Source: an uncultured Pelagibacteraceae bacterium
Lineage (GTDB): Bacteria > Pseudomonadota > Alphaproteobacteria > Pelagibacterales > Pelagibacteraceae
Assembly (NCBI GenBank): GCA_902615445.1
Contig: CACMOQ010000003.1
Span: 62,001 to 126,000, forward strand
DNA: 64,000 nucleotides
Direction: 5' to 3'
This document shows positions 1 through 64,000 of the stretch, one piece after another. The translations under genes were made by a program, and so were the position numbers. Every line of letters begins with the position of its first letter. Position 1 is the stretch's first letter. The notes under the pieces were generated by a model. That model was not told the DNA's origin. It saw only the letters and a list, made by a program, of their open reading frames with translations, and did no database searches.

Positions 1-292
1 TCTTTCTATGCCTGGCACGTTATCAGGAACAATAATTGGTTTAGCTCAAGCTTTAGGAGAAACTGCACCCTTAATTTTAATTGGAATGGTTGCTTTTGTT
101 AACACGATACCTGGATCACCCATGGATCCTGCTGCAAGCTTACCAGTTCAAATTTATATTTGGGCTGAAAGTGCTGAAAGGGGATTTGTAGAAAAAGTTT
201 CGGCATGTATAATGGTCTTACTTGGCTTTTTAATAATAATGAATTTATTTGCCCAAATAATAAGACATAAGTTTGAGAAAAAATGGAGTTAA
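1..292 (+). CDS. pstA: Phosphate ABC transporter permease PstA, C-terminal part (5' end outside window)
   Basis: This is the carboxy-terminal part of an inner-membrane permease, open at the window edge, with its stop codon at 290-292. The visible part contains the cytoplasmic coupling loop [15 protein letters not shown], typical of binding-protein-dependent permeases (EAA-type motif), followed by two hydrophobic segments. pstB starts one base after the stop and phoU and phoB follow, which identifies it as PstA rather than PstC (usual order pstS-pstC-pstA-pstB). It would form the channel for inorganic phosphate with PstC, driven by PstB. Only about 96 residues are visible, so the membrane topology cannot be judged in full. 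Confidence 0.9.
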
Positions 293-293
293 A

Positions 294-1049
294 ATGATAA
301 AGATTAAAGCAAAAGATGTTGATGTTTTTTATGGAAAAAAACAAGCGCTCTTTAATATAAGTTTAGATATTGAGGAAAATCAAGTAACGGCATTAATTGG
401 TCCATCTGGTTGTGGTAAATCAACTTTCCTAAGATGTCTTAATAGAATGAATGATGTAATTGATATCTGTAGTGTTAAAGGAGAAATTTTAATTAATGAT
501 TTTAATATCAATGATAAAAGTTGTGATGTCGTAAGACTAAGAGAAAAAATTGGTATGGTTTTTCAAAAACCCAATCCTTTCCCAAAAACTTTATATGAAA
601 ATGTGTCTTACGGTCCAACAATTCATGGTATGGCTCAATCAAAACAAGAAATGGATGAAATTGTTGAAACTAGTTTGAAAAAGGCTGCACTATGGGAAGA
701 GGTAAAAGATAGGTTGCATGAACCTGGAACTGGATTATCTGGAGGACAACAGCAAAGACTTTGTATTGCTAGAGCGATTTCTGTAAGACCTGAAGTTATA
801 TTAATGGATGAACCTTGTTCAGCATTAGATCCAATAGCAACAGCACAAATTGAAGAATTGATTGATGAGTTAAAAAAAGAGCACACAATAATAATTGTAA
901 CTCATTCTATGGCTCAAGCAGCACGTGTTTCTCAAAATACAGGTTTTTTTCATTTAGGACAATTGATTGAACATGGATCTACTGATAAAATATTTAAGAA
1001 TCCTGATAATAAAAAAACGCAAGATTATATAACAGGGAGGTTTGGATAA
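294..1049 (+). CDS. pstB: Phosphate ABC transporter ATP-binding protein PstB
   Basis: This 251-residue ABC ATPase should energise high-affinity phosphate import. The Walker A motif GPSGCGKST is at residues 36-44, the signature LSGGQ at about 148-152, Walker B VILMDEP at about 168-174, and the H-loop histidine at about 204. The sequence [10 protein letters not shown] just after Walker A is characteristic of PstB. An in-frame TTG lies 21 bases upstream, but the ATG at 294 has a GGAG ribosome-binding site six bases before it and begins one base after the pstA stop, so it is preferred. The stop overlaps the phoU start by one base (TAATG), indicating translational coupling. Confidence 0.96.
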
Positions 1050-1756
1050 TGTCTGAAGCACCACATACAGTCAAATCTTACGAAGAAGAACTAAAAAATC
1101 TTAATGCTAATATAATTAAAATGGGAAGTGCATGTGAAGATTCTTTAAGTAAAGCAATTCAAGCCATTACATCAAGAGATAATAATATTGCAGAAGCTGT
1201 TATTCAAGAAGATGAAAAAATAGATAAATATGAGACTTTAATTGAACAGCAAGTTGTGAATTTAATTGCTTTAAGACAACCTATGGCAATTGATTTAAGA
1301 GAGACAGTAACGGCTTTGAAAATGTCTTCAGATTTAGAAAGAATAGGTGATTTAGCAAAAAATATATCCAAGAGAACACTTTTGCTTAACGAAAATCTTC
1401 CAAAGAACTTGGTAGACTCATTGAATAGAGTATCTACCAATGTTCAAAAACAATTAAAATCAACATTAGATGCTTATCTAGAAAGATCTGCGCCAATGGC
1501 AGTAAATGTTTGGGAAGGTGATGAGCAAATAGATGATCTAACAAATCTTTGTATGCAAGAAGTTATAAAATATCTTAAAGAAAATGAAAAAAATTTAGAA
1601 GATGGAACCCATTTATTGTTTGTAACTAAAAACATAGAGCGTATTGGTGATCATACTACAAATGTTGCAGAACAAGTTTATTATTTAGTTAAAGGCGAAT
1701 ATTTAGAAGGTGATAGACCCAAGGGAACAGAGCCAATTGTAACCGGAGAAAAATGA
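1049..1756 (+). CDS. phoU: Phosphate signalling regulator PhoU
   Basis: PhoU is a cytoplasmic all-helical protein that links the Pst transporter to the PhoR sensor kinase and keeps the Pho response off when phosphate is plentiful. The 235-residue protein shows the two PhoU repeats. Each contains the metal-binding pattern seen here as S-D-L-E-R-I-G-D in the first half and K-N-I-E-R-I-G-D-H in the second. Its start codon overlaps the pstB stop by one base, and phoB begins three bases after its stop. This is the standard alphaproteobacterial order pst-phoU-phoB. The phoR gene is not in the window and presumably lies upstream of pst. Confidence 0.96.
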   Translation: MSEAPHTVKSYEEELKNLNANIIKMGSACEDSLSKAIQAITSRDNNIAEAVIQEDEKIDKYETLIEQQVVNLIALRQPMAIDLRETVTALKMSSDLERIGDLAKNISKRTLLLNENLPKNLVDSLNRVSTNVQKQLKSTLDAYLERSAPMAVNVWEGDEQIDDLTNLCMQEVIKYLKENEKNLEDGTHLLFVTKNIERIGDHTTNVAEQVYYLVKGEYLEGDRPKGTEPIVTGEK

Positions 1757-1759
1757 TTT

Positions 1760-2443
1760 ATGTCAGCTCATGTTTTCATAGCTGAAGATGAAGCATCAAT
1801 TGTTAGTTTGTTAAAGTACAATCTTGAAAAAGAAGGTTATAAAGTCAGTCATTCAGAAAATGGAGAAGATGCTCTTAAACAAATAAAATTAAAACAGCCA
1901 GATTTAATATTAATGGATTGGATGTTACCAGAATTATCTGGTGTTGAAATTTGTAAAAACTTAAAAAAAGATAATAAGTTTAATGATATTCCTGTCATTA
2001 TGTTAACTGCAAAAGGGGAGGAAGAAGACAAATTAAAAGCATTTGATACAGGTGCAGATGATTATGTAACTAAACCTTTTAGTCAAAAAGAATTGAATGC
2101 TAGAATTAAATCTTTATTGAGAAGATCTAAACCTCAATCATCATCAGACATTGTAGAATTTACTGATTTAAAAATAGATCGGATTACAAAAAGAGTTTAT
2201 AGAAAAGATAAAGAAATTACTTTGGGTCCAACTGAATTTAAACTCTTAGATTTTTTTATCAAAAATCCAAAAAGAGTTTATTCAAGAGAACAACTCTTAA
2301 ACAATGTTTGGGGAGAAAATATATATGTTGAGTCTAGAACAGTTGATGTTCATATTAGAAGATTAAGACAAGCAATTAACATACAAAATACAAAACCTTT
2401 AATTAGAACAGTAAGATCAGCTGGTTATTCTTTAGAATCTTGA
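1760..2443 (+). CDS. phoB: Phosphate regulon response regulator PhoB
   Basis: This is an OmpR/PhoB-class response regulator of 227 residues. The receiver domain (about 1-120) has the acidic pocket E9-D10-E11, the phospho-acceptor Asp53 in L-M-D-W-M-L-P, Thr84 and Lys105. The winged-helix DNA-binding domain (about 130-227) has the usual G-P-T-E-F-K-L-L and the R-T-V-D-V-H-I-R-R-L-R recognition helix. It should activate pst and other Pho genes at low phosphate. It lies three bases after phoU in the same operon. Its 3' end overlaps the convergent sixA gene by 19 bases. Paralogous regulators are similar, but the position after phoU makes PhoB the best call. Confidence 0.95.
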   Translation: MSAHVFIAEDEASIVSLLKYNLEKEGYKVSHSENGEDALKQIKLKQPDLILMDWMLPELSGVEICKNLKKDNKFNDIPVIMLTAKGEEEDKLKAFDTGADDYVTKPFSQKELNARIKSLLRRSKPQSSSDIVEFTDLKIDRITKRVYRKDKEITLGPTEFKLLDFFIKNPKRVYSREQLLNNVWGENIYVESRTVDVHIRRLRQAINIQNTKPLIRTVRSAGYSLES

Positions 2444-2949
2444 AGATCTTTGGGTCTTATAAATTTTTTTAATACTCCCTTTTTCTCAACTTCATTCCAG
2501 GATTTAATATCAAACTCAATTTTTGCAAATGCTGCTGTTGGGAATTTATAATTCATTAGTTTAAAATTATTCGTATTATGATTTTTTGTAAGATTTCGTA
2601 CTAAATTTTTCACTGATGGTTCATGGTTTATAATCAAAATTGATTTATATTCACTGGATATTTCTTTAATTTTTTTTACAATTACATTCTCATCAACTAA
2701 ATATAAATCTTTTGAAAAATTAACTTTTTTTGGCTTATTAATTTTTTTGGATAAAATTTGAAAAGTTTTTTTTGTTCTTTTTGATGATGAAATTAATGCA
2801 TAATCAAATTCAAATTTTTTTTTAACAAAAAATTCACAAATCATTTTTGCATTTTTCTTGCCTCTTTTAGTAAGTGGTCTATCAAAATCATTAATACTTA
2901 AATCATCCCAACTAGATTTTGCGTGTCTCATGACGTATAATTGATACAT
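2425..2949 (-). CDS. sixA: SixA-type phosphohistidine phosphatase
   Basis: This 174-residue histidine phosphatase starts Y-V-M-R-H-A-K-S-S-W, giving the RH(G/A) motif with catalytic His9. The R-T-K-K-T segment (Arg58) and a second catalytic histidine near residue 109 (I-N-H-E-P) also fit the SixA branch. SixA proteins remove phosphate from histidine on phosphotransfer domains. Open reading frame continues 31 codons upstream, but it would run into ppk and the conserved protein begins at M-Y-Q-L-Y-V-M-R-H, so the ATG at 2949 is chosen. Its 3' end overlaps phoB by 19 bases, and only 13 bases separate its start from the divergent ppk start. The link to phosphate or polyphosphate metabolism is inferred from position. 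Confidence 0.85.
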   Translation of the reverse strand: MYQLYVMRHAKSSWDDLSINDFDRPLTKRGKKNAKMICEFFVKKKFEFDYALISSSKRTKKTFQILSKKINKPKKVNFSKDLYLVDENVIVKKIKEISSEYKSILIINHEPSVKNLVRNLTKNHNTNNFKLMNYKFPTAAFAKIEFDIKSWNEVEKKGVLKKFIRPKDLQDSKE

Positions 2950-2962
2950 AAAATCTAAATAT

Positions 2963-5119
2963 ATGACTGCTTTAAAAAAACAACATAAAGAAGAGTTGAA
3001 ATCTAAATATATAAATAGAGAGCTTTCTTGGTTAAAATTCAACGATAGAGTACTTTTAGAGGCGCAAAATATCGAAAATCCTCTTTATGAAAGAGTAAAG
3101 TTTTTATCAATTGCTGGGTCTAATCTAGATGAATTTTTTATGGTCCGTGTAGCTGGGTTATATAGTCAAATAAAACAAGAAGTTGACTCACTAAGCTCTG
3201 ATGGTTTGACACCTGAAGAGCAAATGGATGAGGTAGTGCTTGAAACTAAGAATCTATTAAAAAAACAGAACAAAATTTTTATTCAACTGATTATGGAATT
3301 AAAAAAAAATAATATCAATTTAGTTAAACCAGTTAATTTAAATACTAAGGATAAAAGAAAACTTTTAGAAATATTTAAAGAAGAGATTTACCCTTTATTA
3401 ACACCATCAGCAATTGATCCTGCACATCCATTTCCATTTATAATCAATCAAGGAAGAGCAATTGTAATGAAGCTAAGAAAAAAAAATAAAAAAAGGATTT
3501 TAAACTCAATAATAGTAATACCAAAAGCATTATCTAGATTTATTGAAATTGAGTCTTCAAAAAATCATAAGAAATTTGTGATTCTAGATGATGTAATAAG
3601 TTTTTTTGCTAATGAAATTTTTCCAGATCATGATTTAGAAAAGAAAATGATTTTTAGAGTAATAAGAGACAGCGATGTAGAGATTCAAGAGGAAGCAGAA
3701 GATTTGGTTAGATCTTTTGAATTGGCTTTAAAAAGACGTAGAACGGGTGATATTGTTCGTTTAGAGGTTCTTGAAAATAGTGATAACGAATTGATAAGAT
3801 TTATAACTAATAAATTAGATATAAATCCTGACTATATTTATGATGTTGCTGGCCTTGTTGGAATTCAAGATATAGATCAAATATGTAAAGTAAAAAATCC
3901 AAAATTAAGATTTAAACATTTTACACCTAGAGAAGTTGAAAGATTAAAAGAATATAATGATAATTTTTTTGAAACTATTAAAAAGAAAGATTTAGTTGTT
4001 CATCATCCTTTTGAAACATTTGACTCAGTAATTGAATTTTTAAACCAAGCAGCAAATGATAAAAAAGTTATAGCTATAAAACAAACTCTATATAGAACAA
4101 CTCTAGACTCACCTATTGTTAAAGCTTTAATAACAGCTGCAGAAAACGGAAAAACAGTTACCGCTTTAATTGAAATTAAAGCTAGATTTGATGAGGAAGC
4201 TAATATTCAACTATCAAGAAGTTTAGAAAAAGTAGGTGTTCAAATTGTTTATGGTTTTGCTAAATATAAAACTCATGCAAAATCATCATTAGTTTTAAGA
4301 AGAGAACAGGGTAAAATACAAACTTATTTTCATTTAGGAACTGGCAATTATCATCCAGTAAATGCTAAAATTTATACTGATTTGTCTTTATTTAGTTGTG
4401 ATAAGAAAATGGCATCAGATGTTGAAAAGTTTTTCAATTATGTAACAGGATACGCAAAACCAAAAAATTTAAATAAAATTTCTATTTCGCCAGTAAATAT
4501 GAGGCAAACCTTAAATGAAAATATTGATGCTGAAATTAAAAATTCTAAAAATGGAAAATTTGCAGCTATTTGGGCAAAAATGAACTCTTTAGTAGATCCA
4601 GAAATTATTGATAAATTTTATGAAGCTTCGAATGCTGGTGTAAAAATTCATTTATTTGTAAGGGGTGTTTGTTGTTTAAGACCAGGAGTAAAAGATAGAT
4701 CAGAAAACATATTTGTAAAAAGTATCATAGGAAGATTTTTAGAGCATTCTAGAATTTATTGTTTTAGTAATGGTACAAAAAAAATGCCTAATAGAAATGC
4801 AAAAGTATATATTTCGTCAGCTGATTTAATGCCGAGAAATTTAAATCGAAGGGTAGAACTTCTAGTCCCAATTGAAAATGAGACTGTTCATGAACAGATC
4901 TTAGATCAAATAATGTTGGCAAATTATCTTGATACTAATCAGAGCTGGGAACTTGAAGCTGATGGTAATTATAAAAAAATTAAATATAGTAAGAGCGATT
5001 CCTTTTCAGCTCATGAATATTTTATGAATAATCCGAGCTTATCTGGAAGAGGTAAAGCTAAACTAAGAATGCAGCCTAAACAACTGCACTTAAGATTGAT
5101 TAAAAGTGGAAGTAATTAA
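2963..5119 (+). CDS. ppk: Polyphosphate kinase 1
   Basis: PPK1 transfers the gamma phosphate of ATP to a growing polyphosphate chain. The 718-residue length fits the family (about 690-720). The N-terminal domain starts Y-I-N-R-E-L-S-W-L-K-F-N-D-R-V. The two conserved histidines are recognisable: His438 in K-T-H-A-K-S-S (the autophosphorylated residue by analogy with E. coli His435) and His595 in L-E-H-S-R-I-Y-C-F. The ATG at 2963 lies 13 bases from the divergent sixA start, so promoter elements must lie inside the 5' part of sixA. The ppx start codon overlaps the end of ppk by 14 bases, so synthesis and breakdown enzymes are co-transcribed. Confidence 0.96.
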   Translation: MTALKKQHKEELKSKYINRELSWLKFNDRVLLEAQNIENPLYERVKFLSIAGSNLDEFFMVRVAGLYSQIKQEVDSLSSDGLTPEEQMDEVVLETKNLLKKQNKIFIQLIMELKKNNINLVKPVNLNTKDKRKLLEIFKEEIYPLLTPSAIDPAHPFPFIINQGRAIVMKLRKKNKKRILNSIIVIPKALSRFIEIESSKNHKKFVILDDVISFFANEIFPDHDLEKKMIFRVIRDSDVEIQEEAEDLVRSFELALKRRRTGDIVRLEVLENSDNELIRFITNKLDINPDYIYDVAGLVGIQDIDQICKVKNPKLRFKHFTPREVERLKEYNDNFFETIKKKDLVVHHPFETFDSVIEFLNQAANDKKVIAIKQTLYRTTLDSPIVKALITAAENGKTVTALIEIKARFDEEANIQLSRSLEKVGVQIVYGFAKYKTHAKSSLVLRREQGKIQTYFHLGTGNYHPVNAKIYTDLSLFSCDKKMASDVEKFFNYVTGYAKPKNLNKISISPVNMRQTLNENIDAEIKNSKNGKFAAIWAKMNSLVDPEIIDKFYEASNAGVKIHLFVRGVCCLRPGVKDRSENIFVKSIIGRFLEHSRIYCFSNGTKKMPNRNAKVYISSADLMPRNLNRRVELLVPIENETVHEQILDQIMLANYLDTNQSWELEADGNYKKIKYSKSDSFSAHEYFMNNPSLSGRGKAKLRMQPKQLHLRLIKSGSN

Positions 5120-6617
5120 AAGTAAAAATAGTTTAAAATTAAATCAGGCTAAATTAGCTATAATAGACATTGGATCAAACTCTATAAGAATGCTAATTTA
5201 TGAAGATTTCAGTTCTTCTCGTGTGCCTTTTTTTAATGAAAAAGCAGTTTGTGAACTTGGAAAAAATTTAGATAAATCGAAAAAACTTCACAGATCTGGT
5301 ACTGAATATGCTTTAAAAGTTTTAAAAAGATTTTCTGAAATTTTAAATGTTTCAAAAATCACAAATCTAAAGATTATTGCAACAGCAGTTATAAGAGAAG
5401 CAACTGATACAAAACCTTTTATTGATGAAGTTGAAAAACTTTTTAAAACTAAGATTAATATATTATCAGGCGAAGAAGAAGCTAAATGCACAGCTGAGGG
5501 AGTAAAAATAGGTTTTGAAAATGTTGATGGATTAGTTGCTGACCTTGGCGGTGGTAGTTTAGAATTAGCTCGAGTTGAAAACAATATAGTAACCAATAAA
5601 ACCTCATTACCTGTTGGTGTTTTAAGATTAATGAATAATCCTATAGTTAAAAAAAGAAATTTAGCAAAATATATTAAAAAATTATTAAGAGATGAAAAAT
5701 GGCTCTCAAAAAAGAAATTTAATAATTTATATTTAGTTGGAGGTACTTGGCGTGCATTATTTAAATTACATCTTTTTCAAAATAATCATCCAGTACACAT
5801 AATTCATCAATATAGTATTGATAATAATGTTTTATCTAAGTTTGTTGAAAAAATTTCTTCTTTTAATAAATCCAAACTTAAAACAGTTGAATATATTTCA
5901 AAATCTAGAACACCATATTTACCTTATAGCTGTATTATACTTGATGAAATTATGAAAGTTTCAAATCCAAAAAAAATTATTTGTTCTATCAGTGGTTTGC
6001 GTGAAGGATCTTTATCAATTGACCATTTTAAAGATGTAAAAGAATCTGAAATTTTTTACAAAGCAATTGAGAAGGTTGCGCAAAAAAGAGGTGATTTAGG
6101 GTCAAATTATAAAAAATATTATGATTTTATTCATCCAGTTTTTGAAGGTAATGAGCACTTTAATAAGAAATTATTATATCTGGCATGTGTATTAAGTCAT
6201 ATGGATTGGGGATTGGGAGCATTTCAAAAAGCTGAATTGGTATTTCAAGAAACGATAAATACTCCTTTACTTAGATTGACTCATAAAGAAAGAATACAAT
6301 TAGCTTTGTCATGCTATTGGCGGTACTGTAGTATCAAGTATAATCCAAAGATCGAGTATTTAACTTTTTTGAATAATAATGAAATTTTTTCAAGCAAACA
6401 AGTTGGTGCAGCATTGAGATTTTCACAATCATTGACCTCGATATCTACGATATTTCTTGAAGAGTTTAAATTGTATAAAAGAGGTAATGCTGTATTTTTA
6501 AAAATTCCATCACGACATCAAGAAATAATCTCAAAACAAGTTACCAAAAGATTTAAAGCTCTTGCTAGAGAATTATTTTTAGAGCCAAGAGTAATTTATT
6601 CAAATAATTCAAAATAA
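5106..6617 (+). CDS. ppx: Exopolyphosphatase, Ppx/GppA family
   Basis: The enzyme releases orthophosphate from polyphosphate ends (or converts pppGpp to ppGpp, since the family is shared). The 503 residues begin with the actin-fold phosphate-binding motif A-I-I-D-I-G-S-N-S-I-R, followed by L-S-G-E-E-E-A and the glycine loop D-L-G-G-G-S-L-E-L. The C-terminal third is a longer helical region with H-M-D-W-G-L-G, as in alphaproteobacterial Ppx proteins. The only plausible start is GTG at 5106, inside the end of ppk, because the next ATG would remove the first nucleotide-binding strand. It is followed by a 166-base non-coding gap with two stem-loops. Confidence 0.93.
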   Translation: MEVIKSKNSLKLNQAKLAIIDIGSNSIRMLIYEDFSSSRVPFFNEKAVCELGKNLDKSKKLHRSGTEYALKVLKRFSEILNVSKITNLKIIATAVIREATDTKPFIDEVEKLFKTKINILSGEEEAKCTAEGVKIGFENVDGLVADLGGGSLELARVENNIVTNKTSLPVGVLRLMNNPIVKKRNLAKYIKKLLRDEKWLSKKKFNNLYLVGGTWRALFKLHLFQNNHPVHIIHQYSIDNNVLSKFVEKISSFNKSKLKTVEYISKSRTPYLPYSCIILDEIMKVSNPKKIICSISGLREGSLSIDHFKDVKESEIFYKAIEKVAQKRGDLGSNYKKYYDFIHPVFEGNEHFNKKLLYLACVLSHMDWGLGAFQKAELVFQETINTPLLRLTHKERIQLALSCYWRYCSIKYNPKIEYLTFLNNNEIFSSKQVGAALRFSQSLTSISTIFLEEFKLYKRGNAVFLKIPSRHQEIISKQVTKRFKALARELFLEPRVIYSNNSK

Positions 6618-6683
6618 ACTTAAATTAATTAAACTTTAATAATAAGTAAATATTTCTGTAACTTAATCTTTTTAAGATAATTT

Positions 6684-6728
6684 ACAAAATTTAAATATTC
6701 ATTATTTTTTCCCCTGTTTAAATTTTGT
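6684..6728. other. Perfect 12-bp inverted repeat with a 21-nt loop
   Basis: ACAAAATTTAAA at 6684-6695 is matched exactly by its reverse complement at 6717-6728. The loop between them holds a T-run followed by CCCC (about 6703-6714). It lies in the 166-base gap between the convergent ppx and the lysine-rich small gene. A G-T wobble could extend the stem inward by one pair. It may be part of an mRNA 3' end or a small RNA. The stem is all A/T except one pair, so it would be weak as RNA. Confidence 0.45.
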
Positions 6729-6737
6729 TAATTAGCT

Positions 6738-6773
6738 TCTTTCTTCCTTCTCATTTAAGAGAAGGAAGAAAGA
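6738..6773. terminator. Strong 15-bp hairpin between convergent genes (possible bidirectional terminator)
   Basis: A 15-bp uninterrupted inverted repeat (6738-6752 paired with 6759-6773, core CTTTCTTCCTTCTC) encloses a six-base loop ATTTAA. It sits between ppx (+) and the lysine-rich small gene (-) and would form in transcripts from either strand. No clear T-run follows on either side, so it is not a textbook intrinsic terminator. It may stabilise 3' ends. It is the strongest hairpin I noticed outside tRNAs. Confidence 0.6.
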
Positions 6774-6783
6774 CAATTTGGAA

Positions 6784-6993
6784 TTAATTATTTATAGATG
6801 CAGGAGACTGCTCTGCATTCTTCTTAGCAAGTTTTTTTGCTTTTTTTTCAGCAACCTTTTTTTCTAGACCAGCAATTTTAATATTAACTTTTGACAATTT
6901 TTTTTCTTTTGCTGTAATTTTATTTTTCAATCTATCAATTGCTTTTAAAATTTTTGTTTTTTTCTTCTCATTTTTTTTTAATTTTTTTCCCAT
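6784..6993 (-). CDS. Small lysine-rich protein, function unknown
   Basis: This predicted 69-residue protein contains 24 lysines, mostly as K-K pairs within a heptad-like helical stretch (about residues 8-58), and a short tail Q-S-P-A-S-I-N-N. It has no signal peptide, membrane segment or enzyme motif. The start is set by an unusually good ribosome-binding site: GGAGG (6999-7003) five bases before the ATG at 6993. An upstream TTG overlaps that site and is rejected. The composition suggests a basic coiled-coil or nucleic-acid-binding peptide, but that is inference. A low-complexity AT-rich stretch could mimic such a gene; the start signals argue that it is real. Confidence 0.6.
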   Translation of the reverse strand: MGKKLKKNEKKKTKILKAIDRLKNKITAKEKKLSKVNIKIAGLEKKVAEKKAKKLAKKNAEQSPASINN

Positions 6994-7017
6994 TTCCACC
7001 TCCAAATTATCATTATA
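6994..7017 (-). promoter_or_regulatory. -10 element TATAAT and strong Shine-Dalgarno of the lysine-rich small gene
   Basis: On the minus strand a perfect TATAAT (7012-7017) is followed after eight bases by GGAGGTGG (6996-7003) and then the ATG at 6991-6993. No good -35 hexamer is visible 16-18 bases upstream. If the -10 is used, the leader would be only about a dozen bases. The Shine-Dalgarno is much stronger than those seen for most genes in this window. Confidence 0.4.
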
Positions 7018-7075
7018 TGACTAATTTAATCACATAATTCATAAATCTAAAAGTTAATTTAATACAACCTGTAGT

Positions 7076-7567
7076 TTATAGATTTTTAATATTTTTTATT
7101 AAATATAAAAACATTGCTATATGAGAACTATTATTGAATTTTTGATTTAATATTAATTTGAATATATCTCTTTGATTAAAAAGATGAATTCTAATACCTT
7201 GTTCTGGTTTCGAAATTTTAATTAAGTCTTCTGTGTAATAACCAGTAATTTTAGTAGTTAGTCTTCCAGGTTCATTATAAAAAGTTATTATTTTAGTCAA
7301 TTTTGATCTTGATCTATATCCTGTTTCTTCTCTTAATTCCTTATATGCTGATTGGAGAGTTGTTTCCTTTTTTTCTACTATGCCAGAAGGAAACTCGTAA
7401 TTAATTTTATTAATTGGAACTCTTTTTTGGGAAACTACTACATATTTGTCTTTAATCTTAGGTATTACTAATGAAAGATTAGAAGTTTTAAGATAATGAT
7501 AAAACTCTTTTTTTTTAAATTTTTTGTTAATTAAACTTATTCGATTGGTAAGTTTTATATTTTTCAA
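7076..7567 (-). CDS. Nudix hydrolase
   Basis: The 163-residue protein has a Nudix box at residues 62-84: G-I-V-E-K-K-E then K-E-L-R-E-E-T-G-Y. It matches the consensus except that Lys76 replaces the usual Arg. The layout, with F-P-S-G just before the box, resembles ADP-sugar pyrophosphatases, but the substrate cannot be named. The only start is a TTG at 7567 that overlaps the stop of the upstream aquaporin gene (TTGA), so it is translationally coupled to the aquaporin-arsC group. Whether its role relates to arsenic is unknown. Confidence 0.85.
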   Translation of the reverse strand: MKNIKLTNRISLINKKFKKKEFYHYLKTSNLSLVIPKIKDKYVVVSQKRVPINKINYEFPSGIVEKKETTLQSAYKELREETGYRSRSKLTKIITFYNEPGRLTTKITGYYTEDLIKISKPEQGIRIHLFNQRDIFKLILNQKFNNSSHIAMFLYLIKNIKNL

Positions 7568-8223
7568 TTTTTTTCTAAAAATAACTTTTTAACAATAAGT
7601 ACAGCAATTAACATTCCAATAAGCTCAGCTAAAATATAATAAGGAGTATTTAAATAACTAATACCAGTAAAAGATTCTGTAAATGTTCTAGCAATAGCAA
7701 CCGCAGGATTTGCAAAAGAAGTTGAAGAAGTAAACCAATAACCTGCAGTAATATAAAGACCAACACTAGCAGCAACAGCAATTTTGCCTGACTTCATAGA
7801 CCCAAAAATTATCACTATAAGTCCTAATGTTGCTATCACTTCAGATGTTAGTATATAAATCCCATCTCTTGATTTAGTAGATAATTCATAAATTTCATGT
7901 TCAAAAAAGAAATTGGCTAAACCAACACCAATCAAGCAACCAACCAATTGAGCAATAATATAAAAGGGTAATAGTTTCTTTTTTAATTTACCTGTTATTG
8001 TCATTGCGATACTTACAAATGGATTAAAGTGAGCTCCTGATACATCAGCAAAAACTGTAATAAGCACAAATAAACCTGCTCCTGTTGCTATAGTATTAGC
8101 TATTAACATCACAGCAACATCATTAGTTAAGTTTTCAGCCATTAAACCTGAACCAACAATAATCATTACTAAAAAACAACTGCCTAATAGTTCAGCAAGA
8201 AAATAGCGGCTTTTATTTTTCAT
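7564..8223 (-). CDS. MIP-family aquaporin/glyceroporin, AqpS-like
   Basis: This 219-residue six-helix channel carries both half-helix boxes of the major intrinsic protein family: H-F-N-P-F-V (Asn-Pro-Phe, 67-69) in the first half and F-A-N-P-A-V (172-174), followed by Arg179, in the second. The first box is NPF rather than NPA. Its 5' end overlaps arsC by 11 bases. In Sinorhizobium meliloti the aquaglyceroporin AqpS beside arsC lets arsenite, the ArsC product, flow out. The same pairing here suggests that job. Other small solutes are possible, since the channel family alone does not define the substrate. Confidence 0.85.
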   Translation of the reverse strand: MKNKSRYFLAELLGSCFLVMIIVGSGLMAENLTNDVAVMLIANTIATGAGLFVLITVFADVSGAHFNPFVSIAMTITGKLKKKLLPFYIIAQLVGCLIGVGLANFFFEHEIYELSTKSRDGIYILTSEVIATLGLIVIIFGSMKSGKIAVAASVGLYITAGYWFTSSTSFANPAVAIARTFTESFTGISYLNTPYYILAELIGMLIAVLIVKKLFLEKN

Positions 8224-8644
8224 AAATCAGTTCCTTTATTCTTTTATGAATATTATTGTAAACTTTTTCTATTATTTCATCTTTTTTATTTAAGTCGTTT
8301 GTTTCATTAAGTAATTTAACAGGATCCTCTATATCCCAATGAATTATCTGATCTTTATTTGGCCAAATAGGACAGACTTCGTTATTGGCATTATTACAAA
8401 CTGTAATCACGTAATCCATTTTAATTTGACTATCAATGAACGTATTAAAATTTTTAGATCTATAATTTGAAAGATCATAATGTTTTGATAATAAATAATT
8501 CTTCACATCTTCATTAATTTTTCCTGTTGGATTACTCCCAGCACTAAAACCTTTATACATATCGTCATACTCGTTATTTATTATACATTCAGCAATAATA
8601 CTTCTTGCTGAATTACCTGTGCAAACAAACAATATATTCTTCAT
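8213..8644 (-). CDS. arsC: Arsenate reductase, low-molecular-weight phosphatase fold
   Basis: The 143-residue protein starts I-L-F-V-C-T-G-N-S-A-R-S, the C-X5-R phosphate loop with Cys8. Two further cysteines, Cys83 and Cys91 in V-C-N-N-A-N-N-E-V-C-P, match the redox relay of thioredoxin-linked ArsC (Cys10/82/89 in the S. aureus enzyme). W-D-I-E-D-P supplies the general-acid aspartate. These cysteines separate it from plain tyrosine phosphatases of the same fold. The enzyme should reduce arsenate to arsenite. Arsenate is a phosphate analogue taken up by the Pst system encoded about 7 kb upstream. No arsR, arsB or acr3 gene is seen next to it. Confidence 0.9.
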   Translation of the reverse strand: MKNILFVCTGNSARSIIAECIINNEYDDMYKGFSAGSNPTGKINEDVKNYLLSKHYDLSNYRSKNFNTFIDSQIKMDYVITVCNNANNEVCPIWPNKDQIIHWDIEDPVKLLNETNDLNKKDEIIEKVYNNIHKRIKELIYEK

Positions 8645-8866
8645 TTAAAAAATAATCTTATAAACTCCAATAACAAATAATGGAATTTGTAATCCAAAGT
8701 TAGTAAGTATCGCTTTATCTTTGCTGATAAATCCAGCGATAGTCCATCCAACAACTCCTAATCCATGAAAATATATATTTAATGGATATATATTTAAATT
8801 AGTAAGGAGTATTCCCACTAAAACTAGAAACGTACTAATCCACTTTAGATATTTTTTTATAAACAT
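8645..8866 (-). CDS. Small inner-membrane protein, unknown function
   Basis: The 73 residues contain two or three hydrophobic segments: I-S-T-F-L-V-L-V-G-I-L-L, then G-L-G-V-V-G-W-T-I-A-G-F-I, then P-L-F-V-I-G-V-Y-K-I-I. A Shine-Dalgarno-like AAGGGG precedes the start. Its stop is immediately followed by the arsC start, so it is the likely first gene of the transcript continuing through arsC, aquaporin and Nudix. I do not recognise a function. Membership of an arsenic-related operon is inferred from adjacency only. Confidence 0.7.
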   Translation of the reverse strand: MFIKKYLKWISTFLVLVGILLTNLNIYPLNIYFHGLGVVGWTIAGFISKDKAILTNFGLQIPLFVIGVYKIIF

Positions 8867-8935
8867 AAAATCCCCTTTCGTTGTTATTATTTCAGTTATG
8901 TTAAGAATTTATTACAGTTAATAGGAAAAATAATC

Positions 8936-9667
8936 TTATTTTGTGTCTTCCCAATCAAATCTTGGAAAAGAATCAAAAATTTTAAATATGCCATCCGACC
9001 ATTGATCACAGACCTTAGAATATTCAGTATCAGTGATATTTAAGCATTTTTGTGAGGCAATTTTATATTCATCTTTTTTATAGACAGCAAAATCAATAGG
9101 AGGGCCAACTGTTAAATCACTTTTTAATGTTGAGTCCATTGAAATTAGAGCACAACGTGATGCATCACCAATAGATACGCTTGGTTTTATAACTCTATCT
9201 AAAATGGGTTTGCCGTATTTTACTTCACCAATAACTAGATAAGGTTTGCTATCAGCTGGTTTAATATAATTTCCTTGCGAATATATTAAGTACAATTCTA
9301 AAGGTTGACCTTTAATTTGACCACCAACTAAAAATGACGAACCTAATAAAACTGTATCGGTATTTATTCCCTTTGGTGCTGAATGTTCAATATTTAATGA
9401 ACCTATATAGGACGCAATTTGATCAAAATCTTTACAGGTATTTAAATTCATTATACCGCTGTCGCCTTTAAGATCTTTTTCAATAGATTTATATACTGCC
9501 TGTGATGTACCTAAGTTTCCAGAGGTAACTATAATGACACTCCTATCACCAACATCATGAACAAACATTTTTGAGTATATATTGACATTATCTAATCCAG
9601 CATTTGTTCTAGAGTCTGAGGCAAATACAATTCCGTCGTGAGCTTTAATGCCAACACAATAAGTCAT
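8936..9667 (-). CDS. Proteasome-type protease, Anbu (ancestral beta-subunit) family
   Basis: This is a 243-residue Ntn-hydrolase of the predicted proteasome-type protease family (COG3484). Removal of Met1 would expose Thr1. Asp17 in V-F-A-S-D-S-R and a lysine at mature position 32 match the proteasome catalytic Asp17 and Lys33. The internal G-D-A-S-R region is also typical of Anbu. Anbu proteins form self-compartmentalised assemblies and usually sit in a cluster with a circularly permuted ATP-grasp, an alpha-E protein and a transglutaminase-like protein. Here only the ATP-grasp gene is adjacent (divergent). Its substrate is unknown. Confidence 0.9.
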   Translation of the reverse strand: MTYCVGIKAHDGIVFASDSRTNAGLDNVNIYSKMFVHDVGDRSVIIVTSGNLGTSQAVYKSIEKDLKGDSGIMNLNTCKDFDQIASYIGSLNIEHSAPKGINTDTVLLGSSFLVGGQIKGQPLELYLIYSQGNYIKPADSKPYLVIGEVKYGKPILDRVIKPSVSIGDASRCALISMDSTLKSDLTVGPPIDFAVYKKDEYKIASQKCLNITDTEYSKVCDQWSDGIFKIFDSFPRFDWEDTK

Positions 9668-9774
9668 AATACTATTAATAATTATTAATTAATTAACATA
9701 TAATTAAATTCAAGCATAGCTGATATAACTATATCGCAATTGATTGTTTACACTAATTATTGAACAATTCTTTA

Positions 9775-11217
9775 ATGAGTAGTAAATTATGGGATAATTA
9801 TAATGCCACTAAAGCATATGATGGATATTTTACTAGTGAGAATAAACTAAGAAAACACGCAGTTATAATTTCAAATATTTTAGAAAGATACGGAAAAGAT
9901 AAACTTCAAGAAATTGAAAAAAATTGTCAAAGCACAATAAGTGCGAGAGGTATTAATTTTAGAGTCTATGCTGCTAATAACAGAGCAGAGGAAAAGAAAT
10001 GGCCGTTAGATATTATTCCAAGAATAATTCCAAAATCTCAATGGAACAAGGTAACCAAAGGTTTAAAGCAAAGAGTTAAAGCCTTAAACTTATTTATTGA
10101 TGACGTTTATAATCAAAAGAAAATTTTTAAAGATAACATTGTACCTAAAGAAATCATTTTTAATTCTCCTTATTATGTAAAGGAATGTGAAGGATTTTCA
10201 CCTAAATATAAATCATGGGCTAATATATCTGGGGTAGATTTAATCAGAAATAAAAATGGAGATTACCTAGTTCTAGAGGATAACCTCAGAGTACCCTCGG
10301 GCGTCTCTTATATGCTTGAAAACAGAATGGTCATGAGAGATGTGTTTCCTGAACTTTTTACCAGATATAAAGTTGCATCAATACATCAATATACAAACAA
10401 ACTTTTTAATTGTATGAACGAATGTATACCTAAGAAAACTGCTCATCCACACATGGTAGTGCTAACACCGGGCATTTATAATTCTGCTTACTTTGAGCAT
10501 TCTTTTTTAGCTGAACAAATGGGCATTGCATTGGTTGAAGGAAAAGATCTTTTTGTTGAAAATGATAACGTTTATATGAAAACTGTTAAAGGTCCTTTAA
10601 AAGTTGACTGCATATACAGAAGATTGGATGATAATTTTTTAGATCCTAAAGCTTTTAATAAGGACTCTGTCATTGGTGTTCCAGGATTATTTAAATGCTG
10701 GCTGAAAAAAAACGTAGGTATTGTTAATGCAATAGGCACAGGTGTAGCTGATGATAAAGTGGTTTATTCATATGTAAATAAAATGATTATCTATTATTTA
10801 GGTGAGCAACCTGTATTGAATCAGGTCGAAACTTACTTGTGTCATGACAAAAAACAAAGAGAGTATGTATTAGAAAATATGTCTAGATTGGTTGTAAAAC
10901 CAGCTAATGCCTCTGGTGGATATGGAATAATGATAGGTCCAAAGGCCTCTACAAAAGAAAGAGAAGAAGTGGCAGCGAAGATTAAAAAAAACCCAAGAGA
11001 ATATATTGCACAACCTTTAGAAACACTGTCAACCGCTCCAACCATTACAGAGAAAAATATAGAGCCTAGACACTTAGACTTAAGACCATTTGTTTTAAGT
11101 GGCAAAAATAATTATGTGACAACTGGCGGCCTGACTAGGGTTGCTTTGAGAAAAGGAAGCACAATTGTAAATAGTTCACAGGGTGGTGGATCGAAAGATA
11201 CCTTGATAGTTGAGTAA
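9775..11217 (+). CDS. Circularly permuted ATP-grasp type 2 protein (COG2308)
   Basis: The protein is 480 residues from the ATG at 9775; an in-frame TTG at 9760 is possible but less likely. Recognisable features are the early G-I-N-F-R-V-Y and W-P-L-D-I-I-P-R-I-I-P region, the L-E-D-N-L-R-V-P-S-G-V-S-Y segment, and near the end V-V-K-P-A-N-A-S-G-G-Y-G-I with D-L-R-P-F and a C-terminal S-S-Q-G-G-G-S-K-D-T. Proteins of this family are predicted amide/peptide ligases and accompany alpha-E and Anbu genes. It is divergent from Anbu across about 107 AT-rich bases. The usual alpha-E gene does not follow; convergent zur begins 4 bases after the stop. The reaction is unknown. Confidence 0.9.
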   Translation: MSSKLWDNYNATKAYDGYFTSENKLRKHAVIISNILERYGKDKLQEIEKNCQSTISARGINFRVYAANNRAEEKKWPLDIIPRIIPKSQWNKVTKGLKQRVKALNLFIDDVYNQKKIFKDNIVPKEIIFNSPYYVKECEGFSPKYKSWANISGVDLIRNKNGDYLVLEDNLRVPSGVSYMLENRMVMRDVFPELFTRYKVASIHQYTNKLFNCMNECIPKKTAHPHMVVLTPGIYNSAYFEHSFLAEQMGIALVEGKDLFVENDNVYMKTVKGPLKVDCIYRRLDDNFLDPKAFNKDSVIGVPGLFKCWLKKNVGIVNAIGTGVADDKVVYSYVNKMIIYYLGEQPVLNQVETYLCHDKKQREYVLENMSRLVVKPANASGGYGIMIGPKASTKEREEVAAKIKKNPREYIAQPLETLSTAPTITEKNIEPRHLDLRPFVLSGKNNYVTTGGLTRVALRKGSTIVNSSQGGGSKDTLIVE

Positions 11218-11220
11218 GTA

Positions 11221-11625
11221 TCAAGTTCTACACTTTTTACATAAACCAAAAAACTCAAGATTGTATTTACTGTATTTCATACCATCTTTGTCCTTGAAAT
11301 TAGCTAAGTATTTAGAAAGGCCTGCGCTACTTATTTCAGTAACTTTTTCACACATTTCACAAATTGAAAAAGCAGTAGCTTTAGCTACCTGACAGCTTGA
11401 ATTATGACATGCAATAAAAGCATTCCTACTCTCAATTTTGTGAATTTTTCCTATTTCAATTAATTTGTCTAAGACTCTATAAACTTGCAGTGGAGCTTTT
11501 ATACCTTTCTTTTGAACATTATGGAGTATTGAATAGGCTTTTAATGGCTCAGGAGATTTATCAATTAAATCAAAAATAATTTGCTGATTTTTTGTGAGAG
11601 TATGTTCTTTATGCATAATTTTCAT
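11221..11625 (-). CDS. zur: Fur-family zinc uptake regulator Zur
   Basis: The 134-residue repressor has an N-terminal winged helix with the helix A-P-L-Q-V-Y-R-V-L-D-K-L and a C-terminal dimerisation domain. The structural zinc site is given by C89-E-M-C92 and C129-K-K-C132, with a further Cys73-His74 and Cys78. It is the last gene of znuC-znuB-zur, which together with the H-N-S-S-C region favours Zur over Fur. With zinc bound it should repress the uptake genes through the palindromes at 13212-13244, thereby controlling its own operon. A GAGGAA ribosome-binding site precedes the ATG at 11625. Confidence 0.92.
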   Translation of the reverse strand: MKIMHKEHTLTKNQQIIFDLIDKSPEPLKAYSILHNVQKKGIKAPLQVYRVLDKLIEIGKIHKIESRNAFIACHNSSCQVAKATAFSICEMCEKVTEISSAGLSKYLANFKDKDGMKYSKYNLEFFGLCKKCRT

Positions 11626-11640
11626 TTTACTGATTCCTCA

Positions 11641-12444
11641 TTAATTTTTCAATTTAATCGTTTGTTTTATTTTAAATAATGAAAGTATGAACAATAATAA
11701 AGCTGCTGTTATAATTGATGGACCCGAAGATGTATTAAACTCTAAAGATGTGAATAATCCTATAATTACAGATAACAATCCCCCTATAATTGAATAGATA
11801 ACCATACTTTGTGGACTTGATGACAAATTTCTAGCCATTGCAGCAGGGATAATCAGCATTCCAGTAATTAATAGTAATCCAACCATTTTTATTGAAATAG
11901 CGATGATTGCTGCCACTAAAATTGTAAATATAGCTTTAGCTCTATCCGGATTCAATCCTTCTGCCTCCGCTAGTTCATAATTTACTGTTGAAGCGAATAA
12001 AGGTTTCCAAATTAATTTTAGAACTAATAGGATTAATGCTCCTCCAATCCATATGATCAATAGATCATCAACCGAAACCGCTAAAATATCTCCAAACAAT
12101 AATCCCATAATATCAAATCTAATGAATGTTAAAAAGCCAATAACAACAAGTCCAACTGCCAGAGATGAATGAGCTAGAAGACCCAATAAAGCATCACCTG
12201 GTAAGTTAGTTTTTTTTTGAAGTTGAATTAAAATTAAAGCTATTATGGAAGAAATAACAAATACTGAAATAGCAATATTAAATTCCATAGTAAAAGCTAA
12301 TGTCACTCCCAATAGAGCAGAGTGAGCCAAGGTGTCACCAAAATAAGATAATCTTCTCCATATAACAAAGCAACCAAGAGGTCCTGTTACAAAAGCAACC
12401 CCAATTCCAGCTACCAAAGCTCTTATAAAAAAATCATCAAACAT
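11641..12444 (-). CDS. znuB: Zinc ABC transporter permease ZnuB
   Basis: This is a 267-residue polytopic membrane protein of the ABC-3 metal permease family, with about eight or nine hydrophobic segments. Typical family stretches are P-L-G-C-F-V-I-W-R-R-L-S-Y-F-G-D-T-L-A-H-S near the N terminus and A-E-A-E-G-L-N-P in the middle. It begins directly after the znuC stop and is followed by zur 15 bases later, so the three genes form one operon. It should form the zinc channel with ZnuC and receive metal from ZnuA. Manganese permeases look similar; the Zur and CobW context supports zinc. Confidence 0.94.
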   Translation of the reverse strand: MFDDFFIRALVAGIGVAFVTGPLGCFVIWRRLSYFGDTLAHSALLGVTLAFTMEFNIAISVFVISSIIALILIQLQKKTNLPGDALLGLLAHSSLAVGLVVIGFLTFIRFDIMGLLFGDILAVSVDDLLIIWIGGALILLVLKLIWKPLFASTVNYELAEAEGLNPDRAKAIFTILVAAIIAISIKMVGLLLITGMLIIPAAMARNLSSSPQSMVIYSIIGGLLSVIIGLFTSLEFNTSSGPSIITAALLLFILSLFKIKQTIKLKN

Positions 12445-13191
12445 CTAATTTTTTTTAATTTCACCTTCATCTGTATGAATATGGTCGTGCTTGTGCTCAT
12501 ATCTTGATAATATCTGAGAAGCTTGTTCTCCAAATAAAGCTTTATATTCATTGTTTTTTGCAACATCCATTGGAGATCCCGAGCAACAAACATGGCCGTT
12601 TAAACAAACAACATGGTCTGTTGCACTCATTACTGTGTGTAAGTCGTGTGAAATTAATAAGATCCCACAACTTAATTCATCAGAAATTTTTTTAATTAAT
12701 TCGTATAAAGCTATTTCACCAGTAAAATCTACTCCCTGCACTGGTTCATCAAGCACTAATAGATCAGGTTTTTTTGATATGGCTCTAGCAAGTAGTACTC
12801 TTTGAAATTCACCACCTGATAGATCTCCTAAATTTTTATCTTTAAGATGAATTACTCCAGTTAAAGATAGAGCTTCATCTATTGTATCTTTATTAAGACT
12901 TTCTGTTAACATCATGAAATCATTGACTCTTAGCGGTAACGTCCAATCAATTGAAATTTTCTGAGGGACATATCCAACTTTATTCGTGTATTTTTCAACT
13001 GAACCATCAATCTTTTTGTAAATACCTAAAGCAATTTTAGCTGTTGTGCTTTTTCCTGATCCATTTGGACCTATGAGAGTAACTATTTCCCCTTTTTCAA
13101 CCTGTAGTGAAACACCTTTGACTAGCCATTTGTTATTCAACTGTAAACCAGCATCGTTTAATTTTACCAATATATTTTGATCAGTGCTCAT
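12445..13191 (-). CDS. znuC: Zinc ABC transporter ATP-binding protein ZnuC
   Basis: The 248-residue ABC ATPase has Walker A GPNGSGKST (41-49), the signature L-S-G-G-E-F-Q-R-V and Walker B L-L-V-L-D-E-P. The tail Y-E-H-K-H-D-H-I-H is histidine-rich, as in several ZnuC proteins, and could bind zinc. It is the first gene of znuC-znuB-zur and is divergent from znuA. Its ATG lies only 20 bases from the nearer Zur-type palindrome. The spacing leaves room for only a very short leader, and only a weak AAGA precedes the start. Confidence 0.95.
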   Translation of the reverse strand: MSTDQNILVKLNDAGLQLNNKWLVKGVSLQVEKGEIVTLIGPNGSGKSTTAKIALGIYKKIDGSVEKYTNKVGYVPQKISIDWTLPLRVNDFMMLTESLNKDTIDEALSLTGVIHLKDKNLGDLSGGEFQRVLLARAISKKPDLLVLDEPVQGVDFTGEIALYELIKKISDELSCGILLISHDLHTVMSATDHVVCLNGHVCCSGSPMDVAKNNEYKALFGEQASQILSRYEHKHDHIHTDEGEIKKN

Positions 13192-13211
13192 TTTTTTTCT
13201 TGACTAATAAG

Positions 13212-13226
13212 TGTTATATTATTACA
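13212..13226. promoter_or_regulatory. Zur-type operator, znuC-proximal, one mismatch to palindrome
   Basis: TGTTATATTATTACA differs at one position from the perfect palindrome lying 18 bases further on. It resembles the known alphaproteobacterial and gamma-proteobacterial Zur box core GTTATA-N-TATAAC. It is 20 bases from the znuC start codon and would overlap its promoter. Zur binding is inferred from the sequence pattern and from zur being encoded in the same regulon. Confidence 0.7.
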
Positions 13227-13229
13227 TGA

Positions 13230-13244
13230 TGTTATATTATAACA
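13230..13244. promoter_or_regulatory. Zur-type operator, perfect 15-bp palindrome, znuA-proximal
   Basis: TGTTATATTATAACA is an exact inverted repeat around a central T and matches the Zur box core. It ends 17 bases before the znuA ATG. With the box at 13212 it forms a tandem pair, centres 18 bases apart, in the 70-base divergent znuC-znuA region. Two Zur dimers could therefore control both operons at once. Confidence 0.8.
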
Positions 13245-13261
13245 ATCTAAATATACAACAT

Positions 13262-14320
13262 ATGAAAAACTTAAAAAAATTACCATTAATCCTATCACTA
13301 TTATCATTCTTAACAATATTTGCACCAGCTAACGCTGAGATTAAAGTAGTTGCAGCAATAAAACCAATCCATTCGCTTGCAAGTTATCTAATGGATGGTG
13401 TTGGTAAACCAGATTTAATTGTTGATGGTTATGCTTCCCCACATGGATTTGCACTTAAGCCATCACACGCTAAAATGATACAAAATGCAGATATTATATT
13501 TTGGGTAGGTGAGGATATCGAAACCTTTTTAGAGAAACCATTAAAAACAATTGCAAAAGATGCTGAAAAAATCGAATTAATGGAAATTAAAGGTTTAACT
13601 AAACTTAAATTTAGAGAAAGAAATATTTTTGAAGGTCATGACGATCATGGGCATAAGGAAGATGATCATGACGATCATGCTAAGAAAGAGGATGATCATG
13701 ATGATCACGACCATGATAAAAAAGAGAAGGAACATGGTCATGATGAACACGAACATGATAAAAAAGGTCATAAAAAAGATGGTCACGATGACCATGGACA
13801 CGAGGGACATGCTCACGGAGAGTTTGATCCACACATATGGCTTGATCCGATGAATGCAAAAATAATTTTAAGTGAAATGGCAGAACACTTAATTGAAAAT
13901 GATCAAAAAAATGAGGCAAAATATAAAGCAAATTTAAAAAACGCTCATAAAGATTTAGATAAACTAACTAAGAAAGTAAAATCTGAATTAAATAAAGATT
14001 TTAAATCAATAGTCTTTCATGATGCATATCAATATTTTGAAGAAAGATTTGGGATAAATATTCTTGGGGCATTTACAGTGAACACTGATGTTATGCCAGG
14101 TGCTGAACAATTAGCTGAAATAAGAGAAGTAATTGAGCATGATAAAGTAAGCTGTATTTTTTCAGAACCGCAATTTAATCCTGACATTATTAAGGCTGTT
14201 GCAAAAGATACAAATGTTGCAACAGGGGTTATAGATCCATTAGGTGCAACATTAGATCCAGGAAAAAACTTGTATTTTGATTTAATTAAAAATATGTCTA
14301 ATTCTTTTAAGGGTTGTTAA
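13262..14320 (+). CDS. znuA: Zinc ABC transporter substrate-binding protein ZnuA with histidine-rich loop
   Basis: This 352-residue periplasmic protein starts with a signal peptide ending A-P-A-N-A before E-I-K-V-V. The zinc ligands expected for ZnuA can be placed: His in S-P-H-G-F, His in D-P-H-I-W-L-D-P, His in V-F-H-D-A-Y and Asp in G-V-I-D-P. Between the first and second lies a 63-residue charged loop with 18 histidines, the usual mark separating zinc from manganese binding proteins. The frame is open 17 codons further upstream, but those codons overlap the operators, so the ATG at 13262 is chosen. No clear Shine-Dalgarno precedes it. The CobW-type gene follows after 8 bases. Confidence 0.95.
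   Translation: MKNLKKLPLILSLLSFLTIFAPANAEIKVVAAIKPIHSLASYLMDGVGKPDLIVDGYASPHGFALKPSHAKMIQNADIIFWVGEDIETFLEKPLKTIAKDAEKIELMEIKGLTKLKFRERNIFEGHDDHGHKEDDHDDHAKKEDDHDDHDHDKKEKEHGHDEHEHDKKGHKKDGHDDHGHEGHAHGEFDPHIWLDPMNAKIILSEMAEHLIENDQKNEAKYKANLKNAHKDLDKLTKKVKSELNKDFKSIVFHDAYQYFEERFGINILGAFTVNTDVMPGAEQLAEIREVIEHDKVSCIFSEPQFNPDIIKAVAKDTNVATGVIDPLGATLDPGKNLYFDLIKNMSNSFKGC
13631..13819 (+). repeat. His/Asp-rich low-complexity repeat within znuA
   Basis: The DNA repeats short GATCATGA-like units that encode D-D-H, H-D-H and G-H-steps over ZnuA residues about 124-186 (18 His in 63 residues). Because of this periodic composition, long open frames exist here in several other frames on both strands; these are by-products of the repeat. 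Such loops are thought to capture zinc in the periplasm. The repeat may vary in length between strains through replication slippage. Confidence 0.8.
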
Positions 14321-14328
14321 TTTAATTA

Positions 14329-15302
14329 GTGCAAGAAACAAACAAACAAGTTCCTGTTACTGTCTTAACCGGTTTTTTAGGTGCCGGAAAACTACTCTTT
14401 TAAATAGAATATTAACTGAACAGCATGGTAAAAAATATGCTGTAATAGTTAATGAATTTGGTGAACAAGGTATTGACAATGACTTGGTAGTTGATGCTGA
14501 TGAAGAGGTTTTTGAGATGAATAATGGTTGTATATGTTGCACCGTTAGAGGTGATTTAATCCGAATATTAAGTGGACTAATGAAGCGGGCGGACAAACTT
14601 GATGCAATAATAGTAGAAACTACTGGGTTAGCTGATCCAGCTCCTGTAGCTCAAACATTTTTTGTTGACCAAGATGTTGCTGATCGCACAAAGTTAGATG
14701 CAATTGTTACGGTTGCAGATGCTGTTCATTTAAGTTCTCAATTAACCGATCATCATGAAGCAGAAGAACAAATTGCTTTCGCAGACGTTGTATTACTAAA
14801 TAAAATAGATCTAGTCGATGAAAATGGATTAGAAGTTGTAAAACAGAGAATTAAAAAAATTAATCCTTTTGCTAAAATTATTAATACCACTAAATGTGGA
14901 GTTCCTTTGAACGAAGTTCTTAATCTTGATGCATTTAGTTTAAAACGTGTTTTAGAAGTAGAGCCTGATTTTCTTAAATCAGATCATGATCATGAGCATG
15001 ATGACGATGTAACTAGCTTATCCTTTGTTTCTGATACTCCTTTAGATATGGAGAAATTTCAAGATTGGTTTACCAAATTATTACAAACCAAGGGTCAAGA
15101 TATCTTAAGAACAAAAGGAATTCTTGACTTTACTGGAGAAAGTGATCGATATGTATTTCAAGGTGTGCATATGCTCATGGATGCTTCACCAATGGGTAAA
15201 TGGCCAAAAGGAAAAGAACGTAGTTCTCGATTAGTTTTTATTGGCCGAAATCTTGAAACTATGAATTTGAAGGAAGGATTTGAAAACTGCAAATCGGCAT
15301 GA
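14329..15302 (+). pseudogene. CobW/COG0523 metal-chaperone GTPase with a one-base frameshift in the P-loop
   Basis: From a GTG at 14329 the reading frame gives V-T-V-L-T-G-F-L-G-A-G-K and then meets TAA at 14401. The rest of the family (L-L-N-R-I-L-T-E-Q-H-G, N-E-F-G-E-Q-G, the metal motif G-C-I-C-C-T-V-R-G-D-L, E-T-T-G-L-A-D-P, L-N-K-I-D, a D-H-D-H-E-H stretch and the CobW C-terminal domain) continues in another frame to 15302. Restoring one A in the run at 14388-14391 (GGAAAACTACT to GGAAAAACTACT) recreates the expected GAGKTTLL. These Zur-controlled GTPases are thought to deliver zinc to client proteins. Either the gene is inactivated or this is a homopolymer sequencing error; internal starts such as 14484 would lack the P-loop. 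Confidence 0.85.
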
Positions 15303-16342
15303 AAGCTGATCTAAATAATTTTCCACAGTTAAATAAAACCAAATTTGAAAACCGAGGAAAAGAGTTTAGACTAGGAATTCCCGTCATTAATGCTGTTACA
15401 GTTGGCAATTCTATAGCTGTTGGATTTGGAGATGGAACTGTTAGAATTTTCTCGTCTGGAAAAAGCTCTGAACCGATAAAAGCACATAAAGGTATTGTTC
15501 TTTGTATGGCAAAAGATGGAGATCATATTTTAACTGGTGGAGATGATGGTCGTTTTTTAAGAATTTCTCTAGATGGAAATATAAATGAGATTAGTAACTT
15601 TGGTACTCGTTGGGTAGATCATGTTACATCAAAAAATGGCAGCGTGGTTTGCACATCTGGAAATATTGTATATCTCTGGATGCCAAATAAAAAAGAACCA
15701 AAACTGTTAGAGCATGACAGCACTATTGGTGGTGTGGCCTTCGACTCTAAAGGTAGAAAATTAGCAGTTTCTAGATATGGTGGAGTTACTCTTTGGAAAA
15801 AAGATTATAGCAACAAATGGACTTCTTCTGATTTAATTTGGAAAGGTTCTCATAATAAAGTTATTTTTAGTCCTGACGACAGATACTTGGTGACGTCCAT
15901 GCAGGAAAACCAACTTCATTTTTGGCGATTAAAAGACAAGATTGACTCTGCAATGTCAGGATATGGTGCAAAAGTTAAAAGTTTCGCCTTTGTAGGTGAC
16001 TCAAAATATTTAGCAACATCTGGTGCGAATGACGCTGTATGTTGGCCATTTGACGGCGATGGACCAGTAGGTCGTGAACCAATTTGTCTTCCGTATGTAG
16101 GAAAACAATTAGTCACATTTGTTGAGTCATTTCCTAATGAAAATGCAATTTTAACTGGACTAAGTGATGGCTCAGTTTATTTATCAGAAATTGAAAAAGC
16201 AAATAATACAATAATTATTCGAAGTTTTACTGAATTTGAAGTTTCTGCCATTGCGGTCACTGATGATTGCTCACATCTTTTAATAGGAGATATGGGAGGA
16301 AATATTTTATGGACATCGATTTGGGATGAGGAAAAAAATTAA
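15299..16342 (+). CDS. WD40-repeat protein of the zinc regulon
   Basis: The 347-residue protein is made of WD40-like beta-propeller repeats. Examples are G-D-G-T-V-R-I-F, followed by A-H-K-G-I-V-L-C-M and T-G-G-D-D-G-R-F-L, and later F-S-P-D-D-R-Y-L-V-T-S and L-A-T-S-G-A-N-D-A. There is no signal peptide, so it is probably cytoplasmic. Its ATG overlaps the stop of the CobW-type gene (ATGA), so the two are translationally coupled downstream of the Zur operators. WD40 propellers are protein-binding platforms. A role as a scaffold or client partner for the GTPase is inference; I know of no defined function. Confidence 0.85.
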   Translation: MKADLNNFPQLNKTKFENRGKEFRLGIPVINAVTVGNSIAVGFGDGTVRIFSSGKSSEPIKAHKGIVLCMAKDGDHILTGGDDGRFLRISLDGNINEISNFGTRWVDHVTSKNGSVVCTSGNIVYLWMPNKKEPKLLEHDSTIGGVAFDSKGRKLAVSRYGGVTLWKKDYSNKWTSSDLIWKGSHNKVIFSPDDRYLVTSMQENQLHFWRLKDKIDSAMSGYGAKVKSFAFVGDSKYLATSGANDAVCWPFDGDGPVGREPICLPYVGKQLVTFVESFPNENAILTGLSDGSVYLSEIEKANNTIIIRSFTEFEVSAIAVTDDCSHLLIGDMGGNILWTSIWDEEKN

Positions 16343-16345
16343 CTT

Positions 16346-16609
16346 ATGTTCAATAAAAAAAAACCAAATGCGGAAACTATTAGAAATTTAAAAGTTCTAT
16401 TTTCGAAAAGATATCAAATACCTGAAACATCTATTTTAAGTATGGCTGAGTTAAGTTGCCATGAACCTAATTGCCCGCCTATAGAAACCATAATAACCGA
16501 GAGAGCAGAGGGTGGAAGAGTAAGAAATTGGCGGATAGCAAAACCGATTATTGATATTCGAGAGATAGATATAAAGAATTTAAATGAAGAGCATAATCAT
16601 GAACATTAG
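16346..16609 (+). CDS. Conserved small Cys/His protein at the end of the zinc operon
   Basis: This 87-residue cytoplasmic protein carries the motif M-A-E-L-S-C-H-E-P-N-C-P-P-I-E-T (two cysteines five apart) and ends in E-E-H-N-H-E-H, both potential metal sites. The W-R-I-A-K-P stretch follows in the middle. I recall similar small proteins beside CobW genes in other alphaproteobacteria, but I cannot name a function. It begins three bases after the WD40 stop and is the last gene of the run znuA-GTPase-WD40-this. Zinc binding is likely from residues and context, not shown. Confidence 0.75.
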   Translation: MFNKKKPNAETIRNLKVLFSKRYQIPETSILSMAELSCHEPNCPPIETIITERAEGGRVRNWRIAKPIIDIREIDIKNLNEEHNHEH

Positions 16610-16669
16610 AAATAAATTAAATAAAGATCCCAAAATATAAATGACAACCTAGTAAGTAAGACAAAGTCT

Positions 16670-17446
16670 TTAAGCTAAAGTTATTTCTATAGGAGTGTGA
16701 TCTGATGGCTTTTCTCGTCCTCTAGGGTCTTTATTAATATTGATACTTTTAATATTGTCTATCAGAGAATTTGAGACTAAAAAATGGTCTATTCTCATTC
16801 CGTTATTTTTTTGCCAAGCGCCTCTCATATAGTCCCAAAAAGTATAACCTTCTTTGGCATCATAAAAATGTCGATAAACATCATGAAATCCAAGATTAAG
16901 CATTTCTCGCAATTTTTTTCTAATCTCTAATCTGAATAAGGCGTCATCCTCAAAACTTTTAGGATTATAAACATCTTCTGCTGATGGAATGATATTAAAA
17001 TCTCCTCCAATTATTACATTTGGGTTTTTTTTTAATAAGATCTTCAATTGTTTTAACAAATCATTTAACCATTTTTTTTTATAATCGTATTTTTCAGTAT
17101 CAACTGGATTTCCATTAGGTGTATAAATATTAATAAGTTGAATATCTTTTTTTTTATATTGAAATTCTGCAGAAATTATTCTTGACTGTTTAAGTTTATT
17201 TTTGATTAGATCTTTTTTTATATTAGTAAGTTTATTTTTTGAGATAATAGCAACACCATTATAGCTTTTTTGCCCAAATACCTGACACTCATAATCCATC
17301 GAAGAAAAATCATCAAAAGGAAAATTTATTTCTTCAGTTTTAATTTCCTGCATCAATAAAATATCTGGTTTATATTTTAGAAGATAACTTTTAATATTTT
17401 CAATTCTTGCTCGAACTGAATTTACATTCCATGAAGAAATTATCAT
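16670..17446 (-). CDS. xthA: Exodeoxyribonuclease III
   Basis: This is a 258-residue AP endonuclease/3'-5' exonuclease of the exonuclease III family for base-excision repair. The start M-I-I-S-S-W-N-V-N-S-V-R-A-R is the canonical beginning, followed by D-I-L-L-M-Q-E-I-K with the metal-binding glutamate, G-G-D-F-N-I-I-P, and the C-terminal S-D-H-T-P-I. The frame is open ten codons further upstream, but the ATG at 17446 overlaps the stop of the A-type carrier gene by one base and gives the family start. A convergent gap of 60 bases separates it from the zinc operon. Confidence 0.95.
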   Translation of the reverse strand: MIISSWNVNSVRARIENIKSYLLKYKPDILLMQEIKTEEINFPFDDFSSMDYECQVFGQKSYNGVAIISKNKLTNIKKDLIKNKLKQSRIISAEFQYKKKDIQLINIYTPNGNPVDTEKYDYKKKWLNDLLKQLKILLKKNPNVIIGGDFNIIPSAEDVYNPKSFEDDALFRLEIRKKLREMLNLGFHDVYRHFYDAKEGYTFWDYMRGAWQKNNGMRIDHFLVSNSLIDNIKSININKDPRGREKPSDHTPIEITLA

Positions 17447-17763
17447 TAAAGTGAAAAGGAAACACCACAACCACAAGATGATTTTGTTTGTGGATTGGTT
17501 ATCTTAAACTGCTCACCAATTAATTCTGAAACATAATCTACCTCTGATCCTTTTAAAAGATCTGCCGAAGTTTTATCTATTAGTATATTTTCGTAATTTA
17601 AATCTTCATCTGTTTTTTCTTTGTCAAAAGTGAATTCGTATTGAAATCCCGAACAACCACCACCTTTAATGGCGATTCTAAAAAATAAGCCTTTATCTTT
17701 TTTAGATAATAGAGCATTGATCTGTTTTAGCGCTTTATCGGTAAATTTAATTTCTTTTATCAT
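17446..17763 (-). CDS. erpA: A-type iron-sulfur cluster carrier, ErpA/IscA family
   Basis: The 105-residue protein has the three cluster-ligand cysteines of the family: Cys37 in G-G-G-C-S-G-F and Cys97/Cys99 in S-C-G-C-G near the C terminus. It should hand Fe-S clusters to apo-enzymes. It is transcribed with xthA, one-base overlap at the stop. ErpA, IscA and SufA are close relatives; the position beside xthA and opposite dgt is common in alphaproteobacteria for the ErpA-like member, but the exact name is uncertain. Confidence 0.88.
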   Translation of the reverse strand: MIKEIKFTDKALKQINALLSKKDKGLFFRIAIKGGGCSGFQYEFTFDKEKTDEDLNYENILIDKTSADLLKGSEVDYVSELIGEQFKITNPQTKSSCGCGVSFSL

Positions 17764-17813
17764 AAATGATCACTGGTATTACTAATATAATACTTAAATT
17801 TTTAATTTAAAGG

Positions 17814-18932
17814 ATGAAAAAATACTCAAAGATAGGTTTATTCAAAAGTAAAGGTAGAATCTTTAAGGAGAGTTTATCTACATATAGAGGTCCATTTCAA
17901 AGAGACAGAGATAGGATTATTCACAGCGCCTCTTTCAGAAGACTAAAGCATAAAACACAAGTATTTGTAAACACAGAGGGAGATCATTTTAGAACAAGAA
18001 TTACTCATTCGATGGAAGTAGCACAAATTGCAAGATCTATTGCAAAATATCTTAATTTAAATGAAGATTTAGCAGAAACTTTAAGCCTGGCCCATGACTT
18101 AGGTCATACTCCATTTGGCCATGCAGGAGAAGAGTCTTTAAATGAATGTATGGAAAATTTTGGTGGTTTTGATCATAATTTACAAACATTGAGAATTGTT
18201 ATGTTTTTGGAAAATAAATATTTAAAATTTAGAGGGTTAAATCTTTCAATTGAAACATTAGAAGGTCTTTTAAAACATAATGGGCCGGTGGATAATCTAG
18301 ATTTGGTAGATAACTTAATTGGAGTTAAATCTTTTAAAAATAAGATTAATTTTAATACTTACCCACCATTAGAAGCGCAAATATCATCAATATCTGACGA
18401 TATTGCATATAATAATCACGATATTCAGGATGGATTAAATGCAAATCTATTTAAACTTGATGAATTAATCGAGATTAATTTCTTTAAGGAAATTTACAAA
18501 AAATACAAAAAAAAGATAAATAAAAGTAATTTTAAAATAGCAACTTATCAAATTATTAGAGACTCAATAGACTTAATGATAAAAGATTTAATTTTAAATA
18601 CAAAAAAAAATTTGAAGTATAATAAAATTAAATCTTATAAAGACATTAATAAAACAAGTTTTCTAATTGTTGATTTTTCTGATAAGATTAAAAATTCTGA
18701 AAATGAAATTAGATATTTTTTAAGGTCTAAAATGTATAAAAATAAAAGCGTTTTATCTAAAAATAATAAAGGAAAATTAATAATAAGTAGATTATTTAAA
18801 AAGATAAATAGTAATCCAAAAAAATTTATCTCCAATAAATATTTAGCAAAAAACAAATATAGAGTGATTTCAGATTTTATATCAGGGATGACTGATCGAT
18901 ACGCAATCAATCTTTATAATAGTGTCAAATGA
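17814..18932 (+). CDS. dgt: dGTP triphosphohydrolase-like HD protein
   Basis: This is a 372-residue HD-domain phosphohydrolase that converts dNTP (typically dGTP) to the nucleoside and tripolyphosphate. The N-terminal R-D-R-D-R-I-I-H-S-A-S-F-R-R-L and the metal residues His65 (R-I-T-H-S-M-E), His94-Asp95 (A-H-D-L-G-H-T-P-F-G-H) are clear. An AAAGG ribosome-binding site precedes the ATG. Its stop overlaps the argS start (ATGA). It is the first gene of a long co-directional block to serS. Assignment to a specific nucleotide is uncertain within this family. Confidence 0.92.
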   Translation: MKKYSKIGLFKSKGRIFKESLSTYRGPFQRDRDRIIHSASFRRLKHKTQVFVNTEGDHFRTRITHSMEVAQIARSIAKYLNLNEDLAETLSLAHDLGHTPFGHAGEESLNECMENFGGFDHNLQTLRIVMFLENKYLKFRGLNLSIETLEGLLKHNGPVDNLDLVDNLIGVKSFKNKINFNTYPPLEAQISSISDDIAYNNHDIQDGLNANLFKLDELIEINFFKEIYKKYKKKINKSNFKIATYQIIRDSIDLMIKDLILNTKKNLKYNKIKSYKDINKTSFLIVDFSDKIKNSENEIRYFLRSKMYKNKSVLSKNNKGKLIISRLFKKINSNPKKFISNKYLAKNKYRVISDFISGMTDRYAINLYNSVK

Positions 18933-20662
18933 ATATTTTTGATTTATACCTAGAAAAAATAAAAAAAATCTTACTAGATTTATCTAAATATAGTAATCTG
19001 GTTTTACCAGAAAACTTAGATGGAATAACTGTAGAAACTCCACCTCAGAAATTTGATAGCGATATCTCTACAAATGTTGCGATGTTTTTATCAAAAATAA
19101 ATAACAAGTCCCCATCTGAATTAAGTGAGATTTTAATAGAAAAAATAAAAAAGCAGGATGAATTAATTGAAAATATAGTTTTTGCCAAACCTGGTTTTAT
19201 AAACATAACGTTTAAGCCAATTTTCTGGACAAAGTTTGTAGAGGAAATTATCAATAATTCTAAAACTTTTGGGGTAAATCAAAAAGAAAAAAAGAACAAT
19301 TATTTGATTGAATTTGTTTCAGCCAATCCAACTGGTCCTTTGCATGTAGGTCATTGTCGAGGAGCGATATTAGGTGATGTAATTGCTAATGTCTTACTTT
19401 TTAATAATCATAAGGTCACAAAAGAATATTATGTAAATGACTACGGTAATCAAATTATAAATTTCACTAAATCTGTTTATTTTAGAATTAGAGAAATTAT
19501 TTTTAAAGAGCCATTTCCCTCTGAAAATGATGATTTATACCCTGGCGATTATTTAATTGATTTTGCTCAAAATATAATAAATTCAAATAAAAAAGTTGAT
19601 TTTAGTGACTTTGAAAAAAATACCGATTTATTAACGACAGCTTCTGTAGCGGAGGCACTGAAGTTAATTAAAAAAAATCTAAAAAGCTTAGGAATAAATC
19701 ATGATAATTTTGTTAGTGAAAAAGAATTAGTTAAAAACCAAGAAGTAGAGGGTGTTATTAACTATCTTCAAAAAAACAAATTTGTCTATAAAGGAAAAAT
19801 AAAAGCTCCAGCTGGTGAGGATGAAAAAAATTGGGTCTCAAGAGATCAATTACTTTTTAAATCTACAGATTTTGGTGATGATAAGGACAGAGCTTTACAA
19901 AAATCTGACGGAGCATGGACTTATTTTGCAAGTGATGTGGCTTATCATAAAAATAAACTTGATAGAAAATTTGATTTTCTTATCAATATTTTGGGTGCTG
20001 ATCATGCTGGTTATATTAAAAGAATTTCATCATCTGTAGAAGCATTATCTGGTTCAAAGTCAAAGTTACTTTGTAAAGTTAGCCAATTAGTTAAACTTAT
20101 CAAAGACAAGAAACCATTTAAAATGTCAAAAAGAAAAGGAGATTATATAACAGTGGATGATTTAATTAATGTAGTTGGAAAAGATGCTACTAGATTTATA
20201 ATGTTAAACACAAGTAGTGATGCAGAGTTAGATTTTGATTTTAATAATGTAATTGAAAAATCTAAAGATAACTCACTTTATTATGTTCAATATTGTTACG
20301 CAAGAATTTCGTCAGTATTTAGACATATTGATCGAGATTTAAATACTGAAATTAAAATTGATAAGTATGATTTTAATTATACTAGAGATGAAATTGATAT
20401 TTTAAAAAAAATTTCTGAGTGGCCCAAGTGTATTAATTTATCCTGTAATAAACTTGAGCCACATAGAATACCAACTTATTTATATGAACTAGCCTCATTA
20501 TTTCACTCATATTGGAATTTAGGTAAAGATAATCCTGAAAAAAGATTTATTAATGATCAAAAAAAGATATCTACTGACAAATTAGTTTTTTTAAAAGCTA
20601 TATCAAATGTGATTAAATCTGGCATGGATATAGTTGGAGTATCAGCACCCAAAAAAATGTAA
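18929..20662 (+). CDS. argS: Arginyl-tRNA synthetase
   Basis: This 577-residue class I synthetase attaches arginine to tRNA-Arg. It has the N-terminal Arg-tRNA-specific additional domain, the nucleotide-binding motif H-V-G-H (139-142) in A-N-P-T-G-P-L-H-V-G-H, a K-M-S-K-R variant of KMSKS near residue 398, and a helical anticodon-binding end. It overlaps dgt by four bases and the next small gene by one. The length fits the family. Confidence 0.97.
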   Translation: MNIFDLYLEKIKKILLDLSKYSNLVLPENLDGITVETPPQKFDSDISTNVAMFLSKINNKSPSELSEILIEKIKKQDELIENIVFAKPGFINITFKPIFWTKFVEEIINNSKTFGVNQKEKKNNYLIEFVSANPTGPLHVGHCRGAILGDVIANVLLFNNHKVTKEYYVNDYGNQIINFTKSVYFRIREIIFKEPFPSENDDLYPGDYLIDFAQNIINSNKKVDFSDFEKNTDLLTTASVAEALKLIKKNLKSLGINHDNFVSEKELVKNQEVEGVINYLQKNKFVYKGKIKAPAGEDEKNWVSRDQLLFKSTDFGDDKDRALQKSDGAWTYFASDVAYHKNKLDRKFDFLINILGADHAGYIKRISSSVEALSGSKSKLLCKVSQLVKLIKDKKPFKMSKRKGDYITVDDLINVVGKDATRFIMLNTSSDAELDFDFNNVIEKSKDNSLYYVQYCYARISSVFRHIDRDLNTEIKIDKYDFNYTRDEIDILKKISEWPKCINLSCNKLEPHRIPTYLYELASLFHSYWNLGKDNPEKRFINDQKKISTDKLVFLKAISNVIKSGMDIVGVSAPKKM

Positions 20663-20922
20663 TGCTAAAAGAAATAAAATATTTAATATTCATTTTAGTA
20701 ATTTGTCTTTTTTCTTTTTTTGTTGGTAGATATTATTTTTCTGACGTAAATAAAAAGAAATCCTATAGATCTTTAAATAATATTGATGAAAAAATTAAAG
20801 TTTATTCAAAAAAATTACCAGTTTTAGAGGATGATACTAAAAACATCATAGAATATGTAGAGCAATCAAATAATAAGAAAAAAAAGTTCAATTTTTGGAA
20901 ACTTCTAGAATCTGATGAATAA
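20662..20922 (+). CDS. Short single-span membrane protein in the position of the SPOR-domain protein
   Basis: The 86 residues consist of an N-terminal membrane anchor (about 8-27, I-F-I-L-V-I-C-L-F-S-F-F-V-G) and a short charged tail rich in K, D and E. In many alphaproteobacteria a longer SPOR-domain protein lies exactly between argS and nagZ. Here the anchor is present but no SPOR domain follows. It may be a reduced relic or an unrelated small envelope protein. It overlaps argS by one base (TAATG) and nagZ by eight, which argues that it is translated. Confidence 0.7.
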   Translation: MLKEIKYLIFILVICLFSFFVGRYYFSDVNKKKSYRSLNNIDEKIKVYSKKLPVLEDDTKNIIEYVEQSNNKKKKFNFWKLLESDE

Positions 20923-21862
20923 TCGTAGATCTTTCATTGTTGGTATAAAGTCGACTATTCTCTTATCCAAAGAAAAAAAATTTCTTAAAAAATATAAACC
21001 CTGGGGTGTAATCTTATTTGCTAGAAATATTAAAAACATAGAACAAACATTTAGATTAACAAAATCAATTAGAAAAATTTTTAATGACAATAAATATCCG
21101 ATATTAGTTGATCAGGAGGGTGGTAGAGTTAATAGATTAAAAAATATAATTTCTTTTGATAACTTAACTTCAGAATTTTTTGGTAAAAAATACATCAAAA
21201 ATTACAAAGAATTTAAATTTTATTACAAATTGTTTATAGATAAAACTTCATACTTATTAAAATCAATTGGAATAAACATTAATACTGTTCCCGTATTAGA
21301 TCTGAGAATTAAAGGTTCATCAAATATAATTGGAGATAGATCATTTTCAAAAAATCCGAAAATTGTATCAAAAATAGGTGATTATTGTATTCAATATTTT
21401 CTAGAGAATAAAATTGGCACTGTAATTAAACATATTCCGGGTCATGGTCAGGCTAAAGTAGATAGCCATTATTTCACACCAATTGTTAACAAAAGTTTAA
21501 ATTATTTAATCAAAAATGATTTTAAATGTTTCAAGAATAAAAAAACTTTGTTCGCTATGACTGCGCATGTCATATTTAATAAAATTGATCAGAAAAATAC
21601 AGTCACTCATTCTAATAAAATGATTAAAATAATAAGAGATAGAATAGGTTTTAAAAATTTGATTATTTCAGACGATATATCTATGAAGAGTTTAAAAGGA
21701 AATGTAAAAGAAAATACAATCAGAACGTTTAATTCTGGATGTAATCTTGTTTTACATTGCAACGCTAATTATAAAGAAATGGAGATTATTGGAAAAAACT
21801 CACCATTAGTAAGTAAATTTATAATTAAAAAAACTTCGCAATTTTATAAAGTTTTGAGTTAA
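20915..21862 (+). CDS. nagZ: Beta-N-acetylhexosaminidase NagZ
   Basis: This 315-residue glycoside hydrolase family 3 enzyme of peptidoglycan recycling removes N-acetylglucosamine from muropeptides. Family marks are G-V-I-L-F-A-R-N-I, V-D-Q-E-G-G-R-V, and K-H-I-P-G-H-G near residue 172, followed by D-S-H-Y with the catalytic histidine region; I-S-D-D-I-S-M carries the nucleophile aspartate. No signal peptide, so cytoplasmic as expected. It overlaps the preceding small gene by eight bases. Confidence 0.93.
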   Translation: MNNRRSFIVGIKSTILLSKEKKFLKKYKPWGVILFARNIKNIEQTFRLTKSIRKIFNDNKYPILVDQEGGRVNRLKNIISFDNLTSEFFGKKYIKNYKEFKFYYKLFIDKTSYLLKSIGININTVPVLDLRIKGSSNIIGDRSFSKNPKIVSKIGDYCIQYFLENKIGTVIKHIPGHGQAKVDSHYFTPIVNKSLNYLIKNDFKCFKNKKTLFAMTAHVIFNKIDQKNTVTHSNKMIKIIRDRIGFKNLIISDDISMKSLKGNVKENTIRTFNSGCNLVLHCNANYKEMEIIGKNSPLVSKFIIKKTSQFYKVLS

Positions 21863-21871
21863 TATTTGATA

Positions 21872-22612
21872 ATGATTTCAACCGATTCTGAATTGTTTAA
21901 AGTAGATATTGATAATTACAATGGCACCTTAGATGTATTGCTTGATTTAGCAAAAACTCAAAAAGTAAATTTAGAAGAAATTTCAATTACTAAATTAGCT
22001 GATCAATTTAATGATTTTATAACTAAAGAAAAAAATCTTAATTTAGAAATTGCATCAGAATATTTACTTATGGCAACATGGTTAGCTTATTTAAAATCAA
22101 AACTTTTATTACCTGGATCTCCTGAAGAAGAATTTAAAGTTAACGAGGTTGCTGAAAGATTAAAATTACAATTAAAAAAGCTAGAATTAATCAGACTGCT
22201 ATCTGAACAAATGCTAAAAAGAAAAAGACTTGGAAGAGAAATTAGAACTAGAGGAATGAGAGCTGGAATTAAACCAATATACAATAGTGAACTTAAAGTA
22301 ACTCTGTTTGATTTACTAAAAACTTATTCTACTATAATTATGACGAAAGATTTCCAAACAATAAATATTCCTAAATTACCAGTTTTCACTGCTGAAGAAG
22401 GAGTTAAAGTTATTAAAGAATTTTATGGAAAATTGATTGATTGGAAAAAATTAGATGATCTAATACCAAAAAATTTTAAAAAAGGAAGTAAGTTTAAAAG
22501 AACTGGAAAAGCGGGAATATTCGCCGGTTCATTAGAACTGGTAAAAGAGGGTAATTTAAAAATAAAACAAGAAAATTTATTTGATGATATTTATATAAGA
22601 GAAAGTAAATGA
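21872..22612 (+). CDS. scpA: Segregation and condensation protein A
   Basis: ScpA is the kleisin subunit that closes the SMC ring for chromosome segregation. The 246-residue protein begins with F-K-V-D-I-D-N-Y-N-G-T-L-D-V-L-L-D-L-A, the standard kleisin N-terminal helix, and has A-T-W-L-A-Y-L-K-S-K-L-L-L-P in the first third. A TTG two codons upstream is less likely than the ATG at 21872. The stop overlaps the scpB start (ATGA). The smc gene is not in this window. Confidence 0.94.
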   Translation: MISTDSELFKVDIDNYNGTLDVLLDLAKTQKVNLEEISITKLADQFNDFITKEKNLNLEIASEYLLMATWLAYLKSKLLLPGSPEEEFKVNEVAERLKLQLKKLELIRLLSEQMLKRKRLGREIRTRGMRAGIKPIYNSELKVTLFDLLKTYSTIIMTKDFQTINIPKLPVFTAEEGVKVIKEFYGKLIDWKKLDDLIPKNFKKGSKFKRTGKAGIFAGSLELVKEGNLKIKQENLFDDIYIRESK

Positions 22613-23310
22613 TTAAAAAGAAAATTAAAAAAAAAGATAATATTATTGATTTTCCTAAAAAACCCTCTTCTTTAGAAAAAGAAATCGAGGCAATTATTTT
22701 TGCAGCTGCTGAGCCATTAGATATTGAAACCATTCAAAGCAAAATTTCAACAAAAACAGGTATTGAAAAAGTTTTGTTAAAACTTCAATCTGAATATTCT
22801 AGTAGGGGTATTAACCTTGTGTGTATCTCTAAAAAATGGTCATTCAGAACTTCGCCAAATTTATCAAATTTAATGATACAGGAAAAGACAGTAGAAAAAA
22901 AATTATCCAGAGCAGCTATAGAAACATTAGCAATTATTGTCTATCACCAACCAGTAACTAGAGCCGAAATAGAAGAGATAAGAGGTGTTGCTTTTGGCAC
23001 AAACACACTTGAAATTTTAATGGAACTTAATTGGGTGAAACCCGGTGGTAGAAAAGATGTTCCAGGAAGACCTATTCAATACGTCACAACTGATGATTTT
23101 TTAAGTCATTTTAATCTTCAGAAATTATCTGATTTACCCACTGTTGATGAATTAGGTGCTGCAGGTTTAATCGATAATACAAATATAGATAATGCAATCT
23201 TTGGAACAGGAAAATTTTACAGAGAAAAACAAGATGATAAAAAAGAGGATTTGTATTCAAATATTGATGAAATGTTGAATAGCACCCTTGATAATGATGA
23301 TAACAAATAA
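22609..23310 (+). CDS. scpB: Segregation and condensation protein B
   Basis: ScpB dimers bind ScpA and modulate the SMC complex. The 233-residue protein has two winged-helix domains with the typical E-A-I-I-F-A-A-A-E-P-L and A-I-E-T-L-A-I-I-V-Y-H-Q-P-V-T-R-A-E-I-E-E-I-R-G core, followed by G-R-P-I-Q-Y-V-T-T. A lysine-rich N-terminal extension and an acidic C-terminal tail flank the domains. It overlaps scpA by four bases; tatA follows after 66 bases. Confidence 0.94.
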   Translation: MIKKKIKKKDNIIDFPKKPSSLEKEIEAIIFAAAEPLDIETIQSKISTKTGIEKVLLKLQSEYSSRGINLVCISKKWSFRTSPNLSNLMIQEKTVEKKLSRAAIETLAIIVYHQPVTRAEIEEIRGVAFGTNTLEILMELNWVKPGGRKDVPGRPIQYVTTDDFLSHFNLQKLSDLPTVDELGAAGLIDNTNIDNAIFGTGKFYREKQDDKKEDLYSNIDEMLNSTLDNDDNK

Positions 23311-23376
23311 AGCACCATCCAGTCACAAGTTAAAAAGGTACTTTTAAAATATTAATAAAAAGGTTATAAGTTTTAT

Positions 23377-23577
23377 ATGAGCATTGGAATTTGGCAAATA
23401 GCAATAGTTGTAATACTTGTTGTTTTATTATTTGGTAGAGGAAAAATATCTAGTTTAATGGGTGACGTTGCAAAAGGTATCAAAAGCTTCAAAAAAGGTA
23501 TGGCATCAGATGTGACTGATGACAAAGATCCCAAAAATATTTCTGACGAAAATCAAGATTCAAACAAAAAAGAATAA
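23377..23577 (+). CDS. tatA: Sec-independent translocase subunit TatA
   Basis: The 66-residue protein has the classical layout: short N-terminal membrane helix ([16 protein letters not shown]), the F-G hinge, then an amphipathic helix K-G-I-K-S-F-K-K-G and an acidic tail. It forms the pore of the twin-arginine pathway that exports folded proteins. tatB and tatC follow within a few bases. An AAAAAGG ribosome-binding site lies upstream. Confidence 0.95.
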
Positions 23578-23582
23578 ATCAC

Positions 23583-23795
23583 ATGCCTACTATTGGTTGG
23601 TTTGAGATTTTAATTGTTGTAGCAATAGCAATTATTGTACTTGGGCCTAAAGACTTTCCCATTATGTTAAAAAAAGTTGGCTCCATGATCGGTACTGCCA
23701 AAAAATATATTAATAATATTCAAAGTGAAGTTTCAAATATAGATATTGAAGATAATCAAGTAGATAAAAAAGAAGAAAAAAAAGATGAGTCGTGA
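23583..23795 (+). CDS. tatB: Sec-independent translocase subunit TatB
   Basis: This 70-residue TatB is much shorter than the E. coli protein (171) but has the family pattern: W-F-E-I-L-I-V-V-A-I-A-I-I-V-L-G-P-K-D-F-P, including the glutamate in the membrane helix and the L-G-P hinge. It is the receptor component with TatC. Position between tatA and tatC supports TatB rather than a second TatA. It overlaps tatC by 11 bases. Confidence 0.92.
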   Translation: MPTIGWFEILIVVAIAIIVLGPKDFPIMLKKVGSMIGTAKKYINNIQSEVSNIDIEDNQVDKKEEKKDES

Positions 23796-24555
23796 AGAAA
23801 AAGAGGGTGGCTTTATAAGTCACTTAGCTGAATTAAGAAAAAGATTAATCCACAGTTTCATATTTTTAGTGATATTTTTTGTTGTTTGTTATTTTTTTGC
23901 TGAACATTTATATGGTTTTTTAGTCGAACCTTTTGCTAGAGCTGTTAGAGATGATGGTACTGAGAGAAGGTTAATTTTTACTGCACTTCAGGAAACTTTT
24001 TTAACATATTTAAAAGTCTCATTTTTCACAGCCTTCTTTGTTACATGTCCTTTCATTTTGATGCAAATTTGGAAATTTATAGCACCGGGTTTGTATAAAC
24101 ACGAGAAGGTAGCAATATTACCTTATTTGGTGTTAACACCAATCTTATTTTTTTTAGGTGGTATGTTAGTTTATTATTTGATTATGCCTCTAGCGATCAA
24201 ATTCTTCCTATCATTTGAGAGCGCAGGTTTGTCAACTAACTTACCAATCCAATTAGAAGCAAAAGTGAATGAATATCTTTCATTAGTAATGAAACTTATT
24301 TTTGCATTTGGAATAAGTTTTCAGTTACCAGTAGTATTGAGTTTATTAGCTAGAATTGGAGTAGTTGATTCTCAATTTTTAAAAACAAGAAGAAAATACG
24401 TCATTGTCATAATATTTGCTGCTGCAGCTTTGCTTACACCGCCAGATCCAATTACTCAAATTGGATTAGCTATACCTTTATTAATATTATATGAATTGTC
24501 TATATATTCAGTAAAAATTATAGAAAATAAAAATTTTAAAGACTCTGATGCATAA
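23785..24555 (+). CDS. tatC: Sec-independent translocase subunit TatC
   Basis: This 256-residue six-helix membrane protein recognises twin-arginine signal peptides. The N terminus F-I-S-H-L-A-E-L-R-K-R-L-I, the periplasmic P-F-A-R-A region and F-G-I-S-F-Q-L-P-V-V with T-P-P-D-P-I-T-Q are signature stretches. It starts inside tatB and overlaps serS by eight bases. A twin-arginine-like signal on the M48 lipoprotein at 37562 could be one of its substrates. Confidence 0.96.
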   Translation: MSREEKEGGFISHLAELRKRLIHSFIFLVIFFVVCYFFAEHLYGFLVEPFARAVRDDGTERRLIFTALQETFLTYLKVSFFTAFFVTCPFILMQIWKFIAPGLYKHEKVAILPYLVLTPILFFLGGMLVYYLIMPLAIKFFLSFESAGLSTNLPIQLEAKVNEYLSLVMKLIFAFGISFQLPVVLSLLARIGVVDSQFLKTRRKYVIVIIFAAAALLTPPDPITQIGLAIPLLILYELSIYSVKIIENKNFKDSDA

Positions 24556-25807
24556 TTTAAAAGAAATTAGAAAAGATTTTGATACTTTTAGAAAAGCAAT
24601 TGAAAAAAGATCTGTTGAAGTTAATTTTGAAAAATTAAAGGATTTGGATATAAAAAATAGAGAATTAATTCAAAAAAAAGAAGCCTTAGAAAAAGAAAAA
24701 AAAGAAATTTCTAAATCAAAAGATGAGTCTCTTTTTGCTAAATCAAAAGAAATTTCTTCTTCTATAGAAAAAATTAATAATCAGCAAATTGTTATTAAAG
24801 CTGATTTGGAAAAAATTTTATCTAGCATTCCTAATGTTCCTCATTTAGATGTTCCTGTTGGAAAAGACGAAAATGATAATATTGAAATAGAGAAAAAAGG
24901 TGAAATTCCTAAATTTGATTTTAAACCTAAGTCTCATATTGAATTAGGTGAAAAATTAAACATGCTTGATTTTGATCTTGCAACTAAAACTACTGGTTCA
25001 AGATTTGTTTTTGTTAAAGATAAATTAGCTTATCTAGAAAGAGCGATTTCAAATTTTATGTTAGACACTCATATTAACAAAAATGGTTATAAAGAAATTT
25101 CTCCTCCATTATTAGCATCTGAAAACACAATGTTTGGTACTGGTCAGCTTCCTAAATTTGAAGAGGATCAGTTTGAAGTAAAACTAGAGGAGAGTTCAGA
25201 TAGAAAGTTTTTAATCCCAACTGCAGAAGTAATTTTAACTAATATGGTAAAAGATAAGATTATTGAACTAAAATCTTTACCAATGAGATTTGTTGCCTCC
25301 ACTCCTTGTTTTAGAAAAGAGGCGGGCAGTTATGGAAAAGACACCAAAGGTATGATCAGGCAGCATCAATTTTACAAAGTTGAAATGGTAAGTATTGTTG
25401 AGCAAAAAAAATGTTTAGAGGAACTTGAGAGAATGACTGATTGTGCAACCGGAATTTTAGATCTTTTAGAATTACCCTATAGAAAAATAATTTTATGTAC
25501 TGGCGATATGGGTTTTAGTGCTGAAAAAACTTATGATATTGAGATTTGGCTTCCATCAGAAGAAAAATATAGAGAAATTTCATCTTGTTCATCATGCTCA
25601 ACATTTCAATCTGTAAGGATGAAAGCTAGGTACAAAGATGAAAAAAAAGAAACTCTTTATGCAGGTACTCTAAATGGAAGTGGTTTAGCGGTAGGAAGAA
25701 CTTTAATTGCTATTATGGAAAATTATCAACAAAAAGATGGTTCAATATCAATTCCAAAAGTACTTAGACCATATATGAACAATTTAGAAAAAATTTCGAT
25801 CAATTAA
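24548..25807 (+). CDS. serS: Seryl-tRNA synthetase
   Basis: This 419-residue class II synthetase has the long N-terminal coiled-coil arm (about 30-100, many E/K heptads) that grips the tRNA-Ser variable arm, followed by the catalytic core. Motif 2 is seen as F-R-K-E-A-G-S-Y-G-K-D-T-K-G-M-I-R-Q-H-Q-F and motif 3 as L-N-G-S-G-L-A-V-G-R-T. A cognate tRNA-Ser(TGA) lies at 41460-41549. It ends the dgt-serS block. Confidence 0.97.
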   Translation: MHNLKEIRKDFDTFRKAIEKRSVEVNFEKLKDLDIKNRELIQKKEALEKEKKEISKSKDESLFAKSKEISSSIEKINNQQIVIKADLEKILSSIPNVPHLDVPVGKDENDNIEIEKKGEIPKFDFKPKSHIELGEKLNMLDFDLATKTTGSRFVFVKDKLAYLERAISNFMLDTHINKNGYKEISPPLLASENTMFGTGQLPKFEEDQFEVKLEESSDRKFLIPTAEVILTNMVKDKIIELKSLPMRFVASTPCFRKEAGSYGKDTKGMIRQHQFYKVEMVSIVEQKKCLEELERMTDCATGILDLLELPYRKIILCTGDMGFSAEKTYDIEIWLPSEEKYREISSCSSCSTFQSVRMKARYKDEKKETLYAGTLNGSGLAVGRTLIAIMENYQQKDGSISIPKVLRPYMNNLEKISIN

Positions 25808-25861
25808 AGTTGTTTTAAGGCTTTAGATAGTATAAATAGTCAATTTTAATTAAGGAGTTTT

Positions 25862-26149
25862 ATGGATAGTGCAGGAATAGGTCAATTTATACCGTTAATA
25901 TTAATTTTCGTAATTTTTTATTTTTTCTTGATAAGACCGCAGCAAAAGAAGGTCAAAGAGCATAAGGCAATGGTAGAGAGCTTAAAAAAGGGTGATAAAG
26001 TTGTAACTTCAGGTGGAATTACAGGAATTATAACTAGAGTTATAGATAACGATAAAGTTGAAGTTGAAATTGCTGAAAATGTTACTGTTGAAGTAATCAG
26101 AGGGACTGGCATTCAAAGTCTGATGAGTTCTCAAGAAGTAAAGAAATAA
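25862..26149 (+). CDS. yajC: Preprotein translocase subunit YajC
   Basis: The 95-residue protein has an N-terminal membrane helix ending F-F-L-I-R-P-Q-Q-K-K and the conserved G-D-K-V-V-T-S-G-G-I-T-G-I-I cytoplasmic domain. YajC joins SecDF in the Sec holo-translocon. An AAGGAG Shine-Dalgarno is well placed before the ATG. secD follows 17 bases later. Confidence 0.95.
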   Translation: MDSAGIGQFIPLILIFVIFYFFLIRPQQKKVKEHKAMVESLKKGDKVVTSGGITGIITRVIDNDKVEVEIAENVTVEVIRGTGIQSLMSSQEVKK

Positions 26150-26165
26150 ATTTCATTTTTTTAAA

Positions 26166-27719
26166 GTGTTATACTTTTCTAAATTAAGAATAATTTTTAT
26201 TTCCTTAATATCTTTAATATTTATTTTTTTTGCATCATCTAATTTACTTAAGTTCAGTAATGAAATATTGAATAAAAAAATTAATCTTGGTTTAGATTTA
26301 CAAGGTGGATCTTATTTATTATTAGAAATTGATAATAGTCCAGTTATTGAACAAAAACTTCAAAATTTATCAATTACTATTAGAAATTATTTTAAAGAAA
26401 AAAATATTAGAATTAGGAATATAAAACTTTCAGATCAACAATTATCATTTTCTGTAGATGATGAATTTAAACAAATTATCCTAGACGAGTTTAGTGACGA
26501 AGAGAGTGAAATTAATCCTTATTATCAAAGATTTAAATCACACCAATTAGAAATCGAAGAAGTTAATAATGTTCTCATTGTAAATTTTTCAAGACAGGGG
26601 ATTATTGAAATCAAAACTTCATCTCAAGACCAAGCTCTAGAAATAGTTAGAAGAAGAGTAGACGAAATAGGTACTAATGAACCCAATATCCTTAAGCGTG
26701 GTAATGATAGAATTTTAGTTGAATTACCAGGTCTTGATGATCCAATGAGAATTAAAGCCCTTCTTGGTAAAACTGCAAATTTAACATTTAGATTTGTAAC
26801 AAATAATGACGAGGACTCCTTTGGAGCAGAAAAATTAATGTATGAAGATAATTCTGAAGAGGCAATGGTTAGTAAAAGAATAATTCTTAGTGGTGACAAC
26901 CTTCTTGATGCTCAACCTAGGATGGATAGTGAAAATAATGAGACAGTTGTTTCATTCACTCTTGATAGGGTAGGTGCTAAAAGATTTGGAAAAGCTACAT
27001 CAACTGGTATAGGAAAACAATTAGCAATTGTTTTAGATGGAAAAATAATCAGTGCCCCAGTAATAAGAGATGTAATTGCTAGTGGATCTGGTCAAATAAG
27101 CGGAGGTTTTACTTTTCAATCAGCCACAGATCTTGCTTTATTATTAAGATCTGGAGCTTTACCTGCACCATTAAGTATTATTGAGGAGAGGACTGTGGGT
27201 CCAGATTTAGGACAAGACTCAATTAATGCTGGGATCATAGCTTTAATTATTGGATTTGCTCTTGTCATTTTATTTATTTTTGTAAAGTATAAAATATTTG
27301 GGTTAATAACAAATGTTGCGTTAATTATTAATTTGTTTTTATTAGTTGGCGTTTTAACAATTTTTGAAGCAACTTTAACTTTACCAGGAATAGCAGGAAT
27401 AATACTAACAGTTGGTATGGCAGTTGATGCAAATGTTTTAATCTTTGAGAGAATTAAAGAAGAATTAAAAAATGAAAAAAATAATTTAATTGCTTTTGAT
27501 AGCGGTTATACAAAATCTAGAACTGCAATATTAGATGCAAACATTACGACCTTATTAGCAGCGATAATTCTTTTTTTCATGGGCTCAGGTCCTATAAAAG
27601 GGTTTTCACTTACACTAGGTGTTGGTATTTTTACAACTCTTTTTTCAGTTTATTTTATCGCTAGATTATTGACTGTATTGTATGTATCAAAAAATAAAGA
27701 AAAAGATGGCTTAATTTAA
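26166..27719 (+). CDS. secD: Protein-export membrane protein SecD
   Basis: SecD uses the proton gradient to pull exported proteins across the membrane. The 517-residue protein has the first helix, L-G-L-D-L-Q-G-G-S-Y-L-L-L-E near residue 40, a periplasmic domain, and the RND-type helices with G-M-A-V-D-A-N-V-L-I-F-E-R-I-K-E-E. No ATG is near the conserved start, so GTG at 26166 is the likely start, without an obvious ribosome-binding site. secF follows after one base. Confidence 0.95.
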   Translation: MLYFSKLRIIFISLISLIFIFFASSNLLKFSNEILNKKINLGLDLQGGSYLLLEIDNSPVIEQKLQNLSITIRNYFKEKNIRIRNIKLSDQQLSFSVDDEFKQIILDEFSDEESEINPYYQRFKSHQLEIEEVNNVLIVNFSRQGIIEIKTSSQDQALEIVRRRVDEIGTNEPNILKRGNDRILVELPGLDDPMRIKALLGKTANLTFRFVTNNDEDSFGAEKLMYEDNSEEAMVSKRIILSGDNLLDAQPRMDSENNETVVSFTLDRVGAKRFGKATSTGIGKQLAIVLDGKIISAPVIRDVIASGSGQISGGFTFQSATDLALLLRSGALPAPLSIIEERTVGPDLGQDSINAGIIALIIGFALVILFIFVKYKIFGLITNVALIINLFLLVGVLTIFEATLTLPGIAGIILTVGMAVDANVLIFERIKEELKNEKNNLIAFDSGYTKSRTAILDANITTLLAAIILFFMGSGPIKGFSLTLGVGIFTTLFSVYFIARLLTVLYVSKNKEKDGLI

Positions 27720-27720
27720 G

Positions 27721-28608
27721 ATGATTGCTTTTAATAAATACTATAATCAGTTTAATATATTATCTGTATCCTTAGTTATTGTTTCTTTATTGTTTTTGAT
27801 TTTTAAGGGTTTAAATTTTGGAATAGATTTCAAAGGTGGAACACTTATTGAATTAAGATCAAATGATAACAAAATTAATGTATCATCTCTAAGAGATAAT
27901 CTTAGCCAAATGAATTTAGGTGATGTTTCGGTTAAAAAATTTGGAAACGATACAGATTTTTTAATTAAATTTGAAAATAATGAAAATAAAAATGTAATTG
28001 AGGAAATAAAGAAAAATTTAGATAAATCTTTTGGAAATAATTTTAATTTTAGAAGAGTTGAAAATGTTGGACCCAAAGTGAGCGCCGAATTGTTAAGATC
28101 TGGAGTGATTGCAATATCTGTTGCCCTAGCACTAATGCTTATTTATATTTGGATTAGATTTGAATGGCAATTTAGTTTAGGAGCTATTCTAGCTTTATTT
28201 CATGATGTTATTGTGACTTTAGGACTTTTTTCTTTACTTGGACTGGAGATTAACTTGTCAATTATTGCTGCCGTTTTAACAATTGTTGGTTATTCTATGA
28301 ACGATACAGTCGTAATATTTGATAGAGTGAGAGAAAATTTAAGAAAGTATGCTGACATTAAAATTTTTGAATTAACAAATATTTCTATTAACGAAACATT
28401 ATCAAGGACATTAATTACCTCTATAACAACTTTATTAGCTTTATTATCAATATTTTTTTTTGGTGGTGAAATTTTAAAAGGTTTTTCTTTGGCTATGATT
28501 TTTGGTGTTATTTTTGGAACTTATTCATCAATATATATTGCAAATACTGTTTTAGTTAGACTTAATGTATCTCAAAAAACAATTCTAAAAGATAACGAAA
28601 AGGATTAA
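27721..28608 (+). CDS. secF: Protein-export membrane protein SecF
   Basis: The 295-residue partner of SecD starts with a membrane helix and F-G-I-D-F-K-G-G-T-L-I-E, then has five more helices with V-G-Y-S-M-N-D-T-V-V-I-F-D-R-V-R-E-N-L. It lies one base after secD. Its 3' end overlaps the convergent PuuD-like gene by four bases. Confidence 0.96.
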   Translation: MIAFNKYYNQFNILSVSLVIVSLLFLIFKGLNFGIDFKGGTLIELRSNDNKINVSSLRDNLSQMNLGDVSVKKFGNDTDFLIKFENNENKNVIEEIKKNLDKSFGNNFNFRRVENVGPKVSAELLRSGVIAISVALALMLIYIWIRFEWQFSLGAILALFHDVIVTLGLFSLLGLEINLSIIAAVLTIVGYSMNDTVVIFDRVRENLRKYADIKIFELTNISINETLSRTLITSITTLLALLSIFFFGGEILKGFSLAMIFGVIFGTYSSIYIANTVLVRLNVSQKTILKDNEKD

Positions 28609-29207
28609 TACAAGTTTTGTGCAGCTACCATTGTTAGTAACATTGGTATTGACAACAAAGTATTTGTTCTAGAAAAAAGCATAGCAGTTTTAGCTGACTT
28701 TGCTTTCAGATCAGGCTCACACTCAACCATCCCTAAAGCTCTTTTTTGATTTGGCCAAATTACAAACCAAACATTAAAAGCCATTATTAAACCAAGCCAC
28801 ATGCCTATCCCAATTGCTGTATGTTTAGGTATACCTGATCCAACACTTAGTGTCATAGCATCATGTAAATAACCGTTTAGACCGGCTAATATTAATCCAG
28901 AAATAACCGTAAAGGCAGCTGCCCATCTAAAATAAAATAATGCTGCTGGTGCAATAACTTTTCCAATAGCTGGTTTCTGTTCATCGGGAATTTTTGCCAT
29001 ATTTGGTATTTGAACAAAATTAAAGTACCATAAAAGGCCAATCCACATGATGCCAACTAATACGTGTGTATATCTAGCCAACCAACTCCAGAACAATCTA
29101 TCGAAAGCAAATCCCTCATTATGAAAAAAAAATCCTACAAAAAGTATAATAGAAATTATTACGGATACATGTACTGTTCTTGAGAGTGATGAAAGTAAAC
29201 TCGTCAT
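28605..29207 (-). CDS. PuuD-like (Urate_ox_N) membrane protein lacking the cytochrome c domain
   Basis: This 200-residue protein has about five hydrophobic segments and resembles the N-terminal membrane domain of the urate hydroxylase PuuD family: H-V-L-V-G-I-M-W-I-G-L-L-W-Y-F-N-F-V-Q-I-P and W-L-G-L-I-M-A-F-N-V-W-F-V-I-W-P-N-Q. Full PuuD proteins carry a C-terminal cytochrome c domain; no C-X-X-C-H is present here, so urate oxidation is doubtful. Histidines in the helices could bind haem. The 3' end overlaps secF by four bases. The function is not known to me. Confidence 0.75.
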   Translation of the reverse strand: MTSLLSSLSRTVHVSVIISIILFVGFFFHNEGFAFDRLFWSWLARYTHVLVGIMWIGLLWYFNFVQIPNMAKIPDEQKPAIGKVIAPAALFYFRWAAAFTVISGLILAGLNGYLHDAMTLSVGSGIPKHTAIGIGMWLGLIMAFNVWFVIWPNQKRALGMVECEPDLKAKSAKTAMLFSRTNTLLSIPMLLTMVAAQNLY

Positions 29208-29249
29208 GGTTAAATTATATACTAATTTTATTAAAATAGGTCATAAATT

Positions 29250-32105
29250 TTAATATAAAAGAGGCTTTAAATATTTGCCAGTATAGCTCTCATGTATTTT
29301 ACATATCTCCTCTGGTTTCCCCTCAGCAATAATTTTTCCGCCTTTAACACCTCCTTCAGGGCCCATATCAACTATATAATCAGCGGTTTTAATCACATCC
29401 AAATTATGCTCTATAACAACTACCGTATTACCTAAGGCCACAAAAGTATGCAAAATTTCAAGTAACTTCTTAATATCGTGCTGATGAAGACCTGTTGTCG
29501 GCTCGTCCAAGATGTACATTGTTCTTCCAGTGGATCTTTTAGATAATTCTTTTGCAAGCTTGATTCTTTGAGCCTCTCCTCCCGATAGAGTTGTCGCTTG
29601 TTGTCCTATTTTGATATATCCCAAGCCAACTTTTTTTAGAGTTAACAGCTTAGTTTTTATATTTGAAATATTTTCAAAATACTCACATCCCTCATCAACA
29701 GTCATATTTAAAACATCAGCAATACTTTTGTCTTTAAATTTAATTTCTAAAGTTTCTCGGTTATAACGAGTGCCTTTACATTCATCACATTGAATGTAAA
29801 CATCAGGAAGAAAGTGCATTTCATAAGTAATAACACCATCTCCTTCACAAGCCTCACATCTGCCTCCTCTAACGTTAAATGAAAATCTTCCTGGTTTATA
29901 ACCACGCGTCTTTGACTCTGGTAATCCGGTAAACCAGTCTCTGATTGGTCCAAAAGCACCAGTATAAGTTGCTGGATTTGATCTAGGAGTTCTTCCAATG
30001 GGTGATTGATCAATATCTATTATTTTGTCAATTAATTCAGTTCCCTTGAAACCTTTAAAAGGTTTTGGAATTTTTCTAGATTTATTATTATTTAAAGTTA
30101 AATTTAGAGCGTTATACAAAGTTTGTAATACAAGTGTAGATTTACCACTTCCAGATACACCGGTAACACAGGTCAAACTTCCTAAAGGTATTTTTAAATT
30201 AACATTATCTAAATTATTTCCACTTGCTCCAGTAATTTCTAAAAATCTACCGTTTTTAGCTAAACGTCTTTTAGCTGGGATATTTATTTTAAATTTATTT
30301 GAAAGATATTTACCTGTAATACTGTTTTTATTTTTACTTATATCTTGAAATGTCCCCTGAGCAACAACCTCGCCTCCTTTATTTCCTGCTTCTGGACCAA
30401 GATCAATGATATGATCTGCATTTTCCATTGTTTCAGTGTCGTGCTCTACTACAATTACTGTGTTTCCTAAATCTCTCAATCTTTTTAGAGCATTAATAAG
30501 TTTAACATTATCTTTTTGGTGCAAACCAATTGATGGTTCATCTAAAACATAAAGTACACCTGTTAATCCAGATCCTATTTGTGAAGCTAATCTTATTCTT
30601 TGAGCCTCACCACCAGACAGTGTTCCGGATTCTCTTGAAAGAGTTAAATAATCTAAACCAACATTTAAAAGAAAATTTAGTCTTTCATTAATTTCTTTCA
30701 AGATATGTTCAGCTATTTTAAATTGTCTCTTATCAAGCTTATTTTTGAGATTCTCAAACCATTTTGCAGCATCTAATATAGATTTTTCTGTGACTTCACT
30801 TATATGCATCCCATCAATTTTTACACAAAGCGCCTCATCTTTTAGTCTATGGCCATTACATCTTTCGCATTTTGTGTCAGACTGATATTGAGCTATTTCT
30901 TCTCTTTTCCAATCACTATCAGTTTCAAGATACCTTCTCTCCAAATTATTAATAACGCCCTCAAATGTCTTTTTATGAGAATATTTTTCGTAGCCATCAT
31001 CGTATGTAAATTTAATTTCCTCTTCATCTGAACCATATAAAATAATATCTTTGATTTTTTTTGAGAGTTTTGACCATTTATCATCCATTGAGAAACCATA
31101 ATGTTTTGATAAAGATGTTAATGTTTGTGCATAATATAATGTAGTTGTTTTAGCCCACGGTTCTATTGCACCATCAGCGATACTCTTTTTTTCATTTGGA
31201 ATTACTAAATTTGGATCAACATTAAGTTTTATGCCTATTCCCTCACATTCCTCACACGCACCAAAAGGACTATTAAAAGAGAAAAGTCTAGGCTCAATTT
31301 CTTCAATTGTAAAACCACTTTCAGGACAAGCAAATTTAGTAGAAAATATTAATTTTTCAGTTTTTCTGAATTTTTTTGGTAAGGTCTCGTCTTCATATTC
31401 AACAAAAAGTAAACCATTAGCTAAATTTATGGCCGTCTCAATACCTTCAGCCAATCTATTTCCTAAAGACGAATTCAAAACAATTCTATCTACAAGAATT
31501 GATATATCATGTTTAATTTTCTTATTTAATTCAGGAACTTTCTCTATATCATAAAGAATTTCGTCAATCTTAATTTTTCTAAAGCCTCTTTTTTTATACC
31601 CTAAAATTTCTTTCTTATATTCACCCTTACGTCCTCTAACAATTGGTGCATAAAGATAGATGGTTGATTTTTTTGGTAAGGTTTTAATTTTGTCAACTAT
31701 TTGAGTTACGGTTTGTGATTCTATTGGTTTACCTGTAAAAGGTGAATAAGGAATTCCTGCTCTTGCATACAAAACTCTCATGTAATCATAAATCTCTGTA
31801 ACAGTTGCAACAGTAGATCTTGGATTTTTTGAGGTATTTTTTTGCTCAATGGATATAGCAGGGCTTAATCCTTCAATCAAATCCACATTTGGTTTTTTCA
31901 TTTTATCTAAGAATTGTCTGGCATAGGCAGATAAACTTTCAACATATCTTCTTTGGCCTTCTGCATAAACTGTGTCAAAGGCTAAAGAAGATTTTCCCGA
32001 TCCAGATAGACCTGTTATTACTACAAATTTGTCTTTAGGAATCTCTAAAGAAATATTCTTCAAATTATGTTCTTTAGCTCCCTTAATAACTATCTTTTTA
32101 ATCAT
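29250..32105 (-). CDS. uvrA: Excinuclease ABC subunit A
   Basis: UvrA finds bulky DNA lesions and loads UvrB. The 951-residue protein has two ABC modules, with Walker A motifs [10 protein letters not shown] near residue 31 and [10 protein letters not shown] in the second half, two S-G-G-E-A-Q-R signatures, and zinc-binding modules; the C-terminal zinc finger C-E-A-C-E-G ... C-D-E-C-K-G is intact. It is divergent from ssb, a classic arrangement, with 90 bases between the two starts. Confidence 0.97.
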
Positions 32106-32195
32106 AATTTTTGTTGCTTTGACTTAATAAAATTATTATTCAGAGTAAATTGTGATATAAATCCTATAAATTAAAATAACAAATATTAAAATATT

Positions 32196-32651
32196 ATGGC
32201 TGGAAGTTTAAATAAAGTACTTTTAATTGGTCGTTTGGGCGCAGATCCTGAGATTAAACAAATGGTTAACGGAAAAAATGTAGCTAGATTGAGCTTAGCA
32301 ACAAGTCAATCTTGGAAAGATAAAAATACAGGTGAAAAAAAAGAAAAAACAGAGTGGCACCGTATAGTTGTATTTAATGAAGGATTGGTGAATGTTGTGC
32401 AACAATATTTAAAAAAAGGTGCACAAATTTATGTTGAAGGTCAAATAGCGACTAGGAAATGGAAAGATGAACAATCTGGTCAAGATAAATTTTCCACAGA
32501 GATAGTTATTCAAGGTTATAATTCATCTCTTACAATGTTAGGAGGTGGCAATTCTGGAGGAGGAATTGCTAATGATAATACACAGTCTTCTAAAAATAAT
32601 GAGGAAATGTCTCAAATATCAAATGATATGGATGACGATATTCCTTTTTAA
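32196..32651 (+). CDS. ssb: Single-stranded DNA-binding protein
   Basis: The 151-residue protein has the OB fold N-terminal region ([22 protein letters not shown]), a short Gly/Ser/Asn linker, and the acidic C-terminal tip D-D-D-I-P-F that recruits repair and replication proteins. gyrA follows after five bases. Confidence 0.97.
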
Positions 32652-32656
32652 AATTT

Positions 32657-35236
32657 ATGGAAAAATCAGAAACTTCTAAAGATCAAAATATAAAACTAAT
32701 TTCCGTTCATGATGAGATGAGTTCATCTTATCTCTCTTATGCAATGAGCGTTATAGTAAGTAGAGCTTTGCCAGATATAAGAGATGGATTAAAGCCAGTT
32801 CATAGAAGAATATTATATGCAATGTATAAGGGTGGTTATGATTGGTCAAAACAATTTAGAAAGTCTGCTAGAATAGTTGGAGATGTTATTGGTAAATATC
32901 ATCCTCATGGTGACCAATCTGTGTATGATGCATTAGTAAGGATGGTTCAAGACTTTTCAATGAGTCTTCCATTAGTTGATGGCCAAGGTAATTTTGGGTC
33001 TATAGATGGCGATCCAGCTGCGGCAATGAGATATACTGAAACACGATTGTCTAAAGTCTCTCAATTTTTGATTGATGATATAGAAAAAAATACAATTGAT
33101 TTCAAGAGTAATTATGATGAAACAGAAAGAGAACCAACTGTTTTACCAGCGCAATTTCCAAATTTATTGGTCAATGGTGCGGGTGGTATCGCAGTTGGAA
33201 TGGCAACAAGTATACCTCCGCATAATTTAGGAGAGGTTATTGATGGAACATTAGCTTTAATCGAAAATAAAGATATTAAGATTAAAGATCTTATGAGATA
33301 CATTCCTGGTCCAGATTTTCCTACAGGAGGGGTAATAATAGGCAAAGATATTATCAAACAAGGCTATAATAAAGGCAGAGGATCTTTCAAAATAAGAGGT
33401 GAAATAACAATTGAAAGTTTAAAAAATAATAGAGAAAGATTGGTTATAACTTCTATACCATATCAAGTGAATAAATCAGTTTTAAATGAAAGAATAGCTC
33501 AGTTAGTTCGAGAAAAGAAAATAGAGGGCATTAGAGACATAAGAGATGAGTCAAATAGAGAAGGTATTAGAGTTTCAATAGATTTGAGAAGTGGAGTAGA
33601 GCCAGAAACAGTAAAAAGACAATTGTATAAAAATACACAGATAGAGAGTTCTTTTGGTTTTAATACTTTAGCTATAGTAGATGGAAAACCAGAAACATGT
33701 AATCTAAAAGATTTTCTTTCAAGTTTTTTAAATTTTAGGGAAGATGTAGTAATTAAAAAAACAAAATTTGATTTACGTAAAGCTGAGGATAGAGCTCATA
33801 TTTTGATAGGTCTTTCAGTATCAGTTGAAAATTTAGATAAAGTTATAAAAATTATTAGAAGTTCGAAAAATCCTGATGAAGCAAAAATATCTATTTCAAA
33901 AACTAAGTGGAAAATTAATAAATCTAAAAAATTAATTTCATTAGTGGAAGATAAAAGTAAAAAAGATATTTATAATTTATCTGAGGAACAAGTTAATGCT
34001 ATTTTAGAACTAAGATTACAAAAACTTACTGCTTTAGGAATTAACGAAATAGAAATTGAGATAAAAAAACTGTCTGAGCTAATTTCAAAATATAAAAAGA
34101 TAATTTCGTCTAAAAAAGAATTATTAAAAGTAATTAGTAAGGAATTAAAAACAATTAAAGACAAATATTCTTCTCCTAGAAGAACAAAAATTATTGATGC
34201 AGTGCTCAACTATGACATAGAGGAAACCATTCAGAAACAATCAGTCATAATAACTGTCACATTACAAGGTTATATAAAAAGAGGATCTTTAAATAATCTA
34301 AAAACTCAAAAAAGGGGAGGCAAGGGTAAGACTGGCATAACAACTAGAAATGAAGACTCAGTAATTCAAACTTTGTCTGTAAATACTCATACATCTATGC
34401 TTTTCTTTTCTACAGAAGGTTTGGTATACAGATTAAAAGCTTGGAAAATTCCTGAAGGCTCAGCTTCATCCAAGGGAAAATCTTTATTTAACATTTTACC
34501 CTTAAAAAATCATCAATCTATAAGCTCTATAATGCCATTTCCTGATGATAATAATAGCTTAAAAGATTTTCAAATAGTCTTTGCAACCTCTAAAGGAAAA
34601 ATTAGAAAAAATAGTTTGGAGGATTTTTCATCAATCAATGCTTCTGGAAAGATTGCTATGAAACTCGACAGTAACGATAAGATAGTAGGAGTTAAAATTT
34701 GCAAAGATGATCAAGATATTATTTTAAGCACAAAATTTGGTAAATGTATAAGGTTTGAATCTAAAAAACTGAGAATATTTAAAGGCAGATCCTCTAAAGG
34801 AATTAAAGGTCTTGAATTAGCACCAAATGATGAAATTGTATCACTATCAATAATTGATAACGACAAAATTAAAAAAAGCACTAAAAATGGCAAAGATGAA
34901 AAATCTGAATTAAAAGCTACCGAAAAATTTATTTTATCAATTACAGAAAATGGTTTCGGTAAGAAAACATCTCATAAAGATTACAGGGTTACCAACAGAG
35001 GTGGAAAGGGGATAATTGGGATTGTAAATTCACCAAGAAATGGAAACATAGCCTCTTCATTTCCAGTCTTTGAGGGTGATGAAATTATGATATCGACAAA
35101 CAAAGGGAGAGTAATAAGAGTTGCAGTTAAAGAAATTAGAACTGCAGGTAGAAACACTCAAGGGGTTAGAATAATTAAACTTTCAGGTGATGAAAAAGTT
35201 GTTTCATCAATAAAGATTGATGATAATTTGATATAA
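32657..35236 (+). CDS. gyrA: DNA gyrase subunit A
   Basis: The 859-residue subunit cuts and rejoins DNA during supercoiling. The active-site tyrosine is Tyr126 in [11 protein letters not shown]. The C-terminal wrapping domain has the GyrA box Q-K-R-G-G-K-G that distinguishes it from ParC. An extra lysine-rich segment (about residues 735-755, [12 protein letters not shown]) interrupts one blade of the C-terminal propeller. Its stop overlaps the coaD start by one base. Confidence 0.96.
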
Positions 35237-35730
35237 TGCCAAAAGTTGCTATTTATCCAGGTACCTTTGATCCAATAACCTTTGGACATATTGATGTTAT
35301 AAAAAAATCTTTAAAATTATTTGATAAATTAGTTGTTGGTGTTTCAGACAGCGAAAACAAAAACTATCTTTTCAACCCTTTTGAGAGAATAGAAATTGTC
35401 AAAAAAGCTCTGTTTTCCGATCTCAAATTAGATAAAAAAAAAATAGTTGTTGTTTCTTTTTCTTCTTTAACCACAGACTTATGTAAAAAATATAAATCGA
35501 ATATCATTTTAAGAGGTTTAAGAGCAGTTTCAGATTTTGAGTATGAATTTCAATTGGCAGGCATGAATCGGAAGCTCAATAACAAGATTGAGACAATTTT
35601 TTTAATGTCGGATGTAGAAAATCAGATAATTTCATCTAAGTTTGTTAAAGAAATTGTCAAATTAAAAGGTGATATAAAAAAATTTACTACCAAAAGTACA
35701 ATTAAGTCATTAAAGGAAAAATATGAATAA
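35236..35730 (+). CDS. coaD: Phosphopantetheine adenylyltransferase
   Basis: This enzyme makes dephospho-CoA from phosphopantetheine and ATP, the fourth step of CoA synthesis. The 164-residue protein starts Y-P-G-T-F-D-P-I-T-F-G-H, giving the nucleotidyltransferase (T/H)XGH motif, and has L-R-G-L-R-A-V-S-D-F-E-Y-E and I-I-S-S-K-F-V-K-E. It is coupled to gyrA by a one-base overlap and overlaps the next gene by eight bases. Confidence 0.96.
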   Translation: MPKVAIYPGTFDPITFGHIDVIKKSLKLFDKLVVGVSDSENKNYLFNPFERIEIVKKALFSDLKLDKKKIVVVSFSSLTTDLCKKYKSNIILRGLRAVSDFEYEFQLAGMNRKLNNKIETIFLMSDVENQIISSKFVKEIVKLKGDIKKFTTKSTIKSLKEKYE

Positions 35731-36283
35731 GCTTTTTATAAAAATTTTATTTATTTTTTCTTTATTTATCAATCAAACAATAGCACAGGAGAATATTATG
35801 ATTTTAAAATTAAAAGATGGAGATGTAAAAATTGAATTATTTTCAGATGTTGCACCAAATCACGTAAATAGAATAAAAGAATTAGCCAACTCAGGAAAAT
35901 ATGACAATGTTGTTTTTCATAGAGTAATAGATGGCTTTATGGCTCAAACCGGTGATGTTCAATTTGGCAAATCAGACTCAAATAATTTTGATCTAAATAG
36001 AGCTGGTATGGGTGGATCAGATTTGCCCGATCTAAAACAAGAGTTTAGTGGTCTACCTCATGATAGAGGAACTTTATCAATGGCTCGTTCATCTGATCCT
36101 AATAGTGCGAACAGTCAATTCTTTATTTGTTTTAAACCCGCTCCTTTTTTAGATAGACAATATACAGTTTTTGGAAAAGTTATTGAAGGCATGGAGTTTG
36201 TTGATAAAATTAAAAGAGGCGATGAAAACAATAATGGTTCAGTTTCTGATCCTGACAAAATAGTTAGTTTTAAATCCTTATAA
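35723..36283 (+). CDS. Exported cyclophilin-type peptidyl-prolyl isomerase
   Basis: The 186-residue protein has a signal peptide (about 1-21, ending Q-T-I-A-Q) and a single cyclophilin domain with V-V-F-H-R-V-I-D-G-F-M-A-Q-T-G-D, M-A-R-S-S-D-P-N-S-A-N-S-Q-F-F-I and a final V-F-G-K-V-I-E-G-M. It should speed prolyl isomerisation of periplasmic proteins. It overlaps coaD by eight bases, and tgt follows after 12 bases. Confidence 0.93.
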   Translation: MNKLFIKILFIFSLFINQTIAQENIMILKLKDGDVKIELFSDVAPNHVNRIKELANSGKYDNVVFHRVIDGFMAQTGDVQFGKSDSNNFDLNRAGMGGSDLPDLKQEFSGLPHDRGTLSMARSSDPNSANSQFFICFKPAPFLDRQYTVFGKVIEGMEFVDKIKRGDENNNGSVSDPDKIVSFKSL

Positions 36284-36295
36284 ACTTTAATCAAG

Positions 36296-37402
36296 TTGAA
36301 AAAATTTGCCTTTAAAGTTTTAGCTAAAGATAATTTTGCAAGATCAGGGTTAATCGAAACACATAGAGGAAATATTAATACACCAGCTTTCATGCCAGTC
36401 GGTACCCAAGCGACTGTTAAGGCTTGTACAATTAGAGATATTAAAAAAACTGGATCAGAAATAATTCTCTCTAATACTTATCATTTAATGATTAGACCAG
36501 GTGTAGACCGTGTTAAAAATGCTGGAGGATTGCACAAATTTATGAATTGTGATCTTCCTATTTTAACAGACTCTGGCGGTTTTCAAGTTATGTCTTTATC
36601 TAAATTAAATAAAATTGATAGAGAAAAGGGTGCAATTTTTAATTCACATGTTGATGGGAAAAAATTTAATTTAAGTCCAGAAGAAAGTATAAAAATTCAA
36701 TTGGGTTTAGATTCTGATATTGTAATGATTATGGATGAATGCCCTAAAAAAAGTAATGACTATAATTTGATAAAAGACTCTATGAATTTGTCGTTATACT
36801 GGGCGAAAAGGTCAAAAAAAGCTTTTGGTAACAATCCGCACAAAGCTTTATTTGGAATAGTACAAGGAGGTTTATTCAAAGATTTAAGACTTGAGTCGCT
36901 AAATTCTCTAATTGAAATTGGTTTTGATGGATACGCGCTTGGTGGCTTAGCAGTTGGAGAAACTCAAAAAGAGATGTTTCAAGTTTTAGATGATATTAAA
37001 TTAAATCTACCTGAGCTAAAACCCAGATATTTAATGGGTGTTGGCACTCCTTCTGACATTTTAGGAGCAGTCAAAAGAGGTATTGATATGTTTGATTGTG
37101 TTTTACCTACGAGATTAGGAAGAACAGGCTTAGCTTTTACTTGGAATGGTAGAGTTAATGTTAAAAATAAAAAATATCAAAATGATAATTCTCCACTAGA
37201 CAAAGATTGTGACAATTTAGAATTAAACAAGTATTCTTTGAATTATTTAAATCATCTTTTCAACACTAATGAAATTCTTGCATCAATGATTCTAACATTA
37301 CATAATATTAATTTTTACCAAGAATTGATGAGATCAATTAGATCAAATATACAAAAAGGTACCTTTGACAAATTTCACGATAAATACATAGATAAGTTGT
37401 AA
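36296..37402 (+). CDS. tgt: tRNA-guanine (queuine) transglycosylase with a degenerate zinc site
   Basis: Tgt swaps guanine-34 for the queuosine precursor preQ1 in tRNAs with GUN anticodons. The 368-residue barrel has L-T-D-S-G-G-F-Q-V-M-S-L with the catalytic aspartate, G-I-V-Q-G-G, and C-V-L-P-T-R. The usual zinc site is C-X-C-X2-C plus a histidine. Here only Cys305 and His336 remain; positions 307 and 310 are Asn and Leu (C-D-N-L-E-L). The surrounding P-L-D ... Y-L-N-H-L sequence aligns without gaps, so this is replacement, not misreading. The start is a TTG at 36296 with no better alternative. Confidence 0.93.
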   Translation: MKKFAFKVLAKDNFARSGLIETHRGNINTPAFMPVGTQATVKACTIRDIKKTGSEIILSNTYHLMIRPGVDRVKNAGGLHKFMNCDLPILTDSGGFQVMSLSKLNKIDREKGAIFNSHVDGKKFNLSPEESIKIQLGLDSDIVMIMDECPKKSNDYNLIKDSMNLSLYWAKRSKKAFGNNPHKALFGIVQGGLFKDLRLESLNSLIEIGFDGYALGGLAVGETQKEMFQVLDDIKLNLPELKPRYLMGVGTPSDILGAVKRGIDMFDCVLPTRLGRTGLAFTWNGRVNVKNKKYQNDNSPLDKDCDNLELNKYSLNYLNHLFNTNEILASMILTLHNINFYQELMRSIRSNIQKGTFDKFHDKYIDKL

Positions 37403-37433
37403 ATTTTGCTAAAAAATTTGTCAAAAATGTCAT

Positions 37434-37461
37434 TTGAAATATATAAATTTATCTATATATA
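37434..37461 (+). promoter_or_regulatory. Probable sigma-70 promoter of tRNA-Lys
   Basis: TTGAAA (37434-37439) and TATATA (37456-37461) are separated by 16 bases, and the tRNA begins 21 bases after the -10 element. The spacing and match are good for a vegetative promoter, but the AT-rich background makes chance matches common. Confidence 0.5.
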
Positions 37462-37482
37462 AGCTTCAATCCTTTAAATTTT

Positions 37483-37558
<76 letters not shown>

Positions 37559-37561
37559 TTT

Positions 37562-38389
37562 TTAGGAAATTTTTATTGGTGGGTATTCTAAAATAATCTT
37601 ATTTGTCCACTCATTTATTTTTTTAATTCGATTGTCAGCAGATGGATGGGTGCTTAAAAATTCCGGTTGCGACTTTCCTTTGTTAAATTCTTTCATTCTT
37701 TCCCAAATTTTTGTAGTCTCTCTAATATCATAACCCGACAGAGAAGAAAAAATCATTCCTAAATAATCCGCTTCACTTTCTTGTTTTCTTGTGAAAGGGT
37801 TCATTATGCCAAGTTGAGAAAGCAAACCTATTGTATCCATTCCAGTAGCTCTATTTACTTGGGACAGCTTTCCTCCAGTAAAAATATCTAATAATTGTGT
37901 TCCAGTATTAAGTATTGCTCCTCTACTAGCTCTTTCAACAGAATGTTTTGCAACTGCATGAGCTATTTCATGACCCATGACCGCTGCCAAACCATTTGTA
38001 TTTTTAGTGACCTCAAGCATTCCAGTATAGACTGCAATTTTACCACCAGGCATACACCAGGCATTTCTTACTTTTTTATTCTCTATTAAAATGTATTCCC
38101 AATCGAAATTTTGAGTTGGGTCGTCAAGTTTTGATACGTAAAAATATTCACTAATAGAATCCTCCATTTTTTTTCCAATATTTTTAATCAAATCAAGTGT
38201 CTTTGTGTCTTTACTTAACTTTTCTTTTTCTTTCACTTTTTCAAAAATCTTAGCTGCTTGAGCATTTAGTTTAGCTTCGGGTATTATTTTAAGCTGCTTT
38301 CTCTCTGTGATAGGAGCAGTAGAGCAAGAATTTAAAAGAAACCCTCCACAACTACAACCAACATATGACAAAAATTTTCTTCTATTCAT
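37562..38389 (-). CDS. M48-family zinc metalloprotease, predicted lipoprotein
   Basis: The 275-residue protein begins M-N-R-R-K-F-L, a twin-arginine-like start, followed by a lipobox-like L-L-N-S-C at about 19-23. The protease core has V-M-G-H-E-I-A-H-A-V-A-K-H (HEXXH) and the downstream third ligand E-S-E-A-D-Y-L-G. It lacks membrane helices of the HtpX type and resembles LoiP/BepA-type quality-control proteases of the envelope. It ends three bases from tRNA-Lys. Whether it uses Tat or Sec cannot be decided from sequence. Confidence 0.9.
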   Translation of the reverse strand: MNRRKFLSYVGCSCGGFLLNSCSTAPITERKQLKIIPEAKLNAQAAKIFEKVKEKEKLSKDTKTLDLIKNIGKKMEDSISEYFYVSKLDDPTQNFDWEYILIENKKVRNAWCMPGGKIAVYTGMLEVTKNTNGLAAVMGHEIAHAVAKHSVERASRGAILNTGTQLLDIFTGGKLSQVNRATGMDTIGLLSQLGIMNPFTRKQESEADYLGMIFSSLSGYDIRETTKIWERMKEFNKGKSQPEFLSTHPSADNRIKKINEWTNKIILEYPPIKIS

Positions 38390-38501
38390 TTTACTAATAC
38401 ATTGATATTATATTAATTAATGAATCTAAATAATAAAATATTATTAATACTTTTCATAGTAGCAATTTCTTTCGTAATCTATTCAAGTTTTAGATAAAAT
38501 T

Positions 38502-39119
38502 ATGACTAAAAATAAAAAAAAAAGATCATTAACGCTTGTTTTAAGAAATTACTTTATTACAGGAGTTGTTGTATTAATTCCCATTGGAATTACTTTATAT
38601 CTCACAAAATTTTTCATTGGAATTTCATCTAAAATTATACCTGAGAACATAAATCCAAATAACTACTTGCCTTATGCTGTCCCAGGACTTGAAATTTTAA
38701 TATCTGTAGTCATCATTACAATTGTTGGTGGATTATCATTATCTTTTTTAGGTAAAAAAATTTTAAAGTTAATTGATGATCTATTTAAACGAATACCTTT
38801 CTTAAGAACAATTTATTCTGCTATTCTACAAATGACTGAAACGTTCTCTAATAGCAAAAATGACAAGAAAAGTGTTGTATTGATTCAATATCCAAGGAAA
38901 GGAGTTTGGGCAGTTGGTTTTGCAACAAAAGAAAATAAAGGTGAAATGGCTCAAAAAACTAATCAGAAACTAATAAGCGTATTTGTTCCAACGACTCCTA
39001 ATCCTACAAGTGGTTTTTTACTTATGTTTCCACTAGATGAAGTAATCTATTTAGATATGACTTTTGAAGAAGCATCTAAATTTATTGTATCTGCTGGTAC
39101 TTCTACTGGTAAGAATTAA
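38502..39119 (+). CDS. DUF502-family membrane protein
   Basis: This 205-residue protein has two N-terminal membrane segments (about 15-38 and 60-85) and a soluble part with R-I-P-F-L-R-T-I-Y-S-A-I-L-Q and V-F-V-P-T-T-P-N-P-T-S-G-F-L-L, both conserved in the DUF502 family. The family has no settled function in bacteria. It lies upstream of and convergent with recG, with a four-base overlap at the stops; DUF502 next to recG is common in alphaproteobacteria. Confidence 0.9.
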   Translation: MTKNKKKRSLTLVLRNYFITGVVVLIPIGITLYLTKFFIGISSKIIPENINPNNYLPYAVPGLEILISVVIITIVGGLSLSFLGKKILKLIDDLFKRIPFLRTIYSAILQMTETFSNSKNDKKSVVLIQYPRKGVWAVGFATKENKGEMAQKTNQKLISVFVPTTPNPTSGFLLMFPLDEVIYLDMTFEEASKFIVSAGTSTGKN

Positions 39120-41167
39120 GCAATATCATTTATAATATCAGCTCTATCATAAAGTTTAATAAGTGGTTTAAATCTTTTTATATCTTCGTTTGATTTTTCA
39201 ATTCTTTTAATCTCTTTTTCAGCTAATAAAAAAAGATCTTTATTATGAATTGGATCAGCTAATTTAAAATTTTTAATACCACTTTGTTTAAAACCCAATA
39301 AATCTCCAAAACCTCTTATAGCCATATCTGCTTCTGAAATTATGAAACCATCATTAGATTCTTTCAAAATATTAATTCTTTTTTTTGCATTCTCACTTAA
39401 ATTTGATTTAAACATCAAAATACATGAAGACGCTTTAGAACCTCTGCCCACACGTCCTCTTAGTTGGTGCAATTGAGACAACCCGAACTTATTTGCATTT
39501 TCTATGATTATTACATTGGCATTAGGAAAATCTATACCAACTTCTATGATTGTAGTTGACACTAATATTTTAAATTCATTTTTTAAAAAACTATTTAAAA
39601 TATTTTCTTTTTCATCGATAGTGGTCTTTCCATGTAGTAATAAAACTTGTTTTGGAAACAATTTATTTAAGTATTCAAATTTTTTTATAGCTGAAGTATG
39701 ATCAATTCTCTTAGACTCCTCTATTAGTGGGCAAACCCAAAATATTTGATTTCCAAGACTAATTTCTTTTTGTACAAACTTTATTACATCATCTATCTTA
39801 TTTTCTAATTTACTATATGTTTTGATAGATTTTCTTGATTTAGGTTTTTCTTTTATTATAGAAATGTCCATATCACCAAAAATAGTCATTGTTAAGGTTC
39901 TAGGTATTGGCGTAGCAGTCATTAGTAATATATCACAATCTTTTCCCCCCTTATCAGATAAACGTTTTCTTTGGCTTACACCAAATTTGTGTTGTTCATC
40001 AATTATTATCAATCCAAGATTTTTAAAGATTACCTTTTTTTGAAATATTGCATGTGTACCAAAGACGATATCAATTTTATTTTGTAAAAGTTTACTAACT
40101 ATATCTTTTTTTTCTTTATATTCAGTTTTTCCAGAAATCAGTGCAATATTTAATTCGTCAGCAAAAATTTTCTTTGCAAGATTAAAATGTTGTCTTGCTA
40201 AAATCTCAGTTGGAGCCATGACTGCAACTTGAAAACCTGAATTAACAGTGTTATGTGCAGCTAAAAGAGAAACAATTGTTTTTCCACTTCCAACATCGCC
40301 TTGTAAAAGTCTAAACATCTTGGTTGATGAACATAAATCTTGATTGATCTCTCCCAATGATTTTAATTGATCTTTAGTTAATGAAAAATCAAGTTTATTT
40401 ATAATTTTATTTTGTTTATTTAAATGTAAAGTTTTATTTTTCTTCTTATTCTTCTTAATTTTTTTTCTTATTTCTGAATTAACTAAAAATGTTGAAAAAA
40501 TTTCGTCATATGCAAGTCTTTGATAAAAGTTTTTTTTATACTTTCCAATATTTTCTGGTTTGTGTAACTCTCTTATTGATGTGTTCCAGCTTATATAATC
40601 AAATTTAGCTAATATGTCCTTAGAATGCCACTCATCTAATATTGGGAGCGACACAATTATTTGATTTATTATTTTGTTGTAAACTTTCTCTGAAATACCA
40701 TCTGATAGGGCATATTTGTTATGTTTTTGTTTTATTAACGAAGAATCCTCTGAGATATATTTTGGGTTGGTTATTTGGTATTTATTTTTAAACATTCCAA
40801 TTTTTCCATTAATTGTAACCTCTTTACCTATAGGCAGGATCTTTTTTATATATCCTTCATAACTGTTAAAAAAAACACAGTCCAATTCTCCAGTATCATC
40901 TGAGCAAACAACCCTGTTTGGTAGATTTCTTACTCTAGGAAATAAATACTTTTTTGGAAAAATTGTTATTGTTTGATTTTCGCCTATTTTCAAATCTTTA
41001 ACTTTTGAAGATAGAGTTCGGTCTGTAAATGATTTAGGTAGTTTCCATAATAGATCAAAAATACTATTTATTTTTTTTTTTTTCAAAATTTGAGAAGTTT
41101 TAGCACCAACTCCTTTTAAAGTTGATAAATCTTTTAACAAATATTGATAATTGCTTTTATTATACAT
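39116..41167 (-). CDS. recG: ATP-dependent DNA helicase RecG
   Basis: RecG remodels stalled forks and Holliday junctions. The 683-residue protein has the N-terminal wedge (L-S-T-L-K-G-V-G-A-K-T), Walker A G-D-V-G-S-G-K-T, the D-E-Q-H box, M-T-A-T-P-I-P-R-T-L and the C-terminal T-T-I-I-E-V-G-I-D and Q-L-R-G-R-V-G-R motifs. It is divergent from sdhE, the usual alphaproteobacterial neighbour, with 22 bases between the starts. Confidence 0.96.
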   Translation of the reverse strand: MYNKSNYQYLLKDLSTLKGVGAKTSQILKKKKINSIFDLLWKLPKSFTDRTLSSKVKDLKIGENQTITIFPKKYLFPRVRNLPNRVVCSDDTGELDCVFFNSYEGYIKKILPIGKEVTINGKIGMFKNKYQITNPKYISEDSSLIKQKHNKYALSDGISEKVYNKIINQIIVSLPILDEWHSKDILAKFDYISWNTSIRELHKPENIGKYKKNFYQRLAYDEIFSTFLVNSEIRKKIKKNKKKNKTLHLNKQNKIINKLDFSLTKDQLKSLGEINQDLCSSTKMFRLLQGDVGSGKTIVSLLAAHNTVNSGFQVAVMAPTEILARQHFNLAKKIFADELNIALISGKTEYKEKKDIVSKLLQNKIDIVFGTHAIFQKKVIFKNLGLIIIDEQHKFGVSQRKRLSDKGGKDCDILLMTATPIPRTLTMTIFGDMDISIIKEKPKSRKSIKTYSKLENKIDDVIKFVQKEISLGNQIFWVCPLIEESKRIDHTSAIKKFEYLNKLFPKQVLLLHGKTTIDEKENILNSFLKNEFKILVSTTIIEVGIDFPNANVIIIENANKFGLSQLHQLRGRVGRGSKASSCILMFKSNLSENAKKRINILKESNDGFIISEADMAIRGFGDLLGFKQSGIKNFKLADPIHNKDLFLLAEKEIKRIEKSNEDIKRFKPLIKLYDRADIINDIA

Positions 41168-41189
41168 TTACAACTTATATATTCTAATT

Positions 41190-41456
41190 ATGAATTCTGA
41201 CATAGAACAATTAAAAAAAAAAATTATCTATAGATCAAATTATCGTGGTACAAAAGAAATGGATAAATTACTAGGAGCATTTACGAATGCTTATATTAAT
41301 CAATTAAATGAGAAGGATCTATTAGATTTACAAAAGCTCCTAAGTTTTGAGGACGAAGATCTATTTAATTTTTATAGAGGATTAAATACAAATATAGAAT
41401 TTGAGGAAAATAATGTTAATGCATTATTTAAAAAATTTAAATATGTGGTTGATTAA
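41190..41456 (+). CDS. sdhE: Succinate dehydrogenase flavinylation factor SdhE
   Basis: The 88-residue protein carries the R-G-T-K-E-M-D motif (RGXXE) of the SdhE/Sdh5 family, which helps attach FAD to SdhA. The frame is open upstream, but the ATG at 41190 gives the family length. It stops three bases before the 3' end of the convergent tRNA-Ser. Confidence 0.9.
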   Translation: MNSDIEQLKKKIIYRSNYRGTKEMDKLLGAFTNAYINQLNEKDLLDLQKLLSFEDEDLFNFYRGLNTNIEFEENNVNALFKKFKYVVD

Positions 41457-41459
41457 GAA

Positions 41460-41549
41460 TGGCGGAGAGACTGGGATTCGAACCCAGGAAAGAGTTGCCC
41501 CTTTGCCGGTTTTCAAGACCGGTGCTTTCAACCGCTCAGCCATCTCTCC
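41460..41549 (-). tRNA. tRNA-Ser(TGA)
   Basis: This 90-base class II tRNA has acceptor strands GGAGAGA and TCTCTCC, an anticodon stem CCGGT/ACCGG with loop CTTGAAA (anticodon TGA), a long variable arm, the T-arm GGTTCGAATCC and an encoded CCA (complement of 41460-41462). Confidence 0.98.
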
Positions 41550-41636
41550 GTGAGCAAGGTTTTATTATTAAAAATATATAATTCAACCATAAAATAGTCT
41601 AATTACCTTAAGTATTATTTGATTCTATAAAATTCT

Positions 41637-42515
41637 ATGAATAAAGATTTTAACAAAGGTTTATTATTAACTTCATTAGGATCTTTTTGGTGGGGTTTTA
41701 TTGGAGTAATTTACTTTGAATATGTATCTTTTATTGGTCACATAGAATTAGTAGTTCATAGATGTTTATGGACAACTTTGATGTTAATTTTAACTACCAC
41801 ATTTGTATCGAAATGGAAAATATTTTTTAAAATTGCAATTAACCAAAAAAATTTGATCTACTTATTTATCTCAGGAGCTCTAATTTTTGTTAATTGGGCT
41901 ATTTGGATATATGCTGTTGCAACTGAAAGAATAATAGATGCAAGTTTTGGATATTTCATAATGCCAATTATTAGTGTTTTATTAGGTAAAATTTTTTTTA
42001 AAGAAAAATTAAATAATAAAAGAATTTTTTCAGTAATTTTGGTCATTATTTCAATTTTATTTATAATTTTTTTTAATCTAAAAAGTCTACCATGGGTTGG
42101 TTTGATAGTAGCTTTTAGTTGGGCTTTTTATAATCTTGTTAGAAAAAAAATCAATGTTGATACTGATATTGGACTTTTAATTGAGAGTTTTTTTATATTT
42201 CCATTTGCTTTAATTGCGTTTTATTTAATATATAAAAATGGTTTAAATGATTTTAACCTATCAAACCCTGGTCTAAGTTTATTTTTAATCCTAGCAGGAC
42301 CAATGACAGTAATTCCTTTATTTCTTTATGTTAGGGGTGTTGAGTTAATAGGGTTGGGGCCAACAGGCATGATATTTTACATAACGCCTACACTACAGTT
42401 CATTATGGGCTATTTCTATTACAATGAGAGTTTTTCTTTAGTAAAATTTATTAGTTTTATTATTATATGGATAGCTGTAATTATATATTTAAAAGACTTA
42501 TATGAAAATAATTAA
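41637..42515 (+). CDS. rarD: RarD-type EamA transporter
   Basis: The 292-residue protein has about ten hydrophobic segments and the RarD start G-S-F-W-W-G-F-I-G-V-I-Y-F, with H-R-C-L-W and V-N-W-A-I-W-I-Y-A-V. RarD proteins are exporters or importers of the drug/metabolite superfamily; the substrate is unknown. It overlaps mltB by 14 bases and probably opens the long operon to 49980. Confidence 0.88.
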   Translation: MNKDFNKGLLLTSLGSFWWGFIGVIYFEYVSFIGHIELVVHRCLWTTLMLILTTTFVSKWKIFFKIAINQKNLIYLFISGALIFVNWAIWIYAVATERIIDASFGYFIMPIISVLLGKIFFKEKLNNKRIFSVILVIISILFIIFFNLKSLPWVGLIVAFSWAFYNLVRKKINVDTDIGLLIESFFIFPFALIAFYLIYKNGLNDFNLSNPGLSLFLILAGPMTVIPLFLYVRGVELIGLGPTGMIFYITPTLQFIMGYFYYNESFSLVKFISFIIIWIAVIIYLKDLYENN

Positions 42516-43503
42516 AATATTATTATTTATAAGTATATTTTTTTGTAATTTAACTTATGCTGATATCAATATAGAATTTGAAAACTGGAAAAAAGATTTT
42601 AAAAAAGTAGCATTATCTAAAGATATATCAGAAGAAACTTTTAATATAGCAATTGAAAATACCAGATATTTACCAAACGTAATTAAATACGATAGATATC
42701 AACCTGAGTTTTATGAAGATACAAAAACATATATTAGCAAAAGAGCTTCATTAAAAAAATTGAAACAAGGTCTAGAACTATATGAACAGAACCACGAATT
42801 GATAAATAAAATAGAAAAAGAATTCAAAGTTGAAAAAGAATTAATGTTGGCTTTGATGGGTATCGAAACAAATTTTGGTAATTATGTTGGAAAAATGGAT
42901 ATCCTTTCGTCTCTTGCAACACTAAGTTTTGATAAAAGAAGATCTGAGTTTTTTACAAATGAACTAATCACTCTTTTAAAGTTAATAGAAACTAAAAAAG
43001 TTGATCATAAAAGTTTATATGGATCATGGGCAGGGGCTTTTGGATATTTTCAATTTATGCCAAGCACTATTGATAATTATGCTATTGATTATAACAATAA
43101 TAAGAAAATAAATTTGAAAAATAACATAGATGCATTTGCTTCTGCAGCAAATTATTTATCAAAAATAGGGTGGAGGACAGAAAGACCATGCTTTTATAAA
43201 GTAGTGCTTAAAGATAATATTCCAAATAAATATTTGAATACATCTGCGCAAAAAATAAAAAACAAAAAAAAATTAAGTTTTTTTATGAAATATATTGAGA
43301 AAGATAACCTACCTAGCAATTTAAATTTTAATTATAAAGTTGCAATAGTAACTCCAGATAAAGATATTGTTAAAGATGCTGAAAAACTTACACCAGCCTA
43401 CATTGTTTATGATAACTATGAAGTTATTCTTAAATGGAATAGATCTTTAAGGTTTAGTTTAGCTGTATGTACTTTAAAGGATAAATTTGAAAATGAACTT
43501 TAA
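42502..43503 (+). CDS. mltB: Lytic murein transglycosylase, MltB family
   Basis: The 333-residue enzyme has a signal peptide (about 1-20, ending L-T-Y-A) without a lipobox cysteine at the cleavage site, so it is probably soluble in the periplasm. The catalytic Glu122 is in A-L-M-G-I-E-T-N-F-G, and G-S-W-A-G-A-F-G-Y-F-Q-F-M-P-S with the later A-A-N-Y-L pattern fits MltB. It cleaves the glycan backbone of peptidoglycan. It overlaps the following lipoprotein gene by 17 bases. Confidence 0.92.
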   Translation: MKIIKILLFISIFFCNLTYADINIEFENWKKDFKKVALSKDISEETFNIAIENTRYLPNVIKYDRYQPEFYEDTKTYISKRASLKKLKQGLELYEQNHELINKIEKEFKVEKELMLALMGIETNFGNYVGKMDILSSLATLSFDKRRSEFFTNELITLLKLIETKKVDHKSLYGSWAGAFGYFQFMPSTIDNYAIDYNNNKKINLKNNIDAFASAANYLSKIGWRTERPCFYKVVLKDNIPNKYLNTSAQKIKNKKKLSFFMKYIEKDNLPSNLNFNYKVAIVTPDKDIVKDAEKLTPAYIVYDNYEVILKWNRSLRFSLAVCTLKDKFENEL

Positions 43504-44245
43504 ATATTATCTAATTATTCCTATTATATTATTTCTCAGTAATTGTTCAACTAACGTCAATTTAAAAAAATTTACAACAGTAGAAAATTTTTCAAATAAA
43601 GGTTTTACCTTAGTTTTTGAAGATAAATTATATAATGATAAAATTGTTGATAAAAAAATTGATAATCGCTCATATCTAATTTTTCAAAAAAATTTAAGAA
43701 AAAATTCAAGTGTTAAAATAACTAATATGTTAAATAATAAAACAATTTTAGCAAAAGTTGCTTCAAATAAGACAAATTATCCTTATTTTTATAATTCAGT
43801 TATATCTGAAAGAATTGCAGAAGATTTAGATCTTGATTTAGATGAACCTTATATATCAATTTCGTTAATATCAAATAATTCATCATTTATAGCAAAAAAA
43901 ACTAAAACTTGGGAGGAGGAAAAAGAAGTAGCTGAAAAGGCTCCAGTTGATGGAATTGAGATAAATGATCTTAATAAAGTGAAAACTAAGAAGAAAACTA
44001 TTAAGACTAAAAAATTTTCATATTCAATAAAAATTGCTGATTTTTATTATGAAAAATCAGCCTTAGAAATGATTAAAAGGATTAAAAATGAAACTTCAAT
44101 TAAAAATTTTAAAGTACTCGCTCTTACTAAAACAAATTTTAGAGTTATTTTAGGTCCTTTTAATGATATTAATTCTTTAAAAAATTCTTATAATAAAGCC
44201 GCTATACTAGATTTTGATAACCTTGAAATTATTCGACATGATTAA
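43487..44245 (+). CDS. SPOR-domain lipoprotein, degenerate RlpA-like
   Basis: This 252-residue lipoprotein has the lipobox L-F-L-S-N-C. The middle (about 50-125) keeps the shape of the RlpA double-psi barrel (S-V-K-I-T-N-M-L-N-N-K) but lacks the catalytic N-D-R-G-P-F and the Asp of active RlpA. A linker rich in K/E leads to a C-terminal SPOR domain (about 178-250) with F-R-V-I-L-G-P-F, which binds denuded septal glycans. It lies between mltB and dacA. I expect a septal binding role without transglycosylase activity. An ATG two codons later is an alternative start. Confidence 0.75.
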   Translation: MKMNFKYYLIIPIILFLSNCSTNVNLKKFTTVENFSNKGFTLVFEDKLYNDKIVDKKIDNRSYLIFQKNLRKNSSVKITNMLNNKTILAKVASNKTNYPYFYNSVISERIAEDLDLDLDEPYISISLISNNSSFIAKKTKTWEEEKEVAEKAPVDGIEINDLNKVKTKKKTIKTKKFSYSIKIADFYYEKSALEMIKRIKNETSIKNFKVLALTKTNFRVILGPFNDINSLKNSYNKAAILDFDNLEIIRHD

Positions 44246-45389
44246 AAGTTTCACACATATTTTGTTTTTTTTATTTTTATTCACACCAAATGCATTTTGT
44301 GAATTCCAAACAAAAGCTCGAACAGCAATTTTACAAGATTTTTATTCAGGTGAAATTTTGTATGAGAAAGAACCAGATATTTCTATATATCCTGCTTCGA
44401 TGACTAAAATAATGACTGCTATTATAGCTTTTGATTTTATCAAATCTGGGGATATCAATTTAGATGATGAGTTTATTGTTTCGGAAAAAGCTTGGCGTTT
44501 ATCTACTTCAGGATACTCATCCATGTTTATCATGGTAAATGATATGGTTTCAGTTGAAGACTTATTAAGAGGAATAATTGTTGCTTCTGGCAATGATGCA
44601 TGTGTTACATTAGCTGAAGGTATAGCGGGCACTGAAGAGGAGTTTGCTATTTTAATGACAGCTAAAGCAAAAGAATTAGGTATGGAAAATACTAATTTTG
44701 CAAACTCTTCGGGGATTAATGATCCAAATAATTATTCTACAGTTAGAGATATACTAATTATGTCTAATTATCTTATAAAAACTCATCCAAATTTTTACGA
44801 ATATTTTGCTGAATTAGAGTTTACTTGGGATAGGACTGGTGGTGATCCAATAACCCAGGGTAATAGAAATCCGCTTCTTTATAAAAATATTGGTGCTGAT
44901 GGAATTAAAACAGGATATCTAGCTGTTGAAAAATATTCATTGGCTTCGTCCATAAATAGAAATGGAAGACGCTTAATTGCAGTTGGTAGTGGTTTTGACA
45001 CAAAAAAACAAAGATCTAGAGAGAGTACAAAAATCTTAACTTACGGTTTAACAAATTTTGATTTGGTAAAAATTACAGAGGCCAATCAAGTAATTTCTGA
45101 AGTGGAGGTATGGTTGGGTCAAAAAAATAATGTTCAAGTCTACTCAAATCAAAATATTTACAAAACTATTAAAAAAGCCAGAAAAAACCGTCTTAAAATA
45201 TCAGTAAATTATAACGGACCAATCGAAGCTCCAATTAAAAAAGATCAAGTTATTGCTAAACTTAAAATGGTTTATGATGATGAGCTTGTAGGAGAATATA
45301 ATCTTTACGCAAAGGAGGAAATTAAAAGATTAAATATTTTCTCTAGATTAATTAGATCATTAAATTATTTGATTTGGGGTGATGTCTAA
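44238..45389 (+). CDS. dacA: D-alanyl-D-alanine carboxypeptidase, PBP5/6 type
   Basis: This 383-residue penicillin-binding protein removes the terminal D-alanine of peptidoglycan stems. It has a signal peptide (about 1-21), S54-M-T-K57, S117-G-N119 and K224-T-G226, the three active-site motifs. The C-terminal region forms the beta-rich PBP5_C domain and ends in an amphipathic stretch that could anchor to the membrane. The frame is open eight codons upstream, but the signal peptide fits the ATG at 44238, which overlaps the previous gene by eight bases. Confidence 0.94.
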   Translation: MIKSFTHILFFLFLFTPNAFCEFQTKARTAILQDFYSGEILYEKEPDISIYPASMTKIMTAIIAFDFIKSGDINLDDEFIVSEKAWRLSTSGYSSMFIMVNDMVSVEDLLRGIIVASGNDACVTLAEGIAGTEEEFAILMTAKAKELGMENTNFANSSGINDPNNYSTVRDILIMSNYLIKTHPNFYEYFAELEFTWDRTGGDPITQGNRNPLLYKNIGADGIKTGYLAVEKYSLASSINRNGRRLIAVGSGFDTKKQRSRESTKILTYGLTNFDLVKITEANQVISEVEVWLGQKNNVQVYSNQNIYKTIKKARKNRLKISVNYNGPIEAPIKKDQVIAKLKMVYDDELVGEYNLYAKEEIKRLNIFSRLIRSLNYLIWGDV

Positions 45390-45993
45390 AAAACCAATCA
45401 TTGTTTTTGAAGGCATAGAGGGATCTGGTAAATCTCACCATATTAGAAGAATTGTAAGTTTTTTAAAAAAGAATAAAATTGATTTTATATATTTAAGAGA
45501 GCCAGGTGGAAATTTAAATTCCGAGAAAATAAGAAAATTAATCTTAAGTAAAAAAATAAAATTTCAACCAAAAACAGATTTATTATTATATATAGCTGCA
45601 AGAAATGAGAATATTTCAATTCTTAAGGAAAATTATAAAAAAAAAATAATTTTGATCGATAGATTTGTAGACTCAACAGTTGCTTATCAGCATTATGGAA
45701 TGGGTTTAAATATTGATTTTATAAAGAATATAAACAAATTTGTTTTAGATGGACTAAAAGTTGATTTCACCTTCCTTAACGTAGTAAGTGAAAAAAATAT
45801 GATAAAAAGACTTAAAAAAAGAAAAAAATTAAATAGATATGATAAATTTGAAAAAAATTTTTATAAAAAAGTTCAAAAAGGTTACATAAAAATGGCTCAA
45901 AAAAAACCAAAAAAATATTTCATTGTTAACTCTAATCTAGAAATTAAATCTAATGAAAAATTAATTATAAATAAAGTTAAAGACTTAATTTAG
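45382..45993 (+). CDS. tmk: Thymidylate kinase
   Basis: The 203-residue kinase phosphorylates dTMP. Walker A G-I-E-G-S-G-K-S is at 11-18, the E-P-G-G segment near 40 and I-L-I-D-R-F-V-D-S-T-V-A-Y-Q near 90 are typical. A GTG one codon upstream is less likely than the ATG at 45382. It overlaps dacA by eight bases and is followed two bases later by holB, a conserved pair. Confidence 0.96.
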   Translation: MSKKPIIVFEGIEGSGKSHHIRRIVSFLKKNKIDFIYLREPGGNLNSEKIRKLILSKKIKFQPKTDLLLYIAARNENISILKENYKKKIILIDRFVDSTVAYQHYGMGLNIDFIKNINKFVLDGLKVDFTFLNVVSEKNMIKRLKKRKKLNRYDKFEKNFYKKVQKGYIKMAQKKPKKYFIVNSNLEIKSNEKLIINKVKDLI

Positions 45994-45995
45994 AT

Positions 45996-46916
45996 ATGAA
46001 TGACCCAATTAATCAGACCAATCTTTTTGGATTAAATAATTATTTCAATGAATTAAAGTATTTATTTGATAATAACAAATTGCCAAATAAGATATTATTA
46101 TCAGGTCAAAAAGGATCAGGTAAATTTACATTATCACTACATTTAATTAATTATATTTTATCTAAGAACGAGGATTATTCATACGATGTTCAAAATTTAC
46201 TAATTAATGATAAAAATAGATCTTTTAAATTAATTAAAAACAATACATCACCAAATTTTTTTTTAATTGATATCAAAAAAGAAAAAAAGGCTATTGAAGT
46301 TGATCAAATAAGAGAATTAATAAGTTTTTGCAATAAATCTTCTTTTAATAACAAGCCCAGATTTGTTTTGATAGATAATCACGAGTTAATGAATTTAAAT
46401 TCAAATAATGCTTTACTCAAAACTCTAGAAGAACCTAATGATAATATATTTTTTATTATCATTAATAATTCATCAAAAATTTTACAAACTATTAAATCAA
46501 GATGTTTGTACTTTAAAATTTCATTATCACAACAAGAAACTATTAAAATTTTTAATAAGATTATTGATAAAGATATTAATAGTTTGATAAATAATGATTT
46601 AATTTCACATTATTTCACTCCAGGTGATTTACTAAATTTATACAATTTTTCTCTTGAAAAAAAAATTGACTTATTGAACATGAATCTTAAAGAGTTCTTG
46701 TTAAAAATAATTGATAATCAGTATTATAAAAAAGATATTTTAAGTATTAATCTTATATTTGCTTTTTTACAAATGTATTTCATTAAGAAGATTAACAATC
46801 TAGATAATTACTCGGTTTATACAAAATTTGTGAATTCTATTGATGATATTAAAAGATTTAATTTAGATATTGAAAGTTTATTTATCCAATTAAGACATCA
46901 AATAATTAATGACTAA
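45996..46916 (+). CDS. holB: DNA polymerase III delta' subunit
   Basis: This 306-residue clamp-loader ATPase-like subunit has the P-loop region G-Q-K-G-S-G-K-F-T-L, A-L-L-K-T-L-E-E-P-N and I-K-S-R-C. The zinc-finger cysteines of E. coli delta' are absent. The tmk-holB-metG-tatD-phosphodiesterase order is conserved in alphaproteobacteria and supports holB over dnaX. The C-terminal half is poorly conserved and very Asn/Lys-rich. It overlaps metG by eight bases. Confidence 0.88.
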   Translation: MNDPINQTNLFGLNNYFNELKYLFDNNKLPNKILLSGQKGSGKFTLSLHLINYILSKNEDYSYDVQNLLINDKNRSFKLIKNNTSPNFFLIDIKKEKKAIEVDQIRELISFCNKSSFNNKPRFVLIDNHELMNLNSNNALLKTLEEPNDNIFFIIINNSSKILQTIKSRCLYFKISLSQQETIKIFNKIIDKDINSLINNDLISHYFTPGDLLNLYNFSLEKKIDLLNMNLKEFLLKIIDNQYYKKDILSINLIFAFLQMYFIKKINNLDNYSVYTKFVNSIDDIKRFNLDIESLFIQLRHQIIND

Positions 46917-48450
46917 ATATTTTTATATTACTACACCGATTTACTATCCATCTGCGAAACCTCATATGGGCCACGCATACTCAAGTATTATTGCTGATTT
47001 TTTTGCGAGATTTAAAAGAATTGATGGTTTTCAGGTACATTTTTTAACTGGTACTGATGAACATGGATTAAAAATTCAAAGAGCTGCTGAAAAAGAGGGG
47101 ATGGATACATTAAAATTTTGCGATACTATTAGTCAAACATTTAAGGATCTCTCAAAAACTTTAAATTTAACCAATACTGACTTTATAAGAACTACTGAGA
47201 AAAGACATTTAAAATCTGTGCAATATTTATGGAATGAACTAGAAAAAAATGATGACATTTATCTTTCTAAATATTCTGGATGGTACTCTGTATCAGATGA
47301 AGCATTTTATAATGAAGATGAAATTGAGGAAAATAATGGAAAAAAAATAGCAATTTCTTCAAAATCTCTAGTCGAGTGGGTTGATGAGGAGTCTTATTTT
47401 TTTAGATTATCAAAATGGGAAAAGCCTTTACTAAATTTTTATGAAAAAAATCCACAATTTATTTCACCAGAATCTAGAAAAAATGAAGTTATTAGTTTTG
47501 TAAAAAGTGGTTTGAAGGATTTATCTGTAAGTCGGAAGAGTTTTTCTTGGGGTATTAAAGTACCCAGCAATAAAGATCATGTTATATATGTATGGCTTGA
47601 TGCGTTAACTAATTATTTAAGTGCTTTAAATTATCCTGATAAAAATGATAAGTTGCTTAATAATTTTTGGCCTGCCTCATTACACATTATTGGTAAAGAT
47701 ATATTGAGATTTCATGCAATTTATTGGCCAGCTTTTTTGTTAGCAGCTAAAATTAAACCTCCACTAAGAGTTTATGGTCATGGTTGGATACTTTCAGGAG
47801 ATGAAAAAATGTCAAAGTCAAAAGGTAATATATTAGATCCAATTGATATTATAGAAAATTATGGTGTTGATTCCTTGAGATACTATCTCATTAAAGAAGT
47901 TTCTTTTGGAAATGATGGAAATATATCACAAGAGAGACTTGAAGATTGCATTAATAGTGATTTAGCAAATAATTTTGGAAACTTATGTCAACGAGTTGTT
48001 GCTTTTTCTCTAAAAAATTGTGAGGGAAAAATTCCCGATAAAATAGAATTTAACTCAGATGATCTTAAAGTATTAGATAAATTTAAAAATAATTTAAATA
48101 CTATAAGGGAAAAAATTGATAAACAAGATATTAATTTTTATATAGACTTTATTGTAAATTCTTTATTTGAGGCAAACAAATATTTTAATGATCAAGAGCC
48201 CTGGAAAAAGAAAGATAATCTAATCAGATTAAATACAATAGTTTATACAACATTAGAAATAGTGAGAAAAATAAGCTATTTATTATACCCTATTATCCCA
48301 GAGTCTTCTGTTAAAGCACTAAAAATTTTTGATATAAAGGAAAAAGATATTAATTTTTCTTCATTAGAAAATAATGAGTTTTTAATTAAAGACAAAAAAA
48401 TAAATAAAATAGATATATTATTTAAAAAAATAGAAAAAAATAATGATTGA
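46909..48450 (+). CDS. metG: Methionyl-tRNA synthetase
   Basis: This 513-residue class I synthetase starts I-T-T-P-I-Y-Y-P-S-A-K-P-H-M-G-H (HIGH motif) and has E-K-M-S-K-S-K-G-N. It is the short form without the zinc-knuckle cysteines (G-W-Y-S-V-S-D-E-A-F-Y) and without the C-terminal tRNA-binding extension. It overlaps holB and tatD by eight bases each. Confidence 0.97.
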   Translation: MTKYFYITTPIYYPSAKPHMGHAYSSIIADFFARFKRIDGFQVHFLTGTDEHGLKIQRAAEKEGMDTLKFCDTISQTFKDLSKTLNLTNTDFIRTTEKRHLKSVQYLWNELEKNDDIYLSKYSGWYSVSDEAFYNEDEIEENNGKKIAISSKSLVEWVDEESYFFRLSKWEKPLLNFYEKNPQFISPESRKNEVISFVKSGLKDLSVSRKSFSWGIKVPSNKDHVIYVWLDALTNYLSALNYPDKNDKLLNNFWPASLHIIGKDILRFHAIYWPAFLLAAKIKPPLRVYGHGWILSGDEKMSKSKGNILDPIDIIENYGVDSLRYYLIKEVSFGNDGNISQERLEDCINSDLANNFGNLCQRVVAFSLKNCEGKIPDKIEFNSDDLKVLDKFKNNLNTIREKIDKQDINFYIDFIVNSLFEANKYFNDQEPWKKKDNLIRLNTIVYTTLEIVRKISYLLYPIIPESSVKALKIFDIKEKDINFSSLENNEFLIKDKKINKIDILFKKIEKNND

Positions 48451-49204
48451 TTCACATTGCCATTTAGACCATGAACCGCTGAAAAGTGATTTATCAAATA
48501 TAATTAAACGTTCAAAAGATGAGGGAATAGAAAAATTATTGACAATTTCTACGTCTGTAGAAAGTTTTCAAAAAATCAAAAAAATTATAAATGAGGACGA
48601 AATTATTTTTGGTACTATTGGAATACATCCACATGAAACTGATAATAATGAAATTTCAACTGATTATATTGTAAAAAATTTTGAGGAAAATCCAAAGATA
48701 ATTGGTATTGGCGAAACTGGATTGGATTTTTATTACAATAACAGTGATAAAGAAAAACAAATTAAAAGTTTTAAGAAACATATAGAAGCTTCTATAAAAA
48801 CAAACTCACCGTTGATAGTTCATTCAAGAAGTGCAGAGGACGAAACATATGAAATTTTGAATAAATATCAAAGTGAAAAATTAAAAATTTTGATGCATTG
48901 TTTTACAGGTTCAAAAAATTTTGCTGAAAAATTATTAAAATTAAATGCTTTTTTTTCTGCTAGTGGCATTATAACTTTTAAAAATTCCATAGATCTACAG
49001 GAAACATTTAAAATTTTACCACTAGAAAAAATTTTGATTGAGACAGATAGCCCTTATTTAGCACCTGTCCCTAATCGTGGCAAAAAAAATGAACCATCCT
49101 TTTTAGGTTATACAGCGCAAAAATTAGCTGATATCAAAGATCTATCGAAACAAGAAATAACTAAAATTACGACTAAAAACTTTAACAACCTTTTTTTTAA
49201 TTAA
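48443..49204 (+). CDS. tatD: TatD-family metal-dependent DNase
   Basis: The 253-residue barrel starts M-I-D-S-H-C-H-L-D-H, giving the first metal histidines, and has G-E-T-G-L-D-F-Y-Y, H-S-R-S-A and M-H-C-F-T-G-S with E-T-D-S-P-Y-L-A-P near the end. TatD proteins are 3'-5' exonucleases involved in DNA repair or RNA turnover. It overlaps metG by eight bases. Confidence 0.94.
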   Translation: MIDSHCHLDHEPLKSDLSNIIKRSKDEGIEKLLTISTSVESFQKIKKIINEDEIIFGTIGIHPHETDNNEISTDYIVKNFEENPKIIGIGETGLDFYYNNSDKEKQIKSFKKHIEASIKTNSPLIVHSRSAEDETYEILNKYQSEKLKILMHCFTGSKNFAEKLLKLNAFFSASGIITFKNSIDLQETFKILPLEKILIETDSPYLAPVPNRGKKNEPSFLGYTAQKLADIKDLSKQEITKITTKNFNNLFFN

Positions 49205-49209
49205 GATCA

Positions 49210-49980
49210 ATGGAATTCATTATACTCGGTTGTGGAAGTTCAATGGGTGTACCAAGACCAGATGGATTTTTTGGTAATTGCGATCCAAAAAACATAAAAA
49301 ACCATAGAACAAGATGTTCAGCTATTATTAAAACATCAAATCAAAATATATTAATAGACACATCACCCGATCTGAGACAACAATTATTAAGGCACAAGAT
49401 AAAAAGAATAGATAAAGTATTTTATTCTCATATGCATGGTGATCAAACTCATGGAATTAATGATTTAAGATCTTTCTACATAAATAGCAAAAATCAAATT
49501 AATGTATATGCTGATAAATCAACATCAAAGTATCTTAAAAAAAGTTTTTCGTATATTTTCAAAAGTTATTCAAAAGAATATCCGGCTACATTAAAGTTGA
49601 ACAATTTACCAAGAAGTATTTTTTTAACTAATAATAAAAAAAAGATAAAGATCAAATCAGTTCAAGTTGAACATGGTAACGTAAAATCTAACTGTTTTAT
49701 AATTGACAAAAAATTAGCTTACATAAGTGATGTAAGTAAAATTTATAATAGCGATTATAAATATTTTAAAAATTTAAAATATCTAATCATTGATTGTTTG
49801 TGGTATAATCCTCACCCATCTCATTTTAATCTTAAAACTTCGTTGTCAATGATATCAAAATTTAATCCAAAAAAAGCAATTTTAACTAATTTATCACCTG
49901 TATTAGATTATAAAGCTCTCAAGAAATTATTACCTAAAAATGTACTTCCTGCACATGATGGTTTATCAATCAAACTATAA
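49210..49980 (+). CDS. Metallo-beta-lactamase-fold phosphodiesterase, PhnP-like
   Basis: The 256-residue protein has the metal motif S-H-M-H-G-D-Q-T-H-G (HXHXDH-type) near residue 76, H-G-N-V-K-S-N-C at about 158 and a final L-P-A-H-D-G. The N-terminal G-C-G-S-S-M-G-V-P-R-P-D-G matches the PhnP/phosphoribosyl cyclic phosphodiesterase branch. It is widely found after tatD in alphaproteobacteria, outside phosphonate operons, so the natural substrate is uncertain. Its 3' end overlaps the convergent peroxidase gene by six bases. Confidence 0.88.
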   Translation: MEFIILGCGSSMGVPRPDGFFGNCDPKNIKNHRTRCSAIIKTSNQNILIDTSPDLRQQLLRHKIKRIDKVFYSHMHGDQTHGINDLRSFYINSKNQINVYADKSTSKYLKKSFSYIFKSYSKEYPATLKLNNLPRSIFLTNNKKKIKIKSVQVEHGNVKSNCFIIDKKLAYISDVSKIYNSDYKYFKNLKYLIIDCLWYNPHPSHFNLKTSLSMISKFNPKKAILTNLSPVLDYKALKKLLPKNVLPAHDGLSIKL

Positions 49981-50520
49981 GATACTTTCAATTTTATTAA
50001 TTATTTTTTTTGACATTGGCTTTGTGAAAGAAGAAAAAGTATCTGCTACTTTGCCCTCTTTATTAATCAAAATTTTATGAAAATTCCATTTTGGAACCGC
50101 TGAATTACCATAATTAGTTTTAGCCCATTTAAAAACTTCATGAGCATTAATTCCTTTCACTTCAGTAATTGCTGAAAGAGGAAAAGTAATATTAAAATTT
50201 ACTTCACAAAACTCTTTTACATCAGAATTTCTTTTTTTTTCTTGATTAAATGAATCTGATGGAACACCAAGAACAATTAAACCTTTTTTATTATATTCGT
50301 CCCAAAGAGCTTGAAGTTCATTATACTGGTTTGTAAATCCACAATAACTTGCTGTGTTGACAACTAAAACTACCTTATTTTTAAAATCACTAAAATCAAT
50401 CATCCCGCCTGATATATTTTCAATTTTTAAATCAAAAAAAGTTTTTTCATAACTCGCTAAAACAGGGCTTTTAAAAAAAAACATAATTACCGTTAAACCA
50501 AAAATTAATTTTTTTTTCAT
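49975..50520 (-). CDS. Glutathione peroxidase-family protein, exported
   Basis: The 181-residue peroxidase has a signal peptide (about 1-22, ending V-L-A) and the active site N-T-A-S-Y-C-G-F-T with Cys60 in place of selenocysteine. The catalytic Gln (L-Q-A-L-W) and Trp (K-W-N-F-H) are present. It should reduce peroxides in the periplasm, probably using thioredoxin-like donors. Its start overlaps the nhaA stop (ATGA), so the two share a transcript. Confidence 0.9.
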   Translation of the reverse strand: MKKKLIFGLTVIMFFFKSPVLASYEKTFFDLKIENISGGMIDFSDFKNKVVLVVNTASYCGFTNQYNELQALWDEYNKKGLIVLGVPSDSFNQEKKRNSDVKEFCEVNFNITFPLSAITEVKGINAHEVFKWAKTNYGNSAVPKWNFHKILINKEGKVADTFSSFTKPMSKKIINKIESIL

Positions 50521-51689
50521 TTATTAGGTGTTAGTAGTATTAAAAAGTACCCAAATAAAGTGGACAAAAGCGACCCAGTTAATACACCTATCTTTACACC
50601 ATCCATATATTGCATGTTTTCTACAAAGGCTAAATTACCAACGAAAAGGCTCATCGTAAAACCAATTCCTGTAAGAACTCCAACCCCATAAAAATTAAAC
50701 CAATTTGAATTATTAGGCATTTGAGCTATTTTTGTTTTAATTGCTACATACGAAAACACAAAGACTCCTAATTGTTTTCCAACAAATAATCCTAAAACAA
50801 TACCTAAAGGTACCTTATCAAGAAGTGAACTAAGTGATAAACCTTCCAATGAAACGCCAGCATTCGCAAAAGCGAAAAGAGGCATTATACCAAATGCAAC
50901 ATATGGACTAATTGCATGTTCAACTTTTATTAATAGTGAAAAATCTTTTTCTTTTTTCCTGTGAGGTATTGTCATAGCTAATAAAACACCAGCTATTGTT
51001 GCATGTATACCTGAATTGTGTGTGAAATCCCAAAGAAATATACCAACTATAAGGTAAGGTAAAAACTTTTTAATATTAAATTTGTTTATAAATAATAGAA
51101 TTATAAAAGCTAATAACATTAGGCTTAAATATTTTATACTTAAATCCCCTGAATAAAATATGGCAATAATGACAATAGCACCTAAATCATCAATAATTGC
51201 AAGAGCTGTTAAAAAAACTTTTAAGGATAATGGAACTCTTTTACCTAATAAAGAAAGTACACCAAGAGAAAAAGCGATATCAGTAGCTGAAGGAATTGCC
51301 CATCCATTTAAAGTTTCAGGATCACCAAAATTTATAAAAATGTAAAATAGAGCAGGTATCAACATTCCACCAACAGCAGCAATTATCGGAAGTAAAGCTT
51401 GTTTAATGTTAGAAAGTTCGCCTTGTAAAAATTCTCTTTTTATTTCTAATGTAACAAAGAAAAAGAATATTGCCATTAAAGCATCATTAATCCAGTGAAT
51501 AACAGATAATTTTAATCCAAAATTATTAATACCTATGAATAAATATTTATTTAATGTTGAGAAATATAATTCGGATAAATCTGAATTACTTATTATTAGA
51601 GCAATAATAGCCGCAAATAACAATACTAAACCACTTGCTGCTTCAAGCTTAAAAAACCATCTAAAAGGTTTTGATAAATAATTAATCAT
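50517..51689 (-). CDS. nhaA: Na+/H+ antiporter NhaA
   Basis: This 390-residue antiporter has about twelve membrane segments. Family stretches include L-F-F-F-V-T-L-E-I-K-R-E-F-like (I-F-F-F-F-V-T-L-E-I-K-R-E), P-S-A-T-D-I-A-F-S-L-G-V with the ion-binding aspartate, and A-I-I-D-D-L-G-A-I-V-I-I-A-I-F with the paired aspartates. It exports sodium in exchange for protons, fitting a marine habitat. It is preceded by the zinc-ribbon gene one base away. Confidence 0.95.
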   Translation of the reverse strand: MINYLSKPFRWFFKLEAASGLVLLFAAIIALIISNSDLSELYFSTLNKYLFIGINNFGLKLSVIHWINDALMAIFFFFVTLEIKREFLQGELSNIKQALLPIIAAVGGMLIPALFYIFINFGDPETLNGWAIPSATDIAFSLGVLSLLGKRVPLSLKVFLTALAIIDDLGAIVIIAIFYSGDLSIKYLSLMLLAFIILLFINKFNIKKFLPYLIVGIFLWDFTHNSGIHATIAGVLLAMTIPHRKKEKDFSLLIKVEHAISPYVAFGIMPLFAFANAGVSLEGLSLSSLLDKVPLGIVLGLFVGKQLGVFVFSYVAIKTKIAQMPNNSNWFNFYGVGVLTGIGFTMSLFVGNLAFVENMQYMDGVKIGVLTGSLLSTLFGYFLILLTPNK

Positions 51690-51690
51690 T

Positions 51691-52146
51691 TTATCTTATT
51701 AAATCTTTTATAAATAGATTTATGTCTTTAATAGTCTCAAATAAATTAAATAAAAATAATTCCAGATTCGGAAATATAGAGGATAAATTATTTTTGAATG
51801 TATCCAAAAAAATTATTGCTGCTATTGATGTGATAATTAGGACTATAAAATAACTAAAAATTTTTGACAAATTAAGATTTATTCCATTATTGTAATTAGT
51901 GTCCTTTATTTGTTTTTTTTGAGAGTTATTATGCAGAGTCGTTTTTAAGCTCTTTTTAATTTCAACATCTACTTCGTCTTGAGTTTGTGGTAATTCAATA
52001 GGTTTTTCAACAGTCTCTTCAATATAAGTATTTTTATAAAACCATTTTCGATCACAAGCTCCACATTGTAGTGTTCTTCCTTTTTCAGGAATTAAATTAG
52101 CATCAATTTCAAATTTTTTTTCACCACAAGGACAGTCGATAATCAT
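51691..52146 (-). CDS. Zinc-ribbon membrane protein
   Basis: The 151-residue protein starts M-I-I-D-C-P-C-G and continues to L-Q-C-G-A-C-D-R-K-W, a MJ0042-type zinc ribbon (CXC ... CXXC). A polar linker leads to a membrane segment (about 100-120, F-I-V-L-I-I-T-S-I-A-A-I-I-F-L). Similar single-span proteins are common in alphaproteobacteria. The ATG at 52146 is chosen because the ribbon is at the very start in the family. Function unknown; possibly a metal- or envelope-linked regulator. Confidence 0.8.
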   Translation of the reverse strand: MIIDCPCGEKKFEIDANLIPEKGRTLQCGACDRKWFYKNTYIEETVEKPIELPQTQDEVDVEIKKSLKTTLHNNSQKKQIKDTNYNNGINLNLSKIFSYFIVLIITSIAAIIFLDTFKNNLSSIFPNLELFLFNLFETIKDINLFIKDLIR

Positions 52147-52203
52147 AAGCTTTATATAGCAGATTTTTTCCAAATTTCTTTTAAATTTCTCTACCTTTAT
52201 ACA

Positions 52204-52231
52204 TTGAAATAATTAATAAGTGCTGTATTAG
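52204..52231 (+). promoter_or_regulatory. Probable sigma-70 promoter of tRNA-Pro
   Basis: TTGAAA (52204-52209) and TATTAG (52226-52231) are 16 bases apart, and the tRNA starts nine bases after the -10. This promoter would also drive the co-directional complex I subunit, SbmA-like and glpX genes. Confidence 0.5.
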
Positions 52232-52240
52232 TACATCACT

Positions 52241-52317
<77 letters not shown>

Positions 52318-52320
52318 TTT

Positions 52321-52602
52321 ATGAGAAAAGCAAAAATTTACATGCCAAATAAAAGTCCAATGCAGTCCGGAAGAGGAAAGTCTAATAAATGGATTTTGGA
52401 GTTTGAAACAAGAGATCCAACAAGAAATCCATTAATGGGATGGGAAAGTTCAAATGATACTTTATCTGAGTTAATATTAGAATTTTCCTCAAAAGAATTA
52501 GCAATAGAATATGCAAAAAAAAATAAAATTAATGTAGAAATTATTGAACCGAAGAAAAGAAAGATTGTAAAAAAATCTTATGCAGATAATTTTTTAAAAT
52601 AA
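52321..52602 (+). CDS. NDUFS4-like accessory subunit of respiratory complex I
   Basis: The 93-residue protein belongs to the ETC complex I subunit family (mitochondrial NDUFS4, 18 kDa): A-K-I-Y-M-P-N-K-S-P-M-Q-S-G at the start, then W-I-L-E-F-E and N-P-L-M-G-W-E-S-S-N-D. It is an accessory subunit shared by alphaproteobacteria and mitochondria. The ATG is three bases after the encoded CCA of tRNA-Pro, so tRNA maturation would leave a nearly leaderless mRNA. The next gene starts immediately after its stop. Confidence 0.9.
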   Translation: MRKAKIYMPNKSPMQSGRGKSNKWILEFETRDPTRNPLMGWESSNDTLSELILEFSSKELAIEYAKKNKINVEIIEPKKRKIVKKSYADNFLK

Positions 52603-53595
52603 ATGTTTAAATTTTTTACTCAAAAAAAATGGCATCTTTGGAGTATAGGTGGAACTATTTTGATTTTACTTGCTACATGGTATCAAGTTCAATTAGATGT
52701 TAGGATAAACGAATGGTTTGGAGAATTTTATGATACTCTTCAAAAAGCCTTAACAGAACCTAATTCAGTTTCAGAGAAAGATTTTATTGCATACTTGTTT
52801 ACTTTTGCAAAAATAGCTGCTGTTTATATTTTAGTTGTTATCTTTAGTGATTATTTTACAAGCCATTGGACTTTCAGATGGAGAACAGCTATGGCTGATT
52901 TTTATCATGATAAGTGGGATTATGCTTCTTCTATAGAAGGAGCATCACAAAGAGTTCAAGAAGACACATTAAAATTTGCAAGAATTATGGAAGGCTTAGG
53001 GGCTGAACTCTTAAGGAGCTTGATGACCTTAGTAGCATTTACACCTATATTATGGGGTTTATCAAAAAGTATTACTGTTCTTCCATGGATTGGGCCAGTT
53101 GACCACGCGTTAGTTTGGGTTGCAATTGTTTCAGCATTAGGAGGGACTATAATATTAGCCAGTGTTGGAATTAAATTACCAGGAATTGAATATGATATTC
53201 AAAAAGAGGAAGCAGCGTATAGAAAAGAATTAGTTTTAGGGGAAGATTTTAAAGAAAGTGCACAACCAGAAAAAATTACCGATCTTTATGGCGGAGTTCG
53301 TAAAATTCATTACAAAATGTATTTTCATTATCTTTATTTTAATGCTGTTAAGTGGAGTTATCTTCAAGGAATGGTTATTGTTCCTTATTTGGCTTTAGCA
53401 CCCACAATAGTTACAGGAGCAATTACATTAGGATTTGTACAACAAATTATAAGAGCTTTTGGTAGAGTCGAAACTTCGCTCCAATATTTAGTACGAAGTT
53501 GGCCGATTATTGTTGAGTTAATATCCGTATGGAAAAGATTGAGGGAATTTGAAAATAGATTAGAAAAAAATACATCTTTAGAAACTATTACTTAA
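52603..53595 (+). CDS. SbmA/BacA-like membrane transporter
   Basis: The 330-residue protein matches the SbmA/BacA family: W-Y-Q-V-Q-L-D-V-R-I-N-E-W-F-G-E-F-Y-D early, W-R-W/R-T-A-M-A-D-F-Y (F-R-W-R-T-A-M-A-D-F-Y here), G-A-S-Q-R-V-Q-E-D-T and C-terminal S-W-P-I-I-V-E-L-I-S-V-W-K-R-L. Helices resemble an ABC exporter membrane domain without an ATPase domain. Members take up peptides such as microcin and are needed for very-long-chain lipid A modification in rhizobia. It is shorter than E. coli SbmA (406). Substrate unknown. Confidence 0.88.
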   Translation: MFKFFTQKKWHLWSIGGTILILLATWYQVQLDVRINEWFGEFYDTLQKALTEPNSVSEKDFIAYLFTFAKIAAVYILVVIFSDYFTSHWTFRWRTAMADFYHDKWDYASSIEGASQRVQEDTLKFARIMEGLGAELLRSLMTLVAFTPILWGLSKSITVLPWIGPVDHALVWVAIVSALGGTIILASVGIKLPGIEYDIQKEEAAYRKELVLGEDFKESAQPEKITDLYGGVRKIHYKMYFHYLYFNAVKWSYLQGMVIVPYLALAPTIVTGAITLGFVQQIIRAFGRVETSLQYLVRSWPIIVELISVWKRLREFENRLEKNTSLETIT

Positions 53596-54536
53596 TGGGA
53601 ATAGATAAAAAATTTCAGGATTTATTTATAAAAGTTTCAACTAGAGCAGCATTAGCTAGTTATTACTTTATAGGTAAGAAAGATAAAATAGCCGCTGATA
53701 AAGCCGCAGTTGATACAATGAGAACTGAATTAAATAAAATTGATATGAGAGGAAATATTGTCATTGGAGAGGGTGAACTTGATGAAGCTCCAATGCTTTA
53801 TATTGGAGAAAATTTGGGTAATAAGAATGGTCCAGAATTGGATATAGCTGTAGATCCATTAGAGGGTACAAATTTTGTAGCAAATAATTTACCTGGAGCT
53901 TTATCAGTAATAGCAGTTGCAGAAAAATCAAATTTATTTAATGCTCCTGAGACTTATATGGATAAAATTTCTGCAAATGTAAATGAAAAAAATGTTGTAG
54001 ACTTAGATTTTACATTAAAAAAAAATATTTTTAATTTAGCTGATTATAAAAATAAAGATCCTAAAGATGTAACAGTGTGTCTTTTAGATCGTCCAAGACA
54101 CAAAAGAATTATAGATGAGTTAAATAATATAGGAGTTAAACTAAAATTAATTACAGATGGTGACGTTTCAGGAGCTCTATTAGTTTCAGATGATAAACAC
54201 AAGGTTGATTTATTTTTAGGTGAGGGAGGAGGACCAGAAGGTGTCCTTACTGCAGCGGCACTGGATGCATTTGATTGTTTTTTTCAAGGTAGATTTCTAT
54301 TTAAAACAGATATTGATAAAAAGAGAGCCAAATCAATGGGTATAAATGATTTCCAAAAAAAGTACAATTTAGATGAAATTGTATCTGGTGATTCTATTTT
54401 TTGTGCGACAGGAATAACATCTGGAGATTTAGTCTCAGGCATTAAAATTGATAGTAATATCTTTTTTTCAGAAACTTTAATTACACATAAATCATCTGGT
54501 TTAAAAAAGATTATTAAAAAACATGAAAAAATTTAA
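53595..54536 (+). CDS. glpX: Class II fructose-1,6-bisphosphatase GlpX
   Basis: The 313-residue enzyme performs the committed step of gluconeogenesis. Motifs include I-G-E-G-E-L-D-E-A-P-M-L, A-V-D-P-L-E-G-T-N-F and G-E-G-G-G-P-E-G-V-L, all metal- or substrate-binding in the GlpX family. It overlaps the SbmA-like gene by one base (TAATG). Confidence 0.95.
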   Translation: MGIDKKFQDLFIKVSTRAALASYYFIGKKDKIAADKAAVDTMRTELNKIDMRGNIVIGEGELDEAPMLYIGENLGNKNGPELDIAVDPLEGTNFVANNLPGALSVIAVAEKSNLFNAPETYMDKISANVNEKNVVDLDFTLKKNIFNLADYKNKDPKDVTVCLLDRPRHKRIIDELNNIGVKLKLITDGDVSGALLVSDDKHKVDLFLGEGGGPEGVLTAAALDAFDCFFQGRFLFKTDIDKKRAKSMGINDFQKKYNLDEIVSGDSIFCATGITSGDLVSGIKIDSNIFFSETLITHKSSGLKKIIKKHEKI

Positions 54537-54617
54537 ATGAAGAGCTGTATCAGACTAAGATTATATATTTAATTAAGCTTGATTAATAATAATTTATACA
54601 ATAAAAAACAGCTTCAT

Positions 54618-54692
54618 GGTCCCTTCGTCTATCGGTTAGGACACGTGGTTTTCATCCTCGAAAGAGGGGTTCGATTCCCCTAGGGACCGCCA
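54618..54692 (+). tRNA. tRNA-Glu(TTC) with a mismatch in the anticodon stem
   Basis: The 75-base tRNA has acceptor strands GGTCCCT and AGGGACC, an anticodon loop TTTTCAT (anticodon TTC), T-arm AGGGG/CCCCT and encoded CCA at 54690-54692. The anticodon stem CGTGG/CCTCG has a T-T opposition at its middle pair (29-41). The GIY-YIG gene begins seven bases after the CCA. Confidence 0.96.
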
Positions 54693-54699
54693 ATTCTTT

Positions 54700-54984
54700 A
54701 TGAAGTATTATGTATATCTTCTAGTTTCGTTTAGAAACAAAAAATTAATTTCTTATGTCGGTTACACTAATAATCTAAAAAAAAGACTTCATTTACACAA
54801 TTCTTCAAAGGGAGCAAAATTTACTAAGGGCAAAAAATGGAAAATTGCATATTTTCAAGAATATACAACCAAAAAAAAGGCAATGAGAGAAGAATATCTT
54901 CTTAAAAAAAACACAAAAAAAAGAAATATGATAAAAAGAATTACTTTGATTAATTATGAAAATATCAATTCTATTACCCTATAA
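54700..54984 (+). CDS. GIY-YIG domain protein (UPF0213/YhbQ-like)
   Basis: The 94-residue protein has the compact nuclease motif: Y-V-Y-L-L-V near residue 4 (GIY position), Y-V-G-Y-T-N-N-L-K-K-R-L-H-L-H (YIG position with Arg and His), and E-E-Y-L-L-K-K with the metal-binding glutamate. Stand-alone proteins of this size are thought to act on damaged DNA. The last 29 bases overlap the start of the glycosyltransferase gene. It lies immediately behind tRNA-Glu. Confidence 0.85.
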   Translation: MKYYVYLLVSFRNKKLISYVGYTNNLKKRLHLHNSSKGAKFTKGKKWKIAYFQEYTTKKKAMREEYLLKKNTKKRNMIKRITLINYENINSITL

Positions 54985-57073
54985 AGAAAATTTTTCATCA
55001 AAATATGCAGGGGCTGTATCTTTGTTTGTGAAAGATACATCTTTAAACAGTAAATATAAACGATCAATTTATGTATATGGAAACATGAGTTATTCAAAAC
55101 CATTCTTAAAAAATTATGTAAATATAAAACTAGATAAAAAAATTTTACAAAGTAATAGTAAAAATTATGTATCTAAATTTCTAGAACAAGAAAAAATAAA
55201 TAATTCAGATATAATTGAAATACATAATAGACCAAATTATATTCGGCACCTTGAAAATATCAAAAATAAAAAAATAATACTATATTTTCATAATGATCCA
55301 TTAACTATGAATGGATCTAAAAAAATTACAGACAGATTATATTTATTGAATAATATTGATAAAATTTTATTTAATAGTAGGTGGTCACAGAAAAGATTTT
55401 TTATTGGAATAGATAATGAAAATTTATTAAAACAAAAAACATCAGTTTGTTATCAATCAACTTCAAAAGTTAAAGTAAATTTTTCAAAAAAAAAGAAATT
55501 AATTTCATTTGTTGGAAAGTTAAATAGAGCAAAAGGATATGATTTATTTGGTGATGCAATAATAAAAATATTAAGTAAATATTCATATTGGAAATCAATT
55601 GTTATTGGAGATGAACCTAGAGAAAAAATTAATTTTCAGCATAAGAATTTGAAGATATTAGGTTTTACATCTCACGAAAATGTACTTAGAAGATTAAAAG
55701 ATGTAAGTATTTCAGTTGTTTGTTCAAGGTGGGAGGAACCCTTTGGAAGAACCAGTCTTGAGGCAGCTAGCAGAGGCTCAGCAGTTATAATTAGTAAAAA
55801 AGGTGGTTTGCCCGAAACATCTAAATCAGCAATTTTGCTTAAAGAATTGAGCTCAAAAAATATCTATAATGTAATTGAAAATTTAATTTTAAATCCAAAA
55901 AAATTAAAACATTGTCAAAAATTGAATTATAAAAATTTTAAATTTGATCATAAATACATTTCAAAAATAATTGATGACATTAGAGATCAATTTCAAAACA
56001 TAAATCTTTTTCACATTAACGTAGAAAGAAAATTAAAAATAATGCATATTACAAATTTTAATGAGAGATTTAATGGAAGATTACATTATAATACTGGAAG
56101 AAGAATTAATAATGGATTTATAAGATTAGGTCACAACGTTTTATCAATAAGTGATCGAGATATAATACATAACAATAAATCTTTAACTGACTTAAATGGT
56201 TTAAATAATTTACAGAAAAAAATATTGGATACATACGATAACTTTAAACCTGATTTAATCATGTTAGGCCATGCGGATAGAGTATCGTCACTAACTTTGG
56301 AAAAAATGAAAAATTTAGATAAAAATCTAAAGATTTCCCAGTGGTTTTTAGATCCACTTTCAAGGCATGGTCCTGATCATGCTAATAATTCTAAAAGGAT
56401 TTTAGATAAAATTGAATTTTTGGATAAAACCTTTTTAACAACAGACCCTAATTCTTTATCTTTGAAAATTCCAAATTCATATTTTATTCCTAATCCGTGT
56501 GACAGATCTTTTGAAGTTTTAGAAAATTATAAAAATAAATGTGATTTTGATGTTTTTTTTGCAATGAGTCATGGTGTGCATAGAGGTGAACTTAAAAAAG
56601 GTAAAATTGACAATAGAGAAATTTTTATCAACAAGTTGATAAAAAAAAATTTAGATATCAGATTTGATGTGTATGGTATGAATAATGTGCAACCTATATG
56701 GGGAGAGCAATTCTTAAAAAAAATATCAAATTGCTACATGGGAATTAACTTAAGTAGAGGCAAACCTATTAAATATTATAGTAGCGATAGAATTGCACAA
56801 TTAATAGGTAATGGCTTATTAACTTTTATTGATAAGAAAACTTTTTTGAGTGATTTTTTTTCAAACAAAGAAATGATTTTTTATAAAGATATAGATGATT
56901 TAAGTTATAAAATTAACAAGTATAAAAAAGATACTAAAATTGGAAAAAAAATAGCTAGATTAGGGAAAAAAAAATATTTTAAATATTTTAATTCATCAAT
57001 AGTTTCAGATTATATGATTTGTAAAACTTTTGATCTAAAACCAGAAAAGAAAATTTTATGGGAGAGTAAATGA
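54956..57073 (+). CDS. Two-domain glycosyltransferase (GT4-like plus CgeB-like)
   Basis: The 705-residue cytoplasmic protein is two glycosyltransferases in one chain. The first (about 1-345) has I-S-F-V-G-K-L-N-R-A-K-G and S-R-W-E-E-P-F-G-R-T-S-L-E-A-A-S-R-G, a GT4 donor-binding end with the E-X7-E pattern. The second starts at K-I-M-H-I-T-N-F-N-E-R-F-N-G near residue 361 and ends with G-I-N-L-S-R-G and a Y-S-S-D-R-I-A-Q-L-I-G-N-G segment, as in the CgeB/GT1_2 group. It probably builds surface polysaccharide, with unknown sugar donors. It lies between glpX/tRNA-Glu and ihfA and overlaps ihfA by four bases. Confidence 0.88.
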   Translation: MKISILLPYKENFSSKYAGAVSLFVKDTSLNSKYKRSIYVYGNMSYSKPFLKNYVNIKLDKKILQSNSKNYVSKFLEQEKINNSDIIEIHNRPNYIRHLENIKNKKIILYFHNDPLTMNGSKKITDRLYLLNNIDKILFNSRWSQKRFFIGIDNENLLKQKTSVCYQSTSKVKVNFSKKKKLISFVGKLNRAKGYDLFGDAIIKILSKYSYWKSIVIGDEPREKINFQHKNLKILGFTSHENVLRRLKDVSISVVCSRWEEPFGRTSLEAASRGSAVIISKKGGLPETSKSAILLKELSSKNIYNVIENLILNPKKLKHCQKLNYKNFKFDHKYISKIIDDIRDQFQNINLFHINVERKLKIMHITNFNERFNGRLHYNTGRRINNGFIRLGHNVLSISDRDIIHNNKSLTDLNGLNNLQKKILDTYDNFKPDLIMLGHADRVSSLTLEKMKNLDKNLKISQWFLDPLSRHGPDHANNSKRILDKIEFLDKTFLTTDPNSLSLKIPNSYFIPNPCDRSFEVLENYKNKCDFDVFFAMSHGVHRGELKKGKIDNREIFINKLIKKNLDIRFDVYGMNNVQPIWGEQFLKKISNCYMGINLSRGKPIKYYSSDRIAQLIGNGLLTFIDKKTFLSDFFSNKEMIFYKDIDDLSYKINKYKKDTKIGKKIARLGKKKYFKYFNSSIVSDYMICKTFDLKPEKKILWESK

Positions 57074-57372
57074 CAAGAATCAATCTAACTAAAAAGGATT
57101 TAACAAACTCTATATATATGCAAATAGGTTTTTCTAAACAAGTTTCTGAAAGCTTAATCGATGAATTCTTCTCCCTAATTTTACTAAACTTAAAAAAAGA
57201 AAAAATTGTAAAACTATCTAACTTTGGTACGTTCACATTAAGAGTCAAAAATCCCAGAATTGGTAGAAATCCAAAAACTGGAGAAAAAAAAGAAATTTCA
57301 AAAAGAAATGTAGTTCTATTCAAGCCATCAAGAGAATTTAAAATTTTTATAAATTCAACGAACAATGAGTAA
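57070..57372 (+). CDS. ihfA: Integration host factor alpha subunit
   Basis: The 100-residue DNA-bending protein has the HU/IHF fold with the arm motif G-R-N-P-K-T-G-E and the alpha-type start T-K-K-D-L-T-N-S-I-Y. With IhfB it sharply bends DNA. Neighbouring MerR is the standard alphaproteobacterial partner. It overlaps the glycosyltransferase by four bases and the MerR gene by eight. Confidence 0.92.
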   Translation: MTRINLTKKDLTNSIYMQIGFSKQVSESLIDEFFSLILLNLKKEKIVKLSNFGTFTLRVKNPRIGRNPKTGEKKEISKRNVVLFKPSREFKIFINSTNNE

Positions 57373-57730
57373 ATCTTTAAATGCATATAAAACAATTGGT
57401 GAAGTGGTCAAAATTATTGGTCTTAAATCTAAAAAAGGTCAATCCCTACCAACTCATACAATCAGATTTTGGGAGACAAAATTTAAGCAGATACGACCTA
57501 AAATATTTAATGGTAATAGAAGATACTACGATGAAAAAACTATAGAAACTATTATAAAAGTTCATTTTCTTTTAAAAAACAAAGGAATGACTATTAATGG
57601 CGTAAAAAAATTCTTAGACGAGGAAAATTCTTTAAATCTTGACGAAAATTTAAATCACTCTATAAATGCACTAAAAATTAAAAATAGATTAAAAAAGATT
57701 TCAAATATTGTTAAGAATTTAAAAAAGTAA
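57365..57730 (+). CDS. MerR-family transcriptional regulator
   Basis: The 121-residue regulator has an N-terminal winged helix: T-I-G-E-V-V-K-I-I-G then T-H-T-I-R-F-W-E-T-K-F, N-G-N-R-R-Y-Y-D-E and G-M-T-I-N-G-V-K-K-F-L. No cysteine or sensing domain follows; a short helical tail ends the protein. A MerR gene after ihfA is a constant feature of alphaproteobacteria, but its targets are not known to me. Confidence 0.9.
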   Translation: MSKSLNAYKTIGEVVKIIGLKSKKGQSLPTHTIRFWETKFKQIRPKIFNGNRRYYDEKTIETIIKVHFLLKNKGMTINGVKKFLDEENSLNLDENLNHSINALKIKNRLKKISNIVKNLKK

Positions 57731-57735
57731 TACTT

Positions 57736-57927
57736 ATGGCCAAAAAAACTCATATTAAAGTAAGACTTGTCCCTGAAGCTAAACCAGATAGCTCTTTTTT
57801 TTACTATGTTAAAAAACCTGCAGGTGGAGAAAAAGCTAAAGTAAAATTAAAAGTAAAAAAATATAATCCATCTACTCGTAAACATGAAGTTTTTGTTGAA
57901 AAAAAACTTCCTCCTCATAGTAAATAA
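57736..57927 (+). CDS. rpmG: Large-subunit ribosomal protein L33
   Basis: The 63-residue protein starts M-A-K-K-T-H-I-K-V-R-L-V and has Y-Y-V-K-K and K-K-Y-N-P-S-T-R-K-H. It is the zinc-independent form without C-X-X-C pairs and is slightly longer than usual (about 55). The stop is directly adjacent to the convergent chorismate mutase stop. Confidence 0.93.
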   Translation: MAKKTHIKVRLVPEAKPDSSFFYYVKKPAGGEKAKVKLKVKKYNPSTRKHEVFVEKKLPPHSK

Positions 57928-58218
57928 CTACTTTTTTTTAAAATTTCTTCTTTCGAAATCTATATAGGCTGAAATCATATTTTTCCAAATCCTGCTAGTT
58001 ATTTTGGGGTCGATTTTATTTTTTATAGATTTATTTTTAATATTTTTAAGAATAATAGATATTCTTTTTTTATCTACAATTTCGTATTTATGCGTTTTGA
58101 GTTTTAGAACATCACTGACTATATTGGTTCTCTGTTTAATCAATTTAATAAGTTTATTATCAAGACTATCAAGCTTTTTTCTTAGTATATTTAATCTTTT
58201 TTTTTTATCAGGCGACAT
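57928..58218 (-). CDS. Chorismate mutase, AroQ type
   Basis: This 96-residue all-helical protein has the AroQ pattern: L-R-K-K-L-D-S-L-D-N-K-L-I-K-L-I-K-Q-R early, K-L-K near 40, and R-I-W-K-N-M-I-S-A-Y-I in the last third. It converts chorismate to prephenate for phenylalanine and tyrosine. The ATG at 58218 is preferred to a TTG seven codons upstream. It abuts rpmG with no gap. Confidence 0.85.
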   Translation of the reverse strand: MSPDKKKRLNILRKKLDSLDNKLIKLIKQRTNIVSDVLKLKTHKYEIVDKKRISIILKNIKNKSIKNKIDPKITSRIWKNMISAYIDFERRNFKKK

Positions 58219-58261
58219 TTGTTCAATTGGAATTATCAATAAATATTATATTTAAACAGGT

Positions 58262-59281
58262 ATGTATACTCAAATTAATAACAAATATAGATTGTATATG
58301 TCTAATTGGTTATTATTTATGTTTTTTTTAGTGTCATCAATGATTGTTGTTGGTGGATTAACAAGGTTAACAGATTCTGGTCTATCAATTACAGAATGGG
58401 AAATTTTTAGGGGTTTTTTACCGCCGTTAACTAATGAGACATGGAATGAATATTTTAATTCATACAAAAAAATTCCAGAATTTGAATTACAAAACTTCTC
58501 AATGAATTTGAATGAATTTAAATTTATTTTTTGGTGGGAATGGGCACACAGATTTTTTGGTCGGTTAATTGGATTATTTTTTTTAGTGCCTTTAATTTAT
58601 TTTAGCGTCAAGATTGGATTTAAAAAACTTACCAACCTGCATTTAATTTTTCTATTAATATGTTTTCAAGGGTTTTTGGGCTGGTATATGGTTAAAAGTG
58701 GGTTAGTAAATAACGTTGATGTTAGTCATTTTAGATTATCAATCCATCTTTTATTTGCTTTCATAATCTTATCTTTAATTTTCTGGAACTTTTTGGATTT
58801 AATGTATCTTAGAAAGAAAGATAAAAAAATGAAAAATTTCTTACCTGAGATTTTTATAATTGCAATTTTTTTACAAATTATATTTGGTGCTTTTGTTTCT
58901 GGAATGGATGCAGGAAAAATTTATAATACATGGCCGTTGATGGGTTATTCGTATTTTCCTGACGATAATAAAATAATTGATTTATTTAAGCTTTCTGCAT
59001 TCAGTGATCCGTCATTAGTTCAATACTTACATCGAAATATGGCTTATTTGATATTGATTTTGTACATTATTATTACCTTTATAATTTATAAAAAAAAAAT
59101 TGTTTTTTTATTTAAACCTATAATAATTTTAGGTTTTACTATCTTTTTACAAATTTTGTTGGGTATATTCACGTTGTTAAGTGGGGCAGGTATATTTATT
59201 TCCTCGTTACACCAGTTTAGTTCAATTTTACTAATAACCGCTTCATTATTTTTTTTATATAAAAACAAATATAAATTTTAA
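58262..59281 (+). CDS. ctaA: Haem A synthase CtaA/COX15
   Basis: The 339-residue eight-helix protein converts haem O to haem A for cytochrome aa3 oxidase. Marks include V-V-G-G-L-T-R-L-T-D-S-G-L-S-I-T-E-W, W-W-E-W-A-H-R-F-F-G-R and F-V-S-G-M-D-A-G-K, with conserved histidines as haem ligands. It lacks the cysteine pair of the Bacillus type, as is normal for COX15-like proteins. Its stop abuts the next convergent gene. Confidence 0.94.
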   Translation: MYTQINNKYRLYMSNWLLFMFFLVSSMIVVGGLTRLTDSGLSITEWEIFRGFLPPLTNETWNEYFNSYKKIPEFELQNFSMNLNEFKFIFWWEWAHRFFGRLIGLFFLVPLIYFSVKIGFKKLTNLHLIFLLICFQGFLGWYMVKSGLVNNVDVSHFRLSIHLLFAFIILSLIFWNFLDLMYLRKKDKKMKNFLPEIFIIAIFLQIIFGAFVSGMDAGKIYNTWPLMGYSYFPDDNKIIDLFKLSAFSDPSLVQYLHRNMAYLILILYIIITFIIYKKKIVFLFKPIIILGFTIFLQILLGIFTLLSGAGIFISSLHQFSSILLITASLFFLYKNKYKF

Positions 59282-60391
59282 TTATTTTCTCTCAATAACA
59301 AATAATTCATTATTAAAATATAATCCTTTATTTTTGTTAACAATTTGTTTAAAAATTTTTTTATAATTTTTTTTTTTTTCAGCACTCAGTATTTGTTTAT
59401 CTGATATTTGATTTACATAAATTGCAGCGTTCCATGCCGAAAATATGAGTGAAGTAGCGATACCTCCGCTGATTTCATTAGGCAAAGCTCTTAATACATA
59501 TCTTATATTTGTTTTTTTGTTAAATTTAAGATTTTTTAATAAATTTTTGTCAGTATTTTTTCTAATATATCTTAAAATTGATCTGTATAATGAGGGAAAT
59601 GGTTTTTCTTTTGGCCAAATTTTCTTAATTATTTGGTTACCAGGGTCATTTCCACAGGCATGAATAACTGCTAATTTACCTTTTTTATTTAATGACTTGA
59701 TCATTGGATCAATCACATATCTTACTTTTTTTTCAACAGATATTCTTGATCTATAAGGCTGTGAGGCTATGATCAAATCAAAATTATTTTTACCATTATT
59801 TTTTTTTGGAATGATATTTTTTAAAGAAAATTCCTGATCTTTTCTATAAATTACAATTACTGAGGGCTCTTTATATGTTGGATTACCATTTATTGGGTTT
59901 CTTTCAATTTGCCATTTTTTACTTAAAAACCCTTGGTTAAGTTTTCTTAGTTGATCAGAAAAATCAAGGGATGAATTTCCTTTTAGTTTTACAATTTTCC
60001 AATTCAATTTTTTTTGTTTAATCTTATTATTTGACTTTAATGAAGTAGACTCAACATAGTTTAGATTTGAAATGACAAATACTGTATTTTTATGTTCTAC
60101 AAATCTGTCAGGAAGTTTTTCAAGGCCCAACCTAACATCTTCTAAACTTATTTCTTTAGTGCTTATTAACATGGGAATGTGTGGCATTTTTTGATGACAT
60201 TGCCTCATAATACTCATTAATAAAGATCCATCTCCCATACCTGCATCAAAGACTTTTAATGCAGGATATTTAGGTTTTAGATTTCGAATTATTGGTTTTA
60301 AAGCATCAGCAATTTTATTTTTTTCATTTGTAGTAGTTACAAAAAGTAAATACTTTTGCCTATTATCAAAAAATCTAAAATTTTTCTTCAT
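59282..60391 (-). CDS. Predicted SAM-dependent methyltransferase
   Basis: The 369-residue protein has a class I methyltransferase motif V-F-D-A-G-M-G-D-G-S at about 48-56 and a motif IV-like D-L-I-I-A-S-Q-P-Y followed by L-N-K-K-G-K-L-A-V-I. The rest, including A-L-P-N-E-I-S-G-G-I-A, I do not recognise. The substrate is unknown. It is the last gene of the minus-strand group metY-hydrolase-this, 14 bases after the hydrolase, so a link to sulfur amino-acid metabolism is possible but unproved. Confidence 0.7.
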   Translation of the reverse strand: MKKNFRFFDNRQKYLLFVTTTNEKNKIADALKPIIRNLKPKYPALKVFDAGMGDGSLLMSIMRQCHQKMPHIPMLISTKEISLEDVRLGLEKLPDRFVEHKNTVFVISNLNYVESTSLKSNNKIKQKKLNWKIVKLKGNSSLDFSDQLRKLNQGFLSKKWQIERNPINGNPTYKEPSVIVIYRKDQEFSLKNIIPKKNNGKNNFDLIIASQPYRSRISVEKKVRYVIDPMIKSLNKKGKLAVIHACGNDPGNQIIKKIWPKEKPFPSLYRSILRYIRKNTDKNLLKNLKFNKKTNIRYVLRALPNEISGGIATSLIFSAWNAAIYVNQISDKQILSAEKKKNYKKIFKQIVNKNKGLYFNNELFVIERK

Positions 60392-60405
60392 AAGTAAATA
60401 AGTGC

Positions 60406-61221
60406 TTATTTTTTTGGTGGATAATTTGTTGTTATAAATTTTTTTAGAACTTTAAGAACTCTATCAGCTTCTTCCAATAACATCATATGTCCACAGTTAT
60501 CAATAATATCCACTTGACTACCTTCAATCAAATCAGCAAGTTTTTTTCCCTCTTTAACTGGGCACATTTTATCATCGGTTGCTAGTATTGATAGGGTGGG
60601 GATTTTTATTTTTTTTGCAGCTTCAAATCCATTCTTGTAGTTATCGCAAGCTCTAAAATCAACTCCCAGCGTATTCTTAATTGTTCTAGTTTTTGCCAAC
60701 ATAGAACCAGTATTTATATGATAAAGACCTGGCACTGGGTGTCCTCCAAAATGACCAGCTGGTCCATGCGCCCAATCCATCATCAGTTCTACTGCTTTAG
60801 GGTCATCATTCTCCGCTAAAGATAATAGATCAGGGTTCATTGGAATTGCACCAGCACCTCCCATAAGACTCAAAGTTTTTATTTTATTTGGATATCTTGC
60901 GGTACATTCAACTGTAACTAAACACCCTTGCGAGTGACCAACTAATGATGCCTCTTTGTATCCTACTGCATCTATAACATCATTAATCCAATCAGCCATT
61001 GCCTCAATAGATTTTAAACTTTCCCCTCCAGATAAACCGTGCCCAGGCATATCTAATGCCAAAACACTATAACCATGGAAAGCAAAATATCTCGTTTGCA
61101 ATACCCAGGTCATATGGGTAAGTCCACTACCGTGAACAAATATTATTAAAGGTTTACTTTTATCGAATGGTCTGCCACCAGTTGATGCATAGACCTCATG
61201 ATTATTTACTTTAAATTTCAT
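60406..61221 (-). CDS. Alpha/beta-fold hydrolase
   Basis: The 271-residue enzyme has the oxyanion region F-V-H-G-S-G-L-T-H, D-M-P-G-H-G, the nucleophile elbow V-G-H-S-Q-G with Ser97, and the catalytic histidine in N-C-G-H-M-M-L. The start overlaps the metY stop (ATGA), so it is made with metY. Its ester or thioester substrate cannot be named. A role in homoserine ester turnover would fit the context but is speculation. Confidence 0.88.
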   Translation of the reverse strand: MKFKVNNHEVYASTGGRPFDKSKPLIIFVHGSGLTHMTWVLQTRYFAFHGYSVLALDMPGHGLSGGESLKSIEAMADWINDVIDAVGYKEASLVGHSQGCLVTVECTARYPNKIKTLSLMGGAGAIPMNPDLLSLAENDDPKAVELMMDWAHGPAGHFGGHPVPGLYHINTGSMLAKTRTIKNTLGVDFRACDNYKNGFEAAKKIKIPTLSILATDDKMCPVKEGKKLADLIEGSQVDIIDNCGHMMLLEEADRVLKVLKKFITTNYPPKK

Positions 61222-62552
61222 TGATTGGATACGAGCCTAGGTTTTCTAGCAGCTCTAAATCCATTCTCAAAATCATTCTTGATATCATCAATATCTTCAA
61301 TCCCAACAGAAAGTCTAATCATGTCATGAGATAATCCCGCAAACTTCAATGTAGCCTCATCCATTTGAGAGTGAGTCGCTGAAGCAGGATGAATAACAAG
61401 CGTTCTTGTGTCACCAACATTTGCTAAATGAGAAGCTAATTTAACATTATTAATAAAAGCCTCACCAGCTTCTTTACCACCTTTAATACCAAAAGCTATC
61501 ATTGAACCTTTGCCATTTGGTAATAATTTATTTGCTAGTTCATGATCAGGATGATCAGGGACACTCGGATGTGAAACCCAAGCAACGCTTTCATGTCCTA
61601 GTAGATATTCAACCATTTTTTCAGCATTAGCACAATGTTTTTGCATCCTTACTGATAAAGTTTCAATACCCTGTAAAACATTCCAAGCATTTTGTGGACT
61701 TAAACAAGGTCCGAAATCTCTCATCCCTTCAGCTCTTGCTTTCATGGTAAATGCAGTTGGTCCAAACTCTTCAGCAAAAGATAAACCATGATAACCTTCG
61801 TAAGGTTGTGTCATTGTAGGAAACTTATCATTTTGCATCCAATCAAATTTTCCACCTTCAACAATTATTCCTGCCATTGAAGATCCATGACCAGCCATCC
61901 ATTTAGTTAATGAGTGAACTACAATATCTGCACCGTGTTCAATTGGTCGACATAAGTAGGGTGTTTGGTATGTTGCATCAACCATTAAAGGTATACCTGC
62001 TTCATGAGCAATATTTGCTATTGATGGCATATCCATCAATTCATTTCCAGGATTTCCAACGAGCTCCCCAAAAATACCTTTGGTATTTTTTTGTATTGCT
62101 TTTTTAAATCCTTCTGTGTCTCTTGGTTTTACAAAAGTTGTTTTTATTCCGAATTTTGGTAAGGTTAGTCTAAAAAGATTTACTGTACCTCCATATAATT
62201 GTGATGATACAACTAAATGATCTCCGGCTTCACACAATGTCATTACAGCTAAGAATATTGCGCTCATCCCTGAGGAAGTAGCTAAAGCTGCTGTACCGCC
62301 CTCAAGTGACGCAACTCTTTCTTCCAAAACCGCAACTGTTGGGTTCGATATTCGACTATATATGTGACCACCTCTTTCAAGATTAAATAGTGCTGCAGCG
62401 TGATCTACATCATCAAATAAATATGAGGTTGTTTGGTAAATTGGCACTTGTCTAGACCCAGCATTTTTGTGAGGTTGATATCCGGCGTGTAGACTTAATG
62501 TATCAAATTTGTACGTTTTAGCTTCTGTGCTTTTATTTTTTTTATCTTTCAT
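61218..62552 (-). CDS. metY: O-acetylhomoserine sulfhydrylase-type enzyme
   Basis: This 444-residue PLP enzyme of the Cys/Met metabolism family should make homocysteine from O-acetylhomoserine and sulfide. The start T-L-S-L-H-A-G-Y-Q-P, Y-S-R-I-S-N-P-T, and the PLP lysine Lys217 in V-V-H-S-L-T-K-W fit, and the length exceeds cystathionine gamma-synthase (about 390), matching MetY. Divergent from rplM across 91 bases. I looked for a SAM riboswitch in that leader and could not establish one. Confidence 0.9.
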   Translation of the reverse strand: MKDKKNKSTEAKTYKFDTLSLHAGYQPHKNAGSRQVPIYQTTSYLFDDVDHAAALFNLERGGHIYSRISNPTVAVLEERVASLEGGTAALATSSGMSAIFLAVMTLCEAGDHLVVSSQLYGGTVNLFRLTLPKFGIKTTFVKPRDTEGFKKAIQKNTKGIFGELVGNPGNELMDMPSIANIAHEAGIPLMVDATYQTPYLCRPIEHGADIVVHSLTKWMAGHGSSMAGIIVEGGKFDWMQNDKFPTMTQPYEGYHGLSFAEEFGPTAFTMKARAEGMRDFGPCLSPQNAWNVLQGIETLSVRMQKHCANAEKMVEYLLGHESVAWVSHPSVPDHPDHELANKLLPNGKGSMIAFGIKGGKEAGEAFINNVKLASHLANVGDTRTLVIHPASATHSQMDEATLKFAGLSHDMIRLSVGIEDIDDIKNDFENGFRAARKPRLVSNQ

Positions 62553-62604
62553 AAATAATCCCTATTTTTAAATGTTAATAGTTAAGTATCAATATTAATA
62601 TAAA

Positions 62605-62632
62605 TTGACAATATGACATTTATCAGTATTAA
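62605..62632 (+). promoter_or_regulatory. Probable promoter of rplM-rpsI
   Basis: A perfect -35 TTGACA (62605-62610) is followed after 16 bases by TATTAA (62627-62632), and the rplM ATG is at 62644. Transcription would start only a few bases before the gene, leaving a very short leader. No ribosome-binding site is evident before rplM, consistent with that. Confidence 0.55.
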
Positions 62633-62643
62633 TCGCGCCAATC

Positions 62644-63102
62644 ATGACTAAATTTGTTAACAAAAACCAAATTAATAATAATTGGTATGAAATTGATGCT
62701 AAAAATGCTGTGATTGGCCGATTAGCAACTATTATTACAAAGATTATAAGAGGAAAAAACAAAACTACGTTTACACCTCATATGGATAATGGTGATTTTG
62801 TAGTTGTGAAAAATATAGAGCATGCAAAATTTACTGGAAAAAAATTTCAGGATAAAAAATATTATCGGCACACTGGATATCCTGGGGGAATTAAAGTGAC
62901 TACACCTGAAAAACTTTATGAAAAAAAACCAGATGAAGCTCTGAAACTAGCTGTTAAAAGAATGCTTCCAGGAGGTGTATTAGGAAAAAAACAACTTTCA
63001 AAATTAAAAATTTATTCTGGAAATGATCACCCTCATACCGCACAAAATCCAAAAATTATAGAATTAGCAAAATTAAATAATAAAAATTTGGTGCGAAACT
63101 AA
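62644..63102 (+). CDS. rplM: Large-subunit ribosomal protein L13
   Basis: The 152-residue protein has W-Y-E-I-D-A-K-N-A-V-I-G-R-L-A-T, H-M-D-N-G-D-F-V-V-V-K-N and Y-R-H-T-G-Y-P-G-G-I, then M-L-P-G-G-V-L-G, all hallmarks of L13. rpsI follows one base later, the universal pairing. Confidence 0.97.
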   Translation: MTKFVNKNQINNNWYEIDAKNAVIGRLATIITKIIRGKNKTTFTPHMDNGDFVVVKNIEHAKFTGKKFQDKKYYRHTGYPGGIKVTTPEKLYEKKPDEALKLAVKRMLPGGVLGKKQLSKLKIYSGNDHPHTAQNPKIIELAKLNNKNLVRN

Positions 63103-63103
63103 C

Positions 63104-63541
63104 ATGGAAAATACTCAGTTAAATAATAACAAGTCAAAATTAAAATTGGATTTTAAAGATAGTAAGTATGCCACAGGCAGACGAAAAACCTCCATTGCTA
63201 AGGTTTGGTTAAAAAAAGGCTCTGGTAAGATTTATGTTAATGGTAAACTCTTTAGTGATTATTTCGTAAGTAAAAATCACAAGATGCAAATAACAAGACC
63301 TTTTGATATTATTAATCAACCAACTGCTTATGATGTAAAATGCAGTGTAAGTGGAGGCGGTCACACAGGCCAAGCAGGTGCTATGGTTCATGGTATTTCT
63401 AAAGCTTTAGTTTTATTTGATGAAAACCTAAAAACCACCTTAAAAACTCAGAACCTTACTACTAGGGATCCAAGAGCAGTTGAAAGAAAAAAACCTGGTA
63501 GAAGAAAAGCAAGAAGAAGCTTTCAATTTTCTAAAAGATAA
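63104..63541 (+). CDS. rpsI: Small-subunit ribosomal protein S9
   Basis: The 145-residue protein has Y-A-T-G-R-R-K-T-S-I-A-K-V-W-L, G-G-G-H-T-G-Q-A-G-A, R-D-P-R-A-V-E-R-K-K and the C-terminal Q-F-S-K-R tail that reaches the decoding site. It has a short Asn/Lys-rich N-terminal extension. A T-run follows the stop (63542-63552), without a hairpin. Confidence 0.97.
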   Translation: MENTQLNNNKSKLKLDFKDSKYATGRRKTSIAKVWLKKGSGKIYVNGKLFSDYFVSKNHKMQITRPFDIINQPTAYDVKCSVSGGGHTGQAGAMVHGISKALVLFDENLKTTLKTQNLTTRDPRAVERKKPGRRKARRSFQFSKR

Positions 63542-63574
63542 TTTTTTTTTTTATTTAAACTGTTATTATATTCA

Positions 63575-64000
63575 ATGTCTAAGATAAATGTACTAATTGC
63601 TGGATCAACAGGTTATATAGGTGTTCAACTTATAAATTTATTAATTAAGCATAAAAAAATTAATATAAAATATTTATGTGGTAATAGTTCTGCGGGCAAA
63701 GATATTTCTGCATATGAAAAATCATTGAGAAGCAAAAAATTACCAAAGATTATTAAATTTAATGAACATTTATTGAAAGATGTAGAAGTTATATTTACAG
63801 CTCTTCCAAATGGTGAAGCACAATTAATTTCAAAAAAACTTTTAAAAAAAAATATCTTAATAGATTTAGCTGCCGATTTTAGACTCGATACAGCAGCCTC
63901 ATATCTAAAATGGTATAAGAAAATACATAAAGCACCAAAATTTATCAAAAAATCAATTTATTCTTTACCAGAATTAACAGGTAATAAGATAAAAAAATTT
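63575..64000 (+). CDS. argC: N-acetyl-gamma-glutamyl-phosphate reductase, N-terminal part (3' end outside window)
   Basis: The gene starts at ATG 63575 and stays open for 142 codons to the window end. It begins I-N-V-L-I-A-G-S-T-G-Y-I-G, the nucleotide-binding motif of ArgC (normally G-A-S/T-G-Y-x-G), continues with T-A-L-P-N-G-E-A and D-L-A-A-D-F-R, and ends near L-P-E-L-T, where family members have the Y-G-L-P-E segment. It reduces N-acetylglutamyl phosphate in arginine synthesis. argC behind rpsI is the usual alphaproteobacterial order. Confidence 0.9.
   Translation, partial: MSKINVLIAGSTGYIGVQLINLLIKHKKINIKYLCGNSSAGKDISAYEKSLRSKKLPKIIKFNEHLLKDVEVIFTALPNGEAQLISKKLLKKNILIDLAADFRLDTAASYLKWYKKIHKAPKFIKKSIYSLPELTGNKIKKF

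Follow-up and report, generated by a model that had tools for sequence, protein, structure and literature searches.

Can a bacterial tRNA-guanine(34) transglycosylase still work after its structural zinc site has been taken apart, and what would lead to the loss of the metal? The question is raised by tgt in a 64,000-nucleotide stretch of DNA from an uncultured Pelagibacteraceae bacterium, which was analysed as a whole and is called the window here (Table 1). The product of this gene scored 458.6 bits against the equivalog model TIGR00430 (cut-off, 306.75 bits) and 472.5 bits against PF01702, and it carries both catalytic aspartate motifs of bacterial Tgt. Descriptions of Tgt usually include a structural zinc atom. 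The zinc domain, composed of a C-x-C-x2-C motif and a histidine, is termed a hallmark of transglycosylases in a structural paper (PMC6165067). In the window Tgt, however, the ligand positions read C-N-L-H, so that it is not filed as a zinc-containing Tgt. The initial annotation had reported that two of the zinc cysteines are missing; they are indeed replaced by Asn307 and Leu310, with Cys305 and His336 kept, and the flanking residues align to Z. mobilis Tgt without gaps, as it had also stated (C-H-C-A-V-C versus C-D-N-L-E-L).

Table 1. Positions and properties of tgt, its motifs, and related genes (window coordinates unless a contig handle is given)
Feature	Position	Strand	Remarks
tgt, tRNA-guanine(34) transglycosylase	36296..37402	+	368 aa, TTG start; TIGR00430, PF01702, AlphaFold model
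TDSGGFQ catalytic motif (general acid/base Asp)	36566..36586	+	identical in 84/84 unique genus sequences
MDEC base-recognition motif	36731..36742	+	84/84 unique genus sequences
GGLAVGE preQ1-type substrate pocket	36941..36961	+	84/84 unique genus sequences; pocket rule from section 15 of PMC11570991
FDCVLPTR nucleophile motif	37091..37114	+	identical in 82/84 unique genus sequences
C-x-C-x2-C zinc motif remnant, Cys305-Asp-Asn307-Leu-Glu-Leu310	37208..37225	+	codons 37208-37210 (Cys305), 37214-37216 (Asn307), 37223-37225 (Leu310); sequence, ungapped alignment to zinc Tgt, close relatives identical
His336, fourth zinc-ligand position	37301..37303	+	retained in the window; Asn in 10/84 unique genus sequences
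His361, C-terminal helix	37376-37378		candidate ligand
Zinc uptake locus (Zur-like Fur-family regulator, ZnuB, ZnuC, ZnuA)	11221-14320		22 kb from tgt; profile matches
COG0523/CobW-like GTPase, 3' of znuA	14320-15302		gene split by a frameshift near the P-loop, which may be genuine or stem from single-cell assembly
delta', zinc-free form	45996-46916		only Cys112 and Cys170
MetG, zinc-free form	46909-48450		no knuckle cysteines; Cys at 71, 347, 360, 371
L33, zinc-free form	57736-57927		no Cys; TIGR01023 borderline, 23.9 bits vs cut-off 23.95
QPTR of the same genome	L281:1468-2016	-	TIGR00697, 98 bits vs cut-off 51

The residues that replace the ligands are real and are held in place. The segment PLDKDCDNLELNKYS is identical in five named Pelagibacteraceae single-cell assemblies with about 98% Tgt identity (L062 to L066), so a read error in the window tgt is very unlikely, and sequencing error was rejected as the source of Asn307 and Leu310. 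In the window's genus, for which 84 unique sequences were compared, position 305 is always Cys and position 310 always Leu, whereas position 307 is Asn in 82 (Ile and Lys once each) and position 336 is His in 74 and Asn in 10, giving the patterns C-N-L-H (72 sequences), C-N-L-N (10), C-I-L-H (1), and C-K-L-H (1). Since Asn307 and Leu310 are conserved in turn, these positions do not drift, which points to a remodelled protein core. An intact C-x-C-x2-C...H site was present in none of the 161 Tgt loci aligned from Pelagibacterales (141 plus 20, with the window's own gene counted twice, as L001 and L032, and with named and unnamed loci that may stem from the same genomes), and the histidine is also lost in some of them. 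Two of the four ligands are kept in 75 of 80 unnamed Pelagibacterales genomes and one in the other 5; the site has thus been dismantled, as first proposed, throughout the loci aligned. The leftover single cysteine differs between lineages and may be Cys1, Cys2, or Cys3: genera g5 and g6 have C-[IL]-L-H in 7 of 9 loci, genera g2 to g4 have [VI]-C-S-H in 8/8, and family f2 has S-N-C-H in 33/33. This would mean that the ancestor had all three cysteines and that they were removed by separate routes, provided that lost cysteines were never regained.

Loss of the zinc site in Tgt is wider than the initial annotation supposed. In a non-random sample of other alphaproteobacterial genomes, the site is broken in 51 of the 199 examined, belonging to 33 of 147 families, of which 31 are broken in every member examined and 2 are mixed; 48 of these 51 genomes keep no more than two of the four ligands, and their sizes range up to 8 Mb. 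Fourteen of 69 matching records of a plasmid collection were also examined. Among the eight named alphaproteobacterial ones, the site is broken in Sinorhizobium meliloti (S-C-T-N), Shinella (S-C-A-N), and Methylobacterium bullatum (S-C-A-N) and intact in three Paracoccus, one Sphingomonas, and Magnetococcus; it is intact in six further named records, E. coli included. All 70 Tgts from non-alphaproteobacterial Pseudomonadota are intact, a biased sample in that they come from the better-scoring matches, the class and phylum matches being ordered by a profile score that a broken site lowers. The aligned ligand letters of two divergent loci (L218 and L469) vary between runs, and both are broken each time. 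In small alphaproteobacterial genomes, tgt was also seen interrupted: in three genomes it has a single in-frame stop, and in G588 it is split between two frames (loci L493, L497, L207, and L499).

In order to place these losses, a Tgt tree of 274 sequences was used, from which the four ligand columns had been removed, the fragment L499 omitted, and the Pelagibacterales and non-alphaproteobacterial sequences thinned. The broken state needs 14 changes on the tree as built and at least 10 to 12 with weak nodes collapsed, which suggests at least 10 to 14 separate losses, a number that rests on nodes of modest support. The clade containing Pelagibacterales has a support of 0.79, and AT-rich composition may draw its members together; two 1.4 Mb genomes that group near Pelagibacterales (G574 and G610) are zinc-less too. 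Family f111 contains a stepwise loss, with C-C-S-H in one genome and S-C-S-H in a relative (L168 and L157). A comparison of 31 broken with 84 intact representatives, in which kinship was ignored, associated several residue positions with the state of the site (e.g., 23, 184, and 277).

Outside the zinc site, the window Tgt shows no damage, and purifying selection on it is strong (median dN/dS 0.06; 0.059 over 1273 pairs with dS between 0.05 and 0.8, the pairs not being independent). An AlphaFold2 model based on 71 aligned sequences has a mean pLDDT of 91.7, with values of 83 to 96 for the 10-residue blocks over model residues 291 to 340 and weaker blocks of 70 to 77 beside the active-site loop (model residues 91 to 110). 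The predicted model, in which metal binding is invisible, contains the TIM barrel and the C-terminal subdomain and superimposes on Z. mobilis TGT (1PUD) at 1.2 Å with a TM score of 0.97.

The strongest argument for function comes from other species. QueA was found in 9 of 11 zinc-less genomes probed outside Pelagibacterales, so these bacteria presumably make use of what Tgt produces. The Tgt of S. meliloti strain Ak57 (S-C-T-N) keeps one ligand. In the parts of PMC3568095 that concern S. meliloti 1021, loss of tgt gives the phenotype of a queuosine-pathway mutant and severely impairs symbiosis, the queA mutant has little symbiotic phenotype, and preQ1 rescues queC and queF mutants in a cell assay while tgt and queA mutants are not rescued. 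The comparison mixes strains, with the sequence from Ak57 and the genetics from 1021; by analogy, it indicates that a zinc-less Tgt works. Family f151, whose Tgts are 73 to 86% identical to that of S. meliloti and which is regarded for that reason as the rhizobial family, is broken in 9 of 9 genomes examined. In section 16 of PMC11570991, partial complementation by B. henselae TGT is described for an E. coli queDF tgt deletion supplied with preQ1. A zinc-less 1.5 Mb member of family f151 (G918) is probably a Bartonella. In E. coli, Tgt loses activity when its zinc ligands are mutated, so the dispensability of zinc must depend on the background.

It is therefore very likely, in our judgment, that the Tgts described here are functional bacterial enzymes that do without the metal, zinc having been lost repeatedly and probably through relaxed constraint. 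The C-terminal subdomain, normally clamped by zinc, would hold its fold through protein packing alone, with the former ligand positions filled by Ser, Ala, Leu, Asn, or one leftover Cys, and the dimeric TIM-barrel enzyme would still swap guanine-34 of GUN tRNAs for preQ1. Zinc would first have become dispensable in alphaproteobacterial Tgt and then have been lost again and again, with relaxed constraint as a more probable cause than selection for zinc saving. A more specific version, in which one permissive change in alphaproteobacterial Tgt was followed by at least ten dismantlings along different routes to give a class of working metal-free Tgts, we regard as evenly poised between true and false. 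If it is true, these proteins amount to a natural experiment in which a metalloenzyme sheds its metal and keeps its function. The repeated loss in apparently working alphaproteobacterial Tgts suggests that the metal is dispensable, and it offers many independent contrasts for finding what replaces zinc.

The substrate of the genus Tgt is most likely preQ1 taken up from outside. No QueA was found among 25 genus genomes (many are incomplete) or among 25 further genomes of family f1, and QueF scored above its cut-off in 0 of 28 Pelagibacterales probed; weak sub-cut-off QueF matches occur in 27 of these 28, and the one frame that was read is a FolE-like protein. Searches for these two enzymes likewise found neither in the window's own genome (92% complete) and in near-complete relatives. 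The transporter QPTR, on the other hand, is present in 28/28 Pelagibacterales probed (that of the window's genome falls below the narrower model NF008406, 121.6 versus a cut-off of 252), and the pocket GGLAVG stands in all 84 unique genus sequences. QPTR and the pocket, together with the lack of QueA and QueF, predict preQ1 salvage, so that the genus Tgt probably uses preQ1 imported by QPTR, and, because QueA is missing, preQ1 would not be converted further and preQ1-tRNA would be the end product. Pelagibacter has been proposed as a tgt-only preQ1 salvager in section 15 of Quaiyum et al. 2024 (PMC11570991), and this part is accordingly not new. By section 18 of that paper, tgt, queA, and queG were all present in the alphaproteobacteria analysed except Bartonella; this is at odds with the missing QueA of the genus, although section 15 calls Pelagibacter tgt-only. 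In the sister family f2, QueA is present in 15 of 16 genomes, queA adjoins tgt in all 14 for which both places are listed, and QueF was not found above cut-off in the 4 genomes probed; to judge by its genes, this family may salvage preQ1 and carry the conversion further. Loss of QueA was rejected as a correlate of zinc loss, since family f2 and the 9 of 11 other genomes named above are zinc-less with QueA.

The initial annotation had proposed that zinc economy in oligotrophic seawater drove the change, low zinc having selected for removal of the site as in other proteins, and this is not supported. Its companion statement, that the window encodes zinc-free MetG, L33, and delta', is borne out (Table 1) and speaks for zinc saving, as do the zinc-less 1.4 Mb genomes near Pelagibacterales on the Tgt tree, and surface-ocean zinc scarcity is real (PMC4771312). 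Zinc economy of oligotrophs, however, predicts losses in small marine genomes, and the observed pattern differs: the same loss is found in S. meliloti, Shinella, Methylobacterium, and genomes of up to 8 Mb, and four 0.9 Mb genomes are intact (L225, L233, L237, and L238). Among preQ1-pocket Tgts, the median genome size is 3.4 Mb for both broken (n = 45) and intact (n = 114) sites (P = 0.26), so genome reduction was rejected as a correlate; over all Tgts, genomes are slightly larger in the broken group (3.1 Mb versus 2.5 Mb, P = 0.046). The window, moreover, encodes zur and znuABC and zinc proteins, including an M48 protease with HEIAH and a UvrA with four CxxC motifs. FolE is zinc dependent, and that of a relative keeps its C...H...C pattern. 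In PMC4771312, high-affinity zinc uptake is described as an exception to the reduction of metal transporters in SAR11, with a tentative link to low surface zinc, and znuA is given for 50% of the SAR11 genomes analysed there, whereas the Tgt change is found in every Pelagibacterales locus examined. The losses in large genomes, the intact small ones, and the zinc uptake genes of the window together favour relaxed constraint; the loss can be explained without scarce zinc in the ocean, and as its driver we hold zinc economy unlikely, with a small contribution from zinc saving a minor possibility. Because plant symbionts show the same change, zinc economy should not be read from single proteins in oligotrophs.

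It is still less probable that the site was rebuilt, with Cys305, His336, His361, or other residues holding zinc, or some other metal, in a changed geometry. The initial annotation had named a sequence error and compensating ligands nearby as the two things that could overturn it; the former is set aside by the identical relatives, and, as to the latter, no compensating or newly conserved cysteine was found in the C-terminal region of the genus Tgts, with His361 left as a candidate. His361 is invariant in the genus (84/84) and rare in intact Tgts (4/188), so a weak new metal site is conceivable. Two other lineages have histidines in place of ligand cysteines, H-H-T-H in L498 (G841) and H-H-L-A in L456 (G939), and these are possibly rebuilt metal sites. 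However, His336 is Asn in 10 of the 84 genus sequences, and sister genera keep different single cysteines, which argues that there is no common new ligand set. Least probable of all, and rejected, is decay, in which an inactive Tgt, recognizable by its broken site, is following the other queuosine genes out of the lineage: neither QueA nor QueF was found, and 27 of 247 genomes of the order, most of them incomplete drafts, show no tgt, but the catalytic motifs and the replacements at 307 and 310 are conserved under purifying selection, tgt is present in 7/7 single-contig genus genomes among the matches listed (7 genomes without a match are not among them), and family f2, in which QueA is nearly always kept, has a broken site as well.

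The zinc-less, probably working Tgt of the window can be set beside several known systems. Zinc-containing Tgts (Z. mobilis 1PUD, E. coli) share with the window Tgt the fold, the catalytic aspartate motifs, and the preQ1 pocket (54% identity to 1PUD by structural alignment), whereas two of the three zinc cysteines are replaced here and, in some sister sequences, the histidine too. The Tgts of S. meliloti and related Hyphomicrobiales likewise combine a broken zinc site with a preQ1-type pocket; most of them read S-C-[SAT]-[HN], with Cys2 kept, whereas C-N-L-H here keeps Cys1, and a queuosine pathway is described for S. meliloti (PMC3568095), unlike the window's genus, in which QueA and QueF were not found. 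The tgt-only preQ1 salvage of Bartonella henselae (PMC11570991) is similar in having tgt and QPTR, no QueA found, and a GGLAVGE pocket; zinc is not discussed in that paper, the word being absent from the main text of its preprint version. Among the matches listed in the open-licence literature (titles and abstract starts), no report of a zinc-less Tgt was found, which is weak evidence of absence. The recurrent loss of structural zinc cysteines has its likeness in the C-minus forms of the ribosomal proteins L33, L31, and S4, which lost them repeatedly with their function kept. Such C-minus proteins are often paired with Zur-regulated paralogues, whereas each Pelagibacterales genome with a hit has one tgt match among the matches listed.
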